Of a stretch of DNA of 64,000 nucleotides, positions 1-64,000 are shown piece by piece. The DNA is from Roseicyclus marinus (GTDB taxonomy: Bacteria; Pseudomonadota; Alphaproteobacteria; Rhodobacterales; Rhodobacteraceae), in the NCBI RefSeq assembly GCF_036322625.1, contig NZ_AP027266.1, positions 2,297,001-2,361,000 of the forward strand, given 5' to 3'. Within the stretch, counting starts at the first letter, position 1, and each line of letters opens with the position of its first letter. The position numbers and the translations under genes were made by a program. The notes under the pieces are model-generated. The model saw only the letters and a program-made list of their open reading frames with translations. It ran no database searches and was not told the DNA's origin.

Positions 1-2
1 CC

Positions 3-320
3 GTGATCCGGGAACATGCGGAAAGCGCCTATCATCCGTGCGGGACGGCGCGGATGGGGCGGCGGGACGATCCGATGGCGGTCGTGGACCCTCAGACGAG
101 GGTGATCGGGGTGGAGGGGCTGAGGCTGGCGGACAGTTCGGTTTTCCCCTTGATTCCGAACGGAAATCTGAATGCCCCCTCGATCATGGTGGGGGAGAAG
201 GCCGCCGATCACATCCTTGGGCGCGCGCCGCTTGCGGCGGAAAACCTGGAGCCGTGGATCGCGCCGGATTGGGAAAACGCGCAGCGGGAGAGCGGGGGGC
301 GGCGGGAGGCGGCGGAGTGA
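3..320 (+). CDS. betA: Choline dehydrogenase (GMC oxidoreductase), C-terminal part
   Basis: The gene is cut by the left window edge; only about the last 105 residues are present and the true start lies upstream. The visible part has the C-terminal signature of FAD-dependent GMC oxidoreductases: HPCGTARMG with the active-site His, then [23 protein letters not shown] and [19 protein letters not shown]. This tail resembles choline dehydrogenase, which oxidises choline to betaine aldehyde for osmoprotection or catabolism. Other GMC alcohol dehydrogenases share these motifs, so the substrate is inferred. It converges on the gene ending at 384. Confidence 0.75.
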
Positions 321-349
321 GAACGGGCTGTCGGTATACCGTCGTTTTT

Positions 350-382
350 CCGTAGTGCATCCGTAGTGCATCCGTAGTGCGC
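350..382. repeat. Three tandem copies of an 11-bp unit between convergent genes
   Basis: The unit CCGTAGTGCAT occurs at 350-360 and 361-371, with a third copy at 372-382 that ends GC instead of AT. It fills most of the 63-base gap between betA and the convergent VWA gene. A 10-bp palindrome, CGGTATACCG, sits just before it at 332-341 and is followed by a short T run. Confidence 0.8.
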
Positions 383-383
383 G

Positions 384-1607
384 TCAGCGCCCCTCGCCCA
401 TGAGCAGAACCCGGCCATGGGGCGGCGGCTCGACCAGGGCGGGAACGGCCCAGAGCACGGGGTAGCCCGGCGCGGGCGGGATGACCGCGTCGAGGTCGGT
501 CAGGACCACGAGCATGGAGGGGGCACGCGCCCCTGCCCGGTCGAAGAGATCGGCGTAATCCGTGCCGCCGCCCGTCCGCAGCGGCAGATCGCCCAGCGCC
601 TGCCAGCCCGTCGGGTCGAGGCGCTTTTCAAGAAAGACCGCCTCGTCGAAACCCATCAGATGCACCTCGGCCCCGGTGCGGCGGGCGATGCCCTGCGCCT
701 CGGCGGTGAACAGGCGCAGCATCTGCGCATCGACGGAGGAGGAGGTATCGAGGCCCAGGACCAGCCGGGGGCGCGCATCCATCCGGGCGCGGCCCGGTTC
801 ATAGACAGGCGCGGGGCCGCCGCTGCGGCGCGCCTCGGCCATGCGGGCCAGCCATGCGCCCGAGGGGCGGCGCCAGCTGGGATGGGGCCGTTCGGTGAGC
901 GCGCGGGCCAGAAGGCCGCGCAAGACCACCTCCCACGGGACGGATGCCGGGGCGAGATCGGCCAGGATCGCGCCCAGTTTGCCGATGCCGGTGCCTGCCT
1001 TGCGCCCGGCTTCGAGCGCGCGGAGGATCTGGTTGCGCCAATCGGCGGTTTTCTGGGTCTCGCCGCTGTCGTCGGGTTCGCCAAGGCCCAGATCGACGGC
1101 AAAGCCGCGCGTCGCCCCCCATTCGCGGAGTTTCTCGGCGCGTTTGGGATCAGAATGGAGCGCCATGGCGAGCCTGTCGGCATCCCAGCGTTCAAGGGCC
1201 GCGATGGGGGATTGGGCGGGCAAGCCCGCCTCGGCCAGAAGCTCGGTCAGAAGAACGGCGGGGCGCGGGACGGCATGGCCTGCAAGGATGAGCGTCTCGT
1301 TGATGATCCCGTCGGCGGCAAGGCCGAAGAGCGAGGCGTCGAACCCGTCGCCCAGGCGTTCGGCCAAGCCTGCCTGCCGGTCGGAATGGCGCAGCGCGAC
1401 ATGGAGGACGTGGTGGGCCACAAGCCCCACCTGTTCGGGCAGGCCCAAGGTGGCAAAGCCCGGGCCATAGCTGATGGTGTCGCCATCGGTGCGGGTCGCG
1501 CCATCGCCGTCGCGGTGGCGGCACCAGAGCGCCAGGACGGCAAGGGCCGGATCAACCTCGCCCAGATGGGCGAGCGCGCGGGCGGCGCGGGTGGAATGGC
1601 GCGTCAC
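384..1607 (-). CDS. DUF2201-type protein: metallopeptidase-like N-terminus plus VWA domain
   Basis: About 407 residues from a GTG at 1607-1605, which overlaps the TGA of the upstream ATPase gene (GTGA). The C-terminal third is a VWA-like domain with an intact MIDAS site: DTSSS, the Thr of GGGTDY and the Asp of LTDLDA. The N-terminal third holds AHHVLHVALRHSDR, which lines up with the HExxH-type helix of the DUF2201 N-terminal domain but has His in place of the usual Glu. Proteins of this class work with a MoxR-type AAA+ ATPase, as in RavA-ViaA and CoxD-CoxE, to remodel or metallate client proteins. The client here is unknown. An alternative start at 1679 would run into the ATPase gene and is less likely. 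Confidence 0.8.
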   Translation of the reverse strand: MTRHSTRAARALAHLGEVDPALAVLALWCRHRDGDGATRTDGDTISYGPGFATLGLPEQVGLVAHHVLHVALRHSDRQAGLAERLGDGFDASLFGLAADGIINETLILAGHAVPRPAVLLTELLAEAGLPAQSPIAALERWDADRLAMALHSDPKRAEKLREWGATRGFAVDLGLGEPDDSGETQKTADWRNQILRALEAGRKAGTGIGKLGAILADLAPASVPWEVVLRGLLARALTERPHPSWRRPSGAWLARMAEARRSGGPAPVYEPGRARMDARPRLVLGLDTSSSVDAQMLRLFTAEAQGIARRTGAEVHLMGFDEAVFLEKRLDPTGWQALGDLPLRTGGGTDYADLFDRAGARAPSMLVVLTDLDAVIPPAPGYPVLWAVPALVEPPPHGRVLLMGEGR

Positions 1608-2707
1608 GGCAACCCTGCCGCCTGCCGGTCTGCGGCATAGGCGGCGTAATCGGGGCTGTCGGCAAAGACATCCTCCCACCCCTGTTCGAGCGCGCGGCCG
1701 ATCAGCATCTCGAAGCCGAAGGCGGCCAGTTCGCCAAGCGGCAATCCACCGTAACCTTGCCTGCCAAGCCCGCGCAGATCGGCCAGAATCTCGATCGCTG
1801 TGGATAGATTTTCACGGCGTGTCGCGCCGATCAGGCCATAGACCAGCGCGGTCAGGCCATGAAGCGTGCGGGGATACATGGCCGCGCGGTCGGCGCGGGG
1901 GGTGTCCATCATCGCGCCGATCTGGACAGTGGCCGCGATTTCATCGGCCAGAAGCGCGAATTCGGCGGCGGGGGCCGCCCCCACGGTGCCCGCGATCATG
2001 ACGGAGCGCGTGGCGCGGTCGGGCACGGTTTGCAGGATGCGGCTGACGCGGGTCCAGCTGCGCGGGGTGCAGGCGATCATCTGGCCGCGGCGCAAGCTGT
2101 CCTCGGTCGTTTCCAAGAGATCGGGGCGGCTGCGGATGAAGGCCGCGACGGCGGGATGGATGCCTGCGGGGATGGCGTAGTGTTTCAGCCAATCCTCGGG
2201 ATTTGCCTGCACGATCATGTGGATGAGCCGGTCCGACAGCGCCGTGCCCATGTCATAGGCGATGGCGCCATCCTCGATCCTGTTGCCGGCGGCGATGATC
2301 ATCACGCTGTCGGGCAGGCGGTGGCGGCCCACGCGGCGTTCCTGCAAGAGGCCGTAGACGGTGGGTTGCAGGGCGGGGGCTGCGGCGGTCAGCTCATCAA
2401 GGAAGAGGATCGCGGGCGCGTCGGTGTCGGGCAGATCCTCGGGGCGGTACCAGATGGTTTTCGCGGCCTCGTGGTCGAAATAGGGAAGGCCGCGCAGGTC
2501 CTGGGGTTCGATGGTCGTCAGGCGCAGGTCGAAGAGCTCGGCCCCGATGCGATGAGCAAGGGTTTGCACGACTTCGGTTTTTCCGACGCCGGGGCGGCCG
2601 TGGAGCATCCAGCTGGCGGTCAGGCCGCCGGAGTTTTGCGCGGCCCATCCGGCCTGAAGGACAGACAGCGCCTCGCCCGCCGAGACGGTGGTCGCATTCA
2701 CGCTCAT
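1604..2707 (-). CDS. MoxR-family AAA+ ATPase
   Basis: 367 residues. Walker A is GRPGVGKT at about residues 37-44 and Walker B is ILFLDE at about 100-105, followed by a sensor-like IIAAGNR. These place it in the MoxR branch of AAA+ proteins, chaperone ATPases that act with VWA partners. It is the middle gene of a tightly coupled operon: its ATG overlaps the TGA of the upstream membrane-protein gene (2704-2707), and its own stop overlaps the VWA gene's GTG. Cytoplasmic; no signal or membrane segment. The assignment to the MoxR group is firm, but its biological target cannot be read from the sequence. Confidence 0.88.
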   Translation of the reverse strand: MSVNATTVSAGEALSVLQAGWAAQNSGGLTASWMLHGRPGVGKTEVVQTLAHRIGAELFDLRLTTIEPQDLRGLPYFDHEAAKTIWYRPEDLPDTDAPAILFLDELTAAAPALQPTVYGLLQERRVGRHRLPDSVMIIAAGNRIEDGAIAYDMGTALSDRLIHMIVQANPEDWLKHYAIPAGIHPAVAAFIRSRPDLLETTEDSLRRGQMIACTPRSWTRVSRILQTVPDRATRSVMIAGTVGAAPAAEFALLADEIAATVQIGAMMDTPRADRAAMYPRTLHGLTALVYGLIGATRRENLSTAIEILADLRGLGRQGYGGLPLGELAAFGFEMLIGRALEQGWEDVFADSPDYAAYAADRQAAGLP

Positions 2708-3390
2708 GCGCTGGCTGCCCGTTTTTCAAGCGCTGCCGCCAGCCGCGCATGGGCGGAAACGGCGCGGGTTTCTTGCGCGATGTCACGGATATAGAGGTCG
2801 TCGCGGTGATTGACCGCCAGAAGGTCGCGCTCGGTCAGATCGGCATCGAAAAGATCTGCGAGTGCCGCGCGGTCGCCCTCGTCGAGCGAGAGGAGGCGGG
2901 GGGCGGGCCGGTCGGTCTGGACCGAGACGAGCGTCAGGGGGGCGATGCGGGCCAGTTCGGATTGTTCGATGACAAGGCGCAATTCGCCGTCCGTCAGGGC
3001 GTGGCGGGCCGCGATCTTGCGCAGCGCCGCGCGGGCGCGGAAGGCGAGCGTGTCGAGGCGGCGGGCCGCCGTATCCGCATCGACGGCGCGGGCGCGGCCC
3101 GCCTTGGACAGGCGCAGCACCTTCATCTCGACGAAGGCGATGACGATGAGCATGGCGAGCGGCGCCTGCGTGACGGGCAGCGCCAGGTCGCGCGACAGGA
3201 GCGGGATGGCGACAAAGGGCAGAAGCGCCGAGAGATAGCGCAGGATCTGGATTTCCACGATCATCCGGGTCCAGAGCCGGAAGCCCCCCCGGCGCGGCAC
3301 AAGCTGCACCCGGCCCATGAATTTCTTGGGCAGGCTGCGGGTTTCCAGAACGCCGCGATTGGAAATGGTGGTGTCGCTCACGATCAGCAT
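2704..3390 (-). CDS. Unknown protein with two membrane segments, first gene of MoxR/VWA operon
   Basis: 228 residues, family not recognised. After a basic N-terminus there are two adjacent hydrophobic segments, about residues 47-65 (ILRYLSALLPFVAIPLL) and 76-92 (PLAMLIVIAFVEMKVL). An Arg/Ala-rich hydrophilic region of about 130 residues follows, probably cytoplasmic and partly helical. It is translationally coupled to the MoxR ATPase by an ATGA overlap, so it may anchor or be a client of the ATPase-VWA pair. This role is inference from gene order only. Confidence 0.6.
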   Translation of the reverse strand: MLIVSDTTISNRGVLETRSLPKKFMGRVQLVPRRGGFRLWTRMIVEIQILRYLSALLPFVAIPLLSRDLALPVTQAPLAMLIVIAFVEMKVLRLSKAGRARAVDADTAARRLDTLAFRARAALRKIAARHALTDGELRLVIEQSELARIAPLTLVSVQTDRPAPRLLSLDEGDRAALADLFDADLTERDLLAVNHRDDLYIRDIAQETRAVSAHARLAAALEKRAASA

Positions 3391-3499
3391 GGGGTTCAGC
3401 CTAGCGCATTTGGGCGGGCCGCCAATGGCCCTGCTTTCGTCTTTGGGGGCGATGCGCTAGGTCTGGGGCAGTCCGTGATCCTTGAAGGAGCGTTTTCGC

Positions 3500-4876
3500 A
3501 TGACCCGCATTCCGCCGCTGACTTGTTTCAAGGCCTATGACATCCGGGGCCGTCTGGGCGACGAATTGAACGAGGAGATCGCCCATCGGATCGGGCGGGC
3601 CTTTGCGCAAGTTCTGGGGGCAAAGCGGGTGGTCCTGGGGCGGGATGTGCGCCCGACCTCGGAGGCGTTGGCGGGGGCCGTGGCGCGCGGGCTGATGGAG
3701 GCGGGGGTGGAGGTTCTGGACCTTGGCCTGTCGGGGACGGAGGAGACCTATTTCGCGGTGACGCATCTGGAGGCGGATGGCGGGATCTGCGTGACGGCGA
3801 GCCATAATCCCATGGATTACAACGGGATGAAGATGGTGCAGCGCGGATCGGCGCCCATCGGCAATGCGGATGGGATGGCCGCGATCAAGGCCCTGGCCGA
3901 AAGCGGGGCGTTTGCGGCGGGCATTGCGGGAGGCAAGGTCACGGATGCAAGCGGGACGCGGGCCGCCTATGTCGCACGGTTGATGGAATTCGTCGATGTC
4001 GGCGCGCTGAAGCCGATGAAGGTTCTGGTCAATGCGGGCCACGGGGCGGCGGGGCCGACCTTCGACGCGCTGGCCGATGCGTTGACACAGGCGGGCGCGC
4101 CGATCGAGTTTGTCCGCGTCTATCACGCGCCCGATGGCAGCTTTCCGGCGGGCATCCCCAACCCGCTCTTGGACGAGAACCAGCCGCTGACGGCCGATCC
4201 GGTGCGCGCCAATGGTGCGGATATGGGGGTCGCCTGGGACGGGGATTTCGACCGCTGTTTCTTTTTCGACCACGAGGGGGGCTTTGTTCCCGGGGAATAT
4301 GTCGTGAGCCTTTTGGCGGAGGCGTTCCTCGTCAAGGAGCCGGGGCAGAAGATCGTGCATGACCCGCGCGTGATCTGGGCCACGCAGGAGATCGTGGCGG
4401 ATCTGGGCGGTCAGGCGATCCAGTCGAAATGCGGCCATTCCTTCATCAAGCAGGTGATGCGGGACACGGGCGCCGTCTATGGCGGGGAGATGTCGGCGCA
4501 TCATTATTTCCGCGATTTCATGGCCTGTGACAGCGGCATGATCCCGATGCTGCTGATGATCGAACTGGTCTGCCGGAAGGGCCAGAGCCTGAAGGAGCTG
4601 CTGGCAGAGCGGCGGGCGGCCTATCCGTCCTCGGGCGAGGTGAATTTCCGGGTGGCCGATCAGAAGGCGGTGATCGCGGCCATCGAGGGGGAATACGGGC
4701 CGAAAGCGCAGGCGCGCGACGAGACGGACGGGCTGTCGCTGTCCTTTGGGGAATGGCGGTTTAACCTGCGGGCGTCGAACACGGAGCCGCTCTTGCGGCT
4801 GAATATCGAGGCGCGGGGCAAGCCCGGTCTGGTGGCGGAAAAGCTGGCGGAGCTGACCGCGCTGATCGAGGGCTGA
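3500..4876 (+). CDS. Phosphomannomutase/phosphoglucomutase-type enzyme
   Basis: 458 residues from ATG 3500, chosen because GAAGGAG at 3484-3490 sits at good spacing; an upstream TTG at 3482 is unlikely. Alpha-D-phosphohexomutase motifs are in order: KAYDIRG near the N-terminus, TASHNP with the phosphoserine at about residue 101, the metal loop DGDFDR at about 247-252, the sugar-binding GEMSAHHYF, and the C-terminal phosphate loop RASNTEP. The enzyme interconverts mannose-6-P and mannose-1-P, or the glucose equivalents, feeding nucleotide sugars for surface glycans. Choice between PMM and PGM specificity cannot be settled by eye. Confidence 0.85.
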   Translation: MTRIPPLTCFKAYDIRGRLGDELNEEIAHRIGRAFAQVLGAKRVVLGRDVRPTSEALAGAVARGLMEAGVEVLDLGLSGTEETYFAVTHLEADGGICVTASHNPMDYNGMKMVQRGSAPIGNADGMAAIKALAESGAFAAGIAGGKVTDASGTRAAYVARLMEFVDVGALKPMKVLVNAGHGAAGPTFDALADALTQAGAPIEFVRVYHAPDGSFPAGIPNPLLDENQPLTADPVRANGADMGVAWDGDFDRCFFFDHEGGFVPGEYVVSLLAEAFLVKEPGQKIVHDPRVIWATQEIVADLGGQAIQSKCGHSFIKQVMRDTGAVYGGEMSAHHYFRDFMACDSGMIPMLLMIELVCRKGQSLKELLAERRAAYPSSGEVNFRVADQKAVIAAIEGEYGPKAQARDETDGLSLSFGEWRFNLRASNTEPLLRLNIEARGKPGLVAEKLAELTALIEG

Positions 4877-4879
4877 GGG

Positions 4880-5275
4880 ATGGCCGAGCGCCCGACCGCG
4901 CCCCATGTGCTGGCGATCACGTTCCTGTATTACAAGGATTTGCCGCGCGCTTTCGCCTTTTACCGCGACGTGATGGGGCTGCGGCTTGCCATCGATCAGG
5001 GCGATCTGGCCAAGATCATGGAGATCGCGCCGGGCGCCCATGTGGGGCTGGTGGACGAGGCGCGGGGGATGAACCGCTGGCAGGCGGAGAAATGCGTGCA
5101 GCTGTGCATCCGGGTGGCGGATGTCGACGGCTGGCACGCCTATCTTGCGGCAGAGGGGGTGGCGGGGCTGTCGCGGATCTTTGCCAACGAGGCGATCGGC
5201 ATCCGCGCCTTTGTCTGCCGCGATCCCGAGGGCTACCAGATCGAGATCCAGCAGGCGACCCGCGCGGGGGCCTGA
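4880..5275 (+). CDS. VOC-family (glyoxalase/bleomycin-resistance fold) protein
   Basis: 131 residues, beginning three bases after the mutase stop, so probably co-transcribed. It contains the paired beta-alpha-beta-beta-beta pattern of the VOC superfamily: LYYKDLPRAFAFYRDVMGL early, and CRDPEGYQIEIQ at the end, which carries the usual C-terminal Glu metal ligand. It may be a lactoylglutathione-lyase-like enzyme, but VOC proteins have many activities and no substrate can be assigned. Its stop codon is the first TGA of a G-rich tandem array. Confidence 0.75.
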   Translation: MAERPTAPHVLAITFLYYKDLPRAFAFYRDVMGLRLAIDQGDLAKIMEIAPGAHVGLVDEARGMNRWQAEKCVQLCIRVADVDGWHAYLAAEGVAGLSRIFANEAIGIRAFVCRDPEGYQIEIQQATRAGA

Positions 5276-5327
5276 ACGGGGGCCTGAACGGGGGGCCTGA
5301 ACGGGGGGCCTGAACGGGGGCCCGAGC
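5266..5327 (+). repeat. G-rich tandem array (GGGGGCCTGAAC) nested on a stop codon
   Basis: Units lie at 5266-5277, 5278-5289, 5290-5302 and 5303-5315, the last two with one extra G, followed by a degenerate unit at 5316-5327. The first unit contains the last codons and TGA (5273-5275) of the VOC gene. A second array of the same unit lies after another gene at 14503-14555. Confidence 0.9.
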
Positions 5328-5454
5328 GGAGGCCAGAGTGCGCGGCTTGGCAGGGCCACGGACGCGCGCTAGACCTGTGCCCCGGGGCGCGCGCCGTTGC
5401 CCCCGCCCGATGACCAGACCCGATGACCAGACCCGACAACAGCCGGAGGCCATG

Positions 5455-6384
5455 ATGCCCGCAAAGACCCTGCTTGATGAAACCGCCCAAGGCGTCTTTA
5501 CCATCGCGGCGACCCCGTTCCTGCCCGATGGCGCGCTGGACATCGAGAGCCTAGACAGCATGGTCGATTTCTACGAGGCGCGCGGCGCGACGGGTCTGAC
5601 GATCCTCGGCATCATGGGCGAGGCGGGCAAGCTGTCGGCCAAGGAAAGCGGGATCGTGATCGACCGCGTGACGGCGAGGGCCAGCGTTCCGGTCGTGGTG
5701 GGCGTTTCGGCCCCCGGTCTGGCGGGCATCAAGGCCATGGCCGACACGGCGATGGAACGGGGTGCTGCCGGCGTGATGGTGGCCCCGCCCGCAACGCTCA
5801 GGACCGATGACCAGATCATCGGCTATTTCCAGATGGTGGCCGAGGTTCTGGGCAAGACACCTTGGGTCTTGCAGGATTTCCCGCTGGTGACAGAGGTGCA
5901 GATGACGCCCCGCGTGATCCGCACGATCATGGACAGCTGCCCCACTTGCGTCATGCTCAAGCACGAGGATTGGCCAGGGCTGGAGAAGATCTCGACGCTG
6001 CGCCGTCAGGAGGCCGAGGGCGCGCGGCGCATCTCGATCCTGTGCGGGAATGGCGGCATGTTCCTGTTGGAGGAGATGCTGCGCGGGGCCGATGGGGCGA
6101 TGACGGGCTTTGCCTATCCCGAGATGATGGCCGAGGTGGTGCGCCTGACGAAGGCCGAGGACGAGGGGCGCGCGCGCGACGTCTTCGACGCCTATCTGCC
6201 GCTGATGCGCTATGAAAGCCAGCCGGGTCTGGGCCTTGCGATCCGCAAGCATATCCTGGCCAAGAGGGGCGCGATTGCCCATGCCACGGTGCGCCGCCCC
6301 GGAACGGTGCTGAGTGCGGCGACGCTGGAAGAGATCGAGACGCTGATCGCCCGGCAGGAGGCACGGCTGGCCGCGCTGGGGTGA
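5455..6384 (+). CDS. DapA-superfamily (dihydrodipicolinate synthase-like) lyase or dehydratase
   Basis: 309 residues from ATG 5455, preceded by GGAGG at 5444-5448; the adjacent ATG at 5452 is the alternative. It is a class I aldolase-type TIM barrel. The Schiff-base Lys is in VMLKHEDW, and the early GIMGEAGKL corresponds to the substrate-binding GTTGE loop. The catalytic Tyr of true DHDPS (YNVP) is replaced: the matching stretch reads LQDFP. It is therefore more likely a keto-deoxy sugar acid dehydratase/aldolase or other pyruvate-type lyase than a lysine-pathway DapA. The gene stands alone, so there is no context for the substrate. Confidence 0.75.
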   Translation: MPAKTLLDETAQGVFTIAATPFLPDGALDIESLDSMVDFYEARGATGLTILGIMGEAGKLSAKESGIVIDRVTARASVPVVVGVSAPGLAGIKAMADTAMERGAAGVMVAPPATLRTDDQIIGYFQMVAEVLGKTPWVLQDFPLVTEVQMTPRVIRTIMDSCPTCVMLKHEDWPGLEKISTLRRQEAEGARRISILCGNGGMFLLEEMLRGADGAMTGFAYPEMMAEVVRLTKAEDEGRARDVFDAYLPLMRYESQPGLGLAIRKHILAKRGAIAHATVRRPGTVLSAATLEEIETLIARQEARLAALG

Positions 6385-6674
6385 GGGGCGAAGTCTGGGC
6401 GCCCGCTGCCCCTACCACGGCTGAACCCGTCCCCGCCCGGAACAGCCGCGCATGCGGCCCGGGCAGCGGATGGCCGCCCCCCGGCCAGCCGCTTTGGGGA
6501 CACCAGCGCGCGGTCAGGGGTCGTCCTGACCTGTTACGATAAAACGTTGACCACAGGCGGCGGGGCGGCAGGCCGCGGCCAGCCGCAGCCCTCCGGGGCG
6601 GAGTGGGGCGGATTGGGGGGCGTCCCGGTTTCGGCACAAACCCGGAGAGGACATCCCTGCCCCGCCAAGGACGA
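6385..6674. other. Non-coding gap downstream of the DapA-like gene
   Basis: Roughly 290 bases between two convergent genes. I see no convincing gene. An open frame at 6547-6744 has a Gly/Pro-rich composition typical of random GC-rich sequence and no ribosome-binding site. A locally AT-richer patch around 6530-6555 (TGTTACGATAAAACGTTGAC) might be a promoter, but it leads to no gene on the plus strand. Confidence 0.5.
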
Positions 6675-6704
6675 AAACGGCCCGGAGTTTCCCCCGGGCC
6701 GTTT
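6675..6704 (-). terminator. Hairpin terminator of katG
   Basis: A perfect 11-bp stem pairs 6675-6685 (AAACGGCCCGG) with 6694-6704, leaving an 8-base loop. Read on the minus strand it lies about 50 bases past the katG stop and ends in TTTTCGTCC, a short U tract. It could also stop transcription arriving from the plus strand. Confidence 0.75.
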
Positions 6705-6754
6705 CGCGTTTCCTGGCCGGGACGCTGCCGCCCCGGCCTCCTGATCCCGGCGGG

Positions 6755-9019
<2,265 letters not shown>

Positions 9020-9023
9020 TCAG

Positions 9024-9069
9024 GATAAGTTGTATTTACTGATTGTCATGATAAGTTCATGTTATGAAC
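9024..9069. promoter_or_regulatory. Candidate OxyR-control region between katG and oxyR
   Basis: In the 143-base divergent gap the octamer GATAAGTT occurs twice, at 9024-9031 and 9050-9057. A perfect inverted repeat GTTCAT-GTT-ATGAAC at 9055-9069 spans the oxyR start codon. The gap is AT-rich relative to its surroundings. Placement fits joint control of katG and autoregulation of oxyR, but I cannot match it to a verified OxyR site. Confidence 0.4.
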
Positions 9070-9978
9070 AACATCACCCTCAAGCAGCTGCGCTATGTCG
9101 ATGCCCTGGCCCGTCACGGCCATTTCGGGCAGGCGGCGGAGGTCTGCGCGGTCACGCAGCCCGCGCTGTCGATGCAGATCAAGGAGTTGGAGGAGGGTCT
9201 GGGCGCGCGGCTGTTCGAGCGGGGCGCGCGGCAGGTGCGGTTGACGGGTCTGGGCGAGGAATTCGTGGCGCGCGCGCGCGATATCCTGCGGGCGGTGGAT
9301 GAATTGTCGGATGTGGTGCGCACGCGCCGCGACGGACCCGGCGGGCGGCTGAGGCTGGGGGTGATCCCCACGATCGCGCCCTATCTGTTGCCACGGCTGA
9401 TCCGTGACCTTGCGGCGCGCTATCCGGGGGTGGATCTGCAGGTGCGCGAGACGCAGACGGAGCGGCTGATCGCGGAGCTGACCGAAGGCAGGCTGGATAC
9501 GGCGCTGGTGGCGCTGCCGGTGTCCGAGCCGTCGCTCGACGAGGTGGCGCTGTTCTCGGAGGGGTTCGTGCTGGTCCGGTCCGAGACGGAGGCCGACCGC
9601 CCCGTCCCCTCGCCCGAGGCGCTGCCGGACATGCAATTGCTGCTGCTGGAAGAGGGACATTGTTTCCGCGACCAGGCGCTGGAGGTCTGCGGGTTGCGGG
9701 GGGGCGCGAGGCGGGCGGGGTTCGACGGCTCGTCGCTGTCGACGCTGGTGCAGATGGTGGGGGCGGGCATCGGGGTGACGCTGATCCCCGAAATGGCGGT
9801 GGCGGTGGAGACGCGCGGCGCGCCCGTCGCCATCCAGCGGTTCGAGGGGGCAAGGCCCGCACGCACCGTCGGCATGATCTGGCGGAGGACAAGCCCGCTG
9901 GCCGGGGATCTGCGGGAGTTGGCGGAGGTGGTGCGCCAATCGGCGGAAGCGATGTATGACGCGGCGCGCGCGGGTTGA
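9064..9978 (+). CDS. oxyR: Hydrogen-peroxide-sensing LysR regulator OxyR
   Basis: 304 residues. The N-terminal winged HTH (about residues 1-60) starts MNNITLKQLRYVDALARHGHFGQAAE, typical of LysR proteins. The effector domain holds EEGHCFRDQALEVCG, putting Cys at about 200 and 209. That is the same nine-residue spacing as the redox Cys pair of E. coli OxyR (199/208), so disulfide sensing is very likely intact. Divergent orientation with katG supports the role. No Shine-Dalgarno precedes the ATG; an inverted repeat overlaps it, which suggests autoregulation. Confidence 0.93.
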   Translation: MNNITLKQLRYVDALARHGHFGQAAEVCAVTQPALSMQIKELEEGLGARLFERGARQVRLTGLGEEFVARARDILRAVDELSDVVRTRRDGPGGRLRLGVIPTIAPYLLPRLIRDLAARYPGVDLQVRETQTERLIAELTEGRLDTALVALPVSEPSLDEVALFSEGFVLVRSETEADRPVPSPEALPDMQLLLLEEGHCFRDQALEVCGLRGGARRAGFDGSSLSTLVQMVGAGIGVTLIPEMAVAVETRGAPVAIQRFEGARPARTVGMIWRRTSPLAGDLRELAEVVRQSAEAMYDAARAG

Positions 9979-9985
9979 GCGGTGG

Positions 9986-10031
9986 GAAGGCCTTTCGAAA
10001 GGCCTTCGGACGCGGTTTCGAAACCGCGTCC
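9986..10031. terminator. Twin perfect palindromes centred on TTCGAA between convergent genes
   Basis: Two back-to-back perfect palindromes lie between the oxyR and racemase stop codons. The first, 9986-10007 (22 bp), has the core AAGGCCTTTCGAAAGGCCTT. The second, 10008-10031 (24 bp), has the core ACGCGGTTTCGAAACCGCGT. Each folds into a hairpin with a 4-base loop on either strand. The likely role is bidirectional termination. The shared centre suggests a common origin or a repeat family. Confidence 0.65.
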
Positions 10032-10035
10032 CCCG

Positions 10036-10725
10036 TCAGGCACCGTGCGCAAACTCCACGATCTCGTCCACCAGAACATCCAGCGTGTCGAGCGCGGTGG
10101 TGCCGGGGGCTGTGGCCTCGGGGATGAGGGAAAATTCGGTGCAGGCGATGAGCTGGACCTGCGCGCCCTTGTCCAGAAGCGCCCGTGATGCGGCCATAAG
10201 CGCCGCGCGTGCGGCGCCGTTCGGGCCCTCGGCCTTGATGGACCGGATCGCGGACAGAAGCGCCGGGCCGTCTTCGGGGTGGAGAACCTCGAGCCCCTCG
10301 GCGGCGAGCGCGCGGTCGAAGAGGCCCACGCGCGCCACGGCGGGCGAGGCCAGAAGGCCCACGCGCCCCCCCTGCCCCGCGATGGCCCGCGCGCGGCGGG
10401 CGGAGGCCGCGACCATGTCGAGAAAGGGGATGGTGACCGCAGCCTCGATCTCGCCCGCGTAATGATGGGCGGTGTTGCAGGGCATGGCCAGCGCCGCGGC
10501 CCCGGCCGCCTGCAACCGCTCGGCCATGGCGACGAGCACCGGGGCGGGATCGTCGCCCCGGCCCTCGATCAGACGGGCGATGCGGCTGGGAACCTGTGGG
10601 TTCTGGTCCACGAGAAGCGGCACATGGTCGGCGTCATCCGTGGCGGGCACGGCGGCGATGACCTTTTGCATCAGGAGGACCGTCGCCTCGGGCCCCATGC
10701 CGCCAAGGATGCCGACCGTTCTCAT
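10036..10725 (-). CDS. Aspartate/glutamate racemase family protein
   Basis: 229 residues. The ATG at 10725 overlaps the TGA of the upstream PLP lyase gene (ATGA). Both active-site cysteines of the cofactor-independent Asp/Glu racemase family are present: MPCNTAHH (Cys about 83) and IACTEFSL (Cys about 195), with an N-terminal [11 protein letters not shown] loop. The family (RacD, YgeA) interconverts L- and D-amino acids by two-base catalysis. Coupling to a D-cysteine-desulfhydrase/cysteate-lyase-type enzyme suggests the racemase supplies the enantiomer that lyase needs. This is inference. Confidence 0.87.
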
Positions 10726-11723
10726 CCCCGGGCCAGCGCCCCCTTGTAGGCGAAGAGCCCGACGGAGCCGCCGGTGTGCAGGAAGACCACGCGTTCGCCC
10801 GGTTTGAAGCGGCCCTTGCGGCACCAATCGATCAGGCCCGCAGCACCCTTTCCGGAATAGACCGGGTCGAGCAAGATGCCCTCGAGCTCGGCGAAAAGGC
10901 GGATCGCTTCGAGCGTATCCTCGCGCGGAAGGCCGTAGCCTGCGCCCACGTAATTGGTATCGGCCACGACATCCCCGCGCTGCACGACACCGGGGCAGCC
11001 CAGTTTCTCGGCGGTGCGGCAGGCGAGGTCATAGACCATCTGTTCCTGACGCTCCTGCGGGGCGCGGGTGCCGATGCCCAGAACCGGGATGCCCGCATTG
11101 AGCGCGCACATCCCCGCCACAAGCCCCGCCTGCGTGCCCGACGAGCCGGTGGCGGTGACCAGCCGGTCGATCACCAGCCCCCTGTCATTGGCCTGGCCCA
11201 GCAGTTCCAGCGCGCAATTCACGTAGCCGAGCGCGCCTGTCGGGTTCGAGCCGCCGCCGGGGATGACATAGACCTTTCTGCCCTTGGCGCGCCGGGCCTC
11301 GGCGGCTTGCTCCATCGCGGCGGGCATGTCGGTGCCGCCGGGATGCAGTTCGGTCGTGGCCCCGTGCAGGAGATCGAGCAGAACATTGCCGTTCTGGGTG
11401 TAGTCGGGATCCTGGTAGCCGGTGCGATCCTCGAGCAGGATATGGCAGTCCATGCCCAGCTTGGCCGCGAAAGCCGCCGTCTGGCGGGCGTGGTTGGATT
11501 GGGTCGCGCCTTGGGTCATCACCATGTCGGCGCCCTGGTCCATCGCCTCGGCCATCAGGAATTCGAGCTTGCGGGTCTTGTTGCCCCCGGTGGACATGCC
11601 GGTGCAATCGTCGCGCTTGATCCAGATCTCGGGGCCGCCCAAAGCCTCGGACAGGCGATCCATCCGTTCCAGCGGCGTCGGCAGATGGGCGAGATGGACA
11701 CGGGGGAAACGGGCGAGATGCAT
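10722..11723 (-). CDS. PLP-dependent D-cysteine desulfhydrase / L-cysteate sulfo-lyase-type enzyme
   Basis: 333 residues from ATG 11723, with AGGAG eight bases upstream; longer starts would drop this site. It is a fold-type II PLP enzyme of the ACC-deaminase/D-cysteine desulfhydrase family. The PLP Lys is in [12 protein letters not shown] (about residue 49), the [14 protein letters not shown] loop is intact, and HTGGSVGLF is near the end. D-cysteine desulfhydrase gives pyruvate, sulfide and ammonia. The close homologue CuyA, described in marine Rhodobacteraceae, cleaves L-cysteate to pyruvate, sulfite and ammonia. The N-terminus MHLARFPR and the likely taxon make CuyA a serious alternative. 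No sulfonate transporter is adjacent. Confidence 0.82.
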
Positions 11724-11905
11724 GGCGCTGGCTCCTGACGGGGTGGCGTGGGGCCAAGTCATGCCTGCTTTGTCGGGAATTGACAATCCGGCGGCAAGAC
11801 GGCAGGGCGCGCGCCATTGCAGCTGTCCGCCCTCGCCCTTGCGTCACGCAGGACTATATGCGCGATGTCGGCGCAGGAGACGCGGGCACCATCGGAGGGG
11901 ACAAC

Positions 11906-13438
11906 ATGACGGATACTTTGGCCGCGCTGATCAGCGCACAGGACGCGGCCGCGCCCGCGATCGGGGCACCGGGCCGCGACTGGCTGAGTTTCGGCGGGCT
12001 GACGGCACAGGCCGCGCGGGTCGCGCAGGAGCTGCATGACGCGGGCGTGGGGCGCGGCGACCGGGTCGCCATCGTGCTGCCCAACGGGCCGGAAATGGCC
12101 GTGGCCTTTGTCACCGTCGCGGGTGTTGCCACCACCTGCCCGCTGAACCCCGCCTACAAGGAAGAGGAATTCGCCTTTTACCTCGAGGATCTGAAGGCCA
12201 AGGCGATCATCCTGGCCGAGGGCGAGAGCGGCCCGGCCCATGCCGCGGCCAAGGGTCTGGGCCTGTCGATCATCCGCCTGTCGGTCGAGGCGGGCCAGCC
12301 CGCGGGCACATTCGGCTTGAGCGCAGAGACAAGCGCGGGCACGGCGGACCGGGCGGCCCCCGGCCCCGATGACGTCGCGCTGATCCTGCACACGTCGGGC
12401 ACGACATCGCGGCCCAAGATCGTGCCGCTGTTGCAATCCAATGTCGCGGCCTCGGCCCGGCATATCGGCGCCTCGCTGGCGCTGACGCCGGCTGATCGCT
12501 GCCTGAACGTGATGCCCCTGTTCCATATCCACGGGCTGATCGCCGCTGTCTCGTCGAGCCTTGCCGCGGGCGGGTCGGTCTGGTGCGCGCCGGGGTTCGA
12601 CGCGATGAAATTCTTCGGCTGGATGGAGGAGGCGCGGCCCAGCTGGTACACGGCCGTGCCGACCATGCACCAGACGATCCTTGCGCGGGCTGCGCGCAAT
12701 GCGGAGACGATCAAGACTGTGCCCCTGCGCTTCCTGCGCTCCTCCTCGGCCAGCCTGCCGGGGCCGGTGATGGAGCAGCTGGCCGCGACCTTCAACGCGC
12801 CGGTGATCGAGGGCTACGGGATGACGGAAGCCGCCCACCAGATGGCGTCCAATCCCCTGCCGCCGCGTGCGCAAAAGCCCGGATCGGTGGGCGTGGAAGC
12901 GGGCCCGCTCGTGCGGATCGCCCATGAGATCGAGAACCGGCTGGTCGAGGGCGTGGGCGAGATCGTGATCTCGGGGCCCAATGTGACACCCGGTTACGAG
13001 GGCAACCCCGAGGCCAATGCCAAGAGCTTTTTCGAGGCCGAGGGCCGGCGCTGGTTCCGCACCGGCGACCAGGGCCAGTTCGACGACGAAGGCTACCTGT
13101 CGCTGACGGGACGGTTGAAGGAGATCATCAACCGGGGCGGCGAAAAGGTCTCGCCGCTGGAGGTGGATGGTGTCCTGTCGGCCCATCCGGCGGTGGCGCA
13201 GGTCGTGACCTTTGCCATTCCCCATCCCAAGCTCGGCGAGGAGGTCGGCGCGGCGGTGGTGCTGAAGGAAGGGATGGAGGCCACCGAGGCTCAGATCCGC
13301 GATTTCGCGGGAGAGCGGCTTGCGGGCTTCAAGGTGCCGCGCAAGGTGGTGATCCTGTCGGAGATCCCCAAGGGGGCGACGGGCAAGCTGCAGCGGATCG
13401 GCCTGGCCGAGAAGCTGGGGCTGGTCGCCGAGGCGTGA
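11906..13438 (+). CDS. Acyl-CoA synthetase (AMP-dependent, ANL superfamily)
   Basis: 510 residues from ATG 11906 with GGAGGGG at 11894-11900; starts further upstream are unsupported. ANL motifs are in order: the A3 loop LHTSGTTSRPKIV, then GYGMTEAAH (A5), WFRTGDQGQFDDEGYL (A7), LKEIINRGGEKVSPLEVD (A8) and the C-terminal catalytic Lys in PKGATGKLQR (A10). The enzyme activates a carboxylic acid to an adenylate and then a CoA thioester. The sequence style is that of short/medium-chain or oxalate-type CoA ligases; substrate undetermined. It is divergent from the PLP lyase gene, so the 180-base gap probably holds two promoters. Confidence 0.85.
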   Translation: MTDTLAALISAQDAAAPAIGAPGRDWLSFGGLTAQAARVAQELHDAGVGRGDRVAIVLPNGPEMAVAFVTVAGVATTCPLNPAYKEEEFAFYLEDLKAKAIILAEGESGPAHAAAKGLGLSIIRLSVEAGQPAGTFGLSAETSAGTADRAAPGPDDVALILHTSGTTSRPKIVPLLQSNVAASARHIGASLALTPADRCLNVMPLFHIHGLIAAVSSSLAAGGSVWCAPGFDAMKFFGWMEEARPSWYTAVPTMHQTILARAARNAETIKTVPLRFLRSSSASLPGPVMEQLAATFNAPVIEGYGMTEAAHQMASNPLPPRAQKPGSVGVEAGPLVRIAHEIENRLVEGVGEIVISGPNVTPGYEGNPEANAKSFFEAEGRRWFRTGDQGQFDDEGYLSLTGRLKEIINRGGEKVSPLEVDGVLSAHPAVAQVVTFAIPHPKLGEEVGAAVVLKEGMEATEAQIRDFAGERLAGFKVPRKVVILSEIPKGATGKLQRIGLAEKLGLVAEA

Positions 13439-13451
13439 GGCGGAGAGGTTT

Positions 13452-13511
13452 GGGGGCTCTGCCCCCAAGCCCCCGGAGTTTTTTGCCAAGATGAGGAAGG
13501 GGCCGGGTGCA
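13452..13511 (+). terminator. G/C-rich hairpin plus conserved-looking tail
   Basis: A perfect 6-bp stem GGGGGC (13452-13457) pairs with GCCCCC (13461-13466) around a TCT loop, followed by CCCCCGGAGTTTTTT and GCCAAGATGAGGAAGG. It follows the acyl-CoA synthetase stop by 14 bases. The same organisation recurs at 60192-60245. It likely terminates transcription, but the tail reaches the SD region of the next gene. Confidence 0.6.
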
Positions 13512-13531
13512 TCGCCCCGGTGAGGGACAGC

Positions 13532-14512
13532 ATGAAGATCTGCATTTTCGGCGCGGGCGCCATCGGCGGCTACATGGGGGCGAAACTGGCGGAAGCGGGG
13601 GCCGAGGTGAGCCTTGTCGCGCGCGGGCCCCATCTGGCGGCGATGCGCGACAAGGGGCTGACGCTGATCGAGGAGGGCGAGACCAAGACATTCGCCGTCA
13701 ACGCCTCGGACGATCCGGCGGCGCTCGGGCATCAGGATTACGTCATCGTCACGCTCAAGGCGCATTCGGTGCCCCCCGTCGTGGACAAGATGGCGCCGCT
13801 GATCGGGCCGGAGACCACGATCGTGTCGGGCGTGAACGGGGTGCCGTGGTGGTATTTCCACAAGGTGGGCGGCGCGCTGGAAGGCACGCGGCTGGCCTCT
13901 GTCGATCCGGGCGATGCGCAATGGAACGGGTTCGGTCCCGACCGGGTTCTGGGCTGCGTGGTCTATCCGGCGGCCGAAGTCATCGAGCCCGGCGTGGTCA
14001 AGCATATCGAGGGCAACCGGTTCAGCTTGGGCGAGCCCGACGGGTCGAAATCGGAGCGCGCGACGCGGCTGTCGGAGGCTCTGGGCAAGGCGGGACTGAA
14101 GGCGCCCGTGCGCCCGCGCCTGCGCGACGAGATCTGGGTGAAGCTCTGGGGGAACCTGTCGTTCAACCCGATCTCGGCGCTGACCCATGCGACGCTCGAT
14201 GTGCTGTGCACCGATCCCGGCACGCGGGGCGTGGCGCGCGGCATGATGCTGGAGGCGCAGGAGATCGCCGAGAAGCTGGGCGTGAAATTCCCCATCGACG
14301 TGGATCGCCGGATCGATGGCGGGGCCGCCGTGGGGGCGCATCGCACCTCGATGCTGCAAGATCTCGATGCGGGTCGTCCGATGGAGATCGACGCGCTTTT
14401 GGGGTCGGTGCAGGAGCTGGGCCGCGTGACCGAAACGCCCACGCCCACCATCGACACGGTGCTGGCGCTGGTGACGCTCAGGGCGCGGGTCGCGGGGCTT
14501 TACGGGGCCTGA
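13532..14512 (+). CDS. panE: 2-dehydropantoate 2-reductase (ketopantoate reductase) family
   Basis: 326 residues from ATG 13532 (GAGGGA just upstream; a GTG at 13520 is the alternative). The N-terminal Rossmann motif is CIFGAGAIGGYMGAKLA, and LKAHS follows the NADPH-binding half. The C-terminal ApbA/PanE domain has the catalytic Lys in EIWVKLWGNLSFNPISALT. The classic reaction is NADPH reduction of 2-dehydropantoate to pantoate for CoA synthesis. Many alphaproteobacteria have several paralogues with other 2-oxoacid substrates, so the pathway role is less sure than the family. The gene stops inside a G-rich tandem array. Confidence 0.8.
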   Translation: MKICIFGAGAIGGYMGAKLAEAGAEVSLVARGPHLAAMRDKGLTLIEEGETKTFAVNASDDPAALGHQDYVIVTLKAHSVPPVVDKMAPLIGPETTIVSGVNGVPWWYFHKVGGALEGTRLASVDPGDAQWNGFGPDRVLGCVVYPAAEVIEPGVVKHIEGNRFSLGEPDGSKSERATRLSEALGKAGLKAPVRPRLRDEIWVKLWGNLSFNPISALTHATLDVLCTDPGTRGVARGMMLEAQEIAEKLGVKFPIDVDRRIDGGAAVGAHRTSMLQDLDAGRPMEIDALLGSVQELGRVTETPTPTIDTVLALVTLRARVAGLYGA

Positions 14513-14555
14513 ACTTGGCCTGAACGGGGGCCTGAACGGGGGCCTGAACGGGGGT
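14503..14555 (+). repeat. Second G-rich tandem array (GGGGGCCTGAAC) on a stop codon
   Basis: The panE TGA (14510-14512) is in the first, slightly shortened unit. A variant TTGGCCTGAAC follows at 14515-14525, then two exact units at 14526-14537 and 14538-14549, then a degenerate GGGGGTCTGGC. Unit and position relative to the stop codon match the array at 5266-5327. Confidence 0.88.
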
Positions 14556-14565
14556 CTGGCGCGGT

Positions 14566-16458
14566 CTAGCGCAGCCAGACCCGCGCATAGGGCGGCAGGG
14601 GCAGACGGTCATGGCCGTCGCCCACCGGCGCGCCCGAAAGCACGTCGAAAAAGCCCGCCACGCCATGGTGTTCCGCCCAGTCGCGGGAGACGAAGCGCCA
14701 TTCCTCGGAAAAGTTGAAGAGGCAGAGCAAAGGCCCTGTCGGGGCGCGGCGCGCGACGGCGAAGAGGCTGCGATGGCCCGTCTCGAGGATCTCGGTCGGG
14801 TTGCGGGCATGGATTTCGGGCGTGGCGGCGCGGCGGGCCATGATATGAGCGATGCCGCCCAGAAGGCGGCCGGGGACGGAGCCGGGATCGGCCTTTGCCT
14901 CGGCCACGCGGCCCCAATCCATCACGGGGCGGTGCAGCCAGCGGCTGTCATGGGCGTGATCGGGGATGTCCTTGTAGCCGTAATCGTTCAGCATCCCCAA
15001 TTCGTCGCCCATGTAGATGAGCGGGATGCCCCCGAAGCTTGCGATCAGCGCATGGCCCATCAGGACGCGGTCGATGGCCCGGTCGAGCGCCACGGGATCG
15101 CCCGCTGCCAGCGCGCGTTCGATCCCCGCAAGCGAGGCGCAGGTGCCGCTGATGCGCTTGTCGCCGGTTTCCGGGTCGTGCTGGAAGAGTTCGCCTTTCG
15201 AGAAGCTGCCGGGGAAGACGCCTTCGTAGAAATCGGAGAGGAAGGCGCGGTGGAGCGGGCCGGAGAGGCCCACGGCGGCGGCATCCTCATCCGTCACGGC
15301 CCAGCCGATATCGTCGTGGCAGCGCAGGTAATTGGCATAGGTCGCGTTGTTGAGGACGGGCGGGAAATGGGTGGCGAGAACATGGCTCATCATCCGCGTG
15401 TCGCGGGAGGCCAGGGCCGACCAGATCTGCACCATGAGCGAATTGTGATAGGCAAGATTGCCTTCCTTGCCGTCATGTTCGCCGCGACCGAGATAGGGCA
15501 GCATCTCGGCCGGGCCGACGATCGCCTCCTCGAGGTGGATGACGGCGGGACAGGTGATGCGGGTGACGGCGCGCAGCGCCTGCAGGATCATGTGGCATTC
15601 GGGTTCGGACTGGCAGCGGGTGCCCAGCCGTTTCCACAAGAAGGCCACGGCATCGAGGCGCAGCACCTCGACCCCTCTGTTGGCGAGGAACAGCATGATC
15701 TCGGCCATTTCGAGGAAGACACGGGGGTTGGCCCAGTTCAGGTCCCATTGATGTTCGTTGAACGAGGTCCAGACCCAGCGGTTCATGTCGTCGTAGAAGG
15801 TGAAATTGCCGGGCGCATGGGCCGGAAAGACCTCGTGCGCGGTTTTCTCGAACTCCTGCGGCAGGGTGTCGTCGGGAAAGGTGATGTAATAGTCGAGATA
15901 GTCGGGATCGCCGCGCCGCGCGGCCAGGGCCCAGGCGTGTTCCTTGGCGGTGTGGTTCAGGACAAGGTCGATGCAGGTGCTGATGCCGCGTTGGCGGGCG
16001 GCGGCGAGCGTTTCCTCGAAATCCGCCATGGTTCCCAGGGCGGGATTGATCGCGCGGTAATCCTGCACCGAATAGCCGCCGTCGCTGTCGCCGGGGCGCG
16101 GCTGGAGGCAGGGCATCAGGTGGATATAGGTGACGCCGAGATCGGCGAGATAGTCGAGCCTGTCCCGCACGCCTTTGAGGTCGGTGGCGAAACGGTCGAT
16201 GTAGAAGACATAGCCCACCATGCCGGGGCGCTGGAACCAGTCGGGTTCGAGATCGCGCGCGAGATCGAGGCGCTTGAGCGCCACGGGGCGGTCCGCCCAG
16301 GCGCGGCGCATCGCGGTCTCCAGATCGGCGCGGAAGCCCGCATAGGCGGGGTGCTGGCCATAGAGGCGGTCGAGCATGGGCCAAAGGTCATCGGCGCTGC
16401 GCGCAAGGCGCATCTCGAAGATCTCGGCATCGGTGACGGATTCGCGCGATTTTGTCAT
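14566..16458 (-). CDS. Amylosucrase-like GH13 alpha-glucan synthase
   Basis: 630 residues from ATG 16458 (TTG 16470 is an alternative), close to the 636 of Neisseria amylosucrase. No signal peptide. Active-site motifs match amylosucrase in order: SDGGYSVQDYR (Asp about 126), VLNHT (His about 169), EVLRLDAVAF (Arg 267 and nucleophile Asp 269), EEAIV (acid/base Glu 311), CHDDIGW (His 381, Asp 382) and HDSRWLHRP (Arg about 506, which would pair with Asp 126 to close the pocket). Amylosucrase transfers glucose from sucrose to a glucan, releasing fructose. A plain sucrose hydrolase is the alternative. It is divergent from glgP, across a gap with two LacI-type palindromes. Confidence 0.85.
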   Translation of the reverse strand: MTKSRESVTDAEIFEMRLARSADDLWPMLDRLYGQHPAYAGFRADLETAMRRAWADRPVALKRLDLARDLEPDWFQRPGMVGYVFYIDRFATDLKGVRDRLDYLADLGVTYIHLMPCLQPRPGDSDGGYSVQDYRAINPALGTMADFEETLAAARQRGISTCIDLVLNHTAKEHAWALAARRGDPDYLDYYITFPDDTLPQEFEKTAHEVFPAHAPGNFTFYDDMNRWVWTSFNEHQWDLNWANPRVFLEMAEIMLFLANRGVEVLRLDAVAFLWKRLGTRCQSEPECHMILQALRAVTRITCPAVIHLEEAIVGPAEMLPYLGRGEHDGKEGNLAYHNSLMVQIWSALASRDTRMMSHVLATHFPPVLNNATYANYLRCHDDIGWAVTDEDAAAVGLSGPLHRAFLSDFYEGVFPGSFSKGELFQHDPETGDKRISGTCASLAGIERALAAGDPVALDRAIDRVLMGHALIASFGGIPLIYMGDELGMLNDYGYKDIPDHAHDSRWLHRPVMDWGRVAEAKADPGSVPGRLLGGIAHIMARRAATPEIHARNPTEILETGHRSLFAVARRAPTGPLLCLFNFSEEWRFVSRDWAEHHGVAGFFDVLSGAPVGDGHDRLPLPPYARVWLR

Positions 16459-16548
16459 GCGGGGGAGCAAAATCCTGCGCCGGGGCGCGATGCAAGGGCC
16501 TTGACGCCTGCAAGGCGGCGGCAGAGACAGAATGTGACGAAAGTTCTC

Positions 16549-16592
16549 AAAGCGCTTTCAATTTTCGGGCAACTGGCTTAGTTAGCGCTAAC
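16549..16592. promoter_or_regulatory. Two LacI-family-type operators between amylosucrase and glgP
   Basis: Palindromes AAAGCGCTTT (16549-16558) and GTTAGCGCTAAC (16581-16592) share the AGCGCT core with a central CG, the hallmark of LacI/GalR-family operators. Their centres are 33 bp apart, about three helical turns, so both face the same side of the helix. They lie between the divergent amylosucrase (start 16458) and glgP (start 16652). No LacI-type regulator gene is in the window. Confidence 0.6.
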
Positions 16593-16651
16593 GGACGCTC
16601 TGGGCCAAAGCGCGCCCGGCGATGACGATTGCGCCAGATCGAGGCAGGATG

Positions 16652-19051
16652 ATGACCTATCAGGAGACGCAGGCGAGGCCGGAGATGCAGGATGCGATCT
16701 TGCGGCACCTGACCTATACGATCGGCAAGGATGCGGATCACGCGACCTTGCATGATTGGCGGATGGCGCTGTCTTTCGCGGTGCGCGACCGGATCGTGGA
16801 CAGCTGGTTCGCCTCGACCCGGGCGGCCTATGGGGCGGGGGCCAAGCGGGTCTATTACCTGTCGATGGAATTCCTGATCGGGCGGCTTTTGGGCGATGCC
16901 TTGGTGAACCTGCGCGCCGATGCCGAGGCCAGGGCGGCCGTGGAGGCGCTGGGGCTCGATTTCGACAAGGTCTTGCATGACGAACCCGATGCGGCGCTGG
17001 GCAATGGGGGCTTGGGGCGGCTTGCGGCCTGTTTCCTGGAATCGCTGTCGACGCTGGCCTGCCCTGCCATGGGCTATGGCATCCGCTACGAACACGGGCT
17101 GTTTCGCCAGAGTTTCGAAGGGGGACGGCAGGTCGAGGAGGCCGAGACCTGGTTGCAGCAGCGCCACCCCTGGGAATTCGAGCGGCCCGAAGCGATCTAT
17201 CCGGTGGGGTTCGGCGGCCATGTCGCCGAGCGCGAGGGAAAGATGGTCTGGACCCCCGGCGAGGCGGTGCTGGCCGAGGCGCATGACACGCCCGTCGTGG
17301 GCTGGGAGGGGCGCTGGACCAACACCTTGCGGCTGTGGGGGGCGCGGGCGGTCGATCCTCTGGATCTGCAGCGGTTCAACTATGGCGATTACCTGGGTGC
17401 TGCGGCCCCCGAGATGCTGGCCCGTTCGATCAGCCGGGTGCTCTATCCCGATGACACGACGCCCGCGGGCAAGGAATTGCGCCTGAAGCAGGAGTATTTC
17501 TTTACCGCCGCAAGCCTGCACGACATCCTGCGCCGGTTCGACAGCGAGCATGGGGATATCCGCGCGCTGCCCGACAAGGTGGCGATCCAGCTCAACGACA
17601 CGCATCCCGCGATTGCGGGGCCGGAGCTGGTCAGGCTCCTCCATGACGAGCGGGGCCTGCCCTTTGACGAGGCGGTCGATCTGGCGCGGGCCACGCTGAA
17701 TTACACCAACCACACGCTGTTGCCCGAGGCGCTGGAGAAATGGCCGGTCGATCTGATGGGGCGGCTGTTGCCGCGCCACATGATGCTGATCGAACGGATC
17801 GACGCCGATCATGCCGCCCGCCATCCGGGCCGGTCGGTGCCCATCGTCGCCGAGGGCGAGGTGAACATGGGCACGCTCAGTTTCGTGATGGCCAACCGCG
17901 TCAACGGTGTCTCGGCGCTGCATACGGAATTGGTGAAGGAAACGGTCTTTGCCGATCTGCATGCGCTGCATCCTGCGCGGATCGTGAACCAGACCAATGG
18001 CGTGACGCCGCGCCGCTGGCTTCATGCCTGCAACCCGCGGCTGTCGGGGATCATCACCGGGGCCATCGGTGAGGCCTGGGTCGGCGATCTGGAGCGTCTG
18101 TCGGAGTTCGAGGCGCATCTGGGCGATGCGGGCCTGCAAGAGGAGATCGCGGGCGCGAAACGCGCCAACAAGGTCGATCTGTCGAACTGGGTCGCGGCGG
18201 CGCATGGCGTGAGCCTTGACCCCGATGCGATGTTCGACGTGCAGATCAAGCGCATCCATGAATACAAGCGCCAGCACCTGAACATCCTCGAAGCCATCGC
18301 GCTGTGGCAGGCGATCCGGGCCAATCCGGGCGCGGGCTGGACGCCACGGGTCAAGATCTTTGGCGGCAAGGCCGCCCCCGGCTATGTCTTTGCCAAGAAG
18401 ATCATCCACCTGATCAACGACGTGGCCCGCGTGCTGAATGCCGATCCGGTGACGAGCCCCTATCTCAAGGTCGTTTTCCTGCCCAATTACAACGTGACCC
18501 TGGCCGAACGGCTGATCCCCGCCGCCGATCTGTCCGAACAGATCTCGACCGCGGGCAAGGAGGCGTCGGGAACAGGCAACATGAAATTCGCCCTGAACGG
18601 GGCGCTGACGGTGGGCACGCTGGATGGCGCGAATGTGGAAATCCGCGATCACGTGGGGGCGGAGAACTTTTTCCTTTTCGGGATGACCGCGCCCGAAGTG
18701 GTGGCGCGGCGCGGCCTTCACGATCATGCGGCCCAGGCCATCGCCGCCGATCCGCGCCTTGCCGCGGCGCTGGAGGCCATCGAACAGGGCGCGTTTTCGA
18801 GCGACGATCCGGGCCGGTTCCATGACATCACCGGCAACCTGCGGGGGCCGGATTATTTCCTCGTCTGTTCGGATTTCAGCGATTACTGGCGCGCCCAGCG
18901 CGGGGTCGATGCGGCCTATCGCGATCCGGGTCGCTGGACGCGGATGGCCGCGCTCAACACCGCGCGGTCGGGGTGGTTTTCCTCGGACCGGACGATCCGG
19001 GGCTACATGGCCGACATCTGGGGCGCGGCCCCGGTCGGGCCGGGCGCTTGA
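16652..19051 (+). CDS. glgP: Glycogen/maltodextrin phosphorylase
   Basis: 799 residues from ATG 16652, with GAGG at 16641-16644; an ATG at 16622 lacks a ribosome-binding site. GT35 motifs are complete: YYLSMEFLIGRLLGDALVNL, GNGGLGRLAACFLES, LNDTHPAI, NQTNGVTPRRWL, QIKRIHEYKRQ and the PLP-lysine segment EASGTGNMKFALNGALT. The enzyme phosphorolyses alpha-1,4 glucan ends to glucose-1-phosphate. It is first in the glg operon and is followed 31 bases later by glgB. Transcription is probably controlled by the upstream LacI-type palindromes. Confidence 0.96.
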   Translation: MTYQETQARPEMQDAILRHLTYTIGKDADHATLHDWRMALSFAVRDRIVDSWFASTRAAYGAGAKRVYYLSMEFLIGRLLGDALVNLRADAEARAAVEALGLDFDKVLHDEPDAALGNGGLGRLAACFLESLSTLACPAMGYGIRYEHGLFRQSFEGGRQVEEAETWLQQRHPWEFERPEAIYPVGFGGHVAEREGKMVWTPGEAVLAEAHDTPVVGWEGRWTNTLRLWGARAVDPLDLQRFNYGDYLGAAAPEMLARSISRVLYPDDTTPAGKELRLKQEYFFTAASLHDILRRFDSEHGDIRALPDKVAIQLNDTHPAIAGPELVRLLHDERGLPFDEAVDLARATLNYTNHTLLPEALEKWPVDLMGRLLPRHMMLIERIDADHAARHPGRSVPIVAEGEVNMGTLSFVMANRVNGVSALHTELVKETVFADLHALHPARIVNQTNGVTPRRWLHACNPRLSGIITGAIGEAWVGDLERLSEFEAHLGDAGLQEEIAGAKRANKVDLSNWVAAAHGVSLDPDAMFDVQIKRIHEYKRQHLNILEAIALWQAIRANPGAGWTPRVKIFGGKAAPGYVFAKKIIHLINDVARVLNADPVTSPYLKVVFLPNYNVTLAERLIPAADLSEQISTAGKEASGTGNMKFALNGALTVGTLDGANVEIRDHVGAENFFLFGMTAPEVVARRGLHDHAAQAIAADPRLAAALEAIEQGAFSSDDPGRFHDITGNLRGPDYFLVCSDFSDYWRAQRGVDAAYRDPGRWTRMAALNTARSGWFSSDRTIRGYMADIWGAAPVGPGA

Positions 19052-19082
19052 TTTGACATGGGGGTCCTGTAGCGTCTTGGAC

Positions 19083-21287
19083 ATGCCGACCGGACCCGAC
19101 AGCGCCCTGACCGCCCACCTGCCCGAGCGGGTGGCGGAGGCCATTCGGGCAGGCACCCATCCCGATTGTTTCGCGGTTCTCGGCCCCCATGTGCTGGAGG
19201 GGCGGCGCTGGATCGTGGCCTTCGATCCCGGCGCGGTCGCGATGGCCGCGCTCATCGGCCGGGAGAGCGTGGCGCTTTACCCCGTGGCCGGGGGCGGCGG
19301 CCTTTTCGCGGGGCCGGTGCCGGGCGACGGGGCCTATCTGCTGCAGGGCACGGGCCCTGATGGCGCGGTCTGGGTCATGGAGGACCCCTATCGTTTCGCC
19401 CCCGTTCTGGGCGAGATCGACGAATACCTGATCGGCGAGGGCACGCATCACGCGCTGTGGCGGGTTCTGGGCGCGCATGTGCGGGTCCATGAGGGTGTCG
19501 CGGGCACCCATTTCGCGGTCTGGGCGCCCAATGCGCGGCGGGTGGCGGTCGTGGGCGATTTCAACGGCTGGGACGCACGGCGCCACGTCCTGCGCCCGCG
19601 CGGCGCGACCGGTGTGTGGGAGATGTTCCTGCCCGGTGTGGGCGAGGGTGCGGCCTACAAATACGCGATCACGGGGGCAGGTGGCGCGGCCCTGCCGCTC
19701 AAGGCGGATCCGGTGGGGTTCGGATCGCAGCATCCGCCCGAGAACGCCTCGGTCGTGCGGGATATCGCGGGCTATGGCTGGCGGGATGGGGATTGGATGG
19801 ACAGCCGCGCCGGGGCCCATGCCCGCACCGCGCCGATCTCGATCTACGAGGTGCATCTGGGATCGTGGCGGCGCAAGGCGGAGGGGCGGCGCATCAGCTA
19901 CCGCGAAGCCGCCGAAGAGCTGGTGGGCTATGCGGTCGAGATGGGCTTTACCCATCTGGAGCTGTTGCCGATCAGCGAATACCCGTTCGACGGCTCATGG
20001 GGCTATCAGCCCGTGGGGCTTTATGCGCCCACCATCCGCCACGGCCCCCCGCATGAGTTTCGCGACCTTGTGGATGCCGCCCATCTGGCGGGGCTGGGTG
20101 TGATCCTCGACTGGGTGCCGGGGCATTTCCCGACCGATGCGCATGGGCTGGGCCGGTTCGACGGCACGGCGCTTTACGAACATGCCGACCCCAAGGAAGG
20201 GTTCCACCGCGACTGGAACACGCTGATCTACAATTACGGGCGGCGCGAGGTGCGGAATTACCTGATCGCCAACGCGCTCTATTGGCTCGAGGAATACCAT
20301 GTCGACGGGCTGCGTGTGGATGCCGTCGCCTCCATGCTCTACCGCGATTACAGCCGCGAGCCGGGGCAATGGGTGCCCAACAAGAACGGCGGCAACGAGA
20401 ATTACGAGGCGGTGGATTTCCTGCGCGCGATGAATGTCGCGGCCTATGGCGCGCATCCGGGCGTGATGACGGTGGCCGAGGAAAGCACATCCTACCCCAA
20501 GGTTTCCGCCCCGGTCCATGACGGGGGGCTCGGGTTCGGGTTCAAGTGGAACATGGGCTGGATGAACGACACGTTGCGTTACATGGCCGAGGACCCGGTG
20601 AACCGGAAATATCACCACGACAAGGTGACATTCGGCCTGCATTACGCGTTTTCCGAGAATTTCGTCCTGCCCATCAGCCATGACGAGGTCGTCCACGGCA
20701 AGGGCAGCATGTATACAAGGATGCCGGGCGATCACGCGACGAAACTGGCCAATCTGCGCGCCTATTACGGGTTCATGTGGGGCCATCCGGGCAAGAAGCT
20801 TTTGTTCATGGGGCAGGAATTCGGGCAGGTCGCCGAATGGAACCATGACGCCGAGATCGGGTGGCATCACCTGGATGATCCGGGCCACAAGGGGGTGCAG
20901 CGGCTGGTGCGCGACCTCAACACGCTCTACCGCGGCACCCCTGCCCTGCATGTCAAGGATGCCGAAGCGGACGGGTTCGACTGGCTGGTGGGGGGCGATG
21001 CGGATCACTCCGTCATCGCATGGCTGCGGCGCGGAGGCGCGGCCGACAAGCCGGTCGTCATGCTGACCAATTTCACCCCCGTGGAGCGGCCCGCCTACCG
21101 GATCGGCCTGCCCCATGCGGGCGCGTGGCGCGAGGCGCTCAACACCGATGCGGGCCTTTACGGGGGCGGGAACCGGGGCAACATGGGCCGGATCGTGGCC
21201 GAAGATGGGGCCAGCCACGGCCAGCCCGCCAGCGCGGGCCTCTACCTGGCGCCGCTCTCGACGCTGTTCCTGATACCGGACGATTGA
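19083..21287 (+). CDS. glgB: 1,4-alpha-glucan branching enzyme
   Basis: 734 residues from ATG 19083. Domain order: N-terminal carbohydrate-binding region, CBM48 (GTHFAVWAPNARRVAVVGDFNGWD, about residues 140-165), then the GH13 barrel. Motifs are EVHLGSWRRK, WGYQPVGLYAP, VILDWVPGHFPTDAHGL, GLRVDAVASMLYRDY with the nucleophile Asp, MTVAEEST with the acid/base Glu, and LPISHDEVVHGKGS. It cleaves alpha-1,4 chains and re-attaches them as alpha-1,6 branches in glycogen. Length and motifs are those of full-length bacterial GlgB. Second gene of the glg operon. Confidence 0.96.
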   Translation: MPTGPDSALTAHLPERVAEAIRAGTHPDCFAVLGPHVLEGRRWIVAFDPGAVAMAALIGRESVALYPVAGGGGLFAGPVPGDGAYLLQGTGPDGAVWVMEDPYRFAPVLGEIDEYLIGEGTHHALWRVLGAHVRVHEGVAGTHFAVWAPNARRVAVVGDFNGWDARRHVLRPRGATGVWEMFLPGVGEGAAYKYAITGAGGAALPLKADPVGFGSQHPPENASVVRDIAGYGWRDGDWMDSRAGAHARTAPISIYEVHLGSWRRKAEGRRISYREAAEELVGYAVEMGFTHLELLPISEYPFDGSWGYQPVGLYAPTIRHGPPHEFRDLVDAAHLAGLGVILDWVPGHFPTDAHGLGRFDGTALYEHADPKEGFHRDWNTLIYNYGRREVRNYLIANALYWLEEYHVDGLRVDAVASMLYRDYSREPGQWVPNKNGGNENYEAVDFLRAMNVAAYGAHPGVMTVAEESTSYPKVSAPVHDGGLGFGFKWNMGWMNDTLRYMAEDPVNRKYHHDKVTFGLHYAFSENFVLPISHDEVVHGKGSMYTRMPGDHATKLANLRAYYGFMWGHPGKKLLFMGQEFGQVAEWNHDAEIGWHHLDDPGHKGVQRLVRDLNTLYRGTPALHVKDAEADGFDWLVGGDADHSVIAWLRRGGAADKPVVMLTNFTPVERPAYRIGLPHAGAWREALNTDAGLYGGGNRGNMGRIVAEDGASHGQPASAGLYLAPLSTLFLIPDD

Positions 21288-21332
21288 AACCGCGCCCCGG
21301 GAGGGTGGCGCATGACAGGGAGGACGACACCA

Positions 21333-22598
21333 ATGGCTGGACCATCCCAAAGGCTCGTGGCGCGATCCATGGCTTTCGTTCTGGCGGGCGGGCGCGGCAG
21401 CCGCCTGATGCAGCTGACCGACCGGCGCGCGAAACCGGCGGTCTATTTCGGCGGCAAGACCCGGATCATCGATTTCGCGCTGTCCAATGCGCTGAATTCC
21501 GGCATCCGAAAGATGGCCATCGCCACGCAATACAAGGCGCACAGCCTGATCCGCCATTGCCAGCGCGGCTGGAACTTTTTCCGGGCCGAGCGCAACGAAT
21601 ACCTCGACATCCTGCCCGCCAGCCAACGCGTGGACGAGGTGCATTGGTACCAGGGCACGGCGGATGCGGTGTTCCAGAACATCGACATCATCGACAGCTA
21701 TGACGTGGATTACGTCGTCATCCTTGCGGGCGACCATATCTACAAGATGGATTACGAGGTGATGCTGCGCCAACACGTGGACACCGGCGCGGATGTGACC
21801 ATCGGCTGCCTGACCGTGCCGAGGTCCGAGGCGTCTGCCTTCGGCGTCATGGCCATCGACGGCAAGGACCGGATCACCTCCTTCCTCGAAAAGCCGAAAG
21901 ACCCGCCGGGAACGCCGGAAAACCCCGATGTGACGCTCGCCTCGATGGGGATCTACGTCTTTGCCTGGTCCTTCCTGCGCGATCTTCTGACCCGCGATGC
22001 CGAGGATCCGAATTCGGGGCGCGATTTCGGCGGCGACCTGATCCCGCAGATCGTGGCGGGCGGCAAGGCGATGGCACATAGGTTCGAGGCGTCTTGCGTC
22101 CGCTCCTCGCCCGAGGCTCCGGCCTATTGGCGGGACGTGGGCACGGTCGATGCCTATTGGAAGGCGAATATCGATCTGACGAGCTTCATCCCCGAGCTGG
22201 ACCTGTGGGATACGAGCTGGCCGATCTGGACCTATTCCGAAAGCGTGCCCCCCGCCAAGTTCATCCATGACGAGGCCGACCGGCGGGGCAGCGCGATTTC
22301 CTCGATGGTGTCGGGGGGCTGCATCATCTCGGGCACCGAGGTGCGGCAATCGCTGTTGTTCACCCGCGTCCATACCAATTCCTATTCGCAACTGGTGCGC
22401 GCGGTCGTTCTGCCCGACGTGGTCGTGGAACGGCATGCCAGGCTGAAAAACGTGGTGATCGACCGGGGCGTCGTGATCCCGCGCGGGCTGGTGGTGGGCG
22501 AGGACCCGGAGGAAGACGCCAAGTGGTTCCATGTCACGCCCGGCGGCGTGACGCTGATCACCCAGGACATGCTGAACCGGAGGGCCGCGAGCCTATGA
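21333..22598 (+). CDS. glgC: Glucose-1-phosphate adenylyltransferase
   Basis: 421 residues from ATG 21333, with GGGAGG at 21318-21323 and a nine-base spacer. It makes ADP-glucose from ATP and glucose-1-phosphate, the committed and usually allosterically controlled step of glycogen synthesis. Motifs: [28 protein letters not shown] (nucleotide loop and regulatory-region Lys), [37 protein letters not shown] and FLEKPKDPP, then a C-terminal left-handed beta-helix region. Its stop overlaps the glgA start (ATGA). Confidence 0.97.
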
Positions 22599-24004
22599 TC
22601 AAGGTCCTGTCCGTCACCTCGGAATGCGCGCCGCTGGTCAAGACCGGCGGTCTTGCGGATGTGGCGGGCGCCTTGCCCTTGGCGCTGGCGCCCTTGGGGG
22701 TGGAGATGCGGACGCTTTTGCCCGGCTATCCGGCCGTGATGGGCGCGGTCGCAAGGGGCAAGGTGGTGCTGGAAGATGCCGATCTTTTCGGCGGTCCGGC
22801 CAAGGTGCTCGCGGCAGAGGCGGCGGGGATTGACCTGTTGGTGCTCGATGCGCCGCATCTGTTCGCGCGACCCGGCGGGCCCTATGCCGATGCGGGCGGG
22901 CGCGACTGGCCCGACAATCCCGAACGCTTCGCCGCGCTGTCCTGGATCGGGGCCGAGATCGCGGGCGGGTCCATGGCGGGCTGGCGGCCCGATATCCTGC
23001 ATGGCCATGACTGGCAGGCGGGGTTTGCGCCCTGGTATCTGCGTGACCGGCATCCCGGCGCGGGGGTCGGCACGGTGATGACGATCCACAACATCGCCTT
23101 TCAGGGCAAGGCGGGGGTGGACAGATTGCCCGGCCTGCGGCTGCGCCCCGAGGGGATGACGCAAGACGGGTTCGAATTCTGGGGCGATATCAGCGCGCTG
23201 AAGGCGGGTCTGGTCGCCGCCGACAAGATCACCACCGTGAGCCCGACCTATGCGGGCGAATTGCTGACGCCCGATTTCGGGATGGGGATGGATGGGCTGC
23301 TGAGAGCGCGGTCGGGGGTCTTGTCGGGCATCCTGAACGGGGTCGATCTGGCGGCATGGACCCCGCCCTACAAGACGCCCGCGGGCAAGGCGCGCCACAA
23401 GGCCAAGCTGCGCGGCGAGATGGGTCTGCCCGACAGCGACGGGCCGCTTTGTGTCGTCGTCTCGCGGCTGACGCATCAAAAGGGGCTGGACCTGCTCATC
23501 GATGCGCTGCCGCGGCTGATCGACCGGGGCGGGCAGCTGGCTCTGCTCGGGGCCGGCGAAAAGGGGCTGGAGGAGGCATTCCTGCGTGCCGCAGGCCATT
23601 CCCATGTCGCGGTGCGGCTGGGCTATGACGCGGCGCTGGCGCGGCTCTTGATCGAAGGGGGCGATGCGATCCTTGTCCCCTCGCGGTTCGAGCCTTGTGG
23701 CCTGACGCAGATGTACGGGTTGCGCTTCGGCACCCTGCCGCTTGTGGCCTATACCGGGGGTCTGGTCGATACGGTGATCGACGCGACCCCTGCGGGTCTG
23801 CGCGCCGGGGCGGCGACGGGGGTGCAGTTCCACCCGGTCACGGCGGATGCGCTGGCCCGCGCGCTTGACCGGCTTTGCGATCTTTACGCGAAACCCGATC
23901 TGTGGCTGTCGCTGCAGAAAAACGCCATGCGCCACCCCGTCGGCTGGGACCAATCGGCGGCCGATTACCTTGCCCTTTACCAAAGCCTCGACCGTCAGGA
24001 TTGA
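22595..24004 (+). CDS. glgA: Glycogen synthase (ADP-glucose)
   Basis: 469 residues; the ATG overlaps the glgC stop. It is a GT5 retaining glycosyltransferase that extends alpha-1,4 glucan from ADP-glucose. The N-terminal [13 protein letters not shown] loop binds ADP-glucose. [11 protein letters not shown] and TIHNIAFQG lie in the first Rossmann domain. The second domain has [14 protein letters not shown] and the catalytic [23 protein letters not shown]. Length is normal for bacterial GlgA. Confidence 0.97.
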
Positions 24005-24006
24005 GC

Positions 24007-26082
24007 ATGCCGCACAGGATGACCGCAGGACGCCCCGCGCCGCTCGGGGCCACCCCCGATGCCCATGGCGTCAATTTCGCGGTCTTTTCGGCCCATGCGA
24101 CGCGGATGGTCCTGTGCCTGTTTGCCGAGGATGGGCGCGAGACGCTGCGCATCGACCTGCCCGAGCGGGACGGCGATGTCTGGCATGGCCATGTGGCCGG
24201 GCTGCGCCCCGGCCAGCGCTACGGCTACCGCGCGCACGGGCCCTATGCGCCGCAGGACGGGCATCGGTTCAACCCCAACAAGCTTCTGGTCGATCCCTAT
24301 GCCCGCGCGCTGACCGGCCATCCGATCTGGCATGACGCGCTTTACGGCTATGATCCGGCCAAGGGGCCAGACAGTTTCTCGACACGCGACAGCGCGCCCT
24401 ATGTGCCCAAGGGCATCGTTGTGGACCCGCGCTTTGACTGGGGCGGCGACTGCCCACCCGACACGCCGATCGAGGACAGCGTGATCTACGAGGCGCATGT
24501 GAAGGGGCTGACGCGGCTGCATCCGGGGGCCAGCCCGCCGGGCACCTTCGCGGCCCTCGCCTCCGCCCCGATGCTGGAGCACCTGACGGGGCTGGGCGTG
24601 ACGGCGGTCGAGCTTTTGCCGATCCACGCCTTCGTCGATGACAAGTTCCTGCATGACAAGGGGCTGACGAATTACTGGGGCTACCAGAGCCTTGGGTTTT
24701 TCGCCCCCGATCCGCGCTATCACGACGGCGGGGGCATCGCGGAATTCCAGTCGATGGTCGCGCGCCTGCACGCGGCGGGGATCGAGGTCATCCTCGACGT
24801 GGTGTACAACCACAGCTGCGAGGGGGACGAGACCGGCCCCACCCTGTCATTCCGGGGGCTCGACAACGCGAGCTACTATCGCCTTGCCCCCGACAGGCGG
24901 CGCTATGTCAACGACACCGGCACCGGCAACACGATGAACGTGGATCATCCCATGGTGCTCAGGATGATCATGGACAGCTTGCGCTATTGGGTCGAGGTGG
25001 GCCATGTCGACGGGTTCCGGTTCGATCTGTGCGCCACCCTTGGGCGCACGGCGACAGGCTTCGATCCCGGCGCAAGCTTTTTCGACGCGATCCGGCAGGA
25101 CCCGGTTCTGACACGGGTGAAGCTGATCGCGGAACCATGGGATATCGGGCCGGGGGGCTATCAGCTCGGGGCGTTTCCGCCGCCCTTTCTCGAATGGAAC
25201 GACCGGTTCCGCGATACCATACGCCAGTTCTGGCGCGGCGATGCGGGGATGGTGCCGCGGCTTGCGGACCGGATCACCGGATCGGCGCGGCAATTCGACC
25301 ATTCCGGGCGGCCCGCCAATACTTCGGTCAATTTCGTGACCGCCCATGACGGCTTCACGCTCGCCGATGTGGTCAGCTACGCCCAGCGCCACAACGAGGC
25401 CAATGGCGAGGACAACCGCGACGGGCATTCGGCCAATTGGTCCGACAACATGGGGGTCGAGGGGCCGACCGCCGATCCCGCCATCATGGCTGCCCGCGCA
25501 AGGCGGCAGCGCAACATGCTGGCGACGCTGATGCTGGCGCAGGGCACGCCGATGCTGCTTGCGGGTGACGAGATCGGCAATTCGCAATCAGGCAACAACA
25601 ATGCCTATGCGCAGGACAACGAGATCGGCTGGGTGGATTGGACCGCGCCGGACATGGGGTTGCGGGATTTCACGGCGGCGCTGATCGCCTTTCGCAAGGG
25701 GCATCCGATCTTGCGTCAGAAACGCTTTCTCCATGCGCGCGAACGGGCGGCGGACGGTTTGCCCGACCTGTTCTGGTGGCGCGAAGACGGGCAGGAGATG
25801 GGCCAGGCCGATTGGGAGGATGCGGGCCGGACAGTGCTCTGCGTGGAAAAGCGCATGGCGGCGGGAACGCCCCGCTACGCGGCCTCGGAGGCGGCGGTGT
25901 TTCTTGTGTTCAACGCCGGTGGCGCGGCCGAGGTGTGTCTGCCGCCGGCCCGCAGCGGCTGGCATTGGGTGTTGCGCCTCGATACGGGCCGTGACGCAGG
26001 GGCGGTCGCGCAGCCCGTGTCGGGCAGCCTGGCCTGCACGGCCCAGACGGTGCTGGCTTGCGTGCTGGAGCCCCTGACATGA
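24007..26082 (+). CDS. glgX: Glycogen debranching enzyme GlgX
   Basis: 691 residues from ATG 24007, two bases after the glgA stop. N-terminal CBM48 (VNFAVFSAHATRMVLCLF) is followed by a GH13_11 barrel. Motifs: LPIHAFVDDKFL, NYWGYQSLGFFAPDPRY, ILDVVYNHSCEG, DGFRFDLCATLGR (nucleophile Asp), IAEPWDIGPGGYQ (acid/base Glu) and FVTAHDGFTLADVVSY. The enzyme hydrolyses alpha-1,6 branches of phosphorylase-limit glycogen and releases maltotetraose-type stubs. Its stop overlaps the malQ start. Confidence 0.95.
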   Translation: MPHRMTAGRPAPLGATPDAHGVNFAVFSAHATRMVLCLFAEDGRETLRIDLPERDGDVWHGHVAGLRPGQRYGYRAHGPYAPQDGHRFNPNKLLVDPYARALTGHPIWHDALYGYDPAKGPDSFSTRDSAPYVPKGIVVDPRFDWGGDCPPDTPIEDSVIYEAHVKGLTRLHPGASPPGTFAALASAPMLEHLTGLGVTAVELLPIHAFVDDKFLHDKGLTNYWGYQSLGFFAPDPRYHDGGGIAEFQSMVARLHAAGIEVILDVVYNHSCEGDETGPTLSFRGLDNASYYRLAPDRRRYVNDTGTGNTMNVDHPMVLRMIMDSLRYWVEVGHVDGFRFDLCATLGRTATGFDPGASFFDAIRQDPVLTRVKLIAEPWDIGPGGYQLGAFPPPFLEWNDRFRDTIRQFWRGDAGMVPRLADRITGSARQFDHSGRPANTSVNFVTAHDGFTLADVVSYAQRHNEANGEDNRDGHSANWSDNMGVEGPTADPAIMAARARRQRNMLATLMLAQGTPMLLAGDEIGNSQSGNNNAYAQDNEIGWVDWTAPDMGLRDFTAALIAFRKGHPILRQKRFLHARERAADGLPDLFWWREDGQEMGQADWEDAGRTVLCVEKRMAAGTPRYAASEAAVFLVFNAGGAAEVCLPPARSGWHWVLRLDTGRDAGAVAQPVSGSLACTAQTVLACVLEPLT

Positions 26083-27944
26083 GCGATGCAATCAGCGCAC
26101 TCGCGGGCGCCATGGGGATCTTGCCGCGCTACAGCGACCAGATGGGCGGCATCCGCGAAACCGGACGGGAGAGCGCACTGGCGCTTTTGCGCGCCATGGG
26201 CCACGACATCACGACCGAGGATGACGCCGCCGCCCGTCTTGCCGTGCACCGCGCCAAGGAGGCGCTGCGCATTCTGCCCCGCACCCTGATCCTGACGCCC
26301 GATGCGCCGACGCGGCTGCCCGCCGATCCGGGCGATTGGACGCTTGCGCTGGAGGATGGCACGGGGCTGGAGGGGCGCGGCCCCTACCTGCCCCCCCTGC
26401 CACTTGGCCGCCACATCCTGCGCGCGGGGCAAGATGAGGTGACGCTTCTGGCGGCGCCTGCGCGCCTGCCCCTGCCTGCCCGCGACTGGGGCGTGACCGC
26501 GCCGCTTTGGGGTCTGCGCCCGCCCGGGCGCGCGGGCTTTGGCGATTTCGAGGATTTGAAGCGCACCGGCCTGTCGCTGGCGCGCGCGGGCGCGGGTTTC
26601 CTTGGGATCAACCCGATCCATGCGGGCTTTCCGACCGAAGCCGGATGGGCGAGCCCCTATTCGCCAAGCCACAGGCGACGGCTGAACCCGCTTCATATCG
26701 CCTTGGGCGGCGGTGTCGCGACCGGCCCGCTGGTCGATTACGCGGCCGAGATCCCGGCCAAGCGTCTTGCCCTGCGCGCCGCCTATGAAAGCTTCGCAGG
26801 TGATGCCGATTTCGACGCCTTTTGCGCGGCAGAAGGCTCATCGCTTTCGCTTTTCGCCGCGCATCAGGCCCTGTCGGAGCGGCACGGGGCGCTCTGGACG
26901 GACTGGCCCCTGCCGCTGCAGGACCCCGCAGGGGCACGCCACGCAGCACCGCCCGAGGCGATCCGCTACCACCAATGGCTGCAATGGATGGCCCATCGCC
27001 AACTGACCGAAACGCAAGCCGCGCTGATCGCAGCGGGGATGCGGCATGGTCTCTACCTCGATCTGGCGGTCGGCACCCATCCCGCCGGGGCCGAGACATG
27101 GGCCGAGCGGCAGTGGTTCGCGCAAGGCGTCTCGCTTGGGGCGCCGCCCGATCCTTTCGCGCCCGATGGCCAGCGCTGGAGCCTTGCGCCGCTCGACCCC
27201 CATGCGCTGATCGCGGGGCATTTCGCGCCGCTCGCCGAGACGTTGGGCCAACAGATGCGCTATTCGCGGCTGATCCGGATCGACCATATCCTGGGCTTTG
27301 ACCGCGCCTATTGGGTGCCCGACGCCCCCGGCCTGCCGGGGGCCTATGTCGCGATGCCGCGCGACGCGATGCTCGCCGTGATCTTGATCGAGGCCGCCCG
27401 CGCCGGCGCGACCGTCATCGGCGAGGATCTGGGCAATATCCCCGACGGGTTGCAAGGCGCGCTGGCCGAGGCGGGCATCCTTGGCTGTCGCCTGATGCAA
27501 TTCGAAGGGCAGACGCCCCCCGAAACCTATCCCGCGCCGACGCTTGCGGCCTTTGGCACGCATGACCTGCCCACCCATGCCGGTTGGGCCGATGGGGCCG
27601 ATATCCGCGCGCGCCATGCCATCGGCCGGATCGGGGCGGCGACGCTGGCCCATGGGCTTGCCACAAGGGCCGAGGAGGCGCGCGCCCATGCACGGATGGC
27701 AGGCGGCAGCGATGCGGCCTCGATGCACGCCGCACTCGCGCGGGCCGGATCGGCGCTGGTGGCCGTTCAGGTCGAGGATGTGCTGGAGATGCCCGAGCAG
27801 ACCAACCTGCCCGGCACGGTCGACGACTACCCCAACTGGCGGCGCAAGCTGCCAATGGCGGGCGAAGAACTGGGGGATGATGCCCGCCTTGCGCGGGTGG
27901 CCGGAACGATGCGGATGGCCGGGCGCGGACCGACCGGGGCTTGA
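26079..27944 (+). CDS. malQ: 4-alpha-glucanotransferase (amylomaltase)
   Basis: 621 residues; the ATG overlaps the glgX TGA. It is a GH77 enzyme: WGLRPPGRAGFGDFEDLKR early, INPIHAGFPTEAGWASPYSPSHRR for substrate loops, LIRIDHILGFDRAYWVP with the nucleophile Asp, IGEDLGNIP with the acid/base Glu, and FGTHDLPTHAGW with the third carboxylate. It disproportionates the short maltodextrins released by GlgX so that GlgP can use them. It is the last gene of the operon; a short CCGGGG/CCCCGG stem (27934-27950) spans its stop codon and may help end transcription. Confidence 0.92.
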   Translation: MSDAISALAGAMGILPRYSDQMGGIRETGRESALALLRAMGHDITTEDDAAARLAVHRAKEALRILPRTLILTPDAPTRLPADPGDWTLALEDGTGLEGRGPYLPPLPLGRHILRAGQDEVTLLAAPARLPLPARDWGVTAPLWGLRPPGRAGFGDFEDLKRTGLSLARAGAGFLGINPIHAGFPTEAGWASPYSPSHRRRLNPLHIALGGGVATGPLVDYAAEIPAKRLALRAAYESFAGDADFDAFCAAEGSSLSLFAAHQALSERHGALWTDWPLPLQDPAGARHAAPPEAIRYHQWLQWMAHRQLTETQAALIAAGMRHGLYLDLAVGTHPAGAETWAERQWFAQGVSLGAPPDPFAPDGQRWSLAPLDPHALIAGHFAPLAETLGQQMRYSRLIRIDHILGFDRAYWVPDAPGLPGAYVAMPRDAMLAVILIEAARAGATVIGEDLGNIPDGLQGALAEAGILGCRLMQFEGQTPPETYPAPTLAAFGTHDLPTHAGWADGADIRARHAIGRIGAATLAHGLATRAEEARAHARMAGGSDAASMHAALARAGSALVAVQVEDVLEMPEQTNLPGTVDDYPNWRRKLPMAGEELGDDARLARVAGTMRMAGRGPTGA

Positions 27945-28004
27945 CCCCGGCGCAAAACTTGGGACGATCTGGCGATCAGGGAAACAACCCGAACAGAGGG
28001 GGGT

Positions 28005-29153
28005 ATGAGGATGAGTTTGAAGGGTTTGGCGCTGTCGGCATCGGTGCTGGCGCTGGCGCTGGCAGGGGCGGCACAGGCCGAAACGCGGATCGGCATGATC
28101 ACGACGCTGTCGGGCGGCGGCGCATCGCTCGGCATCGATGTGCGCGACGGGTTCATGCTGGCCATCGCGCAATCGGGCCGCGACGATATCGAGGTGATCA
28201 TCGCCGATGACGAACAGGCCCCCGACGTGGCCGTGCAACTGGCCGACCGGATGGTGCAATCGGATGATGTGGACCTTCTGACCGGGATCATCTGGTCGAA
28301 CCTTGCCATGGCGGTCGTGCCCTCGGTCACGGCGCAGGGGCTGTTCTACCTCTCGCCCAATGCGGGGCCGTCGCAGCTGGCGGGGCGGGGCTGCAACCAG
28401 AATTATTTCAACGTCGCATGGCAGAACGACAACCTGCACGAGGCGGCAGGTGCCTATGCCAACAGCGCGGGCTATGCCAACAGCTTCATCCTTGCGCCGA
28501 ATTATCCCGCAGGCCAGGACGCGCTTGCGGGCTACAAGCGGTTCTACGAGGGCGGGCTTGCGGGCGAGATCTACACCCAGCTCGGCCAGACCGATTACGC
28601 CGCCGAGATCGCGCAGATCCGCGCCTCGGGGGCGGACAGCGTGTTCTTCTTCCTGCCCGGCGGCATGGGGATTTCCTTCTTGCGCCAATATGCAGACAGC
28701 GGGCTGGATATTCCCGTGATCGGGCCGGCATTCTCGTTTGACCAGAACATCCTGCAGGCGGTGGGAACCGCGGCGCTCGGCGTGCGCAACACCGCGCAAT
28801 GGTCGCCCGATCTGGACAATCCGACCAATGCCGCCTTTGTCGAGGCCTTCACCGCCGAATACGGGCGCATCCCCTCGCTTTACGCGAGCCAGGGCTTCGA
28901 CACAGCGAACCTGATCCTGTCGGCGCTCGATGACGGCCATCCGACGGACAGCCCCGATGCCTTCCGCGAGGCGCTGCGCGCGGCCGATTTCGCCAGCACG
29001 CGGGGCGATTTCGCCTTTGGCCCCAACCATCACCCCGTTCAGGACATCTATGTCCGCGAAGTGGTGCAGGACGGCGACATCTTCACCAACCGGATCATCG
29101 GCACAGCGCTGGAGGATCGCGGCGACGCCTTTGCCGGCGAATGCCGGATGTGA
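28005..29153 (+). CDS. ABC transporter substrate-binding protein, branched-chain-amino-acid (LivJ) type
   Basis: 382 residues from ATG 28005 after an AGAGGG-rich site (ATG 28011 possible). A signal peptide is clear: basic start, hydrophobic core SASVLALALAG, cleavage after AQA at about residue 25. The mature part begins ETRIGMITTLSGGGASLGIDVRDGF, the type I periplasmic binding fold of the Leu/Ile/Val and amide-binding group. It is followed, after a strong hairpin, by matching permease and ATPase genes. Members of this group bind amino acids, amides, urea or aromatic acids; the ligand cannot be told here. Confidence 0.88.
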   Translation: MRMSLKGLALSASVLALALAGAAQAETRIGMITTLSGGGASLGIDVRDGFMLAIAQSGRDDIEVIIADDEQAPDVAVQLADRMVQSDDVDLLTGIIWSNLAMAVVPSVTAQGLFYLSPNAGPSQLAGRGCNQNYFNVAWQNDNLHEAAGAYANSAGYANSFILAPNYPAGQDALAGYKRFYEGGLAGEIYTQLGQTDYAAEIAQIRASGADSVFFFLPGGMGISFLRQYADSGLDIPVIGPAFSFDQNILQAVGTAALGVRNTAQWSPDLDNPTNAAFVEAFTAEYGRIPSLYASQGFDTANLILSALDDGHPTDSPDAFREALRAADFASTRGDFAFGPNHHPVQDIYVREVVQDGDIFTNRIIGTALEDRGDAFAGECRM

Positions 29154-29174
29154 TCTTACAGGCTGAAACGGATC

Positions 29175-29206
29175 GGGGCCGGTCCCGCGCGGGCCGGCCC
29201 CTTTGC
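29175..29206 (+). terminator. Hairpin after the binding-protein gene (partial terminator)
   Basis: GGGGCCGG (29175-29182) pairs with CCGGCCCC (29194-29201), and an inner CCC/GGG pair extends the stem after one bulged T; TTTGCTT follows. It sits 21 bases past the SBP stop and 18 before livH. Such hairpins usually stabilise SBP mRNA and reduce permease expression. Confidence 0.65.
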
Positions 29207-29223
29207 TTGAACCGGGGTTTCCC

Positions 29224-30147
29224 ATGTCCACGATCCTGATCGTCGAACAGGTGCTGAACGGATTGCAGTTCGGCGTGATGCTGTTCCTGATGGCGGCGGG
29301 CCTGACGCTGATCTTCGGCGTGATGGGCCTGATCAATCTTGCGCATGGATCGCTCTACATGGTGGGGGGCTTTGTCGCGGCGGTGGTGGCGGGGGTGACC
29401 GGCTCCTTCGTGCTGGCGCTGATCGCGGCGATGGCTGCGGCCGCCATGGCGGGCGCGCTGATCGAGATGACGGTGATCCGCCGCCTCTATCACACCGACC
29501 ACCTGGACCAGGTGCTGGCGACCTTCGCCCTCATCCTGATCTTTTCCGAGGGCACGCGCTGGGTCTTCGGCTCCTTCCCGCTTTACCTCTCGCGGCCCGA
29601 GGCGCTGGCGGGGTCCGTCACCCTGCCCTTTGGGATCGAATACCCGCTCTACCGGCTTGCGCTGATCGGGGCGGGTCTGGCGGTCGCCGTGGGCCTCTGG
29701 CTTCTGATCGCCAGGACGCGGATCGGCATCCAGATCCGCGCGGGCGAAAACGACCGGGAGATGATCGCGGCGCTCGGTGTCGATATCCGCACGCTCTACA
29801 CCTTTGTCTTTGCGCTCGGCGCGGCGCTGGCGGGGCTGGCGGGCGCGCTGGTCGGCGCGATCCAGTCGGTGCAGGTCGGCATGGGCGAGCCCGTCCTGAT
29901 CCTTGCCTTTGTCGTGATCGTCATCGGCGGGATCGGCTCGATCAAGGGGGCCTTTGTCGGCGCGCTGATCGTGGGGCTGACCGACACCTTGGGCGGCATC
30001 TTCCTGCCCGAGCTGTTCAAGCTGGTGATGGAGCCCGCAGCCGCCACGCAGGTCGGGGCCTCGCTATCCTCCATGGCGATCTACCTGTTGATGGCCGCGG
30101 TGCTGATCTGGAAGCCCACTGGCCTCTACGGGGCGCGCACCGCATGA
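29224..30147 (+). CDS. livH: ABC transporter permease, LivH family
   Basis: 307 residues from ATG 29224. It is an inner-membrane protein with about eight hydrophobic segments. Typical LivH features are LQFGVMLFLMAAGLTLIFGVMGLINLAHGSLYM at the N-terminus and the cytoplasmic coupling loop GIQIRAGENDREMIAALGVDIRTLY, followed by VIVIGGIGSIKGAFVGALIVG. Its stop overlaps the livM start (ATGA). It forms the transmembrane channel with LivM. Confidence 0.93.
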   Translation: MSTILIVEQVLNGLQFGVMLFLMAAGLTLIFGVMGLINLAHGSLYMVGGFVAAVVAGVTGSFVLALIAAMAAAAMAGALIEMTVIRRLYHTDHLDQVLATFALILIFSEGTRWVFGSFPLYLSRPEALAGSVTLPFGIEYPLYRLALIGAGLAVAVGLWLLIARTRIGIQIRAGENDREMIAALGVDIRTLYTFVFALGAALAGLAGALVGAIQSVQVGMGEPVLILAFVVIVIGGIGSIKGAFVGALIVGLTDTLGGIFLPELFKLVMEPAAATQVGASLSSMAIYLLMAAVLIWKPTGLYGARTA

Positions 30148-31127
30148 GCCGGGAATGGATCGTCAACGCCGCCCTGATCGCGGGGCTGATCGCCGTGCCG
30201 CTCTGGGCGCATCTGTCGGGCGAGCCCTTCACCATAACGCTGGCCACCCGCGCCGTCATTTTCGCGCTGGCCGCCGTGGGGCTGAACCTCGCCTTGGGCC
30301 TTGGCGGCATGGTCAGCTTTGGCCATGCGGTCTTTTTCGGGCTGGGCGGCTATTCCATGGGCATCCTTGCCCATCACGCGCAGAATTTCCTGCCGCTCTA
30401 CGACGGCCTGTTCCTGATCGAGGGCACGAAATCCATGCCGGTGATCTGGCTGGTGGCCATCGTGGTATCGGCCTTTGCCGCCCTTCTGATCGGGCTTTTG
30501 TCGCTCAGGACCTCGGGCGTCTATTTCATCATGATCACCTTGGCCTTCGCGCAGATGTTCTACTATTTCGCCATCTCCTGGCGCGCCTATGGCGGAGAGG
30601 ACGGTCTATCGATCTGGGTCAGGAACGGCTTTCCGGGGCTGAACACGCTCGACCCGATCCAGTTCTACGGCCTGTGTTTCGCGCTGTTGTGTGCGGCGCT
30701 CTGGCTGTCGGCACGGATCGCGCGGTCGCCCTTCGGCCTTGTGCTGAATGCCGCGCGGCAGGTGCCCGCGCGGGTGGAAACGGTGGGGCTCGACGGGCAG
30801 CGCGCGAAACTGGTGGCCTTCGTCATCTCGGGCGCGATCACCGGGTTGGCGGGCGCGCTTTTTGCCGATCTCAACCGCTTCGTCAGCCCCACGATGTTCA
30901 GCTGGCACATGTCGGGCGAGATCATGATCTTCATCATCCTGGGCGGTGTCGCGCGGCTTTTCGGGCCTGTTGCGGGGGCGGTTTTGTTCGTGGCGATGGA
31001 ACATGTGCTGGGCGATCTTTGGGATCATTGGCACATCTTGCTGGGCGGTCTGCTTCTGGGGGTGGTCTTGTTCGGGCGGGGCGGCGTCATCGGGCTTTTG
31101 GCGGGAAAGGCCAAGAGCCATGAGTGA
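30144..31127 (+). CDS. livM: ABC transporter permease, LivM family
   Basis: 327 residues, ATGA-coupled to livH. It has eight or nine membrane segments with the LivM signature VGLNLALGLGGMVSFGHAVFFGLGGYSMG and a cytoplasmic coupling helix near AARQVPARVETVGLDGQRAKL, then FIILGGVARLFGPVAGAVLF. A somewhat long periplasmic loop (AQNFLPLYDGLFLIEGTKSMP) lies between early segments. It pairs with LivH. The next gene's ATG lies inside its last codons (8-base overlap). Confidence 0.92.
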   Translation: MSREWIVNAALIAGLIAVPLWAHLSGEPFTITLATRAVIFALAAVGLNLALGLGGMVSFGHAVFFGLGGYSMGILAHHAQNFLPLYDGLFLIEGTKSMPVIWLVAIVVSAFAALLIGLLSLRTSGVYFIMITLAFAQMFYYFAISWRAYGGEDGLSIWVRNGFPGLNTLDPIQFYGLCFALLCAALWLSARIARSPFGLVLNAARQVPARVETVGLDGQRAKLVAFVISGAITGLAGALFADLNRFVSPTMFSWHMSGEIMIFIILGGVARLFGPVAGAVLFVAMEHVLGDLWDHWHILLGGLLLGVVLFGRGGVIGLLAGKAKSHE

Positions 31128-31884
31128 CCCGGTTCTCGAGGTGCGCGGCCTGACCAAGCGCTTCGGCGCGCTGGTGGTGTCGGATGCCATCGACCTGACG
31201 CTCAGGCCCGGCGAAATCCATGCCGTGATCGGCCCGAACGGGGCGGGCAAATCCACGCTCATCGCGCAGATCTGCGGCGGGCTTGCCCCGGATGCAGGGG
31301 AGATCCGCCTGAACGGGCGCGATGTCACCGCCCTGCCGACCCGGGCGCGGGCGCGGATGGGGCTTGCGCGCACCTTCCAGATCTCGGCGCTGGCGATGGA
31401 GGATACGGTGCTGCAAAACGCGATGCTCGGCGCGCTGGGGGCGGCGGGCAACCCGTGGCGGTTCCTTGCCCCCGTTCTGTCCGACCGGGGCCTGCGCAAG
31501 ACGGCCGAGGGCGCGCTCGACCGCATGGGCCTGTCGGACAAGGCGGGCCATCGCACCGCCGAACTGTCCCATGGCGAACGCCGCCAGCTGGAGGTCGCGG
31601 TGGCGCTCACGCTCACCCCCAGGGCTTTCGTCATGGATGAACCGATGGCGGGACTTGGCGCCGAGGGCGGCGCGCGGATGACCGCGCTTCTCGACAGGCT
31701 GAGGCACGAGGCGCCGATCCTTCTGGTGGAACACGACATGGACGCGGTCTTTGCGCTGGCCGACCGGATCAGCGTTCTGGCCGGTGGCCGCGTCATCGCC
31801 AGCGGCCCGCCCGATGCGATCCGCGCGGACGCCGCCGTGCGCGAGGCCTATCTGGGGGATGCCGATCCGGGAGATGGGGCATGA
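31120..31884 (+). CDS. livG: ABC transporter ATP-binding protein, LivG family
   Basis: 254 residues from ATG 31120, overlapping livM by eight bases; longer upstream starts are excluded by livM. Motifs: Walker A GPNGAGKST, signature LSHGERRQLEVA (variant LSHGE as usual in LivG), Walker B AFVMDEPMAGL and the H-loop LLVEHDMDAV. The Arg-rich TRARARMGLARTFQISAL segment contains the Q loop. It energises uptake through LivHM together with LivF. Confidence 0.94.
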   Translation: MSDPVLEVRGLTKRFGALVVSDAIDLTLRPGEIHAVIGPNGAGKSTLIAQICGGLAPDAGEIRLNGRDVTALPTRARARMGLARTFQISALAMEDTVLQNAMLGALGAAGNPWRFLAPVLSDRGLRKTAEGALDRMGLSDKAGHRTAELSHGERRQLEVAVALTLTPRAFVMDEPMAGLGAEGGARMTALLDRLRHEAPILLVEHDMDAVFALADRISVLAGGRVIASGPPDAIRADAAVREAYLGDADPGDGA

Positions 31885-32567
31885 GCCTTTTGACGCTGGA
31901 ACAGGTGACGGCCAGCTACGGGGCGGCGCAGGCGCTCTTCGGTGTCGATCTGTCGCTGGACGAGGGCGAGGTGTTGGCGCTCATGGGGCGCAACGGCATG
32001 GGCAAATCCACGACGGTCAAGACGATCTGCCGGATGCTGCCCGCAGGCGGGCGGCTGGTGTTCGACGACCATGACCTGAGCCGCCTGTCGAGCCATCAGG
32101 CCGCCAAGCTCGGCATCGGATTGGTGCCCGAAGGGCGGCGCTGTTTCCGCGACCTGACCGTTGCGGAAAACCTTATCGTGGCGGCCCGTCCGGGGCATTG
32201 GGACATGGCGCGGATCGGTGCGCTGTTTCCCCGGCTTGCCGAACGGCAGGGCCAGCGCGCCGCGACGCTGTCGGGCGGCGAACAGCAGATGCTGGCCATC
32301 GGGCGGGCGCTGATGACCAACCCCCGTCTCCTGATCCTCGACGAGGCGACCGAGGGGCTGGCCCCCCTGATCCGGGCCGAGATCTGGGCGGTGATCGCGC
32401 GGCTCAAGGCCGAAACCGGGCTTTCGATCCTCGTCATCGACAAATCGCTCAAGGAATTGCGGCAGGTGGCCGACCGCGCGGCGATCCTTGCGCGGGGACA
32501 GGTGGTCTGGACCGGCGCGATGGCCGCGCTCGATCACGACACGTCCTTGCGGCATGTGGGCGTCTGA
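31881..32567 (+). CDS. livF: ABC transporter ATP-binding protein, LivF family
   Basis: 228 residues, ATGA-coupled to livG. Walker A is GRNGMGKST, the signature is LSGGEQQMLAIGRALM and Walker B is LLILDEATEGLAP. The usual VEQN after the H-loop strand reads VIDKS here, a variant of a position that is never His in LivF proteins. It is somewhat shorter than the 233-240 residues common for LivF. Last gene of the transporter operon. Confidence 0.92.
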   Translation: MSLLTLEQVTASYGAAQALFGVDLSLDEGEVLALMGRNGMGKSTTVKTICRMLPAGGRLVFDDHDLSRLSSHQAAKLGIGLVPEGRRCFRDLTVAENLIVAARPGHWDMARIGALFPRLAERQGQRAATLSGGEQQMLAIGRALMTNPRLLILDEATEGLAPLIRAEIWAVIARLKAETGLSILVIDKSLKELRQVADRAAILARGQVVWTGAMAALDHDTSLRHVGV

Positions 32568-32666
32568 CCCGCCCCGAACCGCGCCGTTTGCACAAAATTT
32601 GATCACACAAGCATCCACCGCACACGCGATGCGGGAAGCAGGCGGGAATCGCTTGACCCAGCGTCA

Positions 32667-32716
32667 TGGTGAACCAATCTTAAAATGGTTCGCTCCTATG
32701 CGGCTTTGGTTCAACC
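32667..32716 (+). promoter_or_regulatory. Candidate GntR/FadR-type operators at the gntR start
   Basis: TGGT-GA-ACCA lies at 32667-32676 and GGTT-C-AACC at 32708-32716. TGGT/ACCA half-sites are those of FadR-subfamily GntR regulators. They flank the proposed ATG (32685). If translation starts instead at TTG 32730, preceded by GAGGTG at 32718-32723, both would lie in the leader. Autoregulation of the operon is plausible. Confidence 0.4.
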
Positions 32717-33464
32717 CGAGGTGGATGATTTGCGCGACGAGCTTCCACGTTCCGATCCGGCAGCCGACAATGCCTCGGTCGCGCGCAAGCGCATCCGCGA
32801 GCTGATCCGCACCGGCGCGCTGGAGGCCGAGGGCAAGCTGCCGACCGAACGCGAACTGTGCGCGCGCTTCGGCATCAGCCGCCGCTCGGTGCGCCGCGCG
32901 CTTGATGCGCTGGAGGCCGAGGGGCTGGTATGGCGGCGTCAGGGCAAGGGCACCTTTGCGGGCCAACCGCCCGATCCCAACGGGCCTCTTGCGGCCCGGA
33001 TCGCCCCCGATACCGACCCCTTGAGCGTGATGGAGGCGCGTCTGGCGCTGGAGCCGGAACTGGCCGCGCTGGCCGCCCGCCGCGCCACGGGCGAGGATGT
33101 GGCCCGCATGCGCGCGCTTGCCGAACGCGCGGGCCATGCGCGCGACGCCGATGCCGCCGAATTGTGGGACGGATCGCTGCACCGCATGATCGCGCGGATC
33201 GCGGGTAACCCGATCCTCAACACGGCCTTTACCCTCATCAACGAGGTCCGGCAGGAACAGCGCTGGCAGCAGGAACGCCAGCAGGCCCGCTCGCCCCAAT
33301 TGGTGGCCGAATACGCCCGCCAGCATGACAGCATCATCGATGCCATCGACGCCCGCGACGAGGATGCCGCGCGCGCCGCGATGCGCGCCCATCTGTCGGC
33401 GCTCAAGGCCAATCTGGAACGCCTGCGCGACCGCGACGGACAAGGGCGGGAGGGCAAGGAATGA
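32685..33464 (+). CDS. GntR-family transcriptional regulator, FadR subfamily
   Basis: 259 residues from ATG 32685, which has no ribosome-binding site; a TTG at 32730 has GAGGTG six bases upstream and would give 244 residues. The winged HTH covers about residues 33-95: RKRIRELIRTGALEAEGKLPTERELCARFGISRRSVRRALDALEAEGLVWRRQGKGTF. The all-helical FCD domain follows (MEARLALEPELAALAARRAT, and HRMIARIAGNPIL with metal-ligand-type His). It is ATGA-coupled to the downstream transporter genes, so it probably controls them in response to the transported compound or a derivative. Confidence 0.88.
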   Translation: MVRSYAALVQPEVDDLRDELPRSDPAADNASVARKRIRELIRTGALEAEGKLPTERELCARFGISRRSVRRALDALEAEGLVWRRQGKGTFAGQPPDPNGPLAARIAPDTDPLSVMEARLALEPELAALAARRATGEDVARMRALAERAGHARDADAAELWDGSLHRMIARIAGNPILNTAFTLINEVRQEQRWQQERQQARSPQLVAEYARQHDSIIDAIDARDEDAARAAMRAHLSALKANLERLRDRDGQGREGKE

Positions 33465-34465
33465 CCGATGCGCCGCTCCTCGACCTGCAGGGGCTGACCA
33501 TCGCGCTCAAGGGCGTGGACCAACCGCTCGTCGACGACGTGGGCTTCACGCTCGCGCGCGGCGAAACGCTGTGCATCGTGGGGGAAAGCGGCTGCGGCAA
33601 AAGCCTGACATCGCTGGCGCTCATAGGCCTGTTGCAAAGCCCGCCGGTGCGCGTGACCGGCGGCACCGCGCGGCTTGCGGGCGAGGATCTTCTGGCGATG
33701 GAGCCTGCGCGCCTGCGCCAGATCCGCGGCGGCAAGATGGCGATGATCTTTCAGGAGCCGATGACATCGCTCAACCCCGGCCTTCGGATCGGAGAACAGA
33801 TCGCGGAATCGGTGCGCCGCCACAAGGGCCTGTCCCAGCCAGACGCCCGCGCCCGCGCGCTCGAGATGCTGCGCCGCGTCCGCATCCCGGCCCCGGAAAA
33901 GCGGCTCGACGAATACCCCCACCAGCTGTCGGGCGGCATGCGCCAGCGCGCGATGATCGCCATGGCGCTTGCCAATGATCCCGAGCTTCTGATCGCCGAT
34001 GAACCCACCACCGCGCTCGACGTGACGATCCAGGCGCAGATCCTGCGGCTGATGCGCAGCCTGCAACAGGAAACGGGTGCTGCGATGGTCCTCATCACCC
34101 ATGACCTGGGTGTCGTGGCCGAAATGGCCGACAAGGTCGCGGTCATGTATGGCGGCCGCATCGTCGAGGCAGGCAGCGCCGAGCAGGTCTTCACCGATCC
34201 GCAGCATCCCTACACGATCGGGCTCATGTCCTCGATGCCCTCGCTGGGCGCGCGCGAGGGGCGGCTTGTCACGGTACCCGGCACCGTGCCGCAGGCCGCC
34301 CAGATGCCGCCCGGCTGCCGCTTTTCCACCCGCTGTCCCTTTGTCACCGGGGCCTGTGCGAGTGTGCCCCCGCTCACGGACATGGGCGCGGGCCATCGCG
34401 TCGCCTGTGCCCATGCGCCCCTGACCGCCGAAGCGGCCCCGCCGATGAGGAGCACGGGAACATGA
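33461..34465 (+). CDS. Peptide-type ABC transporter ATP-binding protein (DppD/OppD-like)
   Basis: 334 residues; the ATG overlaps the gntR TGA. Motifs: Walker [10 protein letters not shown]-loop [11 protein letters not shown], signature [15 protein letters not shown], Walker [15 protein letters not shown]-loop [16 protein letters not shown]. The C-terminal oligopeptide-transporter extension carries four cysteines ([17 protein letters not shown] and VACAH) that could hold the Fe-S cluster known in DppD-type subunits. It pairs with the next ATPase to drive uptake. Confidence 0.93.
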
Positions 34466-35541
34466 CCGCGATCCTGTCCACCCGCGACCTGCGCAAGGAT
34501 TTCGTGACCGCCAAGCCGCTTTTCCGCGAGGCGACCGTGGTGCGCGCCGTGGCGGGTGTCTCGCTCGACATCGCCGAGGGGGAAACCTTTGCCATCGTCG
34601 GCGAAAGCGGCTGCGGGAAATCCACGCTCGCCCGGCTCTTGCTGCGCCTGATCGACCCCACGCAGGGCGAGGTCTGGTACAAGGGCGAGGATCTGGCAAG
34701 CCTGCCACCCGCGCGCCTGCGCGCGCTCCGCCGCGAGCTGCAATTCATCTTCCAGGACCCGTTTTCGTCGCTCAATCCGCAGATGTCGGTGGGTGCCCTG
34801 ATCGAAGAGCCGATGCGCACCCATGGCATCGGCACGGCCCCCGAACGCCGCGCGCGGGTCGCCGACCTGTTGACGCGCGTGGGCCTGCGCCCCGAACATG
34901 CCGACCGCTATCCGCATGAATTTTCGGGCGGTCAGCGCCAGCGGATCGGCATCGCGCGGGCGCTCGCCTCGGGTCCCTCCGTCCTGATCGGGGATGAACC
35001 GGTCAGCGCGCTCGATGTGTCGATCCAGGCGCAGGTGGTGAACCTGCTCGAGGATCTGAAACAGGATTTCGGCCTGACGCTGATCGTCATCGCCCATGAT
35101 CTGGCCGTGATCCGGCACATGGCCGACCGGGTGGCGGTGATGTATCTGGGCGAGGTGGTGGAATGCGGTCCTGCCGCCGATCTCTACGCCGCGCCCAAGC
35201 ATCCCTATACCGAGGCGCTTCTGGCCGCGATCCCGGTCGCAAGCTACGGCGCGCGCCCCGCCCGCACGATGGTCGAGGGCGATCCCCCCAATCCCATCGC
35301 GCCGCCACCCGGCTGCCGGTTCCACCCGCGCTGCCCCCATGCGACGGACCTGTGCCGCAGCGAAAGACCCACGCTCACCGATCTGGGCGCGGGGCGCAGC
35401 GTCGCCTGTCACCGCGCGGCGGAATTGTCGCTCGACGGGCTGGAGGACATCGCCCAGGCCCGCACACCCCAAGCCCGCGACCGTTTCGCGCTCTACGCGC
35501 GGGCGATGGCGGAAAAGACCACCCAAAAAAGCCCGGAATAG
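34462..35541 (+). CDS. Peptide-type ABC transporter ATP-binding protein (DppF/OppF-like)
   Basis: 359 residues, ATGA-coupled to the previous ATPase. Walker A is GESGCGKST, followed by FIFQDPFSSLNPQMSV, signature FSGGQRQRIGIARAL, Walker B VLIGDEPVSALDV and VIAHDLAVIRHMADRV. The OppF/DppF extension includes CRFHPRCPHATDLCRSERP and VACHRA. About 30 extra residues follow (GLEDIAQARTPQARDRFALYARAMAEKTTQKSPE), a charged tail beyond the usual family end. Partner of the DppD-like subunit. Confidence 0.93.
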   Translation: MTAILSTRDLRKDFVTAKPLFREATVVRAVAGVSLDIAEGETFAIVGESGCGKSTLARLLLRLIDPTQGEVWYKGEDLASLPPARLRALRRELQFIFQDPFSSLNPQMSVGALIEEPMRTHGIGTAPERRARVADLLTRVGLRPEHADRYPHEFSGGQRQRIGIARALASGPSVLIGDEPVSALDVSIQAQVVNLLEDLKQDFGLTLIVIAHDLAVIRHMADRVAVMYLGEVVECGPAADLYAAPKHPYTEALLAAIPVASYGARPARTMVEGDPPNPIAPPPGCRFHPRCPHATDLCRSERPTLTDLGAGRSVACHRAAELSLDGLEDIAQARTPQARDRFALYARAMAEKTTQKSPE

Positions 35542-35578
35542 GGCGATCTTACCTCTCAACAGATGGAGACTTGAACTG

Positions 35579-37090
35579 ATGGCACTCAAGAAAAACCTCG
35601 CGCTCGCGCTGGCCTTCGGGCTGGTGGCCGGCGCCGTGCAGGCGCAGGATCTGCGCATCGGGCTTCAGGATGACGCCGATGTGCTCGACCCCGATCAGGC
35701 ACGCACCTTTGTCGGGCGGATCGTGTTTTCGTCGCTCTGCGACAAGCTCGTCGACATCACTCCCGATCTGGAGATCATCCCGCAACTGGCCACAGGCTGG
35801 GAGTTTTCCGAGGATGGCCTGACGCTCACCATGGCGCTGCGCGACGGCGTGGTCTTCCATGACGGCACGCCCTTCAACGCCGAGGCCGCCGTCTACAACC
35901 TCAACCGCAGCCGCAATCTGCCCGAAAGCCGCCGCGCCTCCGAAGTCAGCTCGATCTCGAATGTCGAAGCGGTCGATGACACGACGATCCGCATCACCCT
36001 GTCCGCACCCGACGCGACGCTTCTGGCGCAGCTGTCGGACCGCGCGGGCATGATGATCTCGCCCGCCGCCGCCGAGGCCGCGGGCCTCGATTTCGGCCTG
36101 AACCCGGTCTGCTCGGGCCCCTACAGCTTCGTCGAGCGCATCCAGCAGGACCGTATCGTCCTGACGCGCTTTGCCGATTACTGGAATGCCGATGCCTATG
36201 CCTTCGACACCGTGACCTTCCTGCCGATCCCCGACACGACCGTGCGTCTGGCCAACCTGCGGGCGGGCGATCTGGACATGCTCGAGCGTCTGGCCGCGAC
36301 CGATCTCGCCTCGGCCTCCTCCGACGCGGCGCTGCAAACCACGCAGGCGACTTCGCTCGGCTACCAGGCGATCACGATCAACGTGGGCAACGGCGAGCGC
36401 GCCGACAACCCGCTGGGTCAGGATGCCCGCGTCCGCCAGGCGCTGTCGCTCTCGATCGACCGTTCGGTGATCGCGCAGGTCGTCTTCGAAGGGGCCGTCG
36501 CCCCCGGCAACCAGCCCTGGCCGCCGACCTCGCCCTGGTACAACGCCGATTTCCCGATCCAGGAGCGTGACGTGGAGGCCGCCCGCGCCCTTCTGGCCGA
36601 AGCGGGCTATCCCGATGGCGTCGACATCAGCGTGCAGGTCGCCAACAACCCCGTGCAGCAGCAGGTGATGCAGGTGGTGCAGGCCATGGCCTCCGAGGCG
36701 GGCATCCGTATCTCGCTCGAGGCCAAGGAATTCGCCACCCTCCTGTCGGACCAGTCGGCGGGCGCCTATACCGCCAGCCAGGTGGGTTGGTCGGGCCGCG
36801 TCGATCCCGATGGCAACATCCACCAGTTCGTCACCACGGATGGCGGCATCAACGATGCGGGCTATTCCAATGCCGAGGTCGATGGCTTCCTGAACGGGGC
36901 GCGCGTGTCCAACGATGTGGCCGACCGCCGCGCGGCCTATAACGGGGCCTCCGCGATCCTGATGCAGGATCTGCCCATCGTCTACCTGTACCACCCGGTC
37001 TGGATCTGGGCGATGGAAGCCGGCATCGAAGGCTTCGTGCCCTACCCCGACGGGATGATCCGCCTCGCTGGCGTCACCATGGCCGAATAA
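35579..37090 (+). CDS. Peptide-type ABC transporter substrate-binding protein (SBP family 5)
   Basis: 503 residues from ATG 35579, 37 bases after the ATPase. Signal peptide: MALKKNLALALAFGLVAGAVQA, cleaved after about residue 22. The mature protein starts QDLRIGLQDDADVLDPDQA and has the family 5 pattern LATGWEFSEDGLTLTMALRDGVVFHDGTPFNAEAAVYNLNR. Family 5 proteins bind peptides, opines, glutathione or nickel chelates. With gamma-glutamyltransferase in the same operon, a gamma-glutamyl compound such as glutathione is a reasonable ligand, as inference. Confidence 0.92.
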   Translation: MALKKNLALALAFGLVAGAVQAQDLRIGLQDDADVLDPDQARTFVGRIVFSSLCDKLVDITPDLEIIPQLATGWEFSEDGLTLTMALRDGVVFHDGTPFNAEAAVYNLNRSRNLPESRRASEVSSISNVEAVDDTTIRITLSAPDATLLAQLSDRAGMMISPAAAEAAGLDFGLNPVCSGPYSFVERIQQDRIVLTRFADYWNADAYAFDTVTFLPIPDTTVRLANLRAGDLDMLERLAATDLASASSDAALQTTQATSLGYQAITINVGNGERADNPLGQDARVRQALSLSIDRSVIAQVVFEGAVAPGNQPWPPTSPWYNADFPIQERDVEAARALLAEAGYPDGVDISVQVANNPVQQQVMQVVQAMASEAGIRISLEAKEFATLLSDQSAGAYTASQVGWSGRVDPDGNIHQFVTTDGGINDAGYSNAEVDGFLNGARVSNDVADRRAAYNGASAILMQDLPIVYLYHPVWIWAMEAGIEGFVPYPDGMIRLAGVTMAE

Positions 37091-37104
37091 GCCCAAGCCG
37101 AACC

Positions 37105-37134
37105 GGCGCGCGGGCGGCACCCTGCCCGCGCGCC
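37105..37134 (+). terminator. Hairpin between binding-protein and permease genes
   Basis: GGCGCGCGGGC (37105-37115) pairs perfectly with 37124-37134 across an 8-base loop, 14 bases after the SBP stop. No T run follows, so it is better seen as an mRNA-stabilising or attenuating hairpin than a full stop. The Liv operon has one in the same place. Confidence 0.6.
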
Positions 37135-37160
37135 CCATCCCTTGCCCCCGGAGACGCCAG

Positions 37161-38105
37161 ATGCTCGCCTTTCTCGGACGACGCCTGTTGATCGCGATCC
37201 CGACGATCATCCTGATCTCGGTCTTCGTCTTCACGCTGCAAAAGCTTCTGCCGGGCGATCCGGTGCTGGTTCTGGCGGGCGAGGAACGCGATCCGGCGGT
37301 GCTCGAATACCTGCGCGAGCAATACCGGCTGAACGATCCGATCATCGTCCAGTATTTCCACTGGGTCGGAAACGCGCTGCGGGGCGATCTGGGCATCTCC
37401 TTGCGCACCCAGCAGCCGGTGCTGGAACTGATCGGCCAGAAACTGCCCGTGACCATCCAGCTTGCGGTCATGGCGCTCATCATCGCCATCGCCATCGGCG
37501 TGCCCGCAGGCGTCCTGTCGGCCTACAAGAAGGGCACCTGGATCGACTGGCTTGCCAATATCGTGGCGCTCTCGGGGCTGTCGGTTCCGAATTTCTGGCT
37601 GGGGATCATGCTGATCCTGCTCGTTTCCGTGAAACTGGGGTGGCTGCCCGCCTCGGGCTATCAGCCGTTCTCCGACGATCCGCTGGAATCGATCCGCACC
37701 ATGCTGATGCCCGCTTTCGTGCTGGGCACGGGGCTGGCAGCGACGCTGATGCGCCATACGCGCTCGGCCATGCTGAGCGTGCTGAAATCCGATTACATCC
37801 GCACCGCGCGCGCCAAGGGTCTGGCCGAACGCGTCGTGCTGATCAAACACGCGCTCCGCAACGCGCTGGTGCCCATCGTCACCGTGACGACGCTTCTGTT
37901 CGGGGAATTGCTGGCGGGCGCGGTGCTGACCGAACAGATCTTCACCATCCCCGGTTTCGGCAAGCTGGTGGTCGATGCCGTCTTCAACCGCGATTATGCC
38001 GTGGTGCAGGGGATCGTGCTGTGCACCGGCGTCGCCTTCATCTTCATGAACATCCTTGCCGATGCGGCCTATCGCATCCTCAACCCGCGCATGAGGGACG
38101 AATGA
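37161..38105 (+). CDS. Peptide-type ABC transporter permease (DppB/GsiC-like)
   Basis: 314 residues. It begins MLAFLGRRLLIAIPTIILISVFVFTLQKLLPGDPV, the standard first membrane segment and periplasmic start of DppB-type permeases. About six membrane segments are visible. The cytoplasmic EAA loop is DYIRTARAKGLAERVVLIKHALRNALVPIVT. ILTEQIFTIPGFG-like sequence (AVLTEQIFTIPGFGKLVVDAVFNRDYAVVQG) is also typical. ATGA-coupled to the second permease. Confidence 0.94.
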   Translation: MLAFLGRRLLIAIPTIILISVFVFTLQKLLPGDPVLVLAGEERDPAVLEYLREQYRLNDPIIVQYFHWVGNALRGDLGISLRTQQPVLELIGQKLPVTIQLAVMALIIAIAIGVPAGVLSAYKKGTWIDWLANIVALSGLSVPNFWLGIMLILLVSVKLGWLPASGYQPFSDDPLESIRTMLMPAFVLGTGLAATLMRHTRSAMLSVLKSDYIRTARAKGLAERVVLIKHALRNALVPIVTVTTLLFGELLAGAVLTEQIFTIPGFGKLVVDAVFNRDYAVVQGIVLCTGVAFIFMNILADAAYRILNPRMRDE

Positions 38106-38980
38106 CGAGCATCGCCACCAATCCCGCCGGGGCCGAGGCCCTGCCGCGCCGCCAAAGCCGCGTCTGGCGCAAGTTCCGCTCGAACAAGGCCGCCGTTCTG
38201 GGGGGCATCATCGTGGGCTTCTTCGTCCTGGTGGCGATCCTTGCCCCCTTTCTGCCCGTGCCGGGGCCTGCGGTCACCGATTGGGGCGCGGTCCGGCAGG
38301 GGCCGTCGGCCGCCCATCCGTTCGGCACCGACGAGATCGGGCGCGATGTGATGTCCCGGATGATCTGGGGCGCGCGCGCCTCGCTCACCGCGGGCGTCAT
38401 CTCGGTCGCGATCGCGGTCCTGATCGGCGTGCCCTTGGGCGTCATCTCGGGCTATCTGCGCGGCTGGACCGATGCCGCCATTTCCCGCGTGACCGAGGCG
38501 TTGCTCGCCGCGCCCTTCCTGATCCTCGCCATCGCGCTGGCGGCGTTCCTCGGGCCGTCGCTGACGAATGCGATGATCGCCATCGGGCTTTCCGCCGTGC
38601 CGATCTTCATCCGGCTTGCGCGCGGCCAGACCATGGCCGTGATGACCGAGGATTACGTCGAAAGCGCGCGCGCCGTGGGCCTGTCGCATCTGGCGCTGAT
38701 CACGCGCTACATCCTGCCCAACATCTTTCCCCCGATCCTCGTGCAATCGACGCTGACCATCGCCACCGCGATCATCGCCGAGGCCTCGCTGTCCTTTCTC
38801 GGTCTCGGCCAGCAGCCGCCCGCCCCTAGCTGGGGCTCGATGCTGAACGTGGCCAAGAATTTCCTCGAACAGGCGCCCTGGATGGCGCTTTACCCCGGTG
38901 CAGCGATTTTCCTCGTGGTGCTGGGATTCAACCTGCTTGGCGACGGGTTGCGCGATGCGCTCGACCCGCGTGACCACTGA
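38102..38980 (+). CDS. Peptide-type ABC transporter permease (DppC/GsiD-like)
   Basis: 292 residues; the ATG overlaps the preceding stop. The N-terminal cytoplasmic tail ends RRQSRVWRKFRSNKAAVLGGIIVGFFVLVAILAPFL, the usual first segment. HPFGTDEIGRDVMSRMIWGARASL is the conserved periplasmic motif, and DYVESARAVGLSHLALITRYILPNIFPPILVQ is the EAA coupling loop. It ends FNLLGDGLRDALDPR, as DppC proteins do. Forms the channel with the DppB-like subunit. Confidence 0.94.
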   Translation: MTSIATNPAGAEALPRRQSRVWRKFRSNKAAVLGGIIVGFFVLVAILAPFLPVPGPAVTDWGAVRQGPSAAHPFGTDEIGRDVMSRMIWGARASLTAGVISVAIAVLIGVPLGVISGYLRGWTDAAISRVTEALLAAPFLILAIALAAFLGPSLTNAMIAIGLSAVPIFIRLARGQTMAVMTEDYVESARAVGLSHLALITRYILPNIFPPILVQSTLTIATAIIAEASLSFLGLGQQPPAPSWGSMLNVAKNFLEQAPWMALYPGAAIFLVVLGFNLLGDGLRDALDPRDH

Positions 38981-39004
38981 TCACAAAGAGAGACGGACCC
39001 GATC

Positions 39005-40795
39005 ATGACTTTCACCACCCGCCCCGAGATCACCGGCACCTTCGGGGTTGCCACCTCGACCCACTGGATCGCCTCCGCCGTGGGGATGAAGATCCTCGAA
39101 CAGGGCGGCAATGCCTTCGATGCCGCCGCCGCGATGGGCTTTGTCCTCAACGTGGTGGAACCGCATCTGAACGGCCCGCTGGGCGACATGCCCCTGATGA
39201 TCCGCACCGCAGGGGCCGATGCCCCGCGCATGATCTGCGGTCAGGGCACGACGCCCGCAGGCGCCACCATCGCGCATTACAAATCCGAGGGGCTGACGCT
39301 GATCCCCGGTTCGGGGTTGCTCGCGACCGTCATCCCCGGTGCCTTCGGGGCCTTCATGCTGATGCTGCGCGACCACGGCAGCTTGCCCCTGCGCGACATC
39401 CTGGAGCCCGCGATCCATTATGCGCGCCACGGCCACCCGATGCTGCCGCGCGTGGCCAATACCATCGCGGGCCTTGCCGATTTCTTCCGCGACGAATGGC
39501 CGACCTCCTTTGAGACATGGCTGCCGGGCGGCAACGCGCCTACGGCGGGCGCGCTGTTCTGCAACCCCGATCTGGCCGACACATGGGAACGCCTGGTGAC
39601 CGAGGCGGAAAAAGCCACCGGCCGCGAGGCGCAGATCGAGGCCGCGCGCCATGCCTTCTACGAAGGCTTCATCGCCGAAGCGATCGACAGCTACCTGCGC
39701 GATGCCTGCGTGATGGATGCCGCAGGTGGCCGGCGCAAGGGCGTGCTGACGGGTCAGGACATGGCCACATGGCACGCCAGCTACGAGGATCCGCTGTCGG
39801 TCGACTACCACGGCTGGACCGTCTGGAAGGGCGGGATGTGGACCCAAGGTCCGACGCTCCTGCAATCGCTCCGGATGCTCGAAGGCATCGACGTGGGCGC
39901 GATGGACCTGCGCGGGGCCGATTTCGTCCATACCGTGACCGAGACGATGAAACTCGCCTTTGCCGACCGCGAGGCCTATTACGGCGACCCCGATCACACC
40001 GATCTGCCCGTCGAAACGCTGCTCTCGCGCGACTATGCCGCCCAGCGCCGCGCGCTGATCGGCGACAGAGCCTCGCTCGAGCAGCGCCCCGGCCAGATCG
40101 CGGGGCTCGAGGCCTGGGCGCGCGCCGCCGTCGAACGGGCAGGCCGCGACATGGCCGCCGGCCCCGGTGTCGGCGGGGGCGAACCCACCATGGCGCATCT
40201 GACCGAACGGCGCGGCGATACCGTCCATCTCGACGTGATCGACCGCTGGGGCAACATGGTCTCGGCCACGCCTTCGGGCGGCTGGCTGCAATCCTCGCCC
40301 ATCGTGCCGGGCCTGGGGATGCCGCTCAATTCCCGCGCCCAGATGTTCTGGCTGGACGAGGGCCTGCCGACATCGCTGGCACCTGGCCGTCGCCCCCGGA
40401 CGACGCTCTCGCCCTCGATGGGTCAGGCGCCCGACGGCACGGAACTGGCCTTCGGCACGCCGGGCGGCGACCAGCAGGACCAGTGGCAGCTGATCCTGTT
40501 CCTGCGCCTCGTCCACGGGCGGATGAACCTGCAAGAAGCGATCGACGCCCCCCTCTTCCACACCGGGCATTTCCAGTCGTCCTTCTACCCGCGCGGCACG
40601 CGCCCCGGCCACCTGATGGCCGAACCCGCCTTTGGCGAGGCCGTGCTTCAGGCGCTCCGCGACAAGGGGCACGAGGTCGAGGTGTCAGAACCCTGGGCCG
40701 TGGGTCGCCTGACCGCCGCCTCCCGAGATACGGGCGGCATGCTCAGGGCGGCGGCGACCCCGCGCCTGATGCAGGCCTATGCGATCGGCCGCTGA
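39005..40795 (+). CDS. ggt: Gamma-glutamyltransferase family protein
   Basis: 596 residues, 24 bases after the permease. It is an N-terminal-nucleophile hydrolase precursor expected to self-cleave before the catalytic Thr at about residue 406 in RRGDTVHLDVIDRWGNMVSATPSGGW. The large-subunit part holds GGNAFDAAAAMGFVLNVVEPH and TLLQSLRMLEG. No signal peptide is visible, so it may act in the cytoplasm after uptake. The family removes or transfers gamma-glutamyl groups from glutathione and related amides; some members are cephalosporin acylases or act on other gamma-glutamyl amides. Confidence 0.9.
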   Translation: MTFTTRPEITGTFGVATSTHWIASAVGMKILEQGGNAFDAAAAMGFVLNVVEPHLNGPLGDMPLMIRTAGADAPRMICGQGTTPAGATIAHYKSEGLTLIPGSGLLATVIPGAFGAFMLMLRDHGSLPLRDILEPAIHYARHGHPMLPRVANTIAGLADFFRDEWPTSFETWLPGGNAPTAGALFCNPDLADTWERLVTEAEKATGREAQIEAARHAFYEGFIAEAIDSYLRDACVMDAAGGRRKGVLTGQDMATWHASYEDPLSVDYHGWTVWKGGMWTQGPTLLQSLRMLEGIDVGAMDLRGADFVHTVTETMKLAFADREAYYGDPDHTDLPVETLLSRDYAAQRRALIGDRASLEQRPGQIAGLEAWARAAVERAGRDMAAGPGVGGGEPTMAHLTERRGDTVHLDVIDRWGNMVSATPSGGWLQSSPIVPGLGMPLNSRAQMFWLDEGLPTSLAPGRRPRTTLSPSMGQAPDGTELAFGTPGGDQQDQWQLILFLRLVHGRMNLQEAIDAPLFHTGHFQSSFYPRGTRPGHLMAEPAFGEAVLQALRDKGHEVEVSEPWAVGRLTAASRDTGGMLRAAATPRLMQAYAIGR

Positions 40796-40807
40796 GGGGG
40801 GGAACGG

Positions 40808-41566
40808 ATGACCTATTCCATCGTCGCGCGTGATCCCGAAACCGGCCATCACGGTGTCGCCGTCGCCAGCCGCTTCTTCGCCGTCGGCGCGCTTGTCCCC
40901 CATCTTCGGGGCGGCAAATGCGCCGTGGCGACCCAGGCCTTCGTCTCCCCCATCTGGGGGATCGAGGCCGCCGACCGCATGGCGGCGGGCGAGGCCGGGG
41001 CCGATGTGCTGGCCGACATGGTCGCGCGCGACGGCGGGCAGCATATCCGCCAGATCCACATGATCGACGCCATGGGAAAGGTGGCCGCCCATACCGGGGC
41101 CAATTGCGTCGATTGGTGCGGCCATGTGGCGGCGGAGGGTGTCTCGGTCGCGGGCAACATGCTGGCAGGACCGCAGGTCATCGCAAAAACCCTCGCCGCC
41201 TATCAGGCGCATATGCACCTGCCGCTCGCCCAGCGCCTGATGACCGCGATGGAGGCGGGCGAGGCGGCCGGCGGCGACAAGCGCGGCACGCAATCGGCCG
41301 CCCTCGTCATCCACCGGACCGAGGATTACCCGTGGCTGTCGCTGCGCGCCGATGACCATCTCGACCCGCTGGGGGAATTGCGCCGCCTCTTTGATGTCGC
41401 CCATGAACGCTTCGTCCATGTGGCCGATGCAATGCCCACCCGCACCAATTTCTCGGGCACGACCGACCGCACCGGCATCGACGCCGCCATCGCCGCCGAA
41501 GAGGCAAAGCGCCGCGCCGAGGGCCGCGTGAGCCGCTCCTTCGCCACCGATCTCGGGGCAAGCTGA
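40808..41566 (+). CDS. DUF1028 (Ntn-hydrolase-like) protein
   Basis: 252 residues, 12 bases after ggt. It starts MTYSIVARDPETGHHGVAVASRFFAVGALVPHLR and continues AVATQAFVSPIWG and GVSVAGNMLAG, the conserved pattern of DUF1028. The family has an Ntn-hydrolase-like fold and often sits with peptidase, amidase or peptide-transport genes. A hydrolytic step on the imported gamma-glutamyl compound is a fair guess. The 3' end of this gene plus the downstream spacer was duplicated and is decaying at 41628-41866. Confidence 0.85.
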   Translation: MTYSIVARDPETGHHGVAVASRFFAVGALVPHLRGGKCAVATQAFVSPIWGIEAADRMAAGEAGADVLADMVARDGGQHIRQIHMIDAMGKVAAHTGANCVDWCGHVAAEGVSVAGNMLAGPQVIAKTLAAYQAHMHLPLAQRLMTAMEAGEAAGGDKRGTQSAALVIHRTEDYPWLSLRADDHLDPLGELRRLFDVAHERFVHVADAMPTRTNFSGTTDRTGIDAAIAAEEAKRRAEGRVSRSFATDLGAS

Positions 41567-41627
41567 GACCCGCAAGGGGGGCGGCCCCGCGCCTTTGCCC
41601 TAAAACGTGCGGCCGATAGGACGCGCC

Positions 41628-41866
41628 ACTGCCGCACTACACCGCCCAGCGCCTCATGGCCGCAATGGAGGCGGGCGGCGACCAGCGCGGCAGGCGATCA
41701 CCCGGCGCTTCCTCCCGCCAAAACCGGGATTGCCCGTCGCCGCCACCCCGCGCCGGGGCCCGCGTGAGCCGCCCCGTTGCCACCGATCTCGGCACAGACC
41801 GGGCCAGGCAAGGGTGGCGGCACAGCGCCTTTGCCTTAGGTCTTGGAGCCGAAAGGACGCGCCGCC
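41628..41866 (+). pseudogene. Decayed partial tandem duplicate of the DUF1028 gene 3' end
   Basis: This stretch mirrors 41219-41636. Its translation AQRLMAAMEAGGDQRGRRS matches AQRLMTAMEAGEAAGGDKRGTQS of the intact gene (9 bp lost), and RVSRPVATDLG matches the C-terminus RVSRSFATDLG. The spacer is repeated too: CGCGCCTTTGCCCTA at 41589 against CAGCGCCTTTGCCTTA at 41823, and AGGACGCGCCACTGCC against AGGACGCGCCGCC. About 175 bp of the middle are missing relative to the parent. No start or function remains. The copy ends where the MFS gene begins. Confidence 0.8.
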
Positions 41867-43138
41867 ATGCCCGCCACCTCCGCCTTTGCCCGCCTGACGG
41901 GCTCGGACCCCGACACGATCCCGGAGGACGAAGCCCGCAACGGAATGATCCATGTCGCCGCCCTGACCCTGACCAAGACGGCGGATGCGCTGATCGACCC
42001 CAAACTGGTGTTGTCCTGGCTCATGTCCGCCCTCGGCGCGCCGGGGGCCATGATCGGCGCGCTCGTCCCCCTGCGCGAGGCGGGCGCACTCCTGCCGCAA
42101 CTGGCGCTGGCCCGATATGTCGAAGCCAGTCCCCAACGCAAACGCATCTAGGCCACGGCCGCAGCGCTTCAGGGGCTGGCCGCGCTCGGCATCGCGCTGG
42201 CCGCCCTCACCCTCGACGGGGCCATGGCCGGGGCCGCGATCCTTGCCTGTCTCGGGCTGCTCGCCATGGCGCGGGCGGGCGCATCGCTCAGTCAAAAGGA
42301 CGCGCTCGCGCGCACCATCGCCAAGGGGCGGCGCGGCAGCATCACGGGCATCGCCGGATCGGTCGCGGCCACCAGCGTGCTGGCCGTGGGCGCGCTTCTC
42401 GCCACGGGCCTCTTCGAGACGGCGATCACCCCCCTTGCCGGACTGGTCGCTATCGCGGGCGCGGCCTTTCTCTTGGCCGCAGCGATCTTCCTGCGGCTTC
42501 GCGAACCGTCCGGCAGCCCCGACGACACGGAACCGGAGGCCGGGCTTTCGGCGCTGATCGACCCGATTCTGAACGATAGCCAGCTGCGCCTGTTCGTGGC
42601 CGCGCGGGCGGTGCTTTCGGTCACGGCGCTGGCCCCGCCCTTCATCGTGCTCCTGTCGGCCAGCTCGGCACAGGCATCCCTTGGCGATCTGGGACCGCTC
42701 GTCATCGCCTCGACCGCGGCCTCCATCTCGGCCTCCTATGTCTGGGGGCGGCTGTCGGACCGCTCCAGCCGGCAGACCCTGATGGCGGCGGGTGCGCTGG
42801 CCGCACTGGTCTTTGCCGCCATAGCCACCCTCGCCCTGACCTTCGGAAGCCTCGGCGGGCCATGGGGATCGGCGGCGGCGATCTTTGCCGCCCAGATCGC
42901 CTATGAGGGCGTCCGCGCGGGCCGCAAGCTGCACCTGACCGACATGGCCGAGGATGCATTCCGCGCCCGCTACACGGCGCTCTCGAACACGCTGGTGGGT
43001 CTGGCGCTCCTGGCGGGCGGTCTGTTCGGCCTGATCGCCGACAGCTTCGGCCCCGCCCTCGTCGTGCTGCTTTTCGCGGCACTCGCGGCCATCGGGGTGG
43101 CCCTGTCCCACGGGCTCGAGGAGGTTCAGGCCGACTGA
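41867..43138 (+). pseudogene. MFS transporter gene interrupted by an in-frame TAG
   Basis: From ATG 41867 the frame reads a major-facilitator-type protein, but codon 95 is TAG (42149-42151). Beyond it the same frame stays open for 328 more codons to 43138, with about ten hydrophobic segments and SYVWGRLSDRSSRQTLMAAGAL, an MFS loop motif. The stop lies in RKRI-stop-ATAAALQGLAALGIALAAL, where a Trp (TGG) would fit, so a single G-to-A change explains it. No frameshift is needed. Only a restart at an internal codon such as ATG 42224 could make a truncated product. Substrate unknown. A sequencing error is the main alternative. Confidence 0.85.
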
Positions 43139-43187
43139 CCCCGCTTGCCCCTTGCCCGCAACGCTTCCCCCATGCTCAGCTTGGCCC

Positions 43188-44564
43188 ATGGGCTATCACA
43201 TCGACCTCAACGCCACGCGCTACAGCTTTCCCTCGCTCAAGGGGCTGCTCGCCCGCGCCTCCCCCGAGCGCAGCGGCGATGCGCTGGCCGGTCTTGCCGC
43301 CGATGGCCCGCTCGAACGGATCGCGGCCCAGCACTGCCTTGCCGATGTGCCCCTGTCCGATTTCCTGACCGATGTGCTGGAGGTGGAGGGCGATGGCGTC
43401 ACGGCCCTCATCATGGCTGCGCACGACGCACAGGCCTTTGGCCCCGTCGCATCGCTGACCGTGGGCGGTTTCCGCGACTGGCTCCTGGACCCTGCGACCA
43501 CCGGCGCGACGCTTGCGGCGCTTGCCTCCGGCCTGACCCCCGAAATGGTCGCCGCCACCTCCAAGATCATGCGCGCCCAGGACCTGATCGCGGTGGCCGC
43601 CAAGGTGCAGGTCGTCACGCGCTTTCGCTCCACCATCGGCCTGCGCGGCCGCCTCTCGACCCGCAACCAGCCCAACCACCCGACCGACGACAGCCGGGGC
43701 ATCGCTTTGTCGGCGCTTGACGGGCTTTTGATGGGCGCGGGCGATGCGGTGATCGGGGTGAACCCCGCCACCGACAGCCTGCCCGATTACATCCGCATCT
43801 GCGAGGTGCTGGACGCGATCCGCAGCCAATTGGACATCCCCACGCAGACCTGCTGCCTTGGCCATGTCACCACGGCGCTGGCCGCGATGGAGGCAGGCGC
43901 GCCCGTTGACCTCGTCTTCCAATCCGTCGCAGGCTCGGACAAGGCCAACGCAGGCTTCGGCGTCACCCTCGCCCTGCTGGATGAAGCCGCCGAGGCCGTG
44001 GCCGCGCTCAACCGTGCGCCCCAAGGCGCGAACCTGATGTATTTCGAAACCGGTCAGGGCGCGGCAGTGTCAGCCGATGCCCATCACGGCATGGACCAGC
44101 AGACGATGGAGGCGCGCGCCTATGCCGTGGCCCGCCGCTACCGCCCGCTTCTGGTCAACACGGTCGTGGGCTTCATCGGGCCGGAATACCTTGCCGATGG
44201 CAAGCAGATCACCCGCGCAGGGCTCGAGGATCATTTCTGCGGCAAGCTTCTGGGCCTGCCGATGGGGGTCGATGTCTGCTACACCAATCACGCCTGGGCC
44301 GATCAGGACGATATGGATATCCTCCTGACCGCCCTGGCCAATGCGGGCGTCAATTTCGTCATCACCGTGCCCGGCGGCGACGACATCATGCTCAATTACC
44401 AAAGCCTGTCCTTCCATGACGCGGCCTATATCCGCGACACGCTGGGCCGCCCGCCCGCCCCCGAATTCGCCGCATGGATGGCCCGGCACGGGATCGGCAC
44501 GCCCGATGCCGATCTGCCCTCGCTCGATACAGCCCTCGCGCGGCTGCGCCTGCCCGCCGCATGA
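43188..44564 (+). CDS. eutB: Ethanolamine ammonia-lyase, large subunit
   Basis: 458 residues from ATG 43188. With EutC it forms the adenosylcobalamin-dependent enzyme that converts ethanolamine to acetaldehyde and ammonia. Recognisable blocks are NHPTDDSRGIALSALDGLLMGAGDAVIGVNPATDS, TQTCCLGHVTTALAAMEAGAPVDLVFQSVAGSDKAN, MYFETGQGAAVSADAHHGMDQQTMEARAYA and VNTVVGFIGPEYL, covering the TIM barrel with the substrate-binding Glu of FETGQG. No microcompartment genes are nearby, as expected for the simple EutBC type. Stop overlaps the eutC start. Confidence 0.95.
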   Translation: MGYHIDLNATRYSFPSLKGLLARASPERSGDALAGLAADGPLERIAAQHCLADVPLSDFLTDVLEVEGDGVTALIMAAHDAQAFGPVASLTVGGFRDWLLDPATTGATLAALASGLTPEMVAATSKIMRAQDLIAVAAKVQVVTRFRSTIGLRGRLSTRNQPNHPTDDSRGIALSALDGLLMGAGDAVIGVNPATDSLPDYIRICEVLDAIRSQLDIPTQTCCLGHVTTALAAMEAGAPVDLVFQSVAGSDKANAGFGVTLALLDEAAEAVAALNRAPQGANLMYFETGQGAAVSADAHHGMDQQTMEARAYAVARRYRPLLVNTVVGFIGPEYLADGKQITRAGLEDHFCGKLLGLPMGVDVCYTNHAWADQDDMDILLTALANAGVNFVITVPGGDDIMLNYQSLSFHDAAYIRDTLGRPPAPEFAAWMARHGIGTPDADLPSLDTALARLRLPAA

Positions 44565-45307
44565 GTGCCAAGCCCCCCATCCCCCGCGACGAGATCCGCG
44601 CCCTGACCGAGGCGCGGCTGACCTTCGGCCCCCGGGGTCGCTCTGTCGCCACGCCCGAGGCGCTGGCCTTTGCGCTTGACCATGCGCGCGCCCGCGCGGC
44701 GGTGGCGGCGGAGCTGGACCTGCCCGCCCTAATCGCGGCGCTGGACCGGCTGGGGATGGCGCATCGCACCGTAACCAGCGCCGCAGGCGACAGGGCCACC
44801 TTCATCCGCCGCCCCGACCTGGGCCGCCGCCTGCCAGACAGCGCGGCCGAGGGGCTGACGGATATCGGCCCCTGCGACGTGGCCCTCGTTCTGGGCGACG
44901 GTCTGTCGGCCACGGCGGTGGCGCTGAACGGCGTGGCCTTTCTCTCCGCGCTGGCCGATCGTCTGACGGAAATGGGCCTCAGCCTCTCGCCCGTCATCCT
45001 TGCCCGGCAGGCGCGGGTGGCGCTCGGCGACGGGATCGCGCGCGCCATGGGGGCGCGAACCGTGGTCATGGCGCTTGGCGAAAGACCGGGGCTATCTGCG
45101 GCAGACAGCCTTGGGGCCTATATCACCCACCTGCCCCGCCCTGACACGCAAGACAGCGCGCGCAACTGCATCTCGAACATCCGCGCCGCGGGTCTTCCCG
45201 TCGATGACGCCGCCGATCAGGCCGCGCGCCTGATTGCCGCGATGCGCGCCACGGGCCAAAGCGGCGTCACCCTCAGCCGCGCCATGGCCGCAGGCAGCCT
45301 GACCTAG
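44561..45307 (+). CDS. eutC: Ethanolamine ammonia-lyase, small subunit
   Basis: 248 residues, ATGA-coupled to eutB. It carries the B12-binding small-subunit pattern: LTEARLTFGPRGRSVATPEALAFALDHARARAAV, IGPCDVALVLGDGLSATAV, QARVALGDGIARAMGARTVVMALGERPGL and the end-region SARNCISNIRAAGL. Its TAG stop (45305-45307) is the first three bases of the MITE-like element at 45305-45410, so the original stop may have been replaced by insertion. Confidence 0.94.
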   Translation: MSAKPPIPRDEIRALTEARLTFGPRGRSVATPEALAFALDHARARAAVAAELDLPALIAALDRLGMAHRTVTSAAGDRATFIRRPDLGRRLPDSAAEGLTDIGPCDVALVLGDGLSATAVALNGVAFLSALADRLTEMGLSLSPVILARQARVALGDGIARAMGARTVVMALGERPGLSAADSLGAYITHLPRPDTQDSARNCISNIRAAGLPVDDAADQAARLIAAMRATGQSGVTLSRAMAAGSLT

Positions 45308-45410
45308 AGCATGTCGCGCAAAAGTGGGAACCGGTTTTGCGCTCCCCGGACATGCGACATCAGCAGGTCAGAGAGCGGCGCGTGACTGCGAATGAACGCG
45401 ACGCGCTCTA
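45305..45410 (+). mobile_element. MITE-like 106-bp element, copy A
   Basis: Bounded by TAGAGC and GCTCTA. The ends are imperfect inverted repeats: TAGAGCATGTCGCG on the left against TAGAGCGCGTCGCG read from the right. An internal hairpin pairs GCGCAAAA (45316-45323) with TTTTGCGC (45335-45342). It encodes no protein. Its left TAG is the eutC stop and its right end supplies the TAG of the minus-strand TSUP gene. Copy B lies inverted at 51347-51452 with about 98 of 106 positions identical. TA at both outer edges would fit a TA target duplication. Confidence 0.8.
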
Positions 45411-46157
45411 ACCCGTCAGCCCCTGCCAGATCAGCCTGAGCGAGATCAGGACAAGGATCGCATCGAGCGCCCGCTTGAACCCGTGATCGCTGATCCGGTT
45501 CAGAACGAACCGCCCCATCAGCGTCCCCGCCAGCCCCGCCGCGATCAGCGCCACGATCACCATCGCCCAAGGGCCAAAGGCAAAGCCCAAAAGCCCGAAG
45601 ATCACCACCTTCAACCCGTGCTGCACCGTCATCAGCGCCGCATGGGTGGCGACATGATCGTGACGCGGCAGCGTCAGCGACTTGGTGTAATTCGCCACGA
45701 AAAGCCCCGTCGCCCCAAAGAACATGGTCAGAAAGCTCGACACGCCCCCCGTCAGCCACGGCCAGCGCGACAACCAGCGCGGCGGCTTGGCAAAGACGGA
45801 ATAGATGACAAAGGCCCCGACCCCGATCTGCACCACGTTGGGCGGCAATTCCACCACCACCGCGCCGCCCATCCCCGCACCCACCAGCGACCCGATCAGG
45901 AAACCGGGGATCACGGCGGCCCAACTGATGTTGCGCCAGAGCATGATGGCCCGCCCCCCGTTCGAGCCAAGCTGCACCACCCCGTGAACCGGGATCAGCG
46001 CCGCAGGCGGCACAAGGCTCGCCATGATCGCCAGAAGCAGCCCGCCCCCCCCGATGCCCATCGCCACCGTGATCAGCGAGGCGATGAAGCTCGAAACCAT
46101 GAGAACCCAGAACGACAGCTGCGACAGCCCCTCGGGCAACACGAAAAGAAGGTCCAT
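45408..46157 (-). CDS. TSUP (TauE/SafE) family membrane permease
   Basis: 249 residues with about seven or eight membrane segments. The first repeat holds SFIASLITVAMGIGGGGLLLAIMASLVPPAALIPVHGVVQLGSNGGRA, the conserved TSUP pattern (GGGG, PVHG, NGGRA). The second repeat includes SFLTMFFGATGLFVANYTKSL and THAALMTVQHGLKVVIFGLLGFA. Family members export sulfite, sulfoacetate or other sulfur/organic anions. Its stop codon is the end of MITE-like copy A. It is divergent from the glycosyltransferase operon. Confidence 0.87.
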   Translation of the reverse strand: MDLLFVLPEGLSQLSFWVLMVSSFIASLITVAMGIGGGGLLLAIMASLVPPAALIPVHGVVQLGSNGGRAIMLWRNISWAAVIPGFLIGSLVGAGMGGAVVVELPPNVVQIGVGAFVIYSVFAKPPRWLSRWPWLTGGVSSFLTMFFGATGLFVANYTKSLTLPRHDHVATHAALMTVQHGLKVVIFGLLGFAFGPWAMVIVALIAAGLAGTLMGRFVLNRISDHGFKRALDAILVLISLRLIWQGLTG

Positions 46158-46210
46158 CGCTCAGGCGTCTCCGGGGAAGCGGCTGCAGCGCCGCGCTGGC
46201 TGCATACTGT

Positions 46211-46218
46211 GGTATACC
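46211..46218. promoter_or_regulatory. GGTATACC palindrome in the TSUP/glycosyltransferase divergent gap
   Basis: The 8-bp palindrome lies 54 bases upstream of the TSUP start and about 200 before the glycosyltransferase start, in context TGTGGTATACCGATG. The same core in CGGTATACCG occurs at 332-341. It may be an operator; evidence is only symmetry and position. The rest of the 258-base gap shows no clear gene or promoter. Confidence 0.3.
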
Positions 46219-46415
46219 GATGCGAAGTCAAGTCCCCGCAATGCCCCCGCGCCCACGCCCACGCCCAAAGGCCCCCCAAACTTTGGACGAAAGGTAAAAT
46301 CCTTGCCTTGATGGACGAAACGAGGGACAAGAAACCAACCAAAGAGCGCGACCAACCCGCGCCCATAGAGCAGTCACAAGTGCCGTCTCAACGCGCCGTC
46401 AAGAAGGGTCATTCC

Positions 46416-47225
46416 GTGCAACTCGACCGCCGCCCCGTCGCTTCCCTGTGGATCGGGGAAAAGCTGCAATATCTCAACCAGCTCTGCCTCGTGTCGCATC
46501 TGCGCCACGGCCATCCCGTGACGCTCTATTGCACCGATACCGTGCAGAACGTCCCCGAGGGCATCGTGGTCCGCCCCGCCTCCGAGATCATGGATATCCC
46601 CATGGATATCGTGGCCGAAACCTCCGCCAGCTTCCTGTCCAATGTCTTCCGCTACAAGATGATCCGCGCGACCGGCGCGATCTGGATCGATTGCGACGCC
46701 TTCTGCCACCGCCCCTTTCCCGATGACCAGGACTGGATCTTTGCCGGCCACGGCATGCGCGGGGCGCTCAATTGCGGTGTCGTGGGCCTGCCGCGCGACT
46801 GCGAGTTGATGGACCGCCTGCTCGATTATTACGACAACCTGCCCGACGCGCCGCCCTGGTGGAACAAGCAGCAGCGCAAGAAGCTGGAAAAACAAAAGGA
46901 CGCGCCCCATGCCGTCCGCATCTACCGCACTGAACGCACCGCCTTCGGCCCGCAGGCCTTCACCTGGTTCGCGCAGCAAACGGGCGATTTCGACCGCGCC
47001 ATGACGCCCGATGTGCTCTACCCCGTGCCCTTCCAGCTCAACGACATCTTCTACGACCCCCATGGCCGCGTCGAAGGCTGGTTCACCGACGCGACCCTCT
47101 CCGTCCATCTCTACACCAACGGCACGAAACCATGGTGGCGGCGCAACGTGCCGCTCGAAAACTCCTATGCCTGGCGCATGTGCCAGGAGGTCGGCATCGA
47201 TCCTGCACAGGCGTTGGAAGACTGA
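46416..47225 (+). CDS. GT-A-fold glycosyltransferase (sugar-binding DXD type, GT32-like)
   Basis: 269 residues from GTG 46416, preceded by GAAGGG at 46403-46408 with a seven-base spacer; an ATG at 46311 would add 35 low-complexity charged residues. It begins with a nucleotide-sugar-type fold (SLWIGEKLQYLNQLCLVSHLRHGHPVTLYCTD) and carries AIWIDCDAFCHRPF, a DXD-type motif for metal and sugar nucleotide. Resembles glycosyltransferases that act on capsule or LPS. First gene of a five-gene operon. Specificity unknown. Confidence 0.72.
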   Translation: MQLDRRPVASLWIGEKLQYLNQLCLVSHLRHGHPVTLYCTDTVQNVPEGIVVRPASEIMDIPMDIVAETSASFLSNVFRYKMIRATGAIWIDCDAFCHRPFPDDQDWIFAGHGMRGALNCGVVGLPRDCELMDRLLDYYDNLPDAPPWWNKQQRKKLEKQKDAPHAVRIYRTERTAFGPQAFTWFAQQTGDFDRAMTPDVLYPVPFQLNDIFYDPHGRVEGWFTDATLSVHLYTNGTKPWWRRNVPLENSYAWRMCQEVGIDPAQALED

Positions 47226-47254
47226 CACGACAAGGCGCAAAGGAGGCAGTCTTG

Positions 47255-48379
47255 ATGCCCACCCCCGAGCCGCATCTCGATTTCGCCCCCGACCGGCCGA
47301 TCGACTGGACACCCGTGGTCCATCGCGACGTGGTGCTGGTGCCCTGGGGCGAAAACCCGCCCGGCGGCGCGCGGCGCGCGGCGGGCCTGTTCGATGCCGA
47401 AAACCGCTTCCTGCCCGAGGGGCATTGCTGGCGCTACCCGTTCGAGCCGATCACCGTCGAACCGGTCCCGCCCGTGACCGAGGGGCGGATCGAACGGCTG
47501 TCGGGGCGCTGGCTTTTCGGCGGGCTTTTCTACGGGCATTTCGGCCATTTCCTTGTCGAGACGACCGCCCGCCTCTGGGCCACGGGGCTCTTCGACGATC
47601 TCGACGGGATGGTCTTCTACCCCAAACGGCTTCTCACCCATGAACGGCGCATGTTCCGCGAAACCATGCCCTTCTTCGAGCTCTGCGGCCTTGCCACGCT
47701 GGACTTGCGGGTGCCCCAGAAACCCGTCGTCATCGACGAATTGCTGACCCCGCCCCCCGGCTTCGGCATGGGCGAGATGATGGCGGGCCGCCCCGAATAC
47801 CGCGACTGGATGCGCGCGAACATGGGCCGCGCCATCGCCCCGAACGGCCCCGAGGCGATCTATGTCTCCCGCGCGCGCCTGCCCTCCAAACGCGGCTCCA
47901 TCTTGCTCGAGGATCGTCTCGAGGCGCTTCTCGAGGCCGAGGGCTACACGATCATCCATCCGCAGGAAGACCCGCTCGAACGCCAGATCGAGATCTGGAA
48001 AGCCGCGCGCCGCGTCATCGCGCTCGACGGATCGGCGCTGCATTTCGGCGCCATGCTCCTGCCCGAAGGGGCCGAGGTGGCGATCCTCAATCGCGGCCCC
48101 TCCCAGAACATCGAGGATTACATCCTCCAGTTCCGCGCCTTCGCCGGGATCGACCCTTTGCGCATCGACGCGCTCACCGGCTACTTCCACCCCGCAGGCC
48201 AGCGCGTCGTCAAGCGCGAGGTCTTTGCCACCCTCGATTTCGCAGCCGTCGGCGCGGCCCTGCGCGCGGGCGGCTTCATCCGCTCCGAAACCCCGTGGCA
48301 GAACCCCACCCGCGACGAGATCCTTGCCGCCGCCGCCCATGAGGCGCGGGACGGCACCCTCGACTGGACCGAGATCTGA
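47255..48379 (+). CDS. GT61-family glycosyltransferase
   Basis: 374 residues from ATG 47255, with an excellent AAGGAGG at 47240-47246. The GT61 (formerly DUF563) pattern is visible: LFYGHFGHFLVETTARLW in the N-terminal half, IYVSRARLPSKRGSILLEDRLEALLEAEGYTIIHPQEDPLERQIEIWKAARRVIALDGSALHFGAMLLPEGAEVAIL in the C-terminal half. The family is found in bacterial capsule/LPS loci as well as plant xylan synthesis. It follows the GT-A gene by 29 bases and probably shares its transcript. Donor and acceptor are unknown. Confidence 0.85.
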   Translation: MPTPEPHLDFAPDRPIDWTPVVHRDVVLVPWGENPPGGARRAAGLFDAENRFLPEGHCWRYPFEPITVEPVPPVTEGRIERLSGRWLFGGLFYGHFGHFLVETTARLWATGLFDDLDGMVFYPKRLLTHERRMFRETMPFFELCGLATLDLRVPQKPVVIDELLTPPPGFGMGEMMAGRPEYRDWMRANMGRAIAPNGPEAIYVSRARLPSKRGSILLEDRLEALLEAEGYTIIHPQEDPLERQIEIWKAARRVIALDGSALHFGAMLLPEGAEVAILNRGPSQNIEDYILQFRAFAGIDPLRIDALTGYFHPAGQRVVKREVFATLDFAAVGAALRAGGFIRSETPWQNPTRDEILAAAAHEARDGTLDWTEI

Positions 48380-48389
48380 GGACCCAGCC

Positions 48390-49250
48390 ATGCCCAAGGA
48401 ATTCGCCTGCGCGCTCACCCATGTCCGGCACGAGGATGTCTTTCTCGAGAAATGGATCGCCCATTACGGCGCGATCGTCGGGCGCGAAAACCTTCATGTC
48501 GTGATCGACGGCGATGATTGGGAACCGACAATCGACCTCACCGGCATCCGGACCGAGGTGCTGCTCGACGCGCCCCGCCGCCGCATCCAGAACGACCGTT
48601 TCATCGCCAAGCAGATGTCGGGCCGCGCCAACACGCTGCGCAAACGCTACGAACATGTCATTCGCGGCGATTGCGACGAATACGTGGTGATCGACCCCGA
48701 GGCCGGTCTCGACTGGCCCGAAGCCTTGGCCGAACTGGGCGAGGATGGCTATGTCTTCGCGCTCGGTGTCGACGTGGTGCAAGGGCCCGATGAAACCGCC
48801 TCCGTCGATCCGACCCAACCGATCCTTGGCCAAAGGCGGCAGGGGTTCGTCGCCGATGGCTATTCCAAACCCTTCGTCATCTCACGTTGGGCCAATTGGG
48901 CGGGCGGCGCGCACAGGCTCTTGAACCGCAACGTGCGGATGAGCGCGCATTTCACGCTCTTTCACATGGCGCTCTGCGACCGGACCATCGCCAAGGCGCG
49001 GATGGAGGCGCGGGGCGGCACCGCCCAGCACCCGAGCTTCGTCGACCACCAGACCCTGCGCCTCAACGCCATCGCCGATGCAGGCCCCGCCCCCCTCGAT
49101 TATGCCGAGGCGCGCGCCATAGGCCTGTCGCAATTCCCGGTCGAGGCCGATGGCACCCCCGCCACCCGCCCGCGCAAATCCACCGATCCCCGCGCGACCG
49201 ACAAGGGCCTGCCGGTCATCATCCCCGACCGGTTCTTCGGGCTGGTCTGA
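48390..49250 (+). CDS. Glycosyltransferase family 2-like protein (PF13704 type), first of three
   Basis: 286 residues, 10 bases after the GT61 gene. It starts MPKEFACALTHVRHEDVFLEKWIAHYGAIVGRENLHVVIDGDDW, the opening strand and helix of this GT2-like group, and has RGDCDEYVVIDPEAG as the DXD-equivalent. The C-terminal part has VISRWANWAGGAHRLLN and many His residues. Probably adds a sugar to a surface glycan. Family assignment is by motif; specificity unknown. Confidence 0.72.
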   Translation: MPKEFACALTHVRHEDVFLEKWIAHYGAIVGRENLHVVIDGDDWEPTIDLTGIRTEVLLDAPRRRIQNDRFIAKQMSGRANTLRKRYEHVIRGDCDEYVVIDPEAGLDWPEALAELGEDGYVFALGVDVVQGPDETASVDPTQPILGQRRQGFVADGYSKPFVISRWANWAGGAHRLLNRNVRMSAHFTLFHMALCDRTIAKARMEARGGTAQHPSFVDHQTLRLNAIADAGPAPLDYAEARAIGLSQFPVEADGTPATRPRKSTDPRATDKGLPVIIPDRFFGLV

Positions 49251-49252
49251 CC

Positions 49253-50134
49253 ATGACCCTGCCCCCCCTCACCGTTGCGACCATCGCGCGCGAACCCCTG
49301 CCCGTGCTCGACCGCTTCCTGCGCTGGCATCTGGCGCAGGGGGCCGCGCGGATCATCCTCTTTCTCGACGACCCGGACGACCCCGCGCAGCACCATTTGA
49401 CCGGCGATCCAAGGGTCGAAATCCGTCTCTGCACCCCTGCCTTCTGGTCCGCCCTTGGGCTTGAGCCCGACGCCCGCTTCACCCGCCGCCAACGCGCGGT
49501 GATGACCCTCGCCTACCGCGACGTGGCAGAGGGCTGGGTGATGATCCTCGACGCGGATGAGCTGATGTGGATGCCGGGCCGCACCCTGCCCGAGGCGCTG
49601 GCGACCCTGCCCGCCGAAACCCTGTCGCTGCGTGTGGCCACCGCTGAACAAGTGACACTGGCCGATGGCACAGGCGCTTTCCGCCTGCCCATCCCGCGCG
49701 CCGCGGTGAACGGGATCTACGGCGCGGATGCCGATCTGTTCCGCCCCCGCTTCGGCCTTGTCGGCCATCCCGAGGGCAAATCGATCCACCGCGCGGCGCT
49801 TCCCGGCCTGCGGCTGAAACTCCACTGGGCCGAAACCGAAACCGGCGAAACCCTCCCCGGCGCACTCTGGGGCGCGGCGGAAAACGCCTATCTCCTCCAT
49901 TACTTCGCCCCCGGCTACGCCCCGTGGCGGGCCAAGATGGATTGGCGCGCGGGCGCGCATGGCTTTGCGGGACCGCTCAAGGACCGTCTTGCCGCCATCG
50001 CCGCCCTGCCCGACCCCGAACCGGGCTACCGCGCACTCTACGACCGCCTCCACCACCTGACCGAGGCGGAGGCCACGGCGCTTGCCGCCGCAGGCGGGCT
50101 CCTGCGCACGGCCCCACCTCTGCCCGGCGCCTGA
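49253..50134 (+). CDS. Glycosyltransferase family 2-like protein, second of three
   Basis: 293 residues, starting two bases after the previous stop. The N-terminus LTVATIAREPLPVLDRFLRWHLAQGAARIILFLDDPDD and the motif WVMILDADELMWM (DAD with flanking Glu) match the same GT2-like group as its neighbours. SIHRAALPGLRLKLHWAE and NAYLLHYFAPGY contain His that typically follow the acceptor half. It may be a diverged paralogue of the flanking genes. Specificity unknown. Confidence 0.72.
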   Translation: MTLPPLTVATIAREPLPVLDRFLRWHLAQGAARIILFLDDPDDPAQHHLTGDPRVEIRLCTPAFWSALGLEPDARFTRRQRAVMTLAYRDVAEGWVMILDADELMWMPGRTLPEALATLPAETLSLRVATAEQVTLADGTGAFRLPIPRAAVNGIYGADADLFRPRFGLVGHPEGKSIHRAALPGLRLKLHWAETETGETLPGALWGAAENAYLLHYFAPGYAPWRAKMDWRAGAHGFAGPLKDRLAAIAALPDPEPGYRALYDRLHHLTEAEATALAAAGGLLRTAPPLPGA

Positions 50135-50139
50135 AACCG

Positions 50140-51330
50140 ATGGCCCACGCCCACGCCACGATCCTCTCGATGATGAAGGACGAAGGCCCCCGCCTTCTGG
50201 AATGGCTCGCCTATCACCGGCTGATCGGTTTCGATGCGGTCTGGGTCTATACCAACGACTGCCGCGACGGCACCGACGCGATGCTCGACCGGCTCGCGTC
50301 CATGGGCCTGTGCCGACACCGCCCGAACCCCGTGCCGCCGGGCAAGAAACCCCAACCCCATGCCCTGACGCTGGCCGAGAAAAACCACGCCCTGCTCGAT
50401 ACCGACTGGCTCCTGCCCATCGACGCCGACGAATTCCTGCACGTCAGGACAGGCGACGGCACGCTCACAGCCCTCCTCGCCGCCTGCCCCACGGGGACCC
50501 AGGGCATCGCCGTCAACTGGCGCATGATGGGCTCGAACAAGATCGTGGCATGGTCGCCCGACCCGGTCCTGCCGCAATTCACCCGTGGCGCGCCCACGGA
50601 TTTCCGACGCGGCTGGGGCGTCAAGACGCTCTTCCAACCCTATCCGCATCTGAAACTCGGCATCCACCGCCCTGGCGTGAAAGGGGCCGCGCAACACCCC
50701 GACCGGCTCGACACGCTCCTCGACCGCCACTGGGTCAACGGATCGGGCCTGCGCCTGCCCCCCGGTTTCATGGCGGATGGCTGGCGCGGATCGGCCGCGA
50801 CCCACGGCTACGACCTGGCCGAGATCGCCCATTTCGCCGTCCAGAGCCGCGAGGCCTATCTGTTGCGGGGCGACCGGGGCAACGTGAACCTCAAGCAAGG
50901 CAAATACGACGCGACCTATTTCGCCGTCTTCGACCGGAACGAGGTGGCTCTGCCGGACCTGTCCGCATGGTCGGGCAGGATCGCCGCGCTGGTGGAGGAT
51001 TGGTTGACCGACACGACGCTCCGCCGCCTCCACGACCAAAGCCGCGACTGGCACCGCACCCGGCTGGACGAGTTGCGCGCCACCCCCGGCTTTGCCGCAC
51101 AGATGGCGGATCTTGCCCGCGCCGCCGATACACCCATTGCGGCGCTCGATGAGCTGCTCTTCCCCCAACCCCTCGCGCCCGAGGGCAAGGCGCTGGTCGC
51201 CCGGATGCGCGCGGCAGGCATCCCCGACCGCGACATCGCCCGCCAGATCGCCGCCCGCGTGGCCGAGCTGGAGGCCGCGCGCGACGCCCGCGACCGCGCC
51301 GAACTGCGCGCCATGGGTGTGCTCTCCTAG
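50140..51330 (+). CDS. Glycosyltransferase family 2-like protein, third of three
   Basis: 396 residues from ATG 50140, five bases after the preceding stop. It gives the clearest PF13704 pattern: ATILSMMKDEGPRLLEWLAYHRLIGFDAVWVYTNDCRDGTDAMLDRL followed by LLPIDADEFLHV. It is longer than its two neighbours, with an extra C-terminal region from about residue 290 rich in Arg, Ala and charged residues (LEAARDARDRAELRAMG), which looks helical or coiled. Last gene of the operon; its own TAG stop lies 16 bases before MITE-like copy B. Confidence 0.78.
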   Translation: MAHAHATILSMMKDEGPRLLEWLAYHRLIGFDAVWVYTNDCRDGTDAMLDRLASMGLCRHRPNPVPPGKKPQPHALTLAEKNHALLDTDWLLPIDADEFLHVRTGDGTLTALLAACPTGTQGIAVNWRMMGSNKIVAWSPDPVLPQFTRGAPTDFRRGWGVKTLFQPYPHLKLGIHRPGVKGAAQHPDRLDTLLDRHWVNGSGLRLPPGFMADGWRGSAATHGYDLAEIAHFAVQSREAYLLRGDRGNVNLKQGKYDATYFAVFDRNEVALPDLSAWSGRIAALVEDWLTDTTLRRLHDQSRDWHRTRLDELRATPGFAAQMADLARAADTPIAALDELLFPQPLAPEGKALVARMRAAGIPDRDIARQIAARVAELEAARDARDRAELRAMGVLS

Positions 51331-51346
51331 ACGGAAATAACGGTCC

Positions 51347-51452
51347 TAGAGCGCATCGCGTTCATTCGCATTCACGCGCCGCTCTCTAACCCTTTGATTT
51401 CGCATGTCCGAGGAGCGCAAAACCGGTTCCCACTTTTGCGCGACATGCTCTA
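51347..51452 (-). mobile_element. MITE-like 106-bp element, copy B (inverted)
   Basis: Reverse complement of copy A at 45305-45410 with eight differences by my reading, same length and same TAGAGC/GCTCTA ends. The internal GCGCAAAA/TTTTGCGC hairpin is conserved. Its outer end (51450-51452) provides the TAG stop of the minus-strand DUF1178 gene. Copies A and B bracket a 6.1-kb segment with TSUP and the glycosyltransferase operon. Confidence 0.8.
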
Positions 51453-51893
51453 ATTCGTCTTGTCGGGCGGCAGGATCGGCAGGGGGGCGATGGGAATGCC
51501 CTCCTCGATCAGGGCGCGCGCCTCTTCGGGCTTGGCCTCGCCATGGATGGGCCGTGCATCGGCCTCCCCCAGATGCATCGCCCGCGCCTCGGCCGCGAAC
51601 CGCCCGCCCACATAGGTCGAGTTTTTCGCCAGATGCTCGCGCAGGGCGCGCAGCATCTGCTCGGCGGGATGGGCGGGTTCCGACAGGGGCCGGGCGGGTG
51701 CCGGGGCGGCGACGGGTTCGGGCGCATCCACCCCCGACACACGCGGGGCCATCAACGCCTTGGTCACCTCCGTCCCGCCACAGATCGCACAAGACACAAG
51801 CCCCTTTTCGGCCAACGCATCATAGGCGGCGGCCGATTGGAACCAGCTTTCAAAGCTGTGATCTTGCGAACATTTCAGCGCGTAGCGGATCAT
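51450..51893 (-). CDS. DUF1178 family protein
   Basis: 147 residues. It starts MIRYALKCSQDHSFESWFQSAAAYDALAEKGLVSCAICGGTEVTKALMAPRV, the DUF1178 pattern with Cys at CSQDH and a CAIC pair that resemble a small zinc ribbon. A Pro/Ala linker (residues about 55-75) separates it from the C-terminal YVGGRFAAEARAMHLGEADARPIHGEAKPEEARALIEEGIPIAPLP. Function unknown; widespread in alpha- and betaproteobacteria. It follows the Nudix gene by 43 bases on the same strand. Its stop codon belongs to MITE-like copy B. Confidence 0.85.
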   Translation of the reverse strand: MIRYALKCSQDHSFESWFQSAAAYDALAEKGLVSCAICGGTEVTKALMAPRVSGVDAPEPVAAPAPARPLSEPAHPAEQMLRALREHLAKNSTYVGGRFAAEARAMHLGEADARPIHGEAKPEEARALIEEGIPIAPLPILPPDKTN

Positions 51894-51936
51894 CGTCTGT
51901 CAAAGCTATGCGGTTGGGGCCCGTGTTCAAGCGCTC

Positions 51937-52431
51937 TCAGCGCAACGCCTCTGGGTCGAATGTCTCGATCATCTGTTTCAACTCGGCCTCGTCCACCCTT
52001 TGCGCGGCCTTCTTGCGGCTCATCCACTTGATCTTGCGCTGCCCCGCCTCGGGGAAAACCTCGTCCACCTGCGAGATTTCCATGGGAAAGACAAGGACCA
52101 CGCAAGGGATCGACAATTCCTCGTCCAGCCACTTGGAATAGGAATAAAGCCCCAGCACGGTGTCATGCACCCGGCCCCGCAACCCCGCCTCTTCCCAGGC
52201 TTCCTGCGCCGCCGCCTCCGATGGGCGCATCCCGTCCATCGGCCAGCCCTTGGGGATGATCCAGCGCCCGCTGTCGAGCGAGGACATCAGCATCACCTCC
52301 ACCCCGCCCTTCTTCTTGATCCGGTAGGGCAGCACGGCGAATTGCGTCCGCGTCTCGCGCTTGGCGGCGGTCGGAATGCGCAAGGGCGCCTGGATGGTGG
52401 GTCTGCGGGCCATGACGCAGGGGTATCGCAT
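51937..52431 (-). CDS. Nudix hydrolase
   Basis: 164 residues from ATG 52431, preceded on its strand by AAGGGGG with an eight-base spacer; ATG 52413 is the alternative. The Nudix box is GWPMDGMRPSEAAAQEAWEEAGL, with the key EE pair intact and Gln in place of the usual Arg at the start of REUXEE. The sequence RRPTIQAPLRIPTAAKRETRTQFAVLPYRIK resembles the inositol-polyphosphate/dinucleoside-polyphosphate phosphohydrolase branch. It hydrolyses a nucleoside-diphosphate-linked substrate that cannot be named. Divergent from the peroxidase gene. Confidence 0.83.
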   Translation of the reverse strand: MRYPCVMARRPTIQAPLRIPTAAKRETRTQFAVLPYRIKKKGGVEVMLMSSLDSGRWIIPKGWPMDGMRPSEAAAQEAWEEAGLRGRVHDTVLGLYSYSKWLDEELSIPCVVLVFPMEISQVDEVFPEAGQRKIKWMSRKKAAQRVDEAELKQMIETFDPEALR

Positions 52432-52512
52432 GGGCCGCGCCCCCTTGCCAAGCCCGGCTTGACGCCCAAGCCCCCGGCCATACCTTTGCCCCGACGCCCA
52501 CCGGAGACGCCG

Positions 52513-53049
52513 ATGAACCGCCGCAGCCTGATCGCCACCCTGTCCGCCCTGCCCCTTCTGGGCCTGGCCCGAACCGCGACGGCACAGGGCACGTTCCGCT
52601 TCGAGTCGATCGACGGCGGCAGCTACGACATGGCCGATTGGCGCGGGCGGCCCGTTCTGGTCGTCAACACCGCCTCGCTCTGCGGCTACACCCCCCAATA
52701 TGACGAGTTGCAGACCCTGCACGAGGAATACGGCCCCCGTGGTCTGGTCGTCCTTGCCGTTCCTTCCGACGATTTCCGGCAGGAACTGGCCAGCGACGAA
52801 GCAGTTGCCGAATTCTGCGAGGTGAATTTCAACCTCACCCTGCCCATGACCACGATCACCTCGGTGCGCGGGTCGGGCGCGCATCCCTTCTACCGCTGGC
52901 TGCGCGACACCTACGGTTTCGAACCGGGCTGGAATTTCAACAAGGTGCTCCTCGATGGCACGGGGCAACTGGTCCAGACCTTCGGCTCAAACACCCGCCC
53001 CACCAGCCGCCGCATCCGGGCCGAGGTCGAGGCGCTGATCGGCGCGTGA
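52513..53049 (+). CDS. Glutathione-peroxidase family protein with export signal
   Basis: 178 residues from ATG 52513. The peroxidatic Cys is in VVNTASLCGYTPQY (about residue 57), and WNFNKVLLD is the conserved Trp-containing motif. The usual Gln of the catalytic tetrad (FPCNQF) is replaced by VPSDDF. The N-terminus MNRRSLIATLSALPLLGLARTATA looks like a signal peptide, with RRSLI hinting at Tat export, cleaved after residue 24. Expected to reduce peroxides in the periplasm, probably with thioredoxin-like rather than glutathione donors. Its stop overlaps the GTG of the next gene. Confidence 0.83.
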   Translation: MNRRSLIATLSALPLLGLARTATAQGTFRFESIDGGSYDMADWRGRPVLVVNTASLCGYTPQYDELQTLHEEYGPRGLVVLAVPSDDFRQELASDEAVAEFCEVNFNLTLPMTTITSVRGSGAHPFYRWLRDTYGFEPGWNFNKVLLDGTGQLVQTFGSNTRPTSRRIRAEVEALIGA

Positions 53050-54185
53050 CCTCCCCGCTTTTCCTCGGCTCCGAGATCTATCGCGGCTCCAGCTATGGCG
53101 GCTGGCACCCGCTCCGCGTGCCGCGCGTCTCGACCGTGATGGACCTGTCGCGCGCCATGGGCTGGCTGCCAGCGGGCCAATACCGCACCAGCCCCCGCGC
53201 CAAGCCAAAGGCGCTCACCATCTGGCACACGCCCGACTATGTCGCGGCGCTCGAACGGGCCGAGGCGGAACAGGCCGTGACCGACCCTGTCCGCGACCGC
53301 CACGGGCTCGGGACCAATGCCAACCCGATCTACCCCGAGATGTTCCGCCGCCCCGCCACCGCCGCAGGCGCCTCGCTTCTGGCGGGGGAATTGCTGGCGC
53401 AGGGCGGCACGATCTACCATCCGGGCGGCGGCACCCATCACGGCTTTCCCGACCGGGCGGGCGGCTTTTGCTACCTCAACGATCCCGTCCTCTCGATCCT
53501 GTCGCTCCGCCGCGCGGGTGCGGCCCGCATCGCCTATGTCGACATCGACGCCCATCACATGGACGGCGTCCAGCACGGTCTGGCGGGCGATCCGCAAACC
53601 CTCCTGATCTCGGTCCACGAGGAACGCCGCTGGCCCTTCACCGGCCCGATCGAGGATGACGGGGGCGGCAACTGCCTGAACCTGCCAGTGCTGCGCGGGC
53701 TCAACGACACGGAAATGGCCGCGATCCGCGACCGGCTGATCCTGCCCGCGCTTGTCGCTTTCGCGCCCGATGCCATCGTCCTGCAATGCGGGGCCGATGC
53801 CGTGACCGAGGACCCGCTGTCGCGCCTCACGCTCTCGAACAACGCCCATTGGGATATCGTGGCGGCGCTCAAGGCGCTTGGCTGCCCGCGCCTTCTGGTG
53901 CTGGGGGGCGGCGGCTACAATCCGTGGTCCGTCGGGCGGCTCTGGACAGGCGTCTGGGCCACGCTCAACGGCCACGAGATCCCCGAACGCCTGCCCGAGG
54001 CGGCCGAACAGGTGCTGCGCGCGCTGCGCTGGGACAACCCGCCCAAACTGGGCCGCAACCCGCCCGAAGACTGGTTCACCACGCTCCGCGATGCCCCCCG
54101 CCCCGGCCCGATCCGCCCCGAGATCGCCGAGCGGCTCGCCCATCTGGCCCTACGCCCCGCCGCGCGCGGGCAGATACCCGAGTGA
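53046..54185 (+). CDS. Histone-deacetylase/AcuC superfamily zinc hydrolase
   Basis: 379 residues from GTG 53046, overlapping the peroxidase TGA (GTGA). It has the arginase/deacetylase fold motifs: GGGTHHGFPDRAGGFCYLND with the catalytic His pair, YVDIDAHHMDGVQ with the zinc ligands Asp and His, ISVHE, LQCGADAVTEDPLSRLTLSN with the third zinc Asp, and LGGGGYNP. It probably deacylates a small molecule or protein Lys; acetoin utilisation (AcuC) and acetylpolyamine amidohydrolases are relatives. A link to the peroxidase gene is only by coupling. Confidence 0.88.
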   Translation: MTSPLFLGSEIYRGSSYGGWHPLRVPRVSTVMDLSRAMGWLPAGQYRTSPRAKPKALTIWHTPDYVAALERAEAEQAVTDPVRDRHGLGTNANPIYPEMFRRPATAAGASLLAGELLAQGGTIYHPGGGTHHGFPDRAGGFCYLNDPVLSILSLRRAGAARIAYVDIDAHHMDGVQHGLAGDPQTLLISVHEERRWPFTGPIEDDGGGNCLNLPVLRGLNDTEMAAIRDRLILPALVAFAPDAIVLQCGADAVTEDPLSRLTLSNNAHWDIVAALKALGCPRLLVLGGGGYNPWSVGRLWTGVWATLNGHEIPERLPEAAEQVLRALRWDNPPKLGRNPPEDWFTTLRDAPRPGPIRPEIAERLAHLALRPAARGQIPE

Positions 54186-54266
54186 AAAACTCTGGAATTG
54201 ACATATCCGATTCTTTTTGTCAGTTTCTGGCGCATCAGATCGCGCAACAGATGCCGGAGCCCCGCC

Positions 54267-54452
54267 ATGAGCTTTCACGGAAAGATCACCACCACCGCCG
54301 AGGCCAGCCGCACCGCGGCCCCGGCCCATACCCTGCCCGTCTACGACGCCCGCCGCCTGACCGATGGCGAGGGCACGGCGATGATCGTGCTCGATGACAA
54401 GACCTACCAGCTGCGCATCACGCGGGCGGGCAAGCTGATTTTGACAAAGTGA
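54267..54452 (+). CDS. hemP: Hemin uptake protein HemP
   Basis: 61 residues from ATG 54267, with GGAG at 54255-54258. The whole C-terminal half fits HemP: DARRLTDGEGTAMIVLDDKTYQLRITRAGKLILTK, ending in the conserved LRxTRxGKLILTK. HemP is a small positive factor for heme-uptake gene expression, normally iron-controlled. No other heme uptake genes are adjacent. A TTGACA hexamer at 54197-54202 may be part of its promoter; I find no clear iron-box. Confidence 0.88.
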   Translation: MSFHGKITTTAEASRTAAPAHTLPVYDARRLTDGEGTAMIVLDDKTYQLRITRAGKLILTK

Positions 54453-54465
54453 CATCGGATCGGAT

Positions 54466-54527
54466 GGTGCGCCTGAAGGCGCACCCTACGCGGCCGGTTC
54501 GGCAGGGTGCGCCTGTTACGGCGCACC
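54466..54527. repeat. Two GGTGCGCC/GGCGCACC hairpins
   Basis: Stem-loop 1 pairs 54466-54473 with 54478-54485 around a TGAA loop. Stem-loop 2 pairs 54506-54513 with 54520-54527 around TGTTAC. The stems are identical, so four half-sites can pair in alternative ways. They begin 14 bases after hemP and may be a dispersed repeat (BIME-like) or part of a compound terminator. Confidence 0.7.
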
Positions 54528-54563
54528 ACCGCCACCAAACCACCCCTACCAACACCCCAACGA

Positions 54564-54592
54564 AAAAGGCCCCCGAAACCCGGGGGCCTTTT
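54564..54592. terminator. Bidirectional terminator between hemP and pntB
   Basis: A perfect 12-bp stem: AAAAGGCCCCCG (54564-54575) pairs with 54581-54592, loop of five bases. A-tract before and T-tract after make it a proper intrinsic terminator on both strands, serving convergent hemP and pntB. Confidence 0.88.
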
Positions 54593-54610
54593 CCAATTCC
54601 TTGACGCCGC

Positions 54611-56119
54611 TCACCCGACCTTGGGCAGCAACTCGTCGAGCGATTTCTTCGCATCGCCATAGAACATCCGGGTGTTCTCCTTGAAGAACAGCGGGTTCTC
54701 GATGCCCGAATAGCCCGTCCCCTGCCCGCGCTTGGACACGAAGACCTGCTTGGCCTTCCACACTTCCAGAACCGGCATCCCGGCGATCGGGCTGTTCGGG
54801 TCGTCCTGTGCGGCCGGATTCACGATATCGTTCGAGCCGATGACGATCACGACATCCGTATTCGGGAAATCCTCGTTGATCTCGTCCATCTCGAGCACGA
54901 TGTCATAGGGCACCTTGGCCTCGGCCAGAAGCACGTTCATGTGGCCCGGCAGACGGCCTGCCACGGGGTGGATGGCAAAGCGCACTTCCTTGCCAGCCGC
55001 GCGCAGCTTGCGGGTCAATTCGCTGACCGATTGCTGGGCCTGGGCCACCGCCATGCCGTAACCCGGCACGATGATGATGCTGTCGGCCTCGTTCAGGGCG
55101 CTCGCCACACCATCGCTGTCGATGGCGATCTGCTCGCCCTCGATGGCCTGCTGCTCGCCCGTCGCACCGCCGAACCCTCCCAGGATCACCGACACGAAGC
55201 TGCGGTTCATCGCCTTGCACATGATGTAGGACAGGATCGCCCCCGACGAGCCCACCAGCGCGCCCACCACGATCAACAGGTCATTGCCAAGGCTGAAGCC
55301 GATGGCCGCCGCCGCCCAGCCCGAATAGCTGTTCAGCATCGAGACCACGACCGGCATGTCCGCGCCGCCGATCCCCATGATCAGGTGGTAGCCGATGAAG
55401 AAGCCCAGAAGCGCCAGCAAAACCAGCGCCCAGGTGCCCGCGCCGCCCAGGTACATGGCCAGCAGCACAAGCGACCCCGCCGCGGCGGCAGCGTTCAGCA
55501 TGTGACCGCCGGGCAGTTGCTTGGCCGAGGTGTCGATCTTGAACGGCAACAGGCTCGAGGAACCCGACAGCTTCCCATAGGCCACGACCGACCCGGTAAA
55601 GGTCACCGCACCGATCCAGATGCCCAGCACCAGCTCGACCCGCAGGATGCCGATCTCGACACCGGTCTTCTTGCCGATCAGCTCGCCGAAATTCGACAGC
55701 GTGCCCAAGAGCGCATAGGCTTGCGATGTCAGCGGCCCCTCGGGCTGCGGGAAAGGCAGACCCGCCTGCGCAAAGACAGAGGCGACATTGCCGATCTCCA
55801 CATGGGCGTTGATGCCCACGAACACGGCGGCCAGACCAACCAGCGAATGCATGATCGCCACCAGTTCCGGCATCTGCGTCATCTGCACCTTGGTCGCCAA
55901 CTGGTAGCCCACGGCGGCCCCGCCCGCGATCAGGATCAGCGACATGACCCACAGGCCCGATCCCGGCCCGATCAACGTGGCCGCAACCGCAATCGCCATG
56001 CCCGCGATCCCGTACCAGACCGCGCGCTTGGCGCTTTCCTGCCCCGACAGACCGCCCAGCGACAGGATGAAAAGAACGCCCGCGACCGCATAGGCCGCAA
56101 TGGTGAATCCGAAATCCAT
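54611..56119 (-). CDS. pntB: NAD(P) transhydrogenase subunit beta
   Basis: 502 residues. The N-terminal part has about nine membrane segments (domain II, through residue about 290). The C-terminal soluble domain III binds NADP(H), with [61 protein letters not shown] and [19 protein letters not shown]. With PntA it couples proton entry to hydride transfer from NADH to NADP+, supplying NADPH. It begins 19 bases after pntA and ends before a bidirectional terminator. Confidence 0.97.
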
Positions 56120-56138
56120 CTCTTCTACCCCTGCCCGC

Positions 56139-57719
56139 TCAAGATTTCTGGAACATGGCGAGCATGCGCCGTGTCACGAGGAATCCGCCGAAGATGTTGA
56201 CGGCGGCCATGAAGATGCCCAGCGCCGCCAGAACCGTGATCAGCACCGAACTGGACCCGATCTGCATCAAGGCCCCCAGGATGATGATCGACGAAATGGC
56301 ATTCGTGACTGCCATCAGCGGCGTGTGCAGCGAATGGGCCACGTTCCAGATCACCTGGAAACCGATGAAGACCGACAGCACGAAGACGATGAAATGCTGC
56401 ATGAAGGTCGCGGGCGCGATCAGGCCCACACCCAGAAGCAGCGCACCGCCCACGGCCAGAAGCGTGACCTGGTTCTTGGTCTGCGCCTTGAAGGCCGCGA
56501 CTTCCTGCGCGCGCTTCTCCTCGGGCGTCAGCTCCTTGGGCTTCTCGCGCTTTTGCACCGCGATGGCCGCGACCTTGGGGGGCGGCGGCGGATAGGTGAT
56601 CTCGCCCGCGAAAACGGCGGTCGCCCCCCGGATCACGTCATCCTCCATGTTGTGCACGACCGCGCCGTCCTTGCCGGGCGTCAGGTCGGTCATCATGTGG
56701 CGGATGTTGGTGGAATAGAGCGTCGAGGATTGCGCGGCCATCCGGCTCGGGAAATCCGTGTAGCCGACGATGATCACGCCATTGTCGGTGACGATGCGCT
56801 CGTCCTTCTGGGTCAGCTCGCAATTCCCGCCGCGCTCGGCGGCCAGGTCGATGATGACCGAACCGGGCTTCATCGCCTCGACCATGTCCTTGGTCCACAG
56901 GACCGGCGCGGGCCGGCCCGGGATCAGGGCGGTGGTGATCACGATGTCCATGTCCGGCGCGATCTCGCGGAACTTGGCCAGCTGCTTGGCCTGGAATTCC
57001 GGGCTTTGCGGGGGCGCATAGCCGCCCGTCGCCGCGCCATCGGGCAATTCATCGGCCGAAAACTCGAGGAACACGAATTCCGCGCCCATCGATTCGATCT
57101 GCTCGGCCACTTCGGGCCGCACGTCAAACGCATAGGTGATCGCACCCAAGGACGTCGCCGTGCCGATCGCGGCCAGACCCGCGACACCCGCACCCACGAC
57201 CAGCACCTTGGCAGGGGGAACCTTGCCCGCCGCCGTCACCTGGCCGGTGAAGAAGCGGCCGAAATTGTTGCCCGCCTCGATCACCGCGCGATAGCCCGCG
57301 ATATTGGCCATGGACGACAGCGCGTCCATCTTCTGCGCGCGGGAAATGCGCGGCACCATGTCCATGGCGATGATGTTGGTCCCGGCGGTTTTCGCCGCTT
57401 CCATCAGCTTTTCGTTCTGTCCCGGATAGAAGAACGAGATGACAAGCTGGCCTTCGCGGAACTTCTTGGCCTCCGCCGTGGTCGGCGGGCGCACCTTGGC
57501 GACGATGTCGGCCTCTTTCCACAGCGCGGCGGCGGTTTTCACCACCGTGACGCCCGCGGCCTCGTAGGCGGCATCGGTAAAGCCAGCGGCCCCACCGGCA
57601 CCCGCCTCGATCACGCAGTCATAGCCGAGTTTCTGAAGCTGGAGCGCGCTGTCGGGGGTCATCGCCACCCGTGCTTCGCCCGGCTCGATCTCCTTCGGAG
57701 CCCCTATCTTCACAGTCAT
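56139..57719 (-). CDS. pntA: NAD(P) transhydrogenase subunit alpha
   Basis: 526 residues from ATG 57719 ([22 protein letters not shown]), the normal PntA start; extension upstream is unlikely. Domain I binds NAD(H): [32 protein letters not shown] is the Rossmann fold, and [30 protein letters not shown] closes the domain. A Pro-rich linker (TYPPPPPKV) leads to four C-terminal membrane segments, as in single-chain E. coli-type alpha subunits rather than the split PntAA/PntAB form. AGAGGGG directly abuts the ATG, an unusually short spacing. Confidence 0.96.
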
Positions 57720-57926
57720 CCCCTCTTTGCCGTGACGGACTAGTCGAAAGCCCCATAGCAACACAGGACGCGGTCCACAACTGGGCAAGGCGCGACAGTT
57801 TATTGCGCATACATTGGCATACAATTTGCGAAGATTTCAGGACCTTGCGACGGGTCGCAAAGCCCGCCCTTGCAGCCCGCCCCGACCGCGTTACGCTCCC
57901 GCCCGTACGGTTGGGGAGGATCGGGG

Positions 57927-58688
57927 ATGGAACATGCAGGACGCCACGCGCTGGTGACGGGCGGCGGCACGGGGATCGGGCTCGACATCGCGCGCGCGCT
58001 CGCTGCCGCCGGGGCCGAGGTGACGATCACGGGCCGCAATCTCGACCGGCTCCAGACCATCGCGGCGGGAACCCCCCGCCTCCATCCCCTCGCCATGGAT
58101 GTGGGCGACGAGGTCTCGGTCCGCGACGGCATCGCACATGCGGCCACCCTGCGCGGGCCCATCGCCATCTGCATCGCCAATGCCGGCATCGCCGAAGGCG
58201 CGAGCTTTCACCGCGAAACGCTCGACCATTGGCGCGCCATCATGACCACCAATCTCGACGGCGTCTTCCTGACCTTCCAGGCGGCTCTGGCCACCCTGGG
58301 CCGCGAGGATTGGGGCCGGATGATCGCGATCTCCTCCATCGCGGGCCTGCGCGGCCTCAAGGGGGCCAGCGCCTATACCGCCTCCAAACATGGCGTGCTG
58401 GGCCTGATCCGGGCCTTGAGCGAGGAACGCATGGGCGGGCCCGTCACCTTCAACGCGCTCTGCCCCGGCTATGTCGACACCCCCATCGTCAGCCGCAACG
58501 CCGCCGAGATCGCCACCCGCCAAGGCATCCCCGAGGCCGAGGCCCGCGCCCATCTCGCGCGCGGCAACCGTCACAAGATCCTCCTCCAGACCGAAGAGGT
58601 GACAGGCGCCGCCCTCTGGCTCTGTTCGGAGGCCGCGCGCAGCGTGAACGGCCAGGCGATCCAGATCGCGGGCGGACAGGTGACATAA
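57927..58688 (+). CDS. Short-chain dehydrogenase/reductase
   Basis: 253 residues from ATG 57927 with GGGGAGGA at 57913-57920. Classical SDR features: cofactor loop TGGGTGIG (residues about 11-18), NAG at about 85, and the catalytic Ser 136/137, Tyr 150 and Lys 154 in ISSIAGLRGLKGASAYTASK, then CPGYVDTP. The Arg after the second strand (TGRNLDRL) suggests NADP preference. It resembles 3-hydroxyacyl or 3-hydroxybutyrate dehydrogenases, but the substrate is not determinable. Divergent from pntA. Confidence 0.85.
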   Translation: MEHAGRHALVTGGGTGIGLDIARALAAAGAEVTITGRNLDRLQTIAAGTPRLHPLAMDVGDEVSVRDGIAHAATLRGPIAICIANAGIAEGASFHRETLDHWRAIMTTNLDGVFLTFQAALATLGREDWGRMIAISSIAGLRGLKGASAYTASKHGVLGLIRALSEERMGGPVTFNALCPGYVDTPIVSRNAAEIATRQGIPEAEARAHLARGNRHKILLQTEEVTGAALWLCSEAARSVNGQAIQIAGGQVT

Positions 58689-58878
58689 CGGCAACGCCCC
58701 GGCCCCGGGACCGATGCTGCGTTGCGGCAGAAAATCCAGCCTTGTCGGGCCCTTGCCGCCACCGGAGCCTTCCCGTATGCGATTGCATTCCGGCAAACCC
58801 CGAATTTTATTGTGTTTTTCCCGTTTACTTGGCAGCCATTTCTTATATCTGGCAAGATGATCCCCAGAGGGCCGCACC

Positions 58879-60162
58879 ATGCCGATCCAAGACCACCCGC
58901 TGCGCTTCCGCCTTGCCAATGAATTGCACGCGCGCCCATTCCCGAATGTGGCCGCCCCCGCGCAGGCGATCTTTCTCGCGATCAAGCAGCCCAAGGATGC
59001 CGCCAAGCGCGACCGCGGCCTTGACCGCGCGCATCTGCTGGCGCTGCTGGACCGCTTCGGGGCCGACCATCCCGCCCCCGATGCCACGCATTTCTTCGGC
59101 GACCTGGGCAAGTTCCGCCTCAAATGGGAACAGCATACCGAATTCGTGACCTATACCGCCTTCCTGCCCGCGGGCGATGCACGGCCCTTCGACCCCTCGG
59201 CCTGGGAGGTCTTTCCCGAGGATTGGCTGGCCAAGGCTCCGGGCGTGCGCATCACCTCGGCCCAGATCCGCATCGAAACCGCCAAGGGCATGGATCAGGA
59301 CGTGGCCGACAAGCTGGCCGAATGGATGGTTCCCGAAAGCCTTGCCGTCAGCCATGTGCTGGACGAGACCGCCGTGATCGCGGGCGATTTCCGCATCGAC
59401 AGCAATGGCCACATGCGCTTTGCCGTCTTCTGCAAGGAAGGCACCGACAGCCGCCGGATCGGCCGCATCGTGCAGCGCATCTGCGAGATCGAGACCTACA
59501 AATCCATGTCGATGCTGGGCCTGCCCATGGCGCGCGACATCTCCACCCGCATGGGCGAGATGGACGAAAGCCTCGCGGAACTGGTCAATGCGATGACCGG
59601 CCATCTGGCCAAACCCGACGAGACATTGGGCCAGTTGCTCGCCATTTCGGCGGAGCTGGAGAAGCTCCAGACCCAAAGCGCCTTCCGCTTCGGCGCGACC
59701 GGGGCCTACGAGGCGCTGGTGAACCAGAGGATCGAGGTGCTGCGCGAGGTCCGGTTCATGGGCCGCCAGACCTTTGCCGAATTCATGATGCGCCGCTACG
59801 ATCCCGCGATGCGCACGATCAAGGCGACGGAACGGCGGCTCCTGTCGATGTCGGAACGCGCGATCCGCGCGGGCGATCTCCTGCGGACGCAGGTCGATGT
59901 GAACCGCTCGGCCCAGAACCAGGATCTCCTCGCCAGCATGGACCGCCGCGCCGACATGCAGCTGCGCCTGCAAAAGACGGTCGAGGGGCTGTCGGTCGTG
60001 GCGATCAGCTATTACGCGGTGAGCCTTGTCGTCTATCTCATCAGCCCGCTCGCCGAACCCCTGGGCACGTCAAAGACCACGCTCACGGCGCTGGCCGTCG
60101 TGCCGGTGGTGCTGGCCGTCTGGGTCATGGTCCGTTCGATCCGGCGGTCGATGGAAAAGTAG
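58879..60162 (+). CDS. DUF3422 family membrane-anchored protein
   Basis: 427 residues. It starts MPIQDHPLRFRLANELHARPFPNVAAPAQAIFLAIK, the DUF3422 signature. A long soluble region with helical and coiled stretches (about residues 220-370) is followed by two C-terminal membrane segments (VVAISYYAVSLVVYLISPLA and LTALAVVPVVLAVWVMV), then a basic tail. Function unknown; common in alpha- and betaproteobacteria. The preceding 190 bases are AT-rich just upstream of the gene (58800-58860), suggesting its promoter. Confidence 0.85.
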   Translation: MPIQDHPLRFRLANELHARPFPNVAAPAQAIFLAIKQPKDAAKRDRGLDRAHLLALLDRFGADHPAPDATHFFGDLGKFRLKWEQHTEFVTYTAFLPAGDARPFDPSAWEVFPEDWLAKAPGVRITSAQIRIETAKGMDQDVADKLAEWMVPESLAVSHVLDETAVIAGDFRIDSNGHMRFAVFCKEGTDSRRIGRIVQRICEIETYKSMSMLGLPMARDISTRMGEMDESLAELVNAMTGHLAKPDETLGQLLAISAELEKLQTQSAFRFGATGAYEALVNQRIEVLREVRFMGRQTFAEFMMRRYDPAMRTIKATERRLLSMSERAIRAGDLLRTQVDVNRSAQNQDLLASMDRRADMQLRLQKTVEGLSVVAISYYAVSLVVYLISPLAEPLGTSKTTLTALAVVPVVLAVWVMVRSIRRSMEK

Positions 60163-60191
60163 GGGTTTCGCCCGCTTCGCGGTCGACTCGT

Positions 60192-60245
60192 GCGAGGGGG
60201 CCCTGCCCCCTCGCGCTCCCCCGGGATATTTATGAAACAGAGAAG
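60192..60245 (+). terminator. G/C-rich hairpin with tail, second copy of an intergenic element
   Basis: A perfect 10-bp stem GCGAGGGGGC (60192-60201) pairs with 60205-60214 around a CCT loop, then CTCCCCCGGGATATTTATGAAACAG follows in part. It fills the 90-base gap between convergent DUF3422 and acyl-CoA synthetase genes. The layout matches 13452-13511 (G-run hairpin, CCCCCGG, AT-rich tail, GAAGG end). Confidence 0.65.
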
Positions 60246-60252
60246 GGTTGGG

Positions 60253-61878
60253 TCAGCCGCCTCTACGCAAAGCCCGGCGCAGGATCTTGCCGGTCGCGGT
60301 CATCGGCAGGCTGTCCGCACGGATGATCTTGCGCGGCACGCAATGGGCCGAGACGCGGCTGCGCACGATCTCCTTGAGCGCCGCTTCCATCCCTGACCAT
60401 TCCGCGCCATCGCGCAGGACGACATGGGCCACCACGATTTCCGTGCGCAAAGGGTCGGGTTCGCCCACCACGGCGGCCATGACCACGTCGGGATGGCGGG
60501 CCAGCGCCTGTTCGATCTCGACCGGCCCGATCCGGTACCCGGCCGAGGTGATCACATCATCATCCCGCGCGTGAAAGGTGATCTGCCCCGAGGCATCCCG
60601 AGTGGCCAGATCGCCGGTGTAGAGCCAGCCATCCACGATCTTTTTCGCCGTCGCCTCGGGCTTGTTCCAGTAGCGCAGCATCATCACCGGATCGGGCGCG
60701 CGCACGCAGACCTCGCCCACCGCGCCCGTGCCGACCTCGCCCGTCGCATCGCGCAAGCTGACATCATGGCCGGGCACGGGCAGGCCCATGGCACCGGGAC
60801 GGCGCGGCATCGGGCCGGTGCAGGCGGCCAGCACCAGGTTCGCCTCGGTCTGGCCGTAGAATTCGTTGATCGGGCAGCCAAGCCGCGCCTGCCCCCAATC
60901 GAGCAGATCCGCGCCCAGCGCCTCGCCCCCCGAGCCCACGGCGCGCAGGCGCAAACCCTCGGGCGGGGCGACCTGCCGCATCAGCCGCAAGGCGGTCGGC
61001 GGGATGAAGGCGGCACTGACCCTTTCGCGCCGCATCAGCTCATAGCCCGCCTCGGGATCGAACTTGGCAAAGCGATGGGCGACCAGCGGCACACCGTAGA
61101 ACAGGCAGGGCAGCGCCATGTCCATCAGCCCCCCGATCCAGGCCCAATCGGCGGGCGTCCAGCCCACATCGCCGGCCTGCGGGAACCCGCCATAGGCCAG
61201 TTCGAGACAGGACAGATGGCCATAAAGGAACCGATGCGCGTGCAAGACGCCCTTGGGATCGCCCGTCGTGCCCGAGGTGTAGATCATCACCGCCGGATCT
61301 TCGGCCTCCGTCTCGACGGGCCGGAACCCGGAACCGGGGGTCGCGGCCAGATCGTCGAAGCCAAGAACCGGCGCACGCGCGGGCCCGGTCGAAACGATCA
61401 CCCGCAACCGGGGCAGATCGGGCTCCAGCGCCATCACCCGGTCAAGCGTCGCCCCATCCGTCACGATGGCGCAGGCCCCCGCATCCCCCAGCCGGTAGCG
61501 CAGCGCATCTTCCCCGAAGAGCGTGAAGAGCGGCAGGCCGATCGCCCCGAGCTTCATCGCCGCCAGATGCGTGACGAGGGCCGCCGGATGCTGCGGCAAG
61601 AGAACCGCCACCCGGTCGCCCCGCCCCACGCCCCGCGCGGCCAGCGCCACGGCCAAACCGTCAGAGGCCGCCTTGAGCCGCCCGTAGCTCCAGACATCGC
61701 GCGTTCCATCCCCCTGCAGGTGGATCACCGCCACCTTGTCGGGATCGGCCATGGCCCAGCTGTCGCAGCACAGATGCGCGATGTTCATCCGCCGGGGGAT
61801 GGACCAACCGAACCCTGCCCGCAGGCTGTCCCAATCGGCGATCTGCTGAAACAGCCGCCGGTCGGCCATGTCAGGCAT
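60253..61878 (-). CDS. Acyl-CoA synthetase, acetyl-CoA-synthetase/MACS-like (ANL superfamily)
   Basis: 541 residues from ATG 61878 (ATG 61869 possible), overlapping the upstream lipoprotein gene by eight bases. ANL motifs: [66 protein letters not shown] and the C-terminal Lys in [14 protein letters not shown]. It forms an acyl-AMP and then acyl-CoA. The internal [32 protein letters not shown] is typical of the AcsA/medium-chain branch; the acid is unknown. Confidence 0.86.
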
Positions 61879-62266
61879 CGCTGATGACGGTGACGGTCGG
61901 CAGCGCGGTCAGCGGAATGCCCAGCTCCTGGAAGGCCTGCAACGACATCCGTGACCCCGAATTGCGCGCACCGCCCGAGGGGCGCAGCGTCAGGAACAAT
62001 TGCAACCCGTTTTCCGAGATCACGCGCCCGGGCTGCTCGGTGCTGACCAAGGGCGTCTCGATCCACAGGCCGGGATCCGCCGCATCGCCAAGACTTGCGA
62101 CCGAAAAGCCCATGAAGCGCCCATCGCCCTGCGGCAGGGCCGCACCCGTGCCCCCCTCGACCGTGGCCGAAGGATCGACAGCGGCGATCTGGGGCGACAC
62201 GTCATCGGGGACGGTCGCGCAGGCACCAAGAGAGACGAGACAGGAAAGGGCGATCACATGTTTCAT
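61871..62266 (-). CDS. Small predicted lipoprotein of unknown function
   Basis: 131 residues from ATG 62266. The N-terminus [22 protein letters not shown] has a lipobox with LGAC, giving lipidation at Cys 16. Mature part has [65 protein letters not shown], which reads like a small beta-rich periplasmic domain. I do not recognise a characterised family. It is divergent from moaA and overlaps the acyl-CoA synthetase start. Confidence 0.72.
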
Positions 62267-62357
62267 GCGCGCCAACCTAGGGGCATTCCGCGCCCTCTTC
62301 AACAGGCTGCGACAGCCTCTCTTGCCTGTGGCCGTCACCGCCCCTAATCTCCGCGCC

Positions 62358-63368
62358 ATGACCATGACCACGCCCCTCATCGACCCGTTCCATCGCGCCA
62401 TCAGCTACCTGCGCGTTTCGGTCACCGACCGCTGCGATTTCCGCTGCGTCTATTGCATGGCCGAGAACATGACCTTCCTTCCCAAGAAGGAATTGCTGAC
62501 GCTCGAGGAACTGGACCGGCTCTGTTCCGCCTTCGTCCGCATGGGGGTGCAGAAACTGCGCATCACCGGGGGCGAACCCCTGGTGCGTCGTGACATCATG
62601 ACGTTTTTCCGCGCCATGACCCGGCATCTGGATAGTGGCGCGCTCAAGGAACTGACGCTCACGACCAATGGCAGCCAATTGGCGCGGTTCGCCACCGATC
62701 TCTACGACGCGGGCGTCCGGCGGGTGAATGTCTCGCTCGACACGCTCGATGACGCGAAATTCGCGGCCATCACCCGCTGGGGCCGCCTGCCCCAGGTGCT
62801 CGAAGGGATCGAGGCCGCGCAGAAAGCGGGCCTCAAGGTCAAGATCAACGCCGTGGCGCTGAAGAATTTCAACGAGGATGAGCTCTTCACCCTCCAATCC
62901 TGGTGCGCCGACCGGTCCATGGACCTCACCTTCATCGAGGTGATGCCGATGGGCGATCTGGGCAACGAGAACCGGCTCGACCAATATTGGTCGCTCAAGG
63001 ATCTGCGCGCGCGTCTGGCCGAACGCTTCCAGCTCACCGACCTGGCCGAGCGCACGGGCGGCCCCGCCCGCTATGTCCGGCTGGAGGAGACGGGACAGAA
63101 GATCGGCTTCATCACGCCGCTCACCCATAATTTCTGCGAAAGCTGCAACCGCGTGCGGCTGACCTGCACGGGCGAATTGTACATGTGCCTCGGCCAGGAA
63201 GACATGGCCGACCTGCGCGCGCCCTTGCGCGCCAGCGCCGATGATGCCGTGCTCGAGGATGCGATCCGCGCCGCCATCGCCCGCAAGCCCAAGGGGCATG
63301 ATTTCGACTATTCCCGCCAAAGCGTCGCGGGCCAGGTCACCCGCCACATGAGCCATACCGGCGGCTGA
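62358..63368 (+). CDS. moaA: GTP 3',8-cyclase MoaA (molybdenum cofactor)
   Basis: 336 residues from ATG 62358. It is a radical-SAM enzyme that, with MoaC, converts GTP to cyclic pyranopterin monophosphate. The SAM cluster CDFRCVYC gives Cys 26, 30 and 33. [10 protein letters not shown] follows. The C-terminal cluster reads [18 protein letters not shown], with the CxxC-13-C spacing of MoaA, and the protein ends in the essential Gly-Gly (HTGG). No other moa gene is adjacent in the window. Confidence 0.97.
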
Positions 63369-63373
63369 CCGGA

Positions 63374-63844
63374 TTGGGCGCATCCCGCCTCCGCGCCGCC
63401 CTGTCGCTTGGCATCGCGGGGGCGCTGTCGCTCTTCGCGGCGCTTCTGGCCCATGAAATCCTCACCTTCGGCAGCTCCGGCCACGGGATCATCGGGCGCG
63501 TGACCTGCCCCGATTGGCCCTGCCCGACGCTCTCGGTCATCACCGTGGGGCTCGTGTTCAAGGGGATCGGCGCGGGCCTTGCGCTTGCCTGCCTCGGCGC
63601 GCTCCTGCCCCATGCCCCGGCGCGGCTCTGGGGGGCGGGGCTTTTGTGGGTCTTGCAATACCTCTGGGGGCTTGTCGGCATCGCCTCGGGCTACCGCGAC
63701 CAATTCGGGCCGGACTGGCACTGGTGGCAACCTTTCGCGGTCCTGATGTGGGACCCTGTCACCACGCCCGCCCTGCTGATCGTGGGGCTTTTGGCCTGCC
63801 TCGGGCTCGACCGGCTCATGGCCGGTCCTGCGCGGCCCTCATGA
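63374..63844 (+). CDS. Small hydrophobic membrane protein of unknown function
   Basis: About 156 residues from TTG 63374, five bases after the moaA stop; the start is uncertain. Four hydrophobic segments are visible, with a loop TCPDWPCPTLS that has two Cys, and WHWWQPF before the last segment. Likely an inner-membrane protein co-transcribed with moaA. Family not recognised. Its last 29 bases overlap the convergent META-domain gene. Confidence 0.6.
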   Translation: MGASRLRAALSLGIAGALSLFAALLAHEILTFGSSGHGIIGRVTCPDWPCPTLSVITVGLVFKGIGAGLALACLGALLPHAPARLWGAGLLWVLQYLWGLVGIASGYRDQFGPDWHWWQPFAVLMWDPVTTPALLIVGLLACLGLDRLMAGPARPS

Positions 63845-63998
63845 TCAGGATCGGCCGCTCCATCGCCAGCAGCACCAAGCCCCCCGTCCCGTCGATATCG
63901 AAGCCCGTCACCTGCGCCAGCGCTGCGAAAAACCGCTGTTCCTGCGCCATGATCGGCTCGGGACAGGCCATCATCGTGGCCCCCGCCTGCCCGATCGC
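63816..63998 (-). CDS. META-domain (HslJ-type) protein, C-terminal part
   Basis: The gene enters from the right edge on the minus strand and ends with TGA at 63818-63816. The 60 visible residues include GATMMACPEPIMAQEQRFFAALAQVTGFDIDGTG and LVLLAMERPIL. The MACPEP...EQRFF stretch is the hallmark of the META/HslJ domain, a small heat-inducible or outer-membrane-associated domain. Too short for wider claims. It overlaps the plus-strand membrane protein gene by 29 bases. Confidence 0.72.
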   Translation of the reverse strand, partial: AIGQAGATMMACPEPIMAQEQRFFAALAQVTGFDIDGTGGLVLLAMERPILIMRAAQDRP

Positions 63999-64000
63999 CA

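Follow-up and report, generated by a model that had tools for sequence, protein, structure and literature searches.

The two 106-bp sequences A and B in the window, which is the whole stretch of 64,000 nucleotides that was analyzed, are probably copies of a mobile repeat that is palindromic and non-autonomous and belongs to the alphaproteobacterial CIR/RIME/Bru-RS kind; its insertion at TA, mostly in a YTAR context, would rebuild stop codons. The relevant features are as follows; the gene names are putative and were taken from an earlier note on this DNA.

44561..45307, + strand: putative eutC
45305..45307, + strand: eutC stop, coinciding with the left edge of A; EutC differs from relatives at its C-terminus
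45305..45410, + strand: element A, palindromic repeat of 106 bp with two arms, bounded by TA on both sides
45309..45355, + strand: arm 1 of A, a hairpin with the core AAAAGTGGGAACCGGTTTT (structure of model R1, covariation)
45370..45409, + strand: arm 2 of A, a second palindrome that reaches the right edge (model R1, covariation)
45408..45410, - strand: TSUP stop, at the right edge of A; C-terminal position as in the relatives G002, G006 and G007, where the stop is TGA
45408..46157, - strand: putative TSUP-family gene
51347..51452, - strand: element B, 106 bp, inverted copy of A
51450..51452, - strand: DUF1178 stop, rebuilt at the right edge of B
51450..51893, - strand: putative DUF1178 gene

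Copies of the element

A and B were aligned without gaps across 106 bp at 92% identity (about eight differences) and in opposite orientation, and their ends are TAGAGC...GCTCTA, which confirms the inverted pair described in the earlier note. When up to 3 mismatches were allowed, the core of 27 bp was found at only two places in the whole window, A and B, and at none in 100 shuffles. The glycosyltransferase gene to the left of B ends 16 bp short of it. The genome of 3.55 Mb (G000) contained 50 modules in 40 loci, two of which are A and B. Thus, the element is a MITE-like repeat with many copies, as had been proposed, and is not confined to two sites. None of the 40 loci was inside a called gene, and the element is thus extragenic; the neighboring genes, whose ends were called with a simple codon-usage caller trained on the congener G002, were convergent at 31 loci, tandem at 8 and divergent at 1. 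The full-length copies have TA termini, with an altered edge in several, and the partial copies are without edges. In addition, arm 1 was found elsewhere in the genome as solitary copies and in tandem arrays with a unit of 58 bp.

Across Alphaproteobacteria, the element was identified in 22 of 289 genomes (G000 included) and 18 of 219 genera at an E value of 1e-5. Named records with the element belong to Rhodobacterales, Sphingomonadales, Microvirga and Insolitispirillum; the phage sequences searched gave no match.

Element-free sites and insertion target

In the collinear congener G002, the element is missing from the sites of both A and B, and TA occurs just once where B lies in G000. Because both sites are empty in this congener, A and B are insertions, and the TSUP/glycosyltransferase segment was not mobilized by them. 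The segment is indeed bracketed by A and B, as had been pointed out, but without consequence, as it occurs in the same order and free of elements in G002. A composite unit that moved these genes and ended in A and B, to which the inverted orientation and the spacing of 5.9 kb might have pointed, is thus refuted.

Eighteen loci were mapped to the portion of G002 that was read, where the element was missing at 12, present at 5 and rearranged at 1. At three of the 12 element-free sites (B, 3089135 and 3519660), TA flanks the element on both sides in G000 but occurs once in G002. G002 likewise has one TA at 2123057 and 207707, where the insertion is at TA but one edge has been lost. The other seven, including A, have no clear TA at the point in G002, and 1884217 among them is ambiguous. 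For A, insertion into TA is an inference only, as the TSUP stop was TGA in all three relatives read. The earlier proposal of insertion into TA thus gained support from TA at both edges, from empty sites in a relative and from the duplicated TA at B and two other sites. The base before the left TA was C or T at 20 of 22 edges, and that after the right TA was A or G at 21 of 25. As judged from these sequences, the target is probably YTAR-like, with TA duplicated on insertion (cleanly at three sites). YTAR is scarce in this GC-rich group, as 1.57 Mb of congener sequence contained 1,290 such sites. Of the noncoding YTAR sites in convergent junctions, approximately 41% are stop codons.

Stop codons at the element edges

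The stops of eutC, TSUP and DUF1178 coincide in their coordinates with element edges, as had been noticed. The accompanying claim that insertion replaced the native stops fails for DUF1178 and possibly holds for eutC. In all 10 congeners read, the stop of DUF1178 has the same position (TAG in 4, TAA in 2 and TGA in 4), and in none of them was the element found within 60 bases 3' of this stop, an outcome that the note had named as refuting. The element went into the TA of a stop that was already present, and its first G remade TAG. Similar to DUF1178, the C-termini were kept at 3519660 and 3089135. Since the C-terminus of EutC differs from those of relatives, the element may really have provided a new stop there.

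A stop of TAG or TAA exactly at the edge was found at 28 of the 40 loci, namely at 23 of the 31 convergent and 5 of the 8 tandem loci but not at the divergent one; this strict rule excludes 2616672, at which a partial match ends on TGA. Moreover, 31 of the 70 gene ends pointing at an element stop exactly at its edge, and the overrun into the element never exceeded 6 bp. The same rule gave 14 of 19 in G002, 7 of 9 in G010 and 4 of 11 in G022, which belongs to another genus and shows a weaker bias. Of 76 further copies that had both flanks called and came from genomes other than G002 and G010, 40 had an edge stop. In a Novosphingobium metagenome-assembled genome (MAG), 0 of 7 copies with both flanks had an edge stop, and the bias is thus absent. 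Against the strictest null, the 23 of 31 compare with an expected 50% (P = 0.005), so that an excess remains. The YTAR target and the confinement to convergent 3' ends thus explain most, but not all, of the stop bias. Long-term retention is doubtful as its sole cause, given that edge stops are seen in 7 of the 12 copies that G002 lacks (8 of 12 if 207707, with its decayed edge, is included).

In the mechanism that we propose, the repeat would insert at TA, in most cases within YTAR, and duplicate this TA. With both ends reading GAGC after TA, TA plus G would give TAG on either strand. Landing in the TA of a native TAA or TAG stop would keep the C-terminus of the protein; alternatively, where the stops of two convergent genes overlap in a single TA, landing in this TA would keep both C-termini. 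Selection presumably acts against copies that insert upstream of genes. This selection, the scarcity of YTAR and the stop-rich convergent junctions together would leave most copies at stops between convergent genes. Because the element lands on TA, starts with G at both ends and rebuilds the stop, landing in a stop codon does little or no harm, which suggests a low-cost route by which repeats spread through dense, GC-rich genomes. That the ends and target choice are themselves adapted to stop codons, such that this class-wide repeat favors the TA of native stops beyond YTAR chance and its symmetrical, G-starting ends restore TAG from either side, is a tentative and rather improbable extension; if true, stop codons would be a harmless landing site.

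A minority chance is given to the alternative that the element is a bidirectional 3'-end hairpin, which ends transcripts or protects mRNA and is retained by selection between convergent genes, with the insertion mechanism being secondary. The convergent position of 31 of 40 loci, compared with 139 of 704 noncoding YTAR sites, is in line with it, and so is the stop bias in excess of the strictest null. The fold predicted for the element is stable on both strands (z of -2.5 and -2.9), and covariation across the class, in an alignment that had been fitted to model R1, points to two separate arms and a linker, with 28 of 30 pairs changed on both sides; folded as a single sequence, A differs from this two-arm model and pairs its two ends. 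However, the 12 of 18 mapped loci that are empty in the congener do without the element there, inspection of the sequence found no T run 3' of the arms at A or B, and the scarcity of G-U pairs (29 of 922 cells of the covariation alignment, one fixed pair left out) suits a palindrome at the DNA level at least as well as RNA. The arms of the mobile repeat may nevertheless double as 3'-end hairpins in RNA.

The transposase would act in trans. An IS630/Tc1-type MITE, moved at any TA by an IS630-family transposase as the earlier note had suggested, would account for the TA duplicated at three sites, and its size is close to that of RUP, which a review links to IS630-Spn1. This origin is unlikely: no match to the IS630-type profile DDE_3 (PF13358) was found in five of the six genomes searched (G000, G002, G003, G010 and G022), and TAGAGC is absent from the locus of the single match in G004. 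Moreover, the YTAR-like preference observed is not expected of an enzyme that needs only TA. Palindromic arms, tandem arm arrays and extragenic sites could also fit a REP-like element mobilized by a transposase of the Y1 (RAYT) type. This is highly improbable and largely refuted, as Y1_Tnp (PF01797) was found in 0 of 4 element-carrying genomes while the control search was positive in 5 of 14 genomes; nor is TA duplication expected of such elements. Searches for IS630, DUF4096, DDE_Tnp_1 and Y1 transposases as partner yielded, among the loci examined, none with element-like ends. The IS with matching terminal repeats that the note had looked to was likewise not found in G000 as an autonomous copy: its 75 places resembling the terminal inverted repeat (1 mismatch allowed) formed 16 inward pairs less than 5 kb apart, all of which, at 82-150 bp, were the elements themselves. 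An IS in G011 was rejected as partner, its ends TAGGCTCAGGAC not matching, and so was the extra sequence of approximately 2.7 kb at the 770115 site of G002, which holds other genes and has no TAGAGC/TAAAGC ends. For the mobile repeat, an IS427/IS711-like (IS5/IS427-type) enzyme fits better than IS630 and would be our best guess. IS711 of Brucella is reported to have the YTAR target and TA duplication seen for the element, but is 842 bp long with its own ORFs. G000 gave no match to DUF4096 (IS427-type), and no IS with the ends of the repeat was found.

Relation to known repeats

The architecture of arms, linker and TA ends places the element among the CIR/RIME/Bru-RS repeats, to which the rebuilding of stops adds a useful mechanistic detail. 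A literature search by title and abstract opening found no account of alphaproteobacterial repeats that insert into stop codons. The Caulobacter CcrM-associated intergenic repeats (CIR; Chen and Shapiro, 2003) of Alphaproteobacteria are described as approximately 110 bp long and strictly intergenic, with two long inverted repeats, a linker and TA termini (PMC2229807, PMC10969869). The element resembles them in size, two arms plus linker, TA ends, extragenic location and class. However, GANTC, the CcrM site that names the family, was found in no more than 3 of the 50 modules of G000, which places the element outside CIR sensu stricto and rejects this site as a conserved function in this clade; all 4 inspected copies of family f107 have GANTC in arm 2. 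Furthermore, the table of a review of small bacterial repeats gives a question mark for the target site duplication of CIR and no terminal inverted repeat, whereas TA is duplicated at three sites here and the TAGAGC ends form an imperfect inverted repeat. The same review sees partial MITE likeness in CIR and calls for more information on their mobility, on which the occupied and empty sites in two Roseicyclus species now bear through TA duplication and a YTAR-like target.

Similar to the element, ERIC, Correia/NEMIS and RUP are described as small and palindromic with TA termini, and A, when folded by itself, likewise has its ends paired; the covariation here, however, supports two arms and a linker, as described for CIR. 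QMITE2 of Coxiella burnetii is reported to lie mainly in 3' untranslated regions and, in one case, to shift the end of a gene (enhC). According to that description it lengthens the protein, whereas the native stop is rebuilt here.

The Bru-RS of Brucella, whose association with IS711 has been reported, are close in size (103 bp reported for Bru-RS1, 106 bp here). Bru-RS1 and Bru-RS2 were compared only via RF02600 (Rfam, Brucella sRNA CI27), probably a Bru-RS/CIR copy, which aligns end to end with A across two arms and linker at 26.8 bits, below the gathering score of 59.8 (E values of 3e-4 for 231 bases and 0.011 for 7.2 kb). The edge stops also caution that 3' gene ends in Alphaproteobacteria, and perhaps the annotated small RNA RF02600, can be repeat sequence. 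RIME1, the Rhizobium-specific intergenic mosaic element said to go back to Osteras in 1995, is reportedly 108 bp long with two palindromes. The likeness is indirect and lies in the mosaic arm arrays found here and in 11 Rhizobium plasmid records that match all 106 bases at 73-74%.

Elements A and B, their neighbors and other copies in R. marinus

The features compared were as follows.
44561-45307, plus strand: eutC
45305-45410, plus strand: element A
45408-46157, minus strand: TSUP gene
46416-51330, plus strand: five consecutive genes, glycosyltransferase-like according to the earlier note
51347-51452, minus strand: element B
51450-51893, minus strand: DUF1178 gene

Elements A and B aligned without gaps over 106 bp in opposite orientations with 92% identity, as expected of the inverted pair proposed previously, and both had the termini TAGAGC and GCTCTA. 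The proposed coincidence of three gene ends with their edges was also borne out by sequence. The pair was not alone, as a search of the genome found 50 matches that formed 40 loci. Of these matches, 28 spanned at least 95 bases and the remainder were mostly arm 1 or partial. Tandem arm-1 repeats with a unit of 58 bp were found at eight loci. The element is real, mobile and ordinary in kind; the new details are its stop-rebuilding insertion and the TA evidence. In no fewer than 9 of 12 congeners, the matches to the first of the five genes and to DUF1178 shared a contig and lay within ~8 kb of each other. Among the matches listed, those to TSUP and eutC were adjacent only in the collinear congener G002.

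The description of the alphaproteobacterial repeat CIR in parts of PMC2229807 (about 110 bp, two arms and a linker, TA termini, intergenic, TSD given as "?") fits this element. However, GANTC, which defines CIR proper, was present in just 3 of the 50 modules. The Brucella small RNA RF02600 aligned with the element end to end, but scored under the RF02600 gathering score.

Empty sites, TA duplication and stop codons

G002, for which 1.57 Mb of roughly 3.6 Mb was compared, was collinear across the region and lacked the element at both A and B. Both flanks were found in this part for 18 of the 40 loci, of which 12 were without the element, 5 were with it and 1 was rearranged. At site B, G002 has GGCC-TA-GTTGG and R. 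marinus has GTCC-[TAGAGC..GCTCTA]-ATTCG. The comparisons at 3089135 and 3519660 were as clean as that at B. These three sites thus demonstrate the TA duplication suggested earlier. Two further sites, 2123057 and 207707, have the single TA in G002 at the insertion point, but one edge of the R. marinus copy is gone. At the remaining 7 element-free sites, A included, no clear TA was seen in G002; the right flank of 548624 had diverged and the flanks of 2462112 were just 77% identical.

The earlier note held that insertion had replaced native stops. This does not apply to DUF1178, whose C-terminus, DK[TAI]N, and stop position were unchanged in 10 congeners (G006 and G007 are outside this count), with the stop being TAG in 4, TAA in 2 and TGA in 4; no element was found in the 60 bases after these stops. 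At 3519660, the congener has CCCTAACC, in which a single TA is common to two convergent genes; the element lies within the shared TA and the C-termini of both proteins are unchanged. At 3089135, the stop changed from TAA to TAG. At A, TSUP also kept its C-terminus, but its stop is TGA in the three relatives compared (G002, G006 and G007; 9 more had a TSUP match). Only eutC, among the three genes at the A and B edges, has a C-terminus that differs from that of its relatives. A is a less clear case than B.

Three other loci also varied between the two species. At 2862388-2862548, R. marinus has one more tandem arm-1 unit, where G002 (C11:346784-346889) has a single full element, so arrays of arms expand or contract where an element is already present. 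Another site (1816754-1816857; C20:81047-81152 in G002) is occupied in both species with the element in opposite orientations, through either inversion in place or two insertions; an altered left edge, TG for TA, is common to both copies. At 770115, R. marinus has an arm-1 remnant and G002 has instead ~2.7 kb with four called genes (C5:20765-23446), one of which presumably resembles a phage tail-collar protein gene.

Frequency of edge stops and the YTAR target

With gene ends taken from a codon-usage gene caller and an edge stop defined as TAG or TAA exactly at the element edge, edge stops were found at 28 of the 40 R. marinus loci, and at both edges of three (1420283, A and 3519660). Convergent, tandem and divergent settings accounted for 31, 8 and 1 loci, respectively. 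Of the 70 gene ends that point at elements, 31 were edge stops, and the deepest run into an element was at most 6 bp. Edge stops were also found in 14 of 19 copies in the compared part of G002 (11 of 14 without five loci shared with R. marinus), 7 of 9 in G010 (9 of its 12 matches examined) and 4 of 11 in G022 from another genus (11 of 12 examined). The named records contained at least 88 distinct full-length copies, 8 of them from G002 and G010; both flanks were called in 76 of the other 80, and 40 of these 76 had an edge stop. None of the 7 copies in this set from a Novosphingobium MAG had one. Of 17 plasmid hits, 7 had an annotated feature under the match, 8 had none and 2 had no annotation. 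Independent annotation of 5 of the 7 placed a gene end exactly at the edge in 4, and the fifth gene read 17 bp into the match.

C or T preceded the TA at 20 of 22 edges in R. marinus and 18 of 22 in other genomes, and A or G followed it at 21 of 25 and 20 of 22, respectively, which indicates a preference for YTAR. In noncoding sequence of G002 with its elements masked, stop codons accounted for 9% of TA and 15.5% of YTAR sites; their share of YTAR in convergent junctions was 41%, or 50% with flanks of at least 60% GC. Convergent edge stops (23/31) exceeded both the 41% (P 2e-4) and 50% (P 0.005) nulls, and tandem ones (5/8) exceeded a null of 14.5% (P 0.002). Convergent junctions contained 139 of the 704 YTAR sites, compared with 31 of the 40 element loci; thus, the placement of the element is biased mainly towards convergent 3' ends. 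Within these, YTAR accounts for much of the stop bias and leaves a remainder.

Structure, distribution and candidate transposases

A covariance model built from 24 copies matched 22 of 289 alphaproteobacterial genomes (R. marinus included) from 18 genera, under strict filters and with no more than 13 candidates from each genome scored. Most of the 30 matches listed shared the order TA-arm 1-linker-arm 2-TA with varying stems, but several weak ones had either no well-defined arm 2 or no TA edges. Changes on both sides were found in 28 of 30 pairs, and the covariation score was 0.60 vs. 0.15 for shuffles; as the alignment of 36 matches was fitted to the model and some matches overlapped on opposite strands, this result is tilted in favor of the modeled structure. 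When A was folded singly, its two ends paired, so the two-arm form rests on comparison. In the same alignment, stem changes were nearly all from Watson-Crick to Watson-Crick, with G-U in 29 of 922 cells outside one fixed pair, a pattern that would fit a palindrome at the DNA level (cruciform, template switching) better than an RNA. Among the matches listed, an exact 27-base arm-1 core was found in records of Rhodobacterales, Sphingomonadales, Microvirga and Insolitispirillum, from several alphaproteobacterial orders, while stems and arm 2 varied. Transfer between lineages, or a role of the core as a protein-binding site, may account for this.

The suggested IS630/Tc1 origin was not supported, as the DDE_3 profile had no match in R. 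marinus and four other carriers and one in the genome G004. Y1_Tnp had no match in 4 carriers, DUF4096 had none in R. marinus and two in G002, and the one weak DDE_Tnp_1 match in R. marinus was without matching ends nearby. Nor was the IS with matching terminal repeats found: R. marinus had no pair of element-type ends 150 bp-5 kb apart (at most 1 mismatch over 14 bases). IS711 is a member of the IS427 group. Our best guess is that the mover would be an IS427/IS711-type enzyme, because IS711, according to parts of PMC2266754 and PMC3163539, produces TA duplications at YTAR targets and occurs in association with the repeat Bru-RS. The repeat search gave no match in the congener G011, in which a DUF4096 transposase (contig C5) lies between inverted ends starting TAGGCTCAGGAC (16/20 bases alike).
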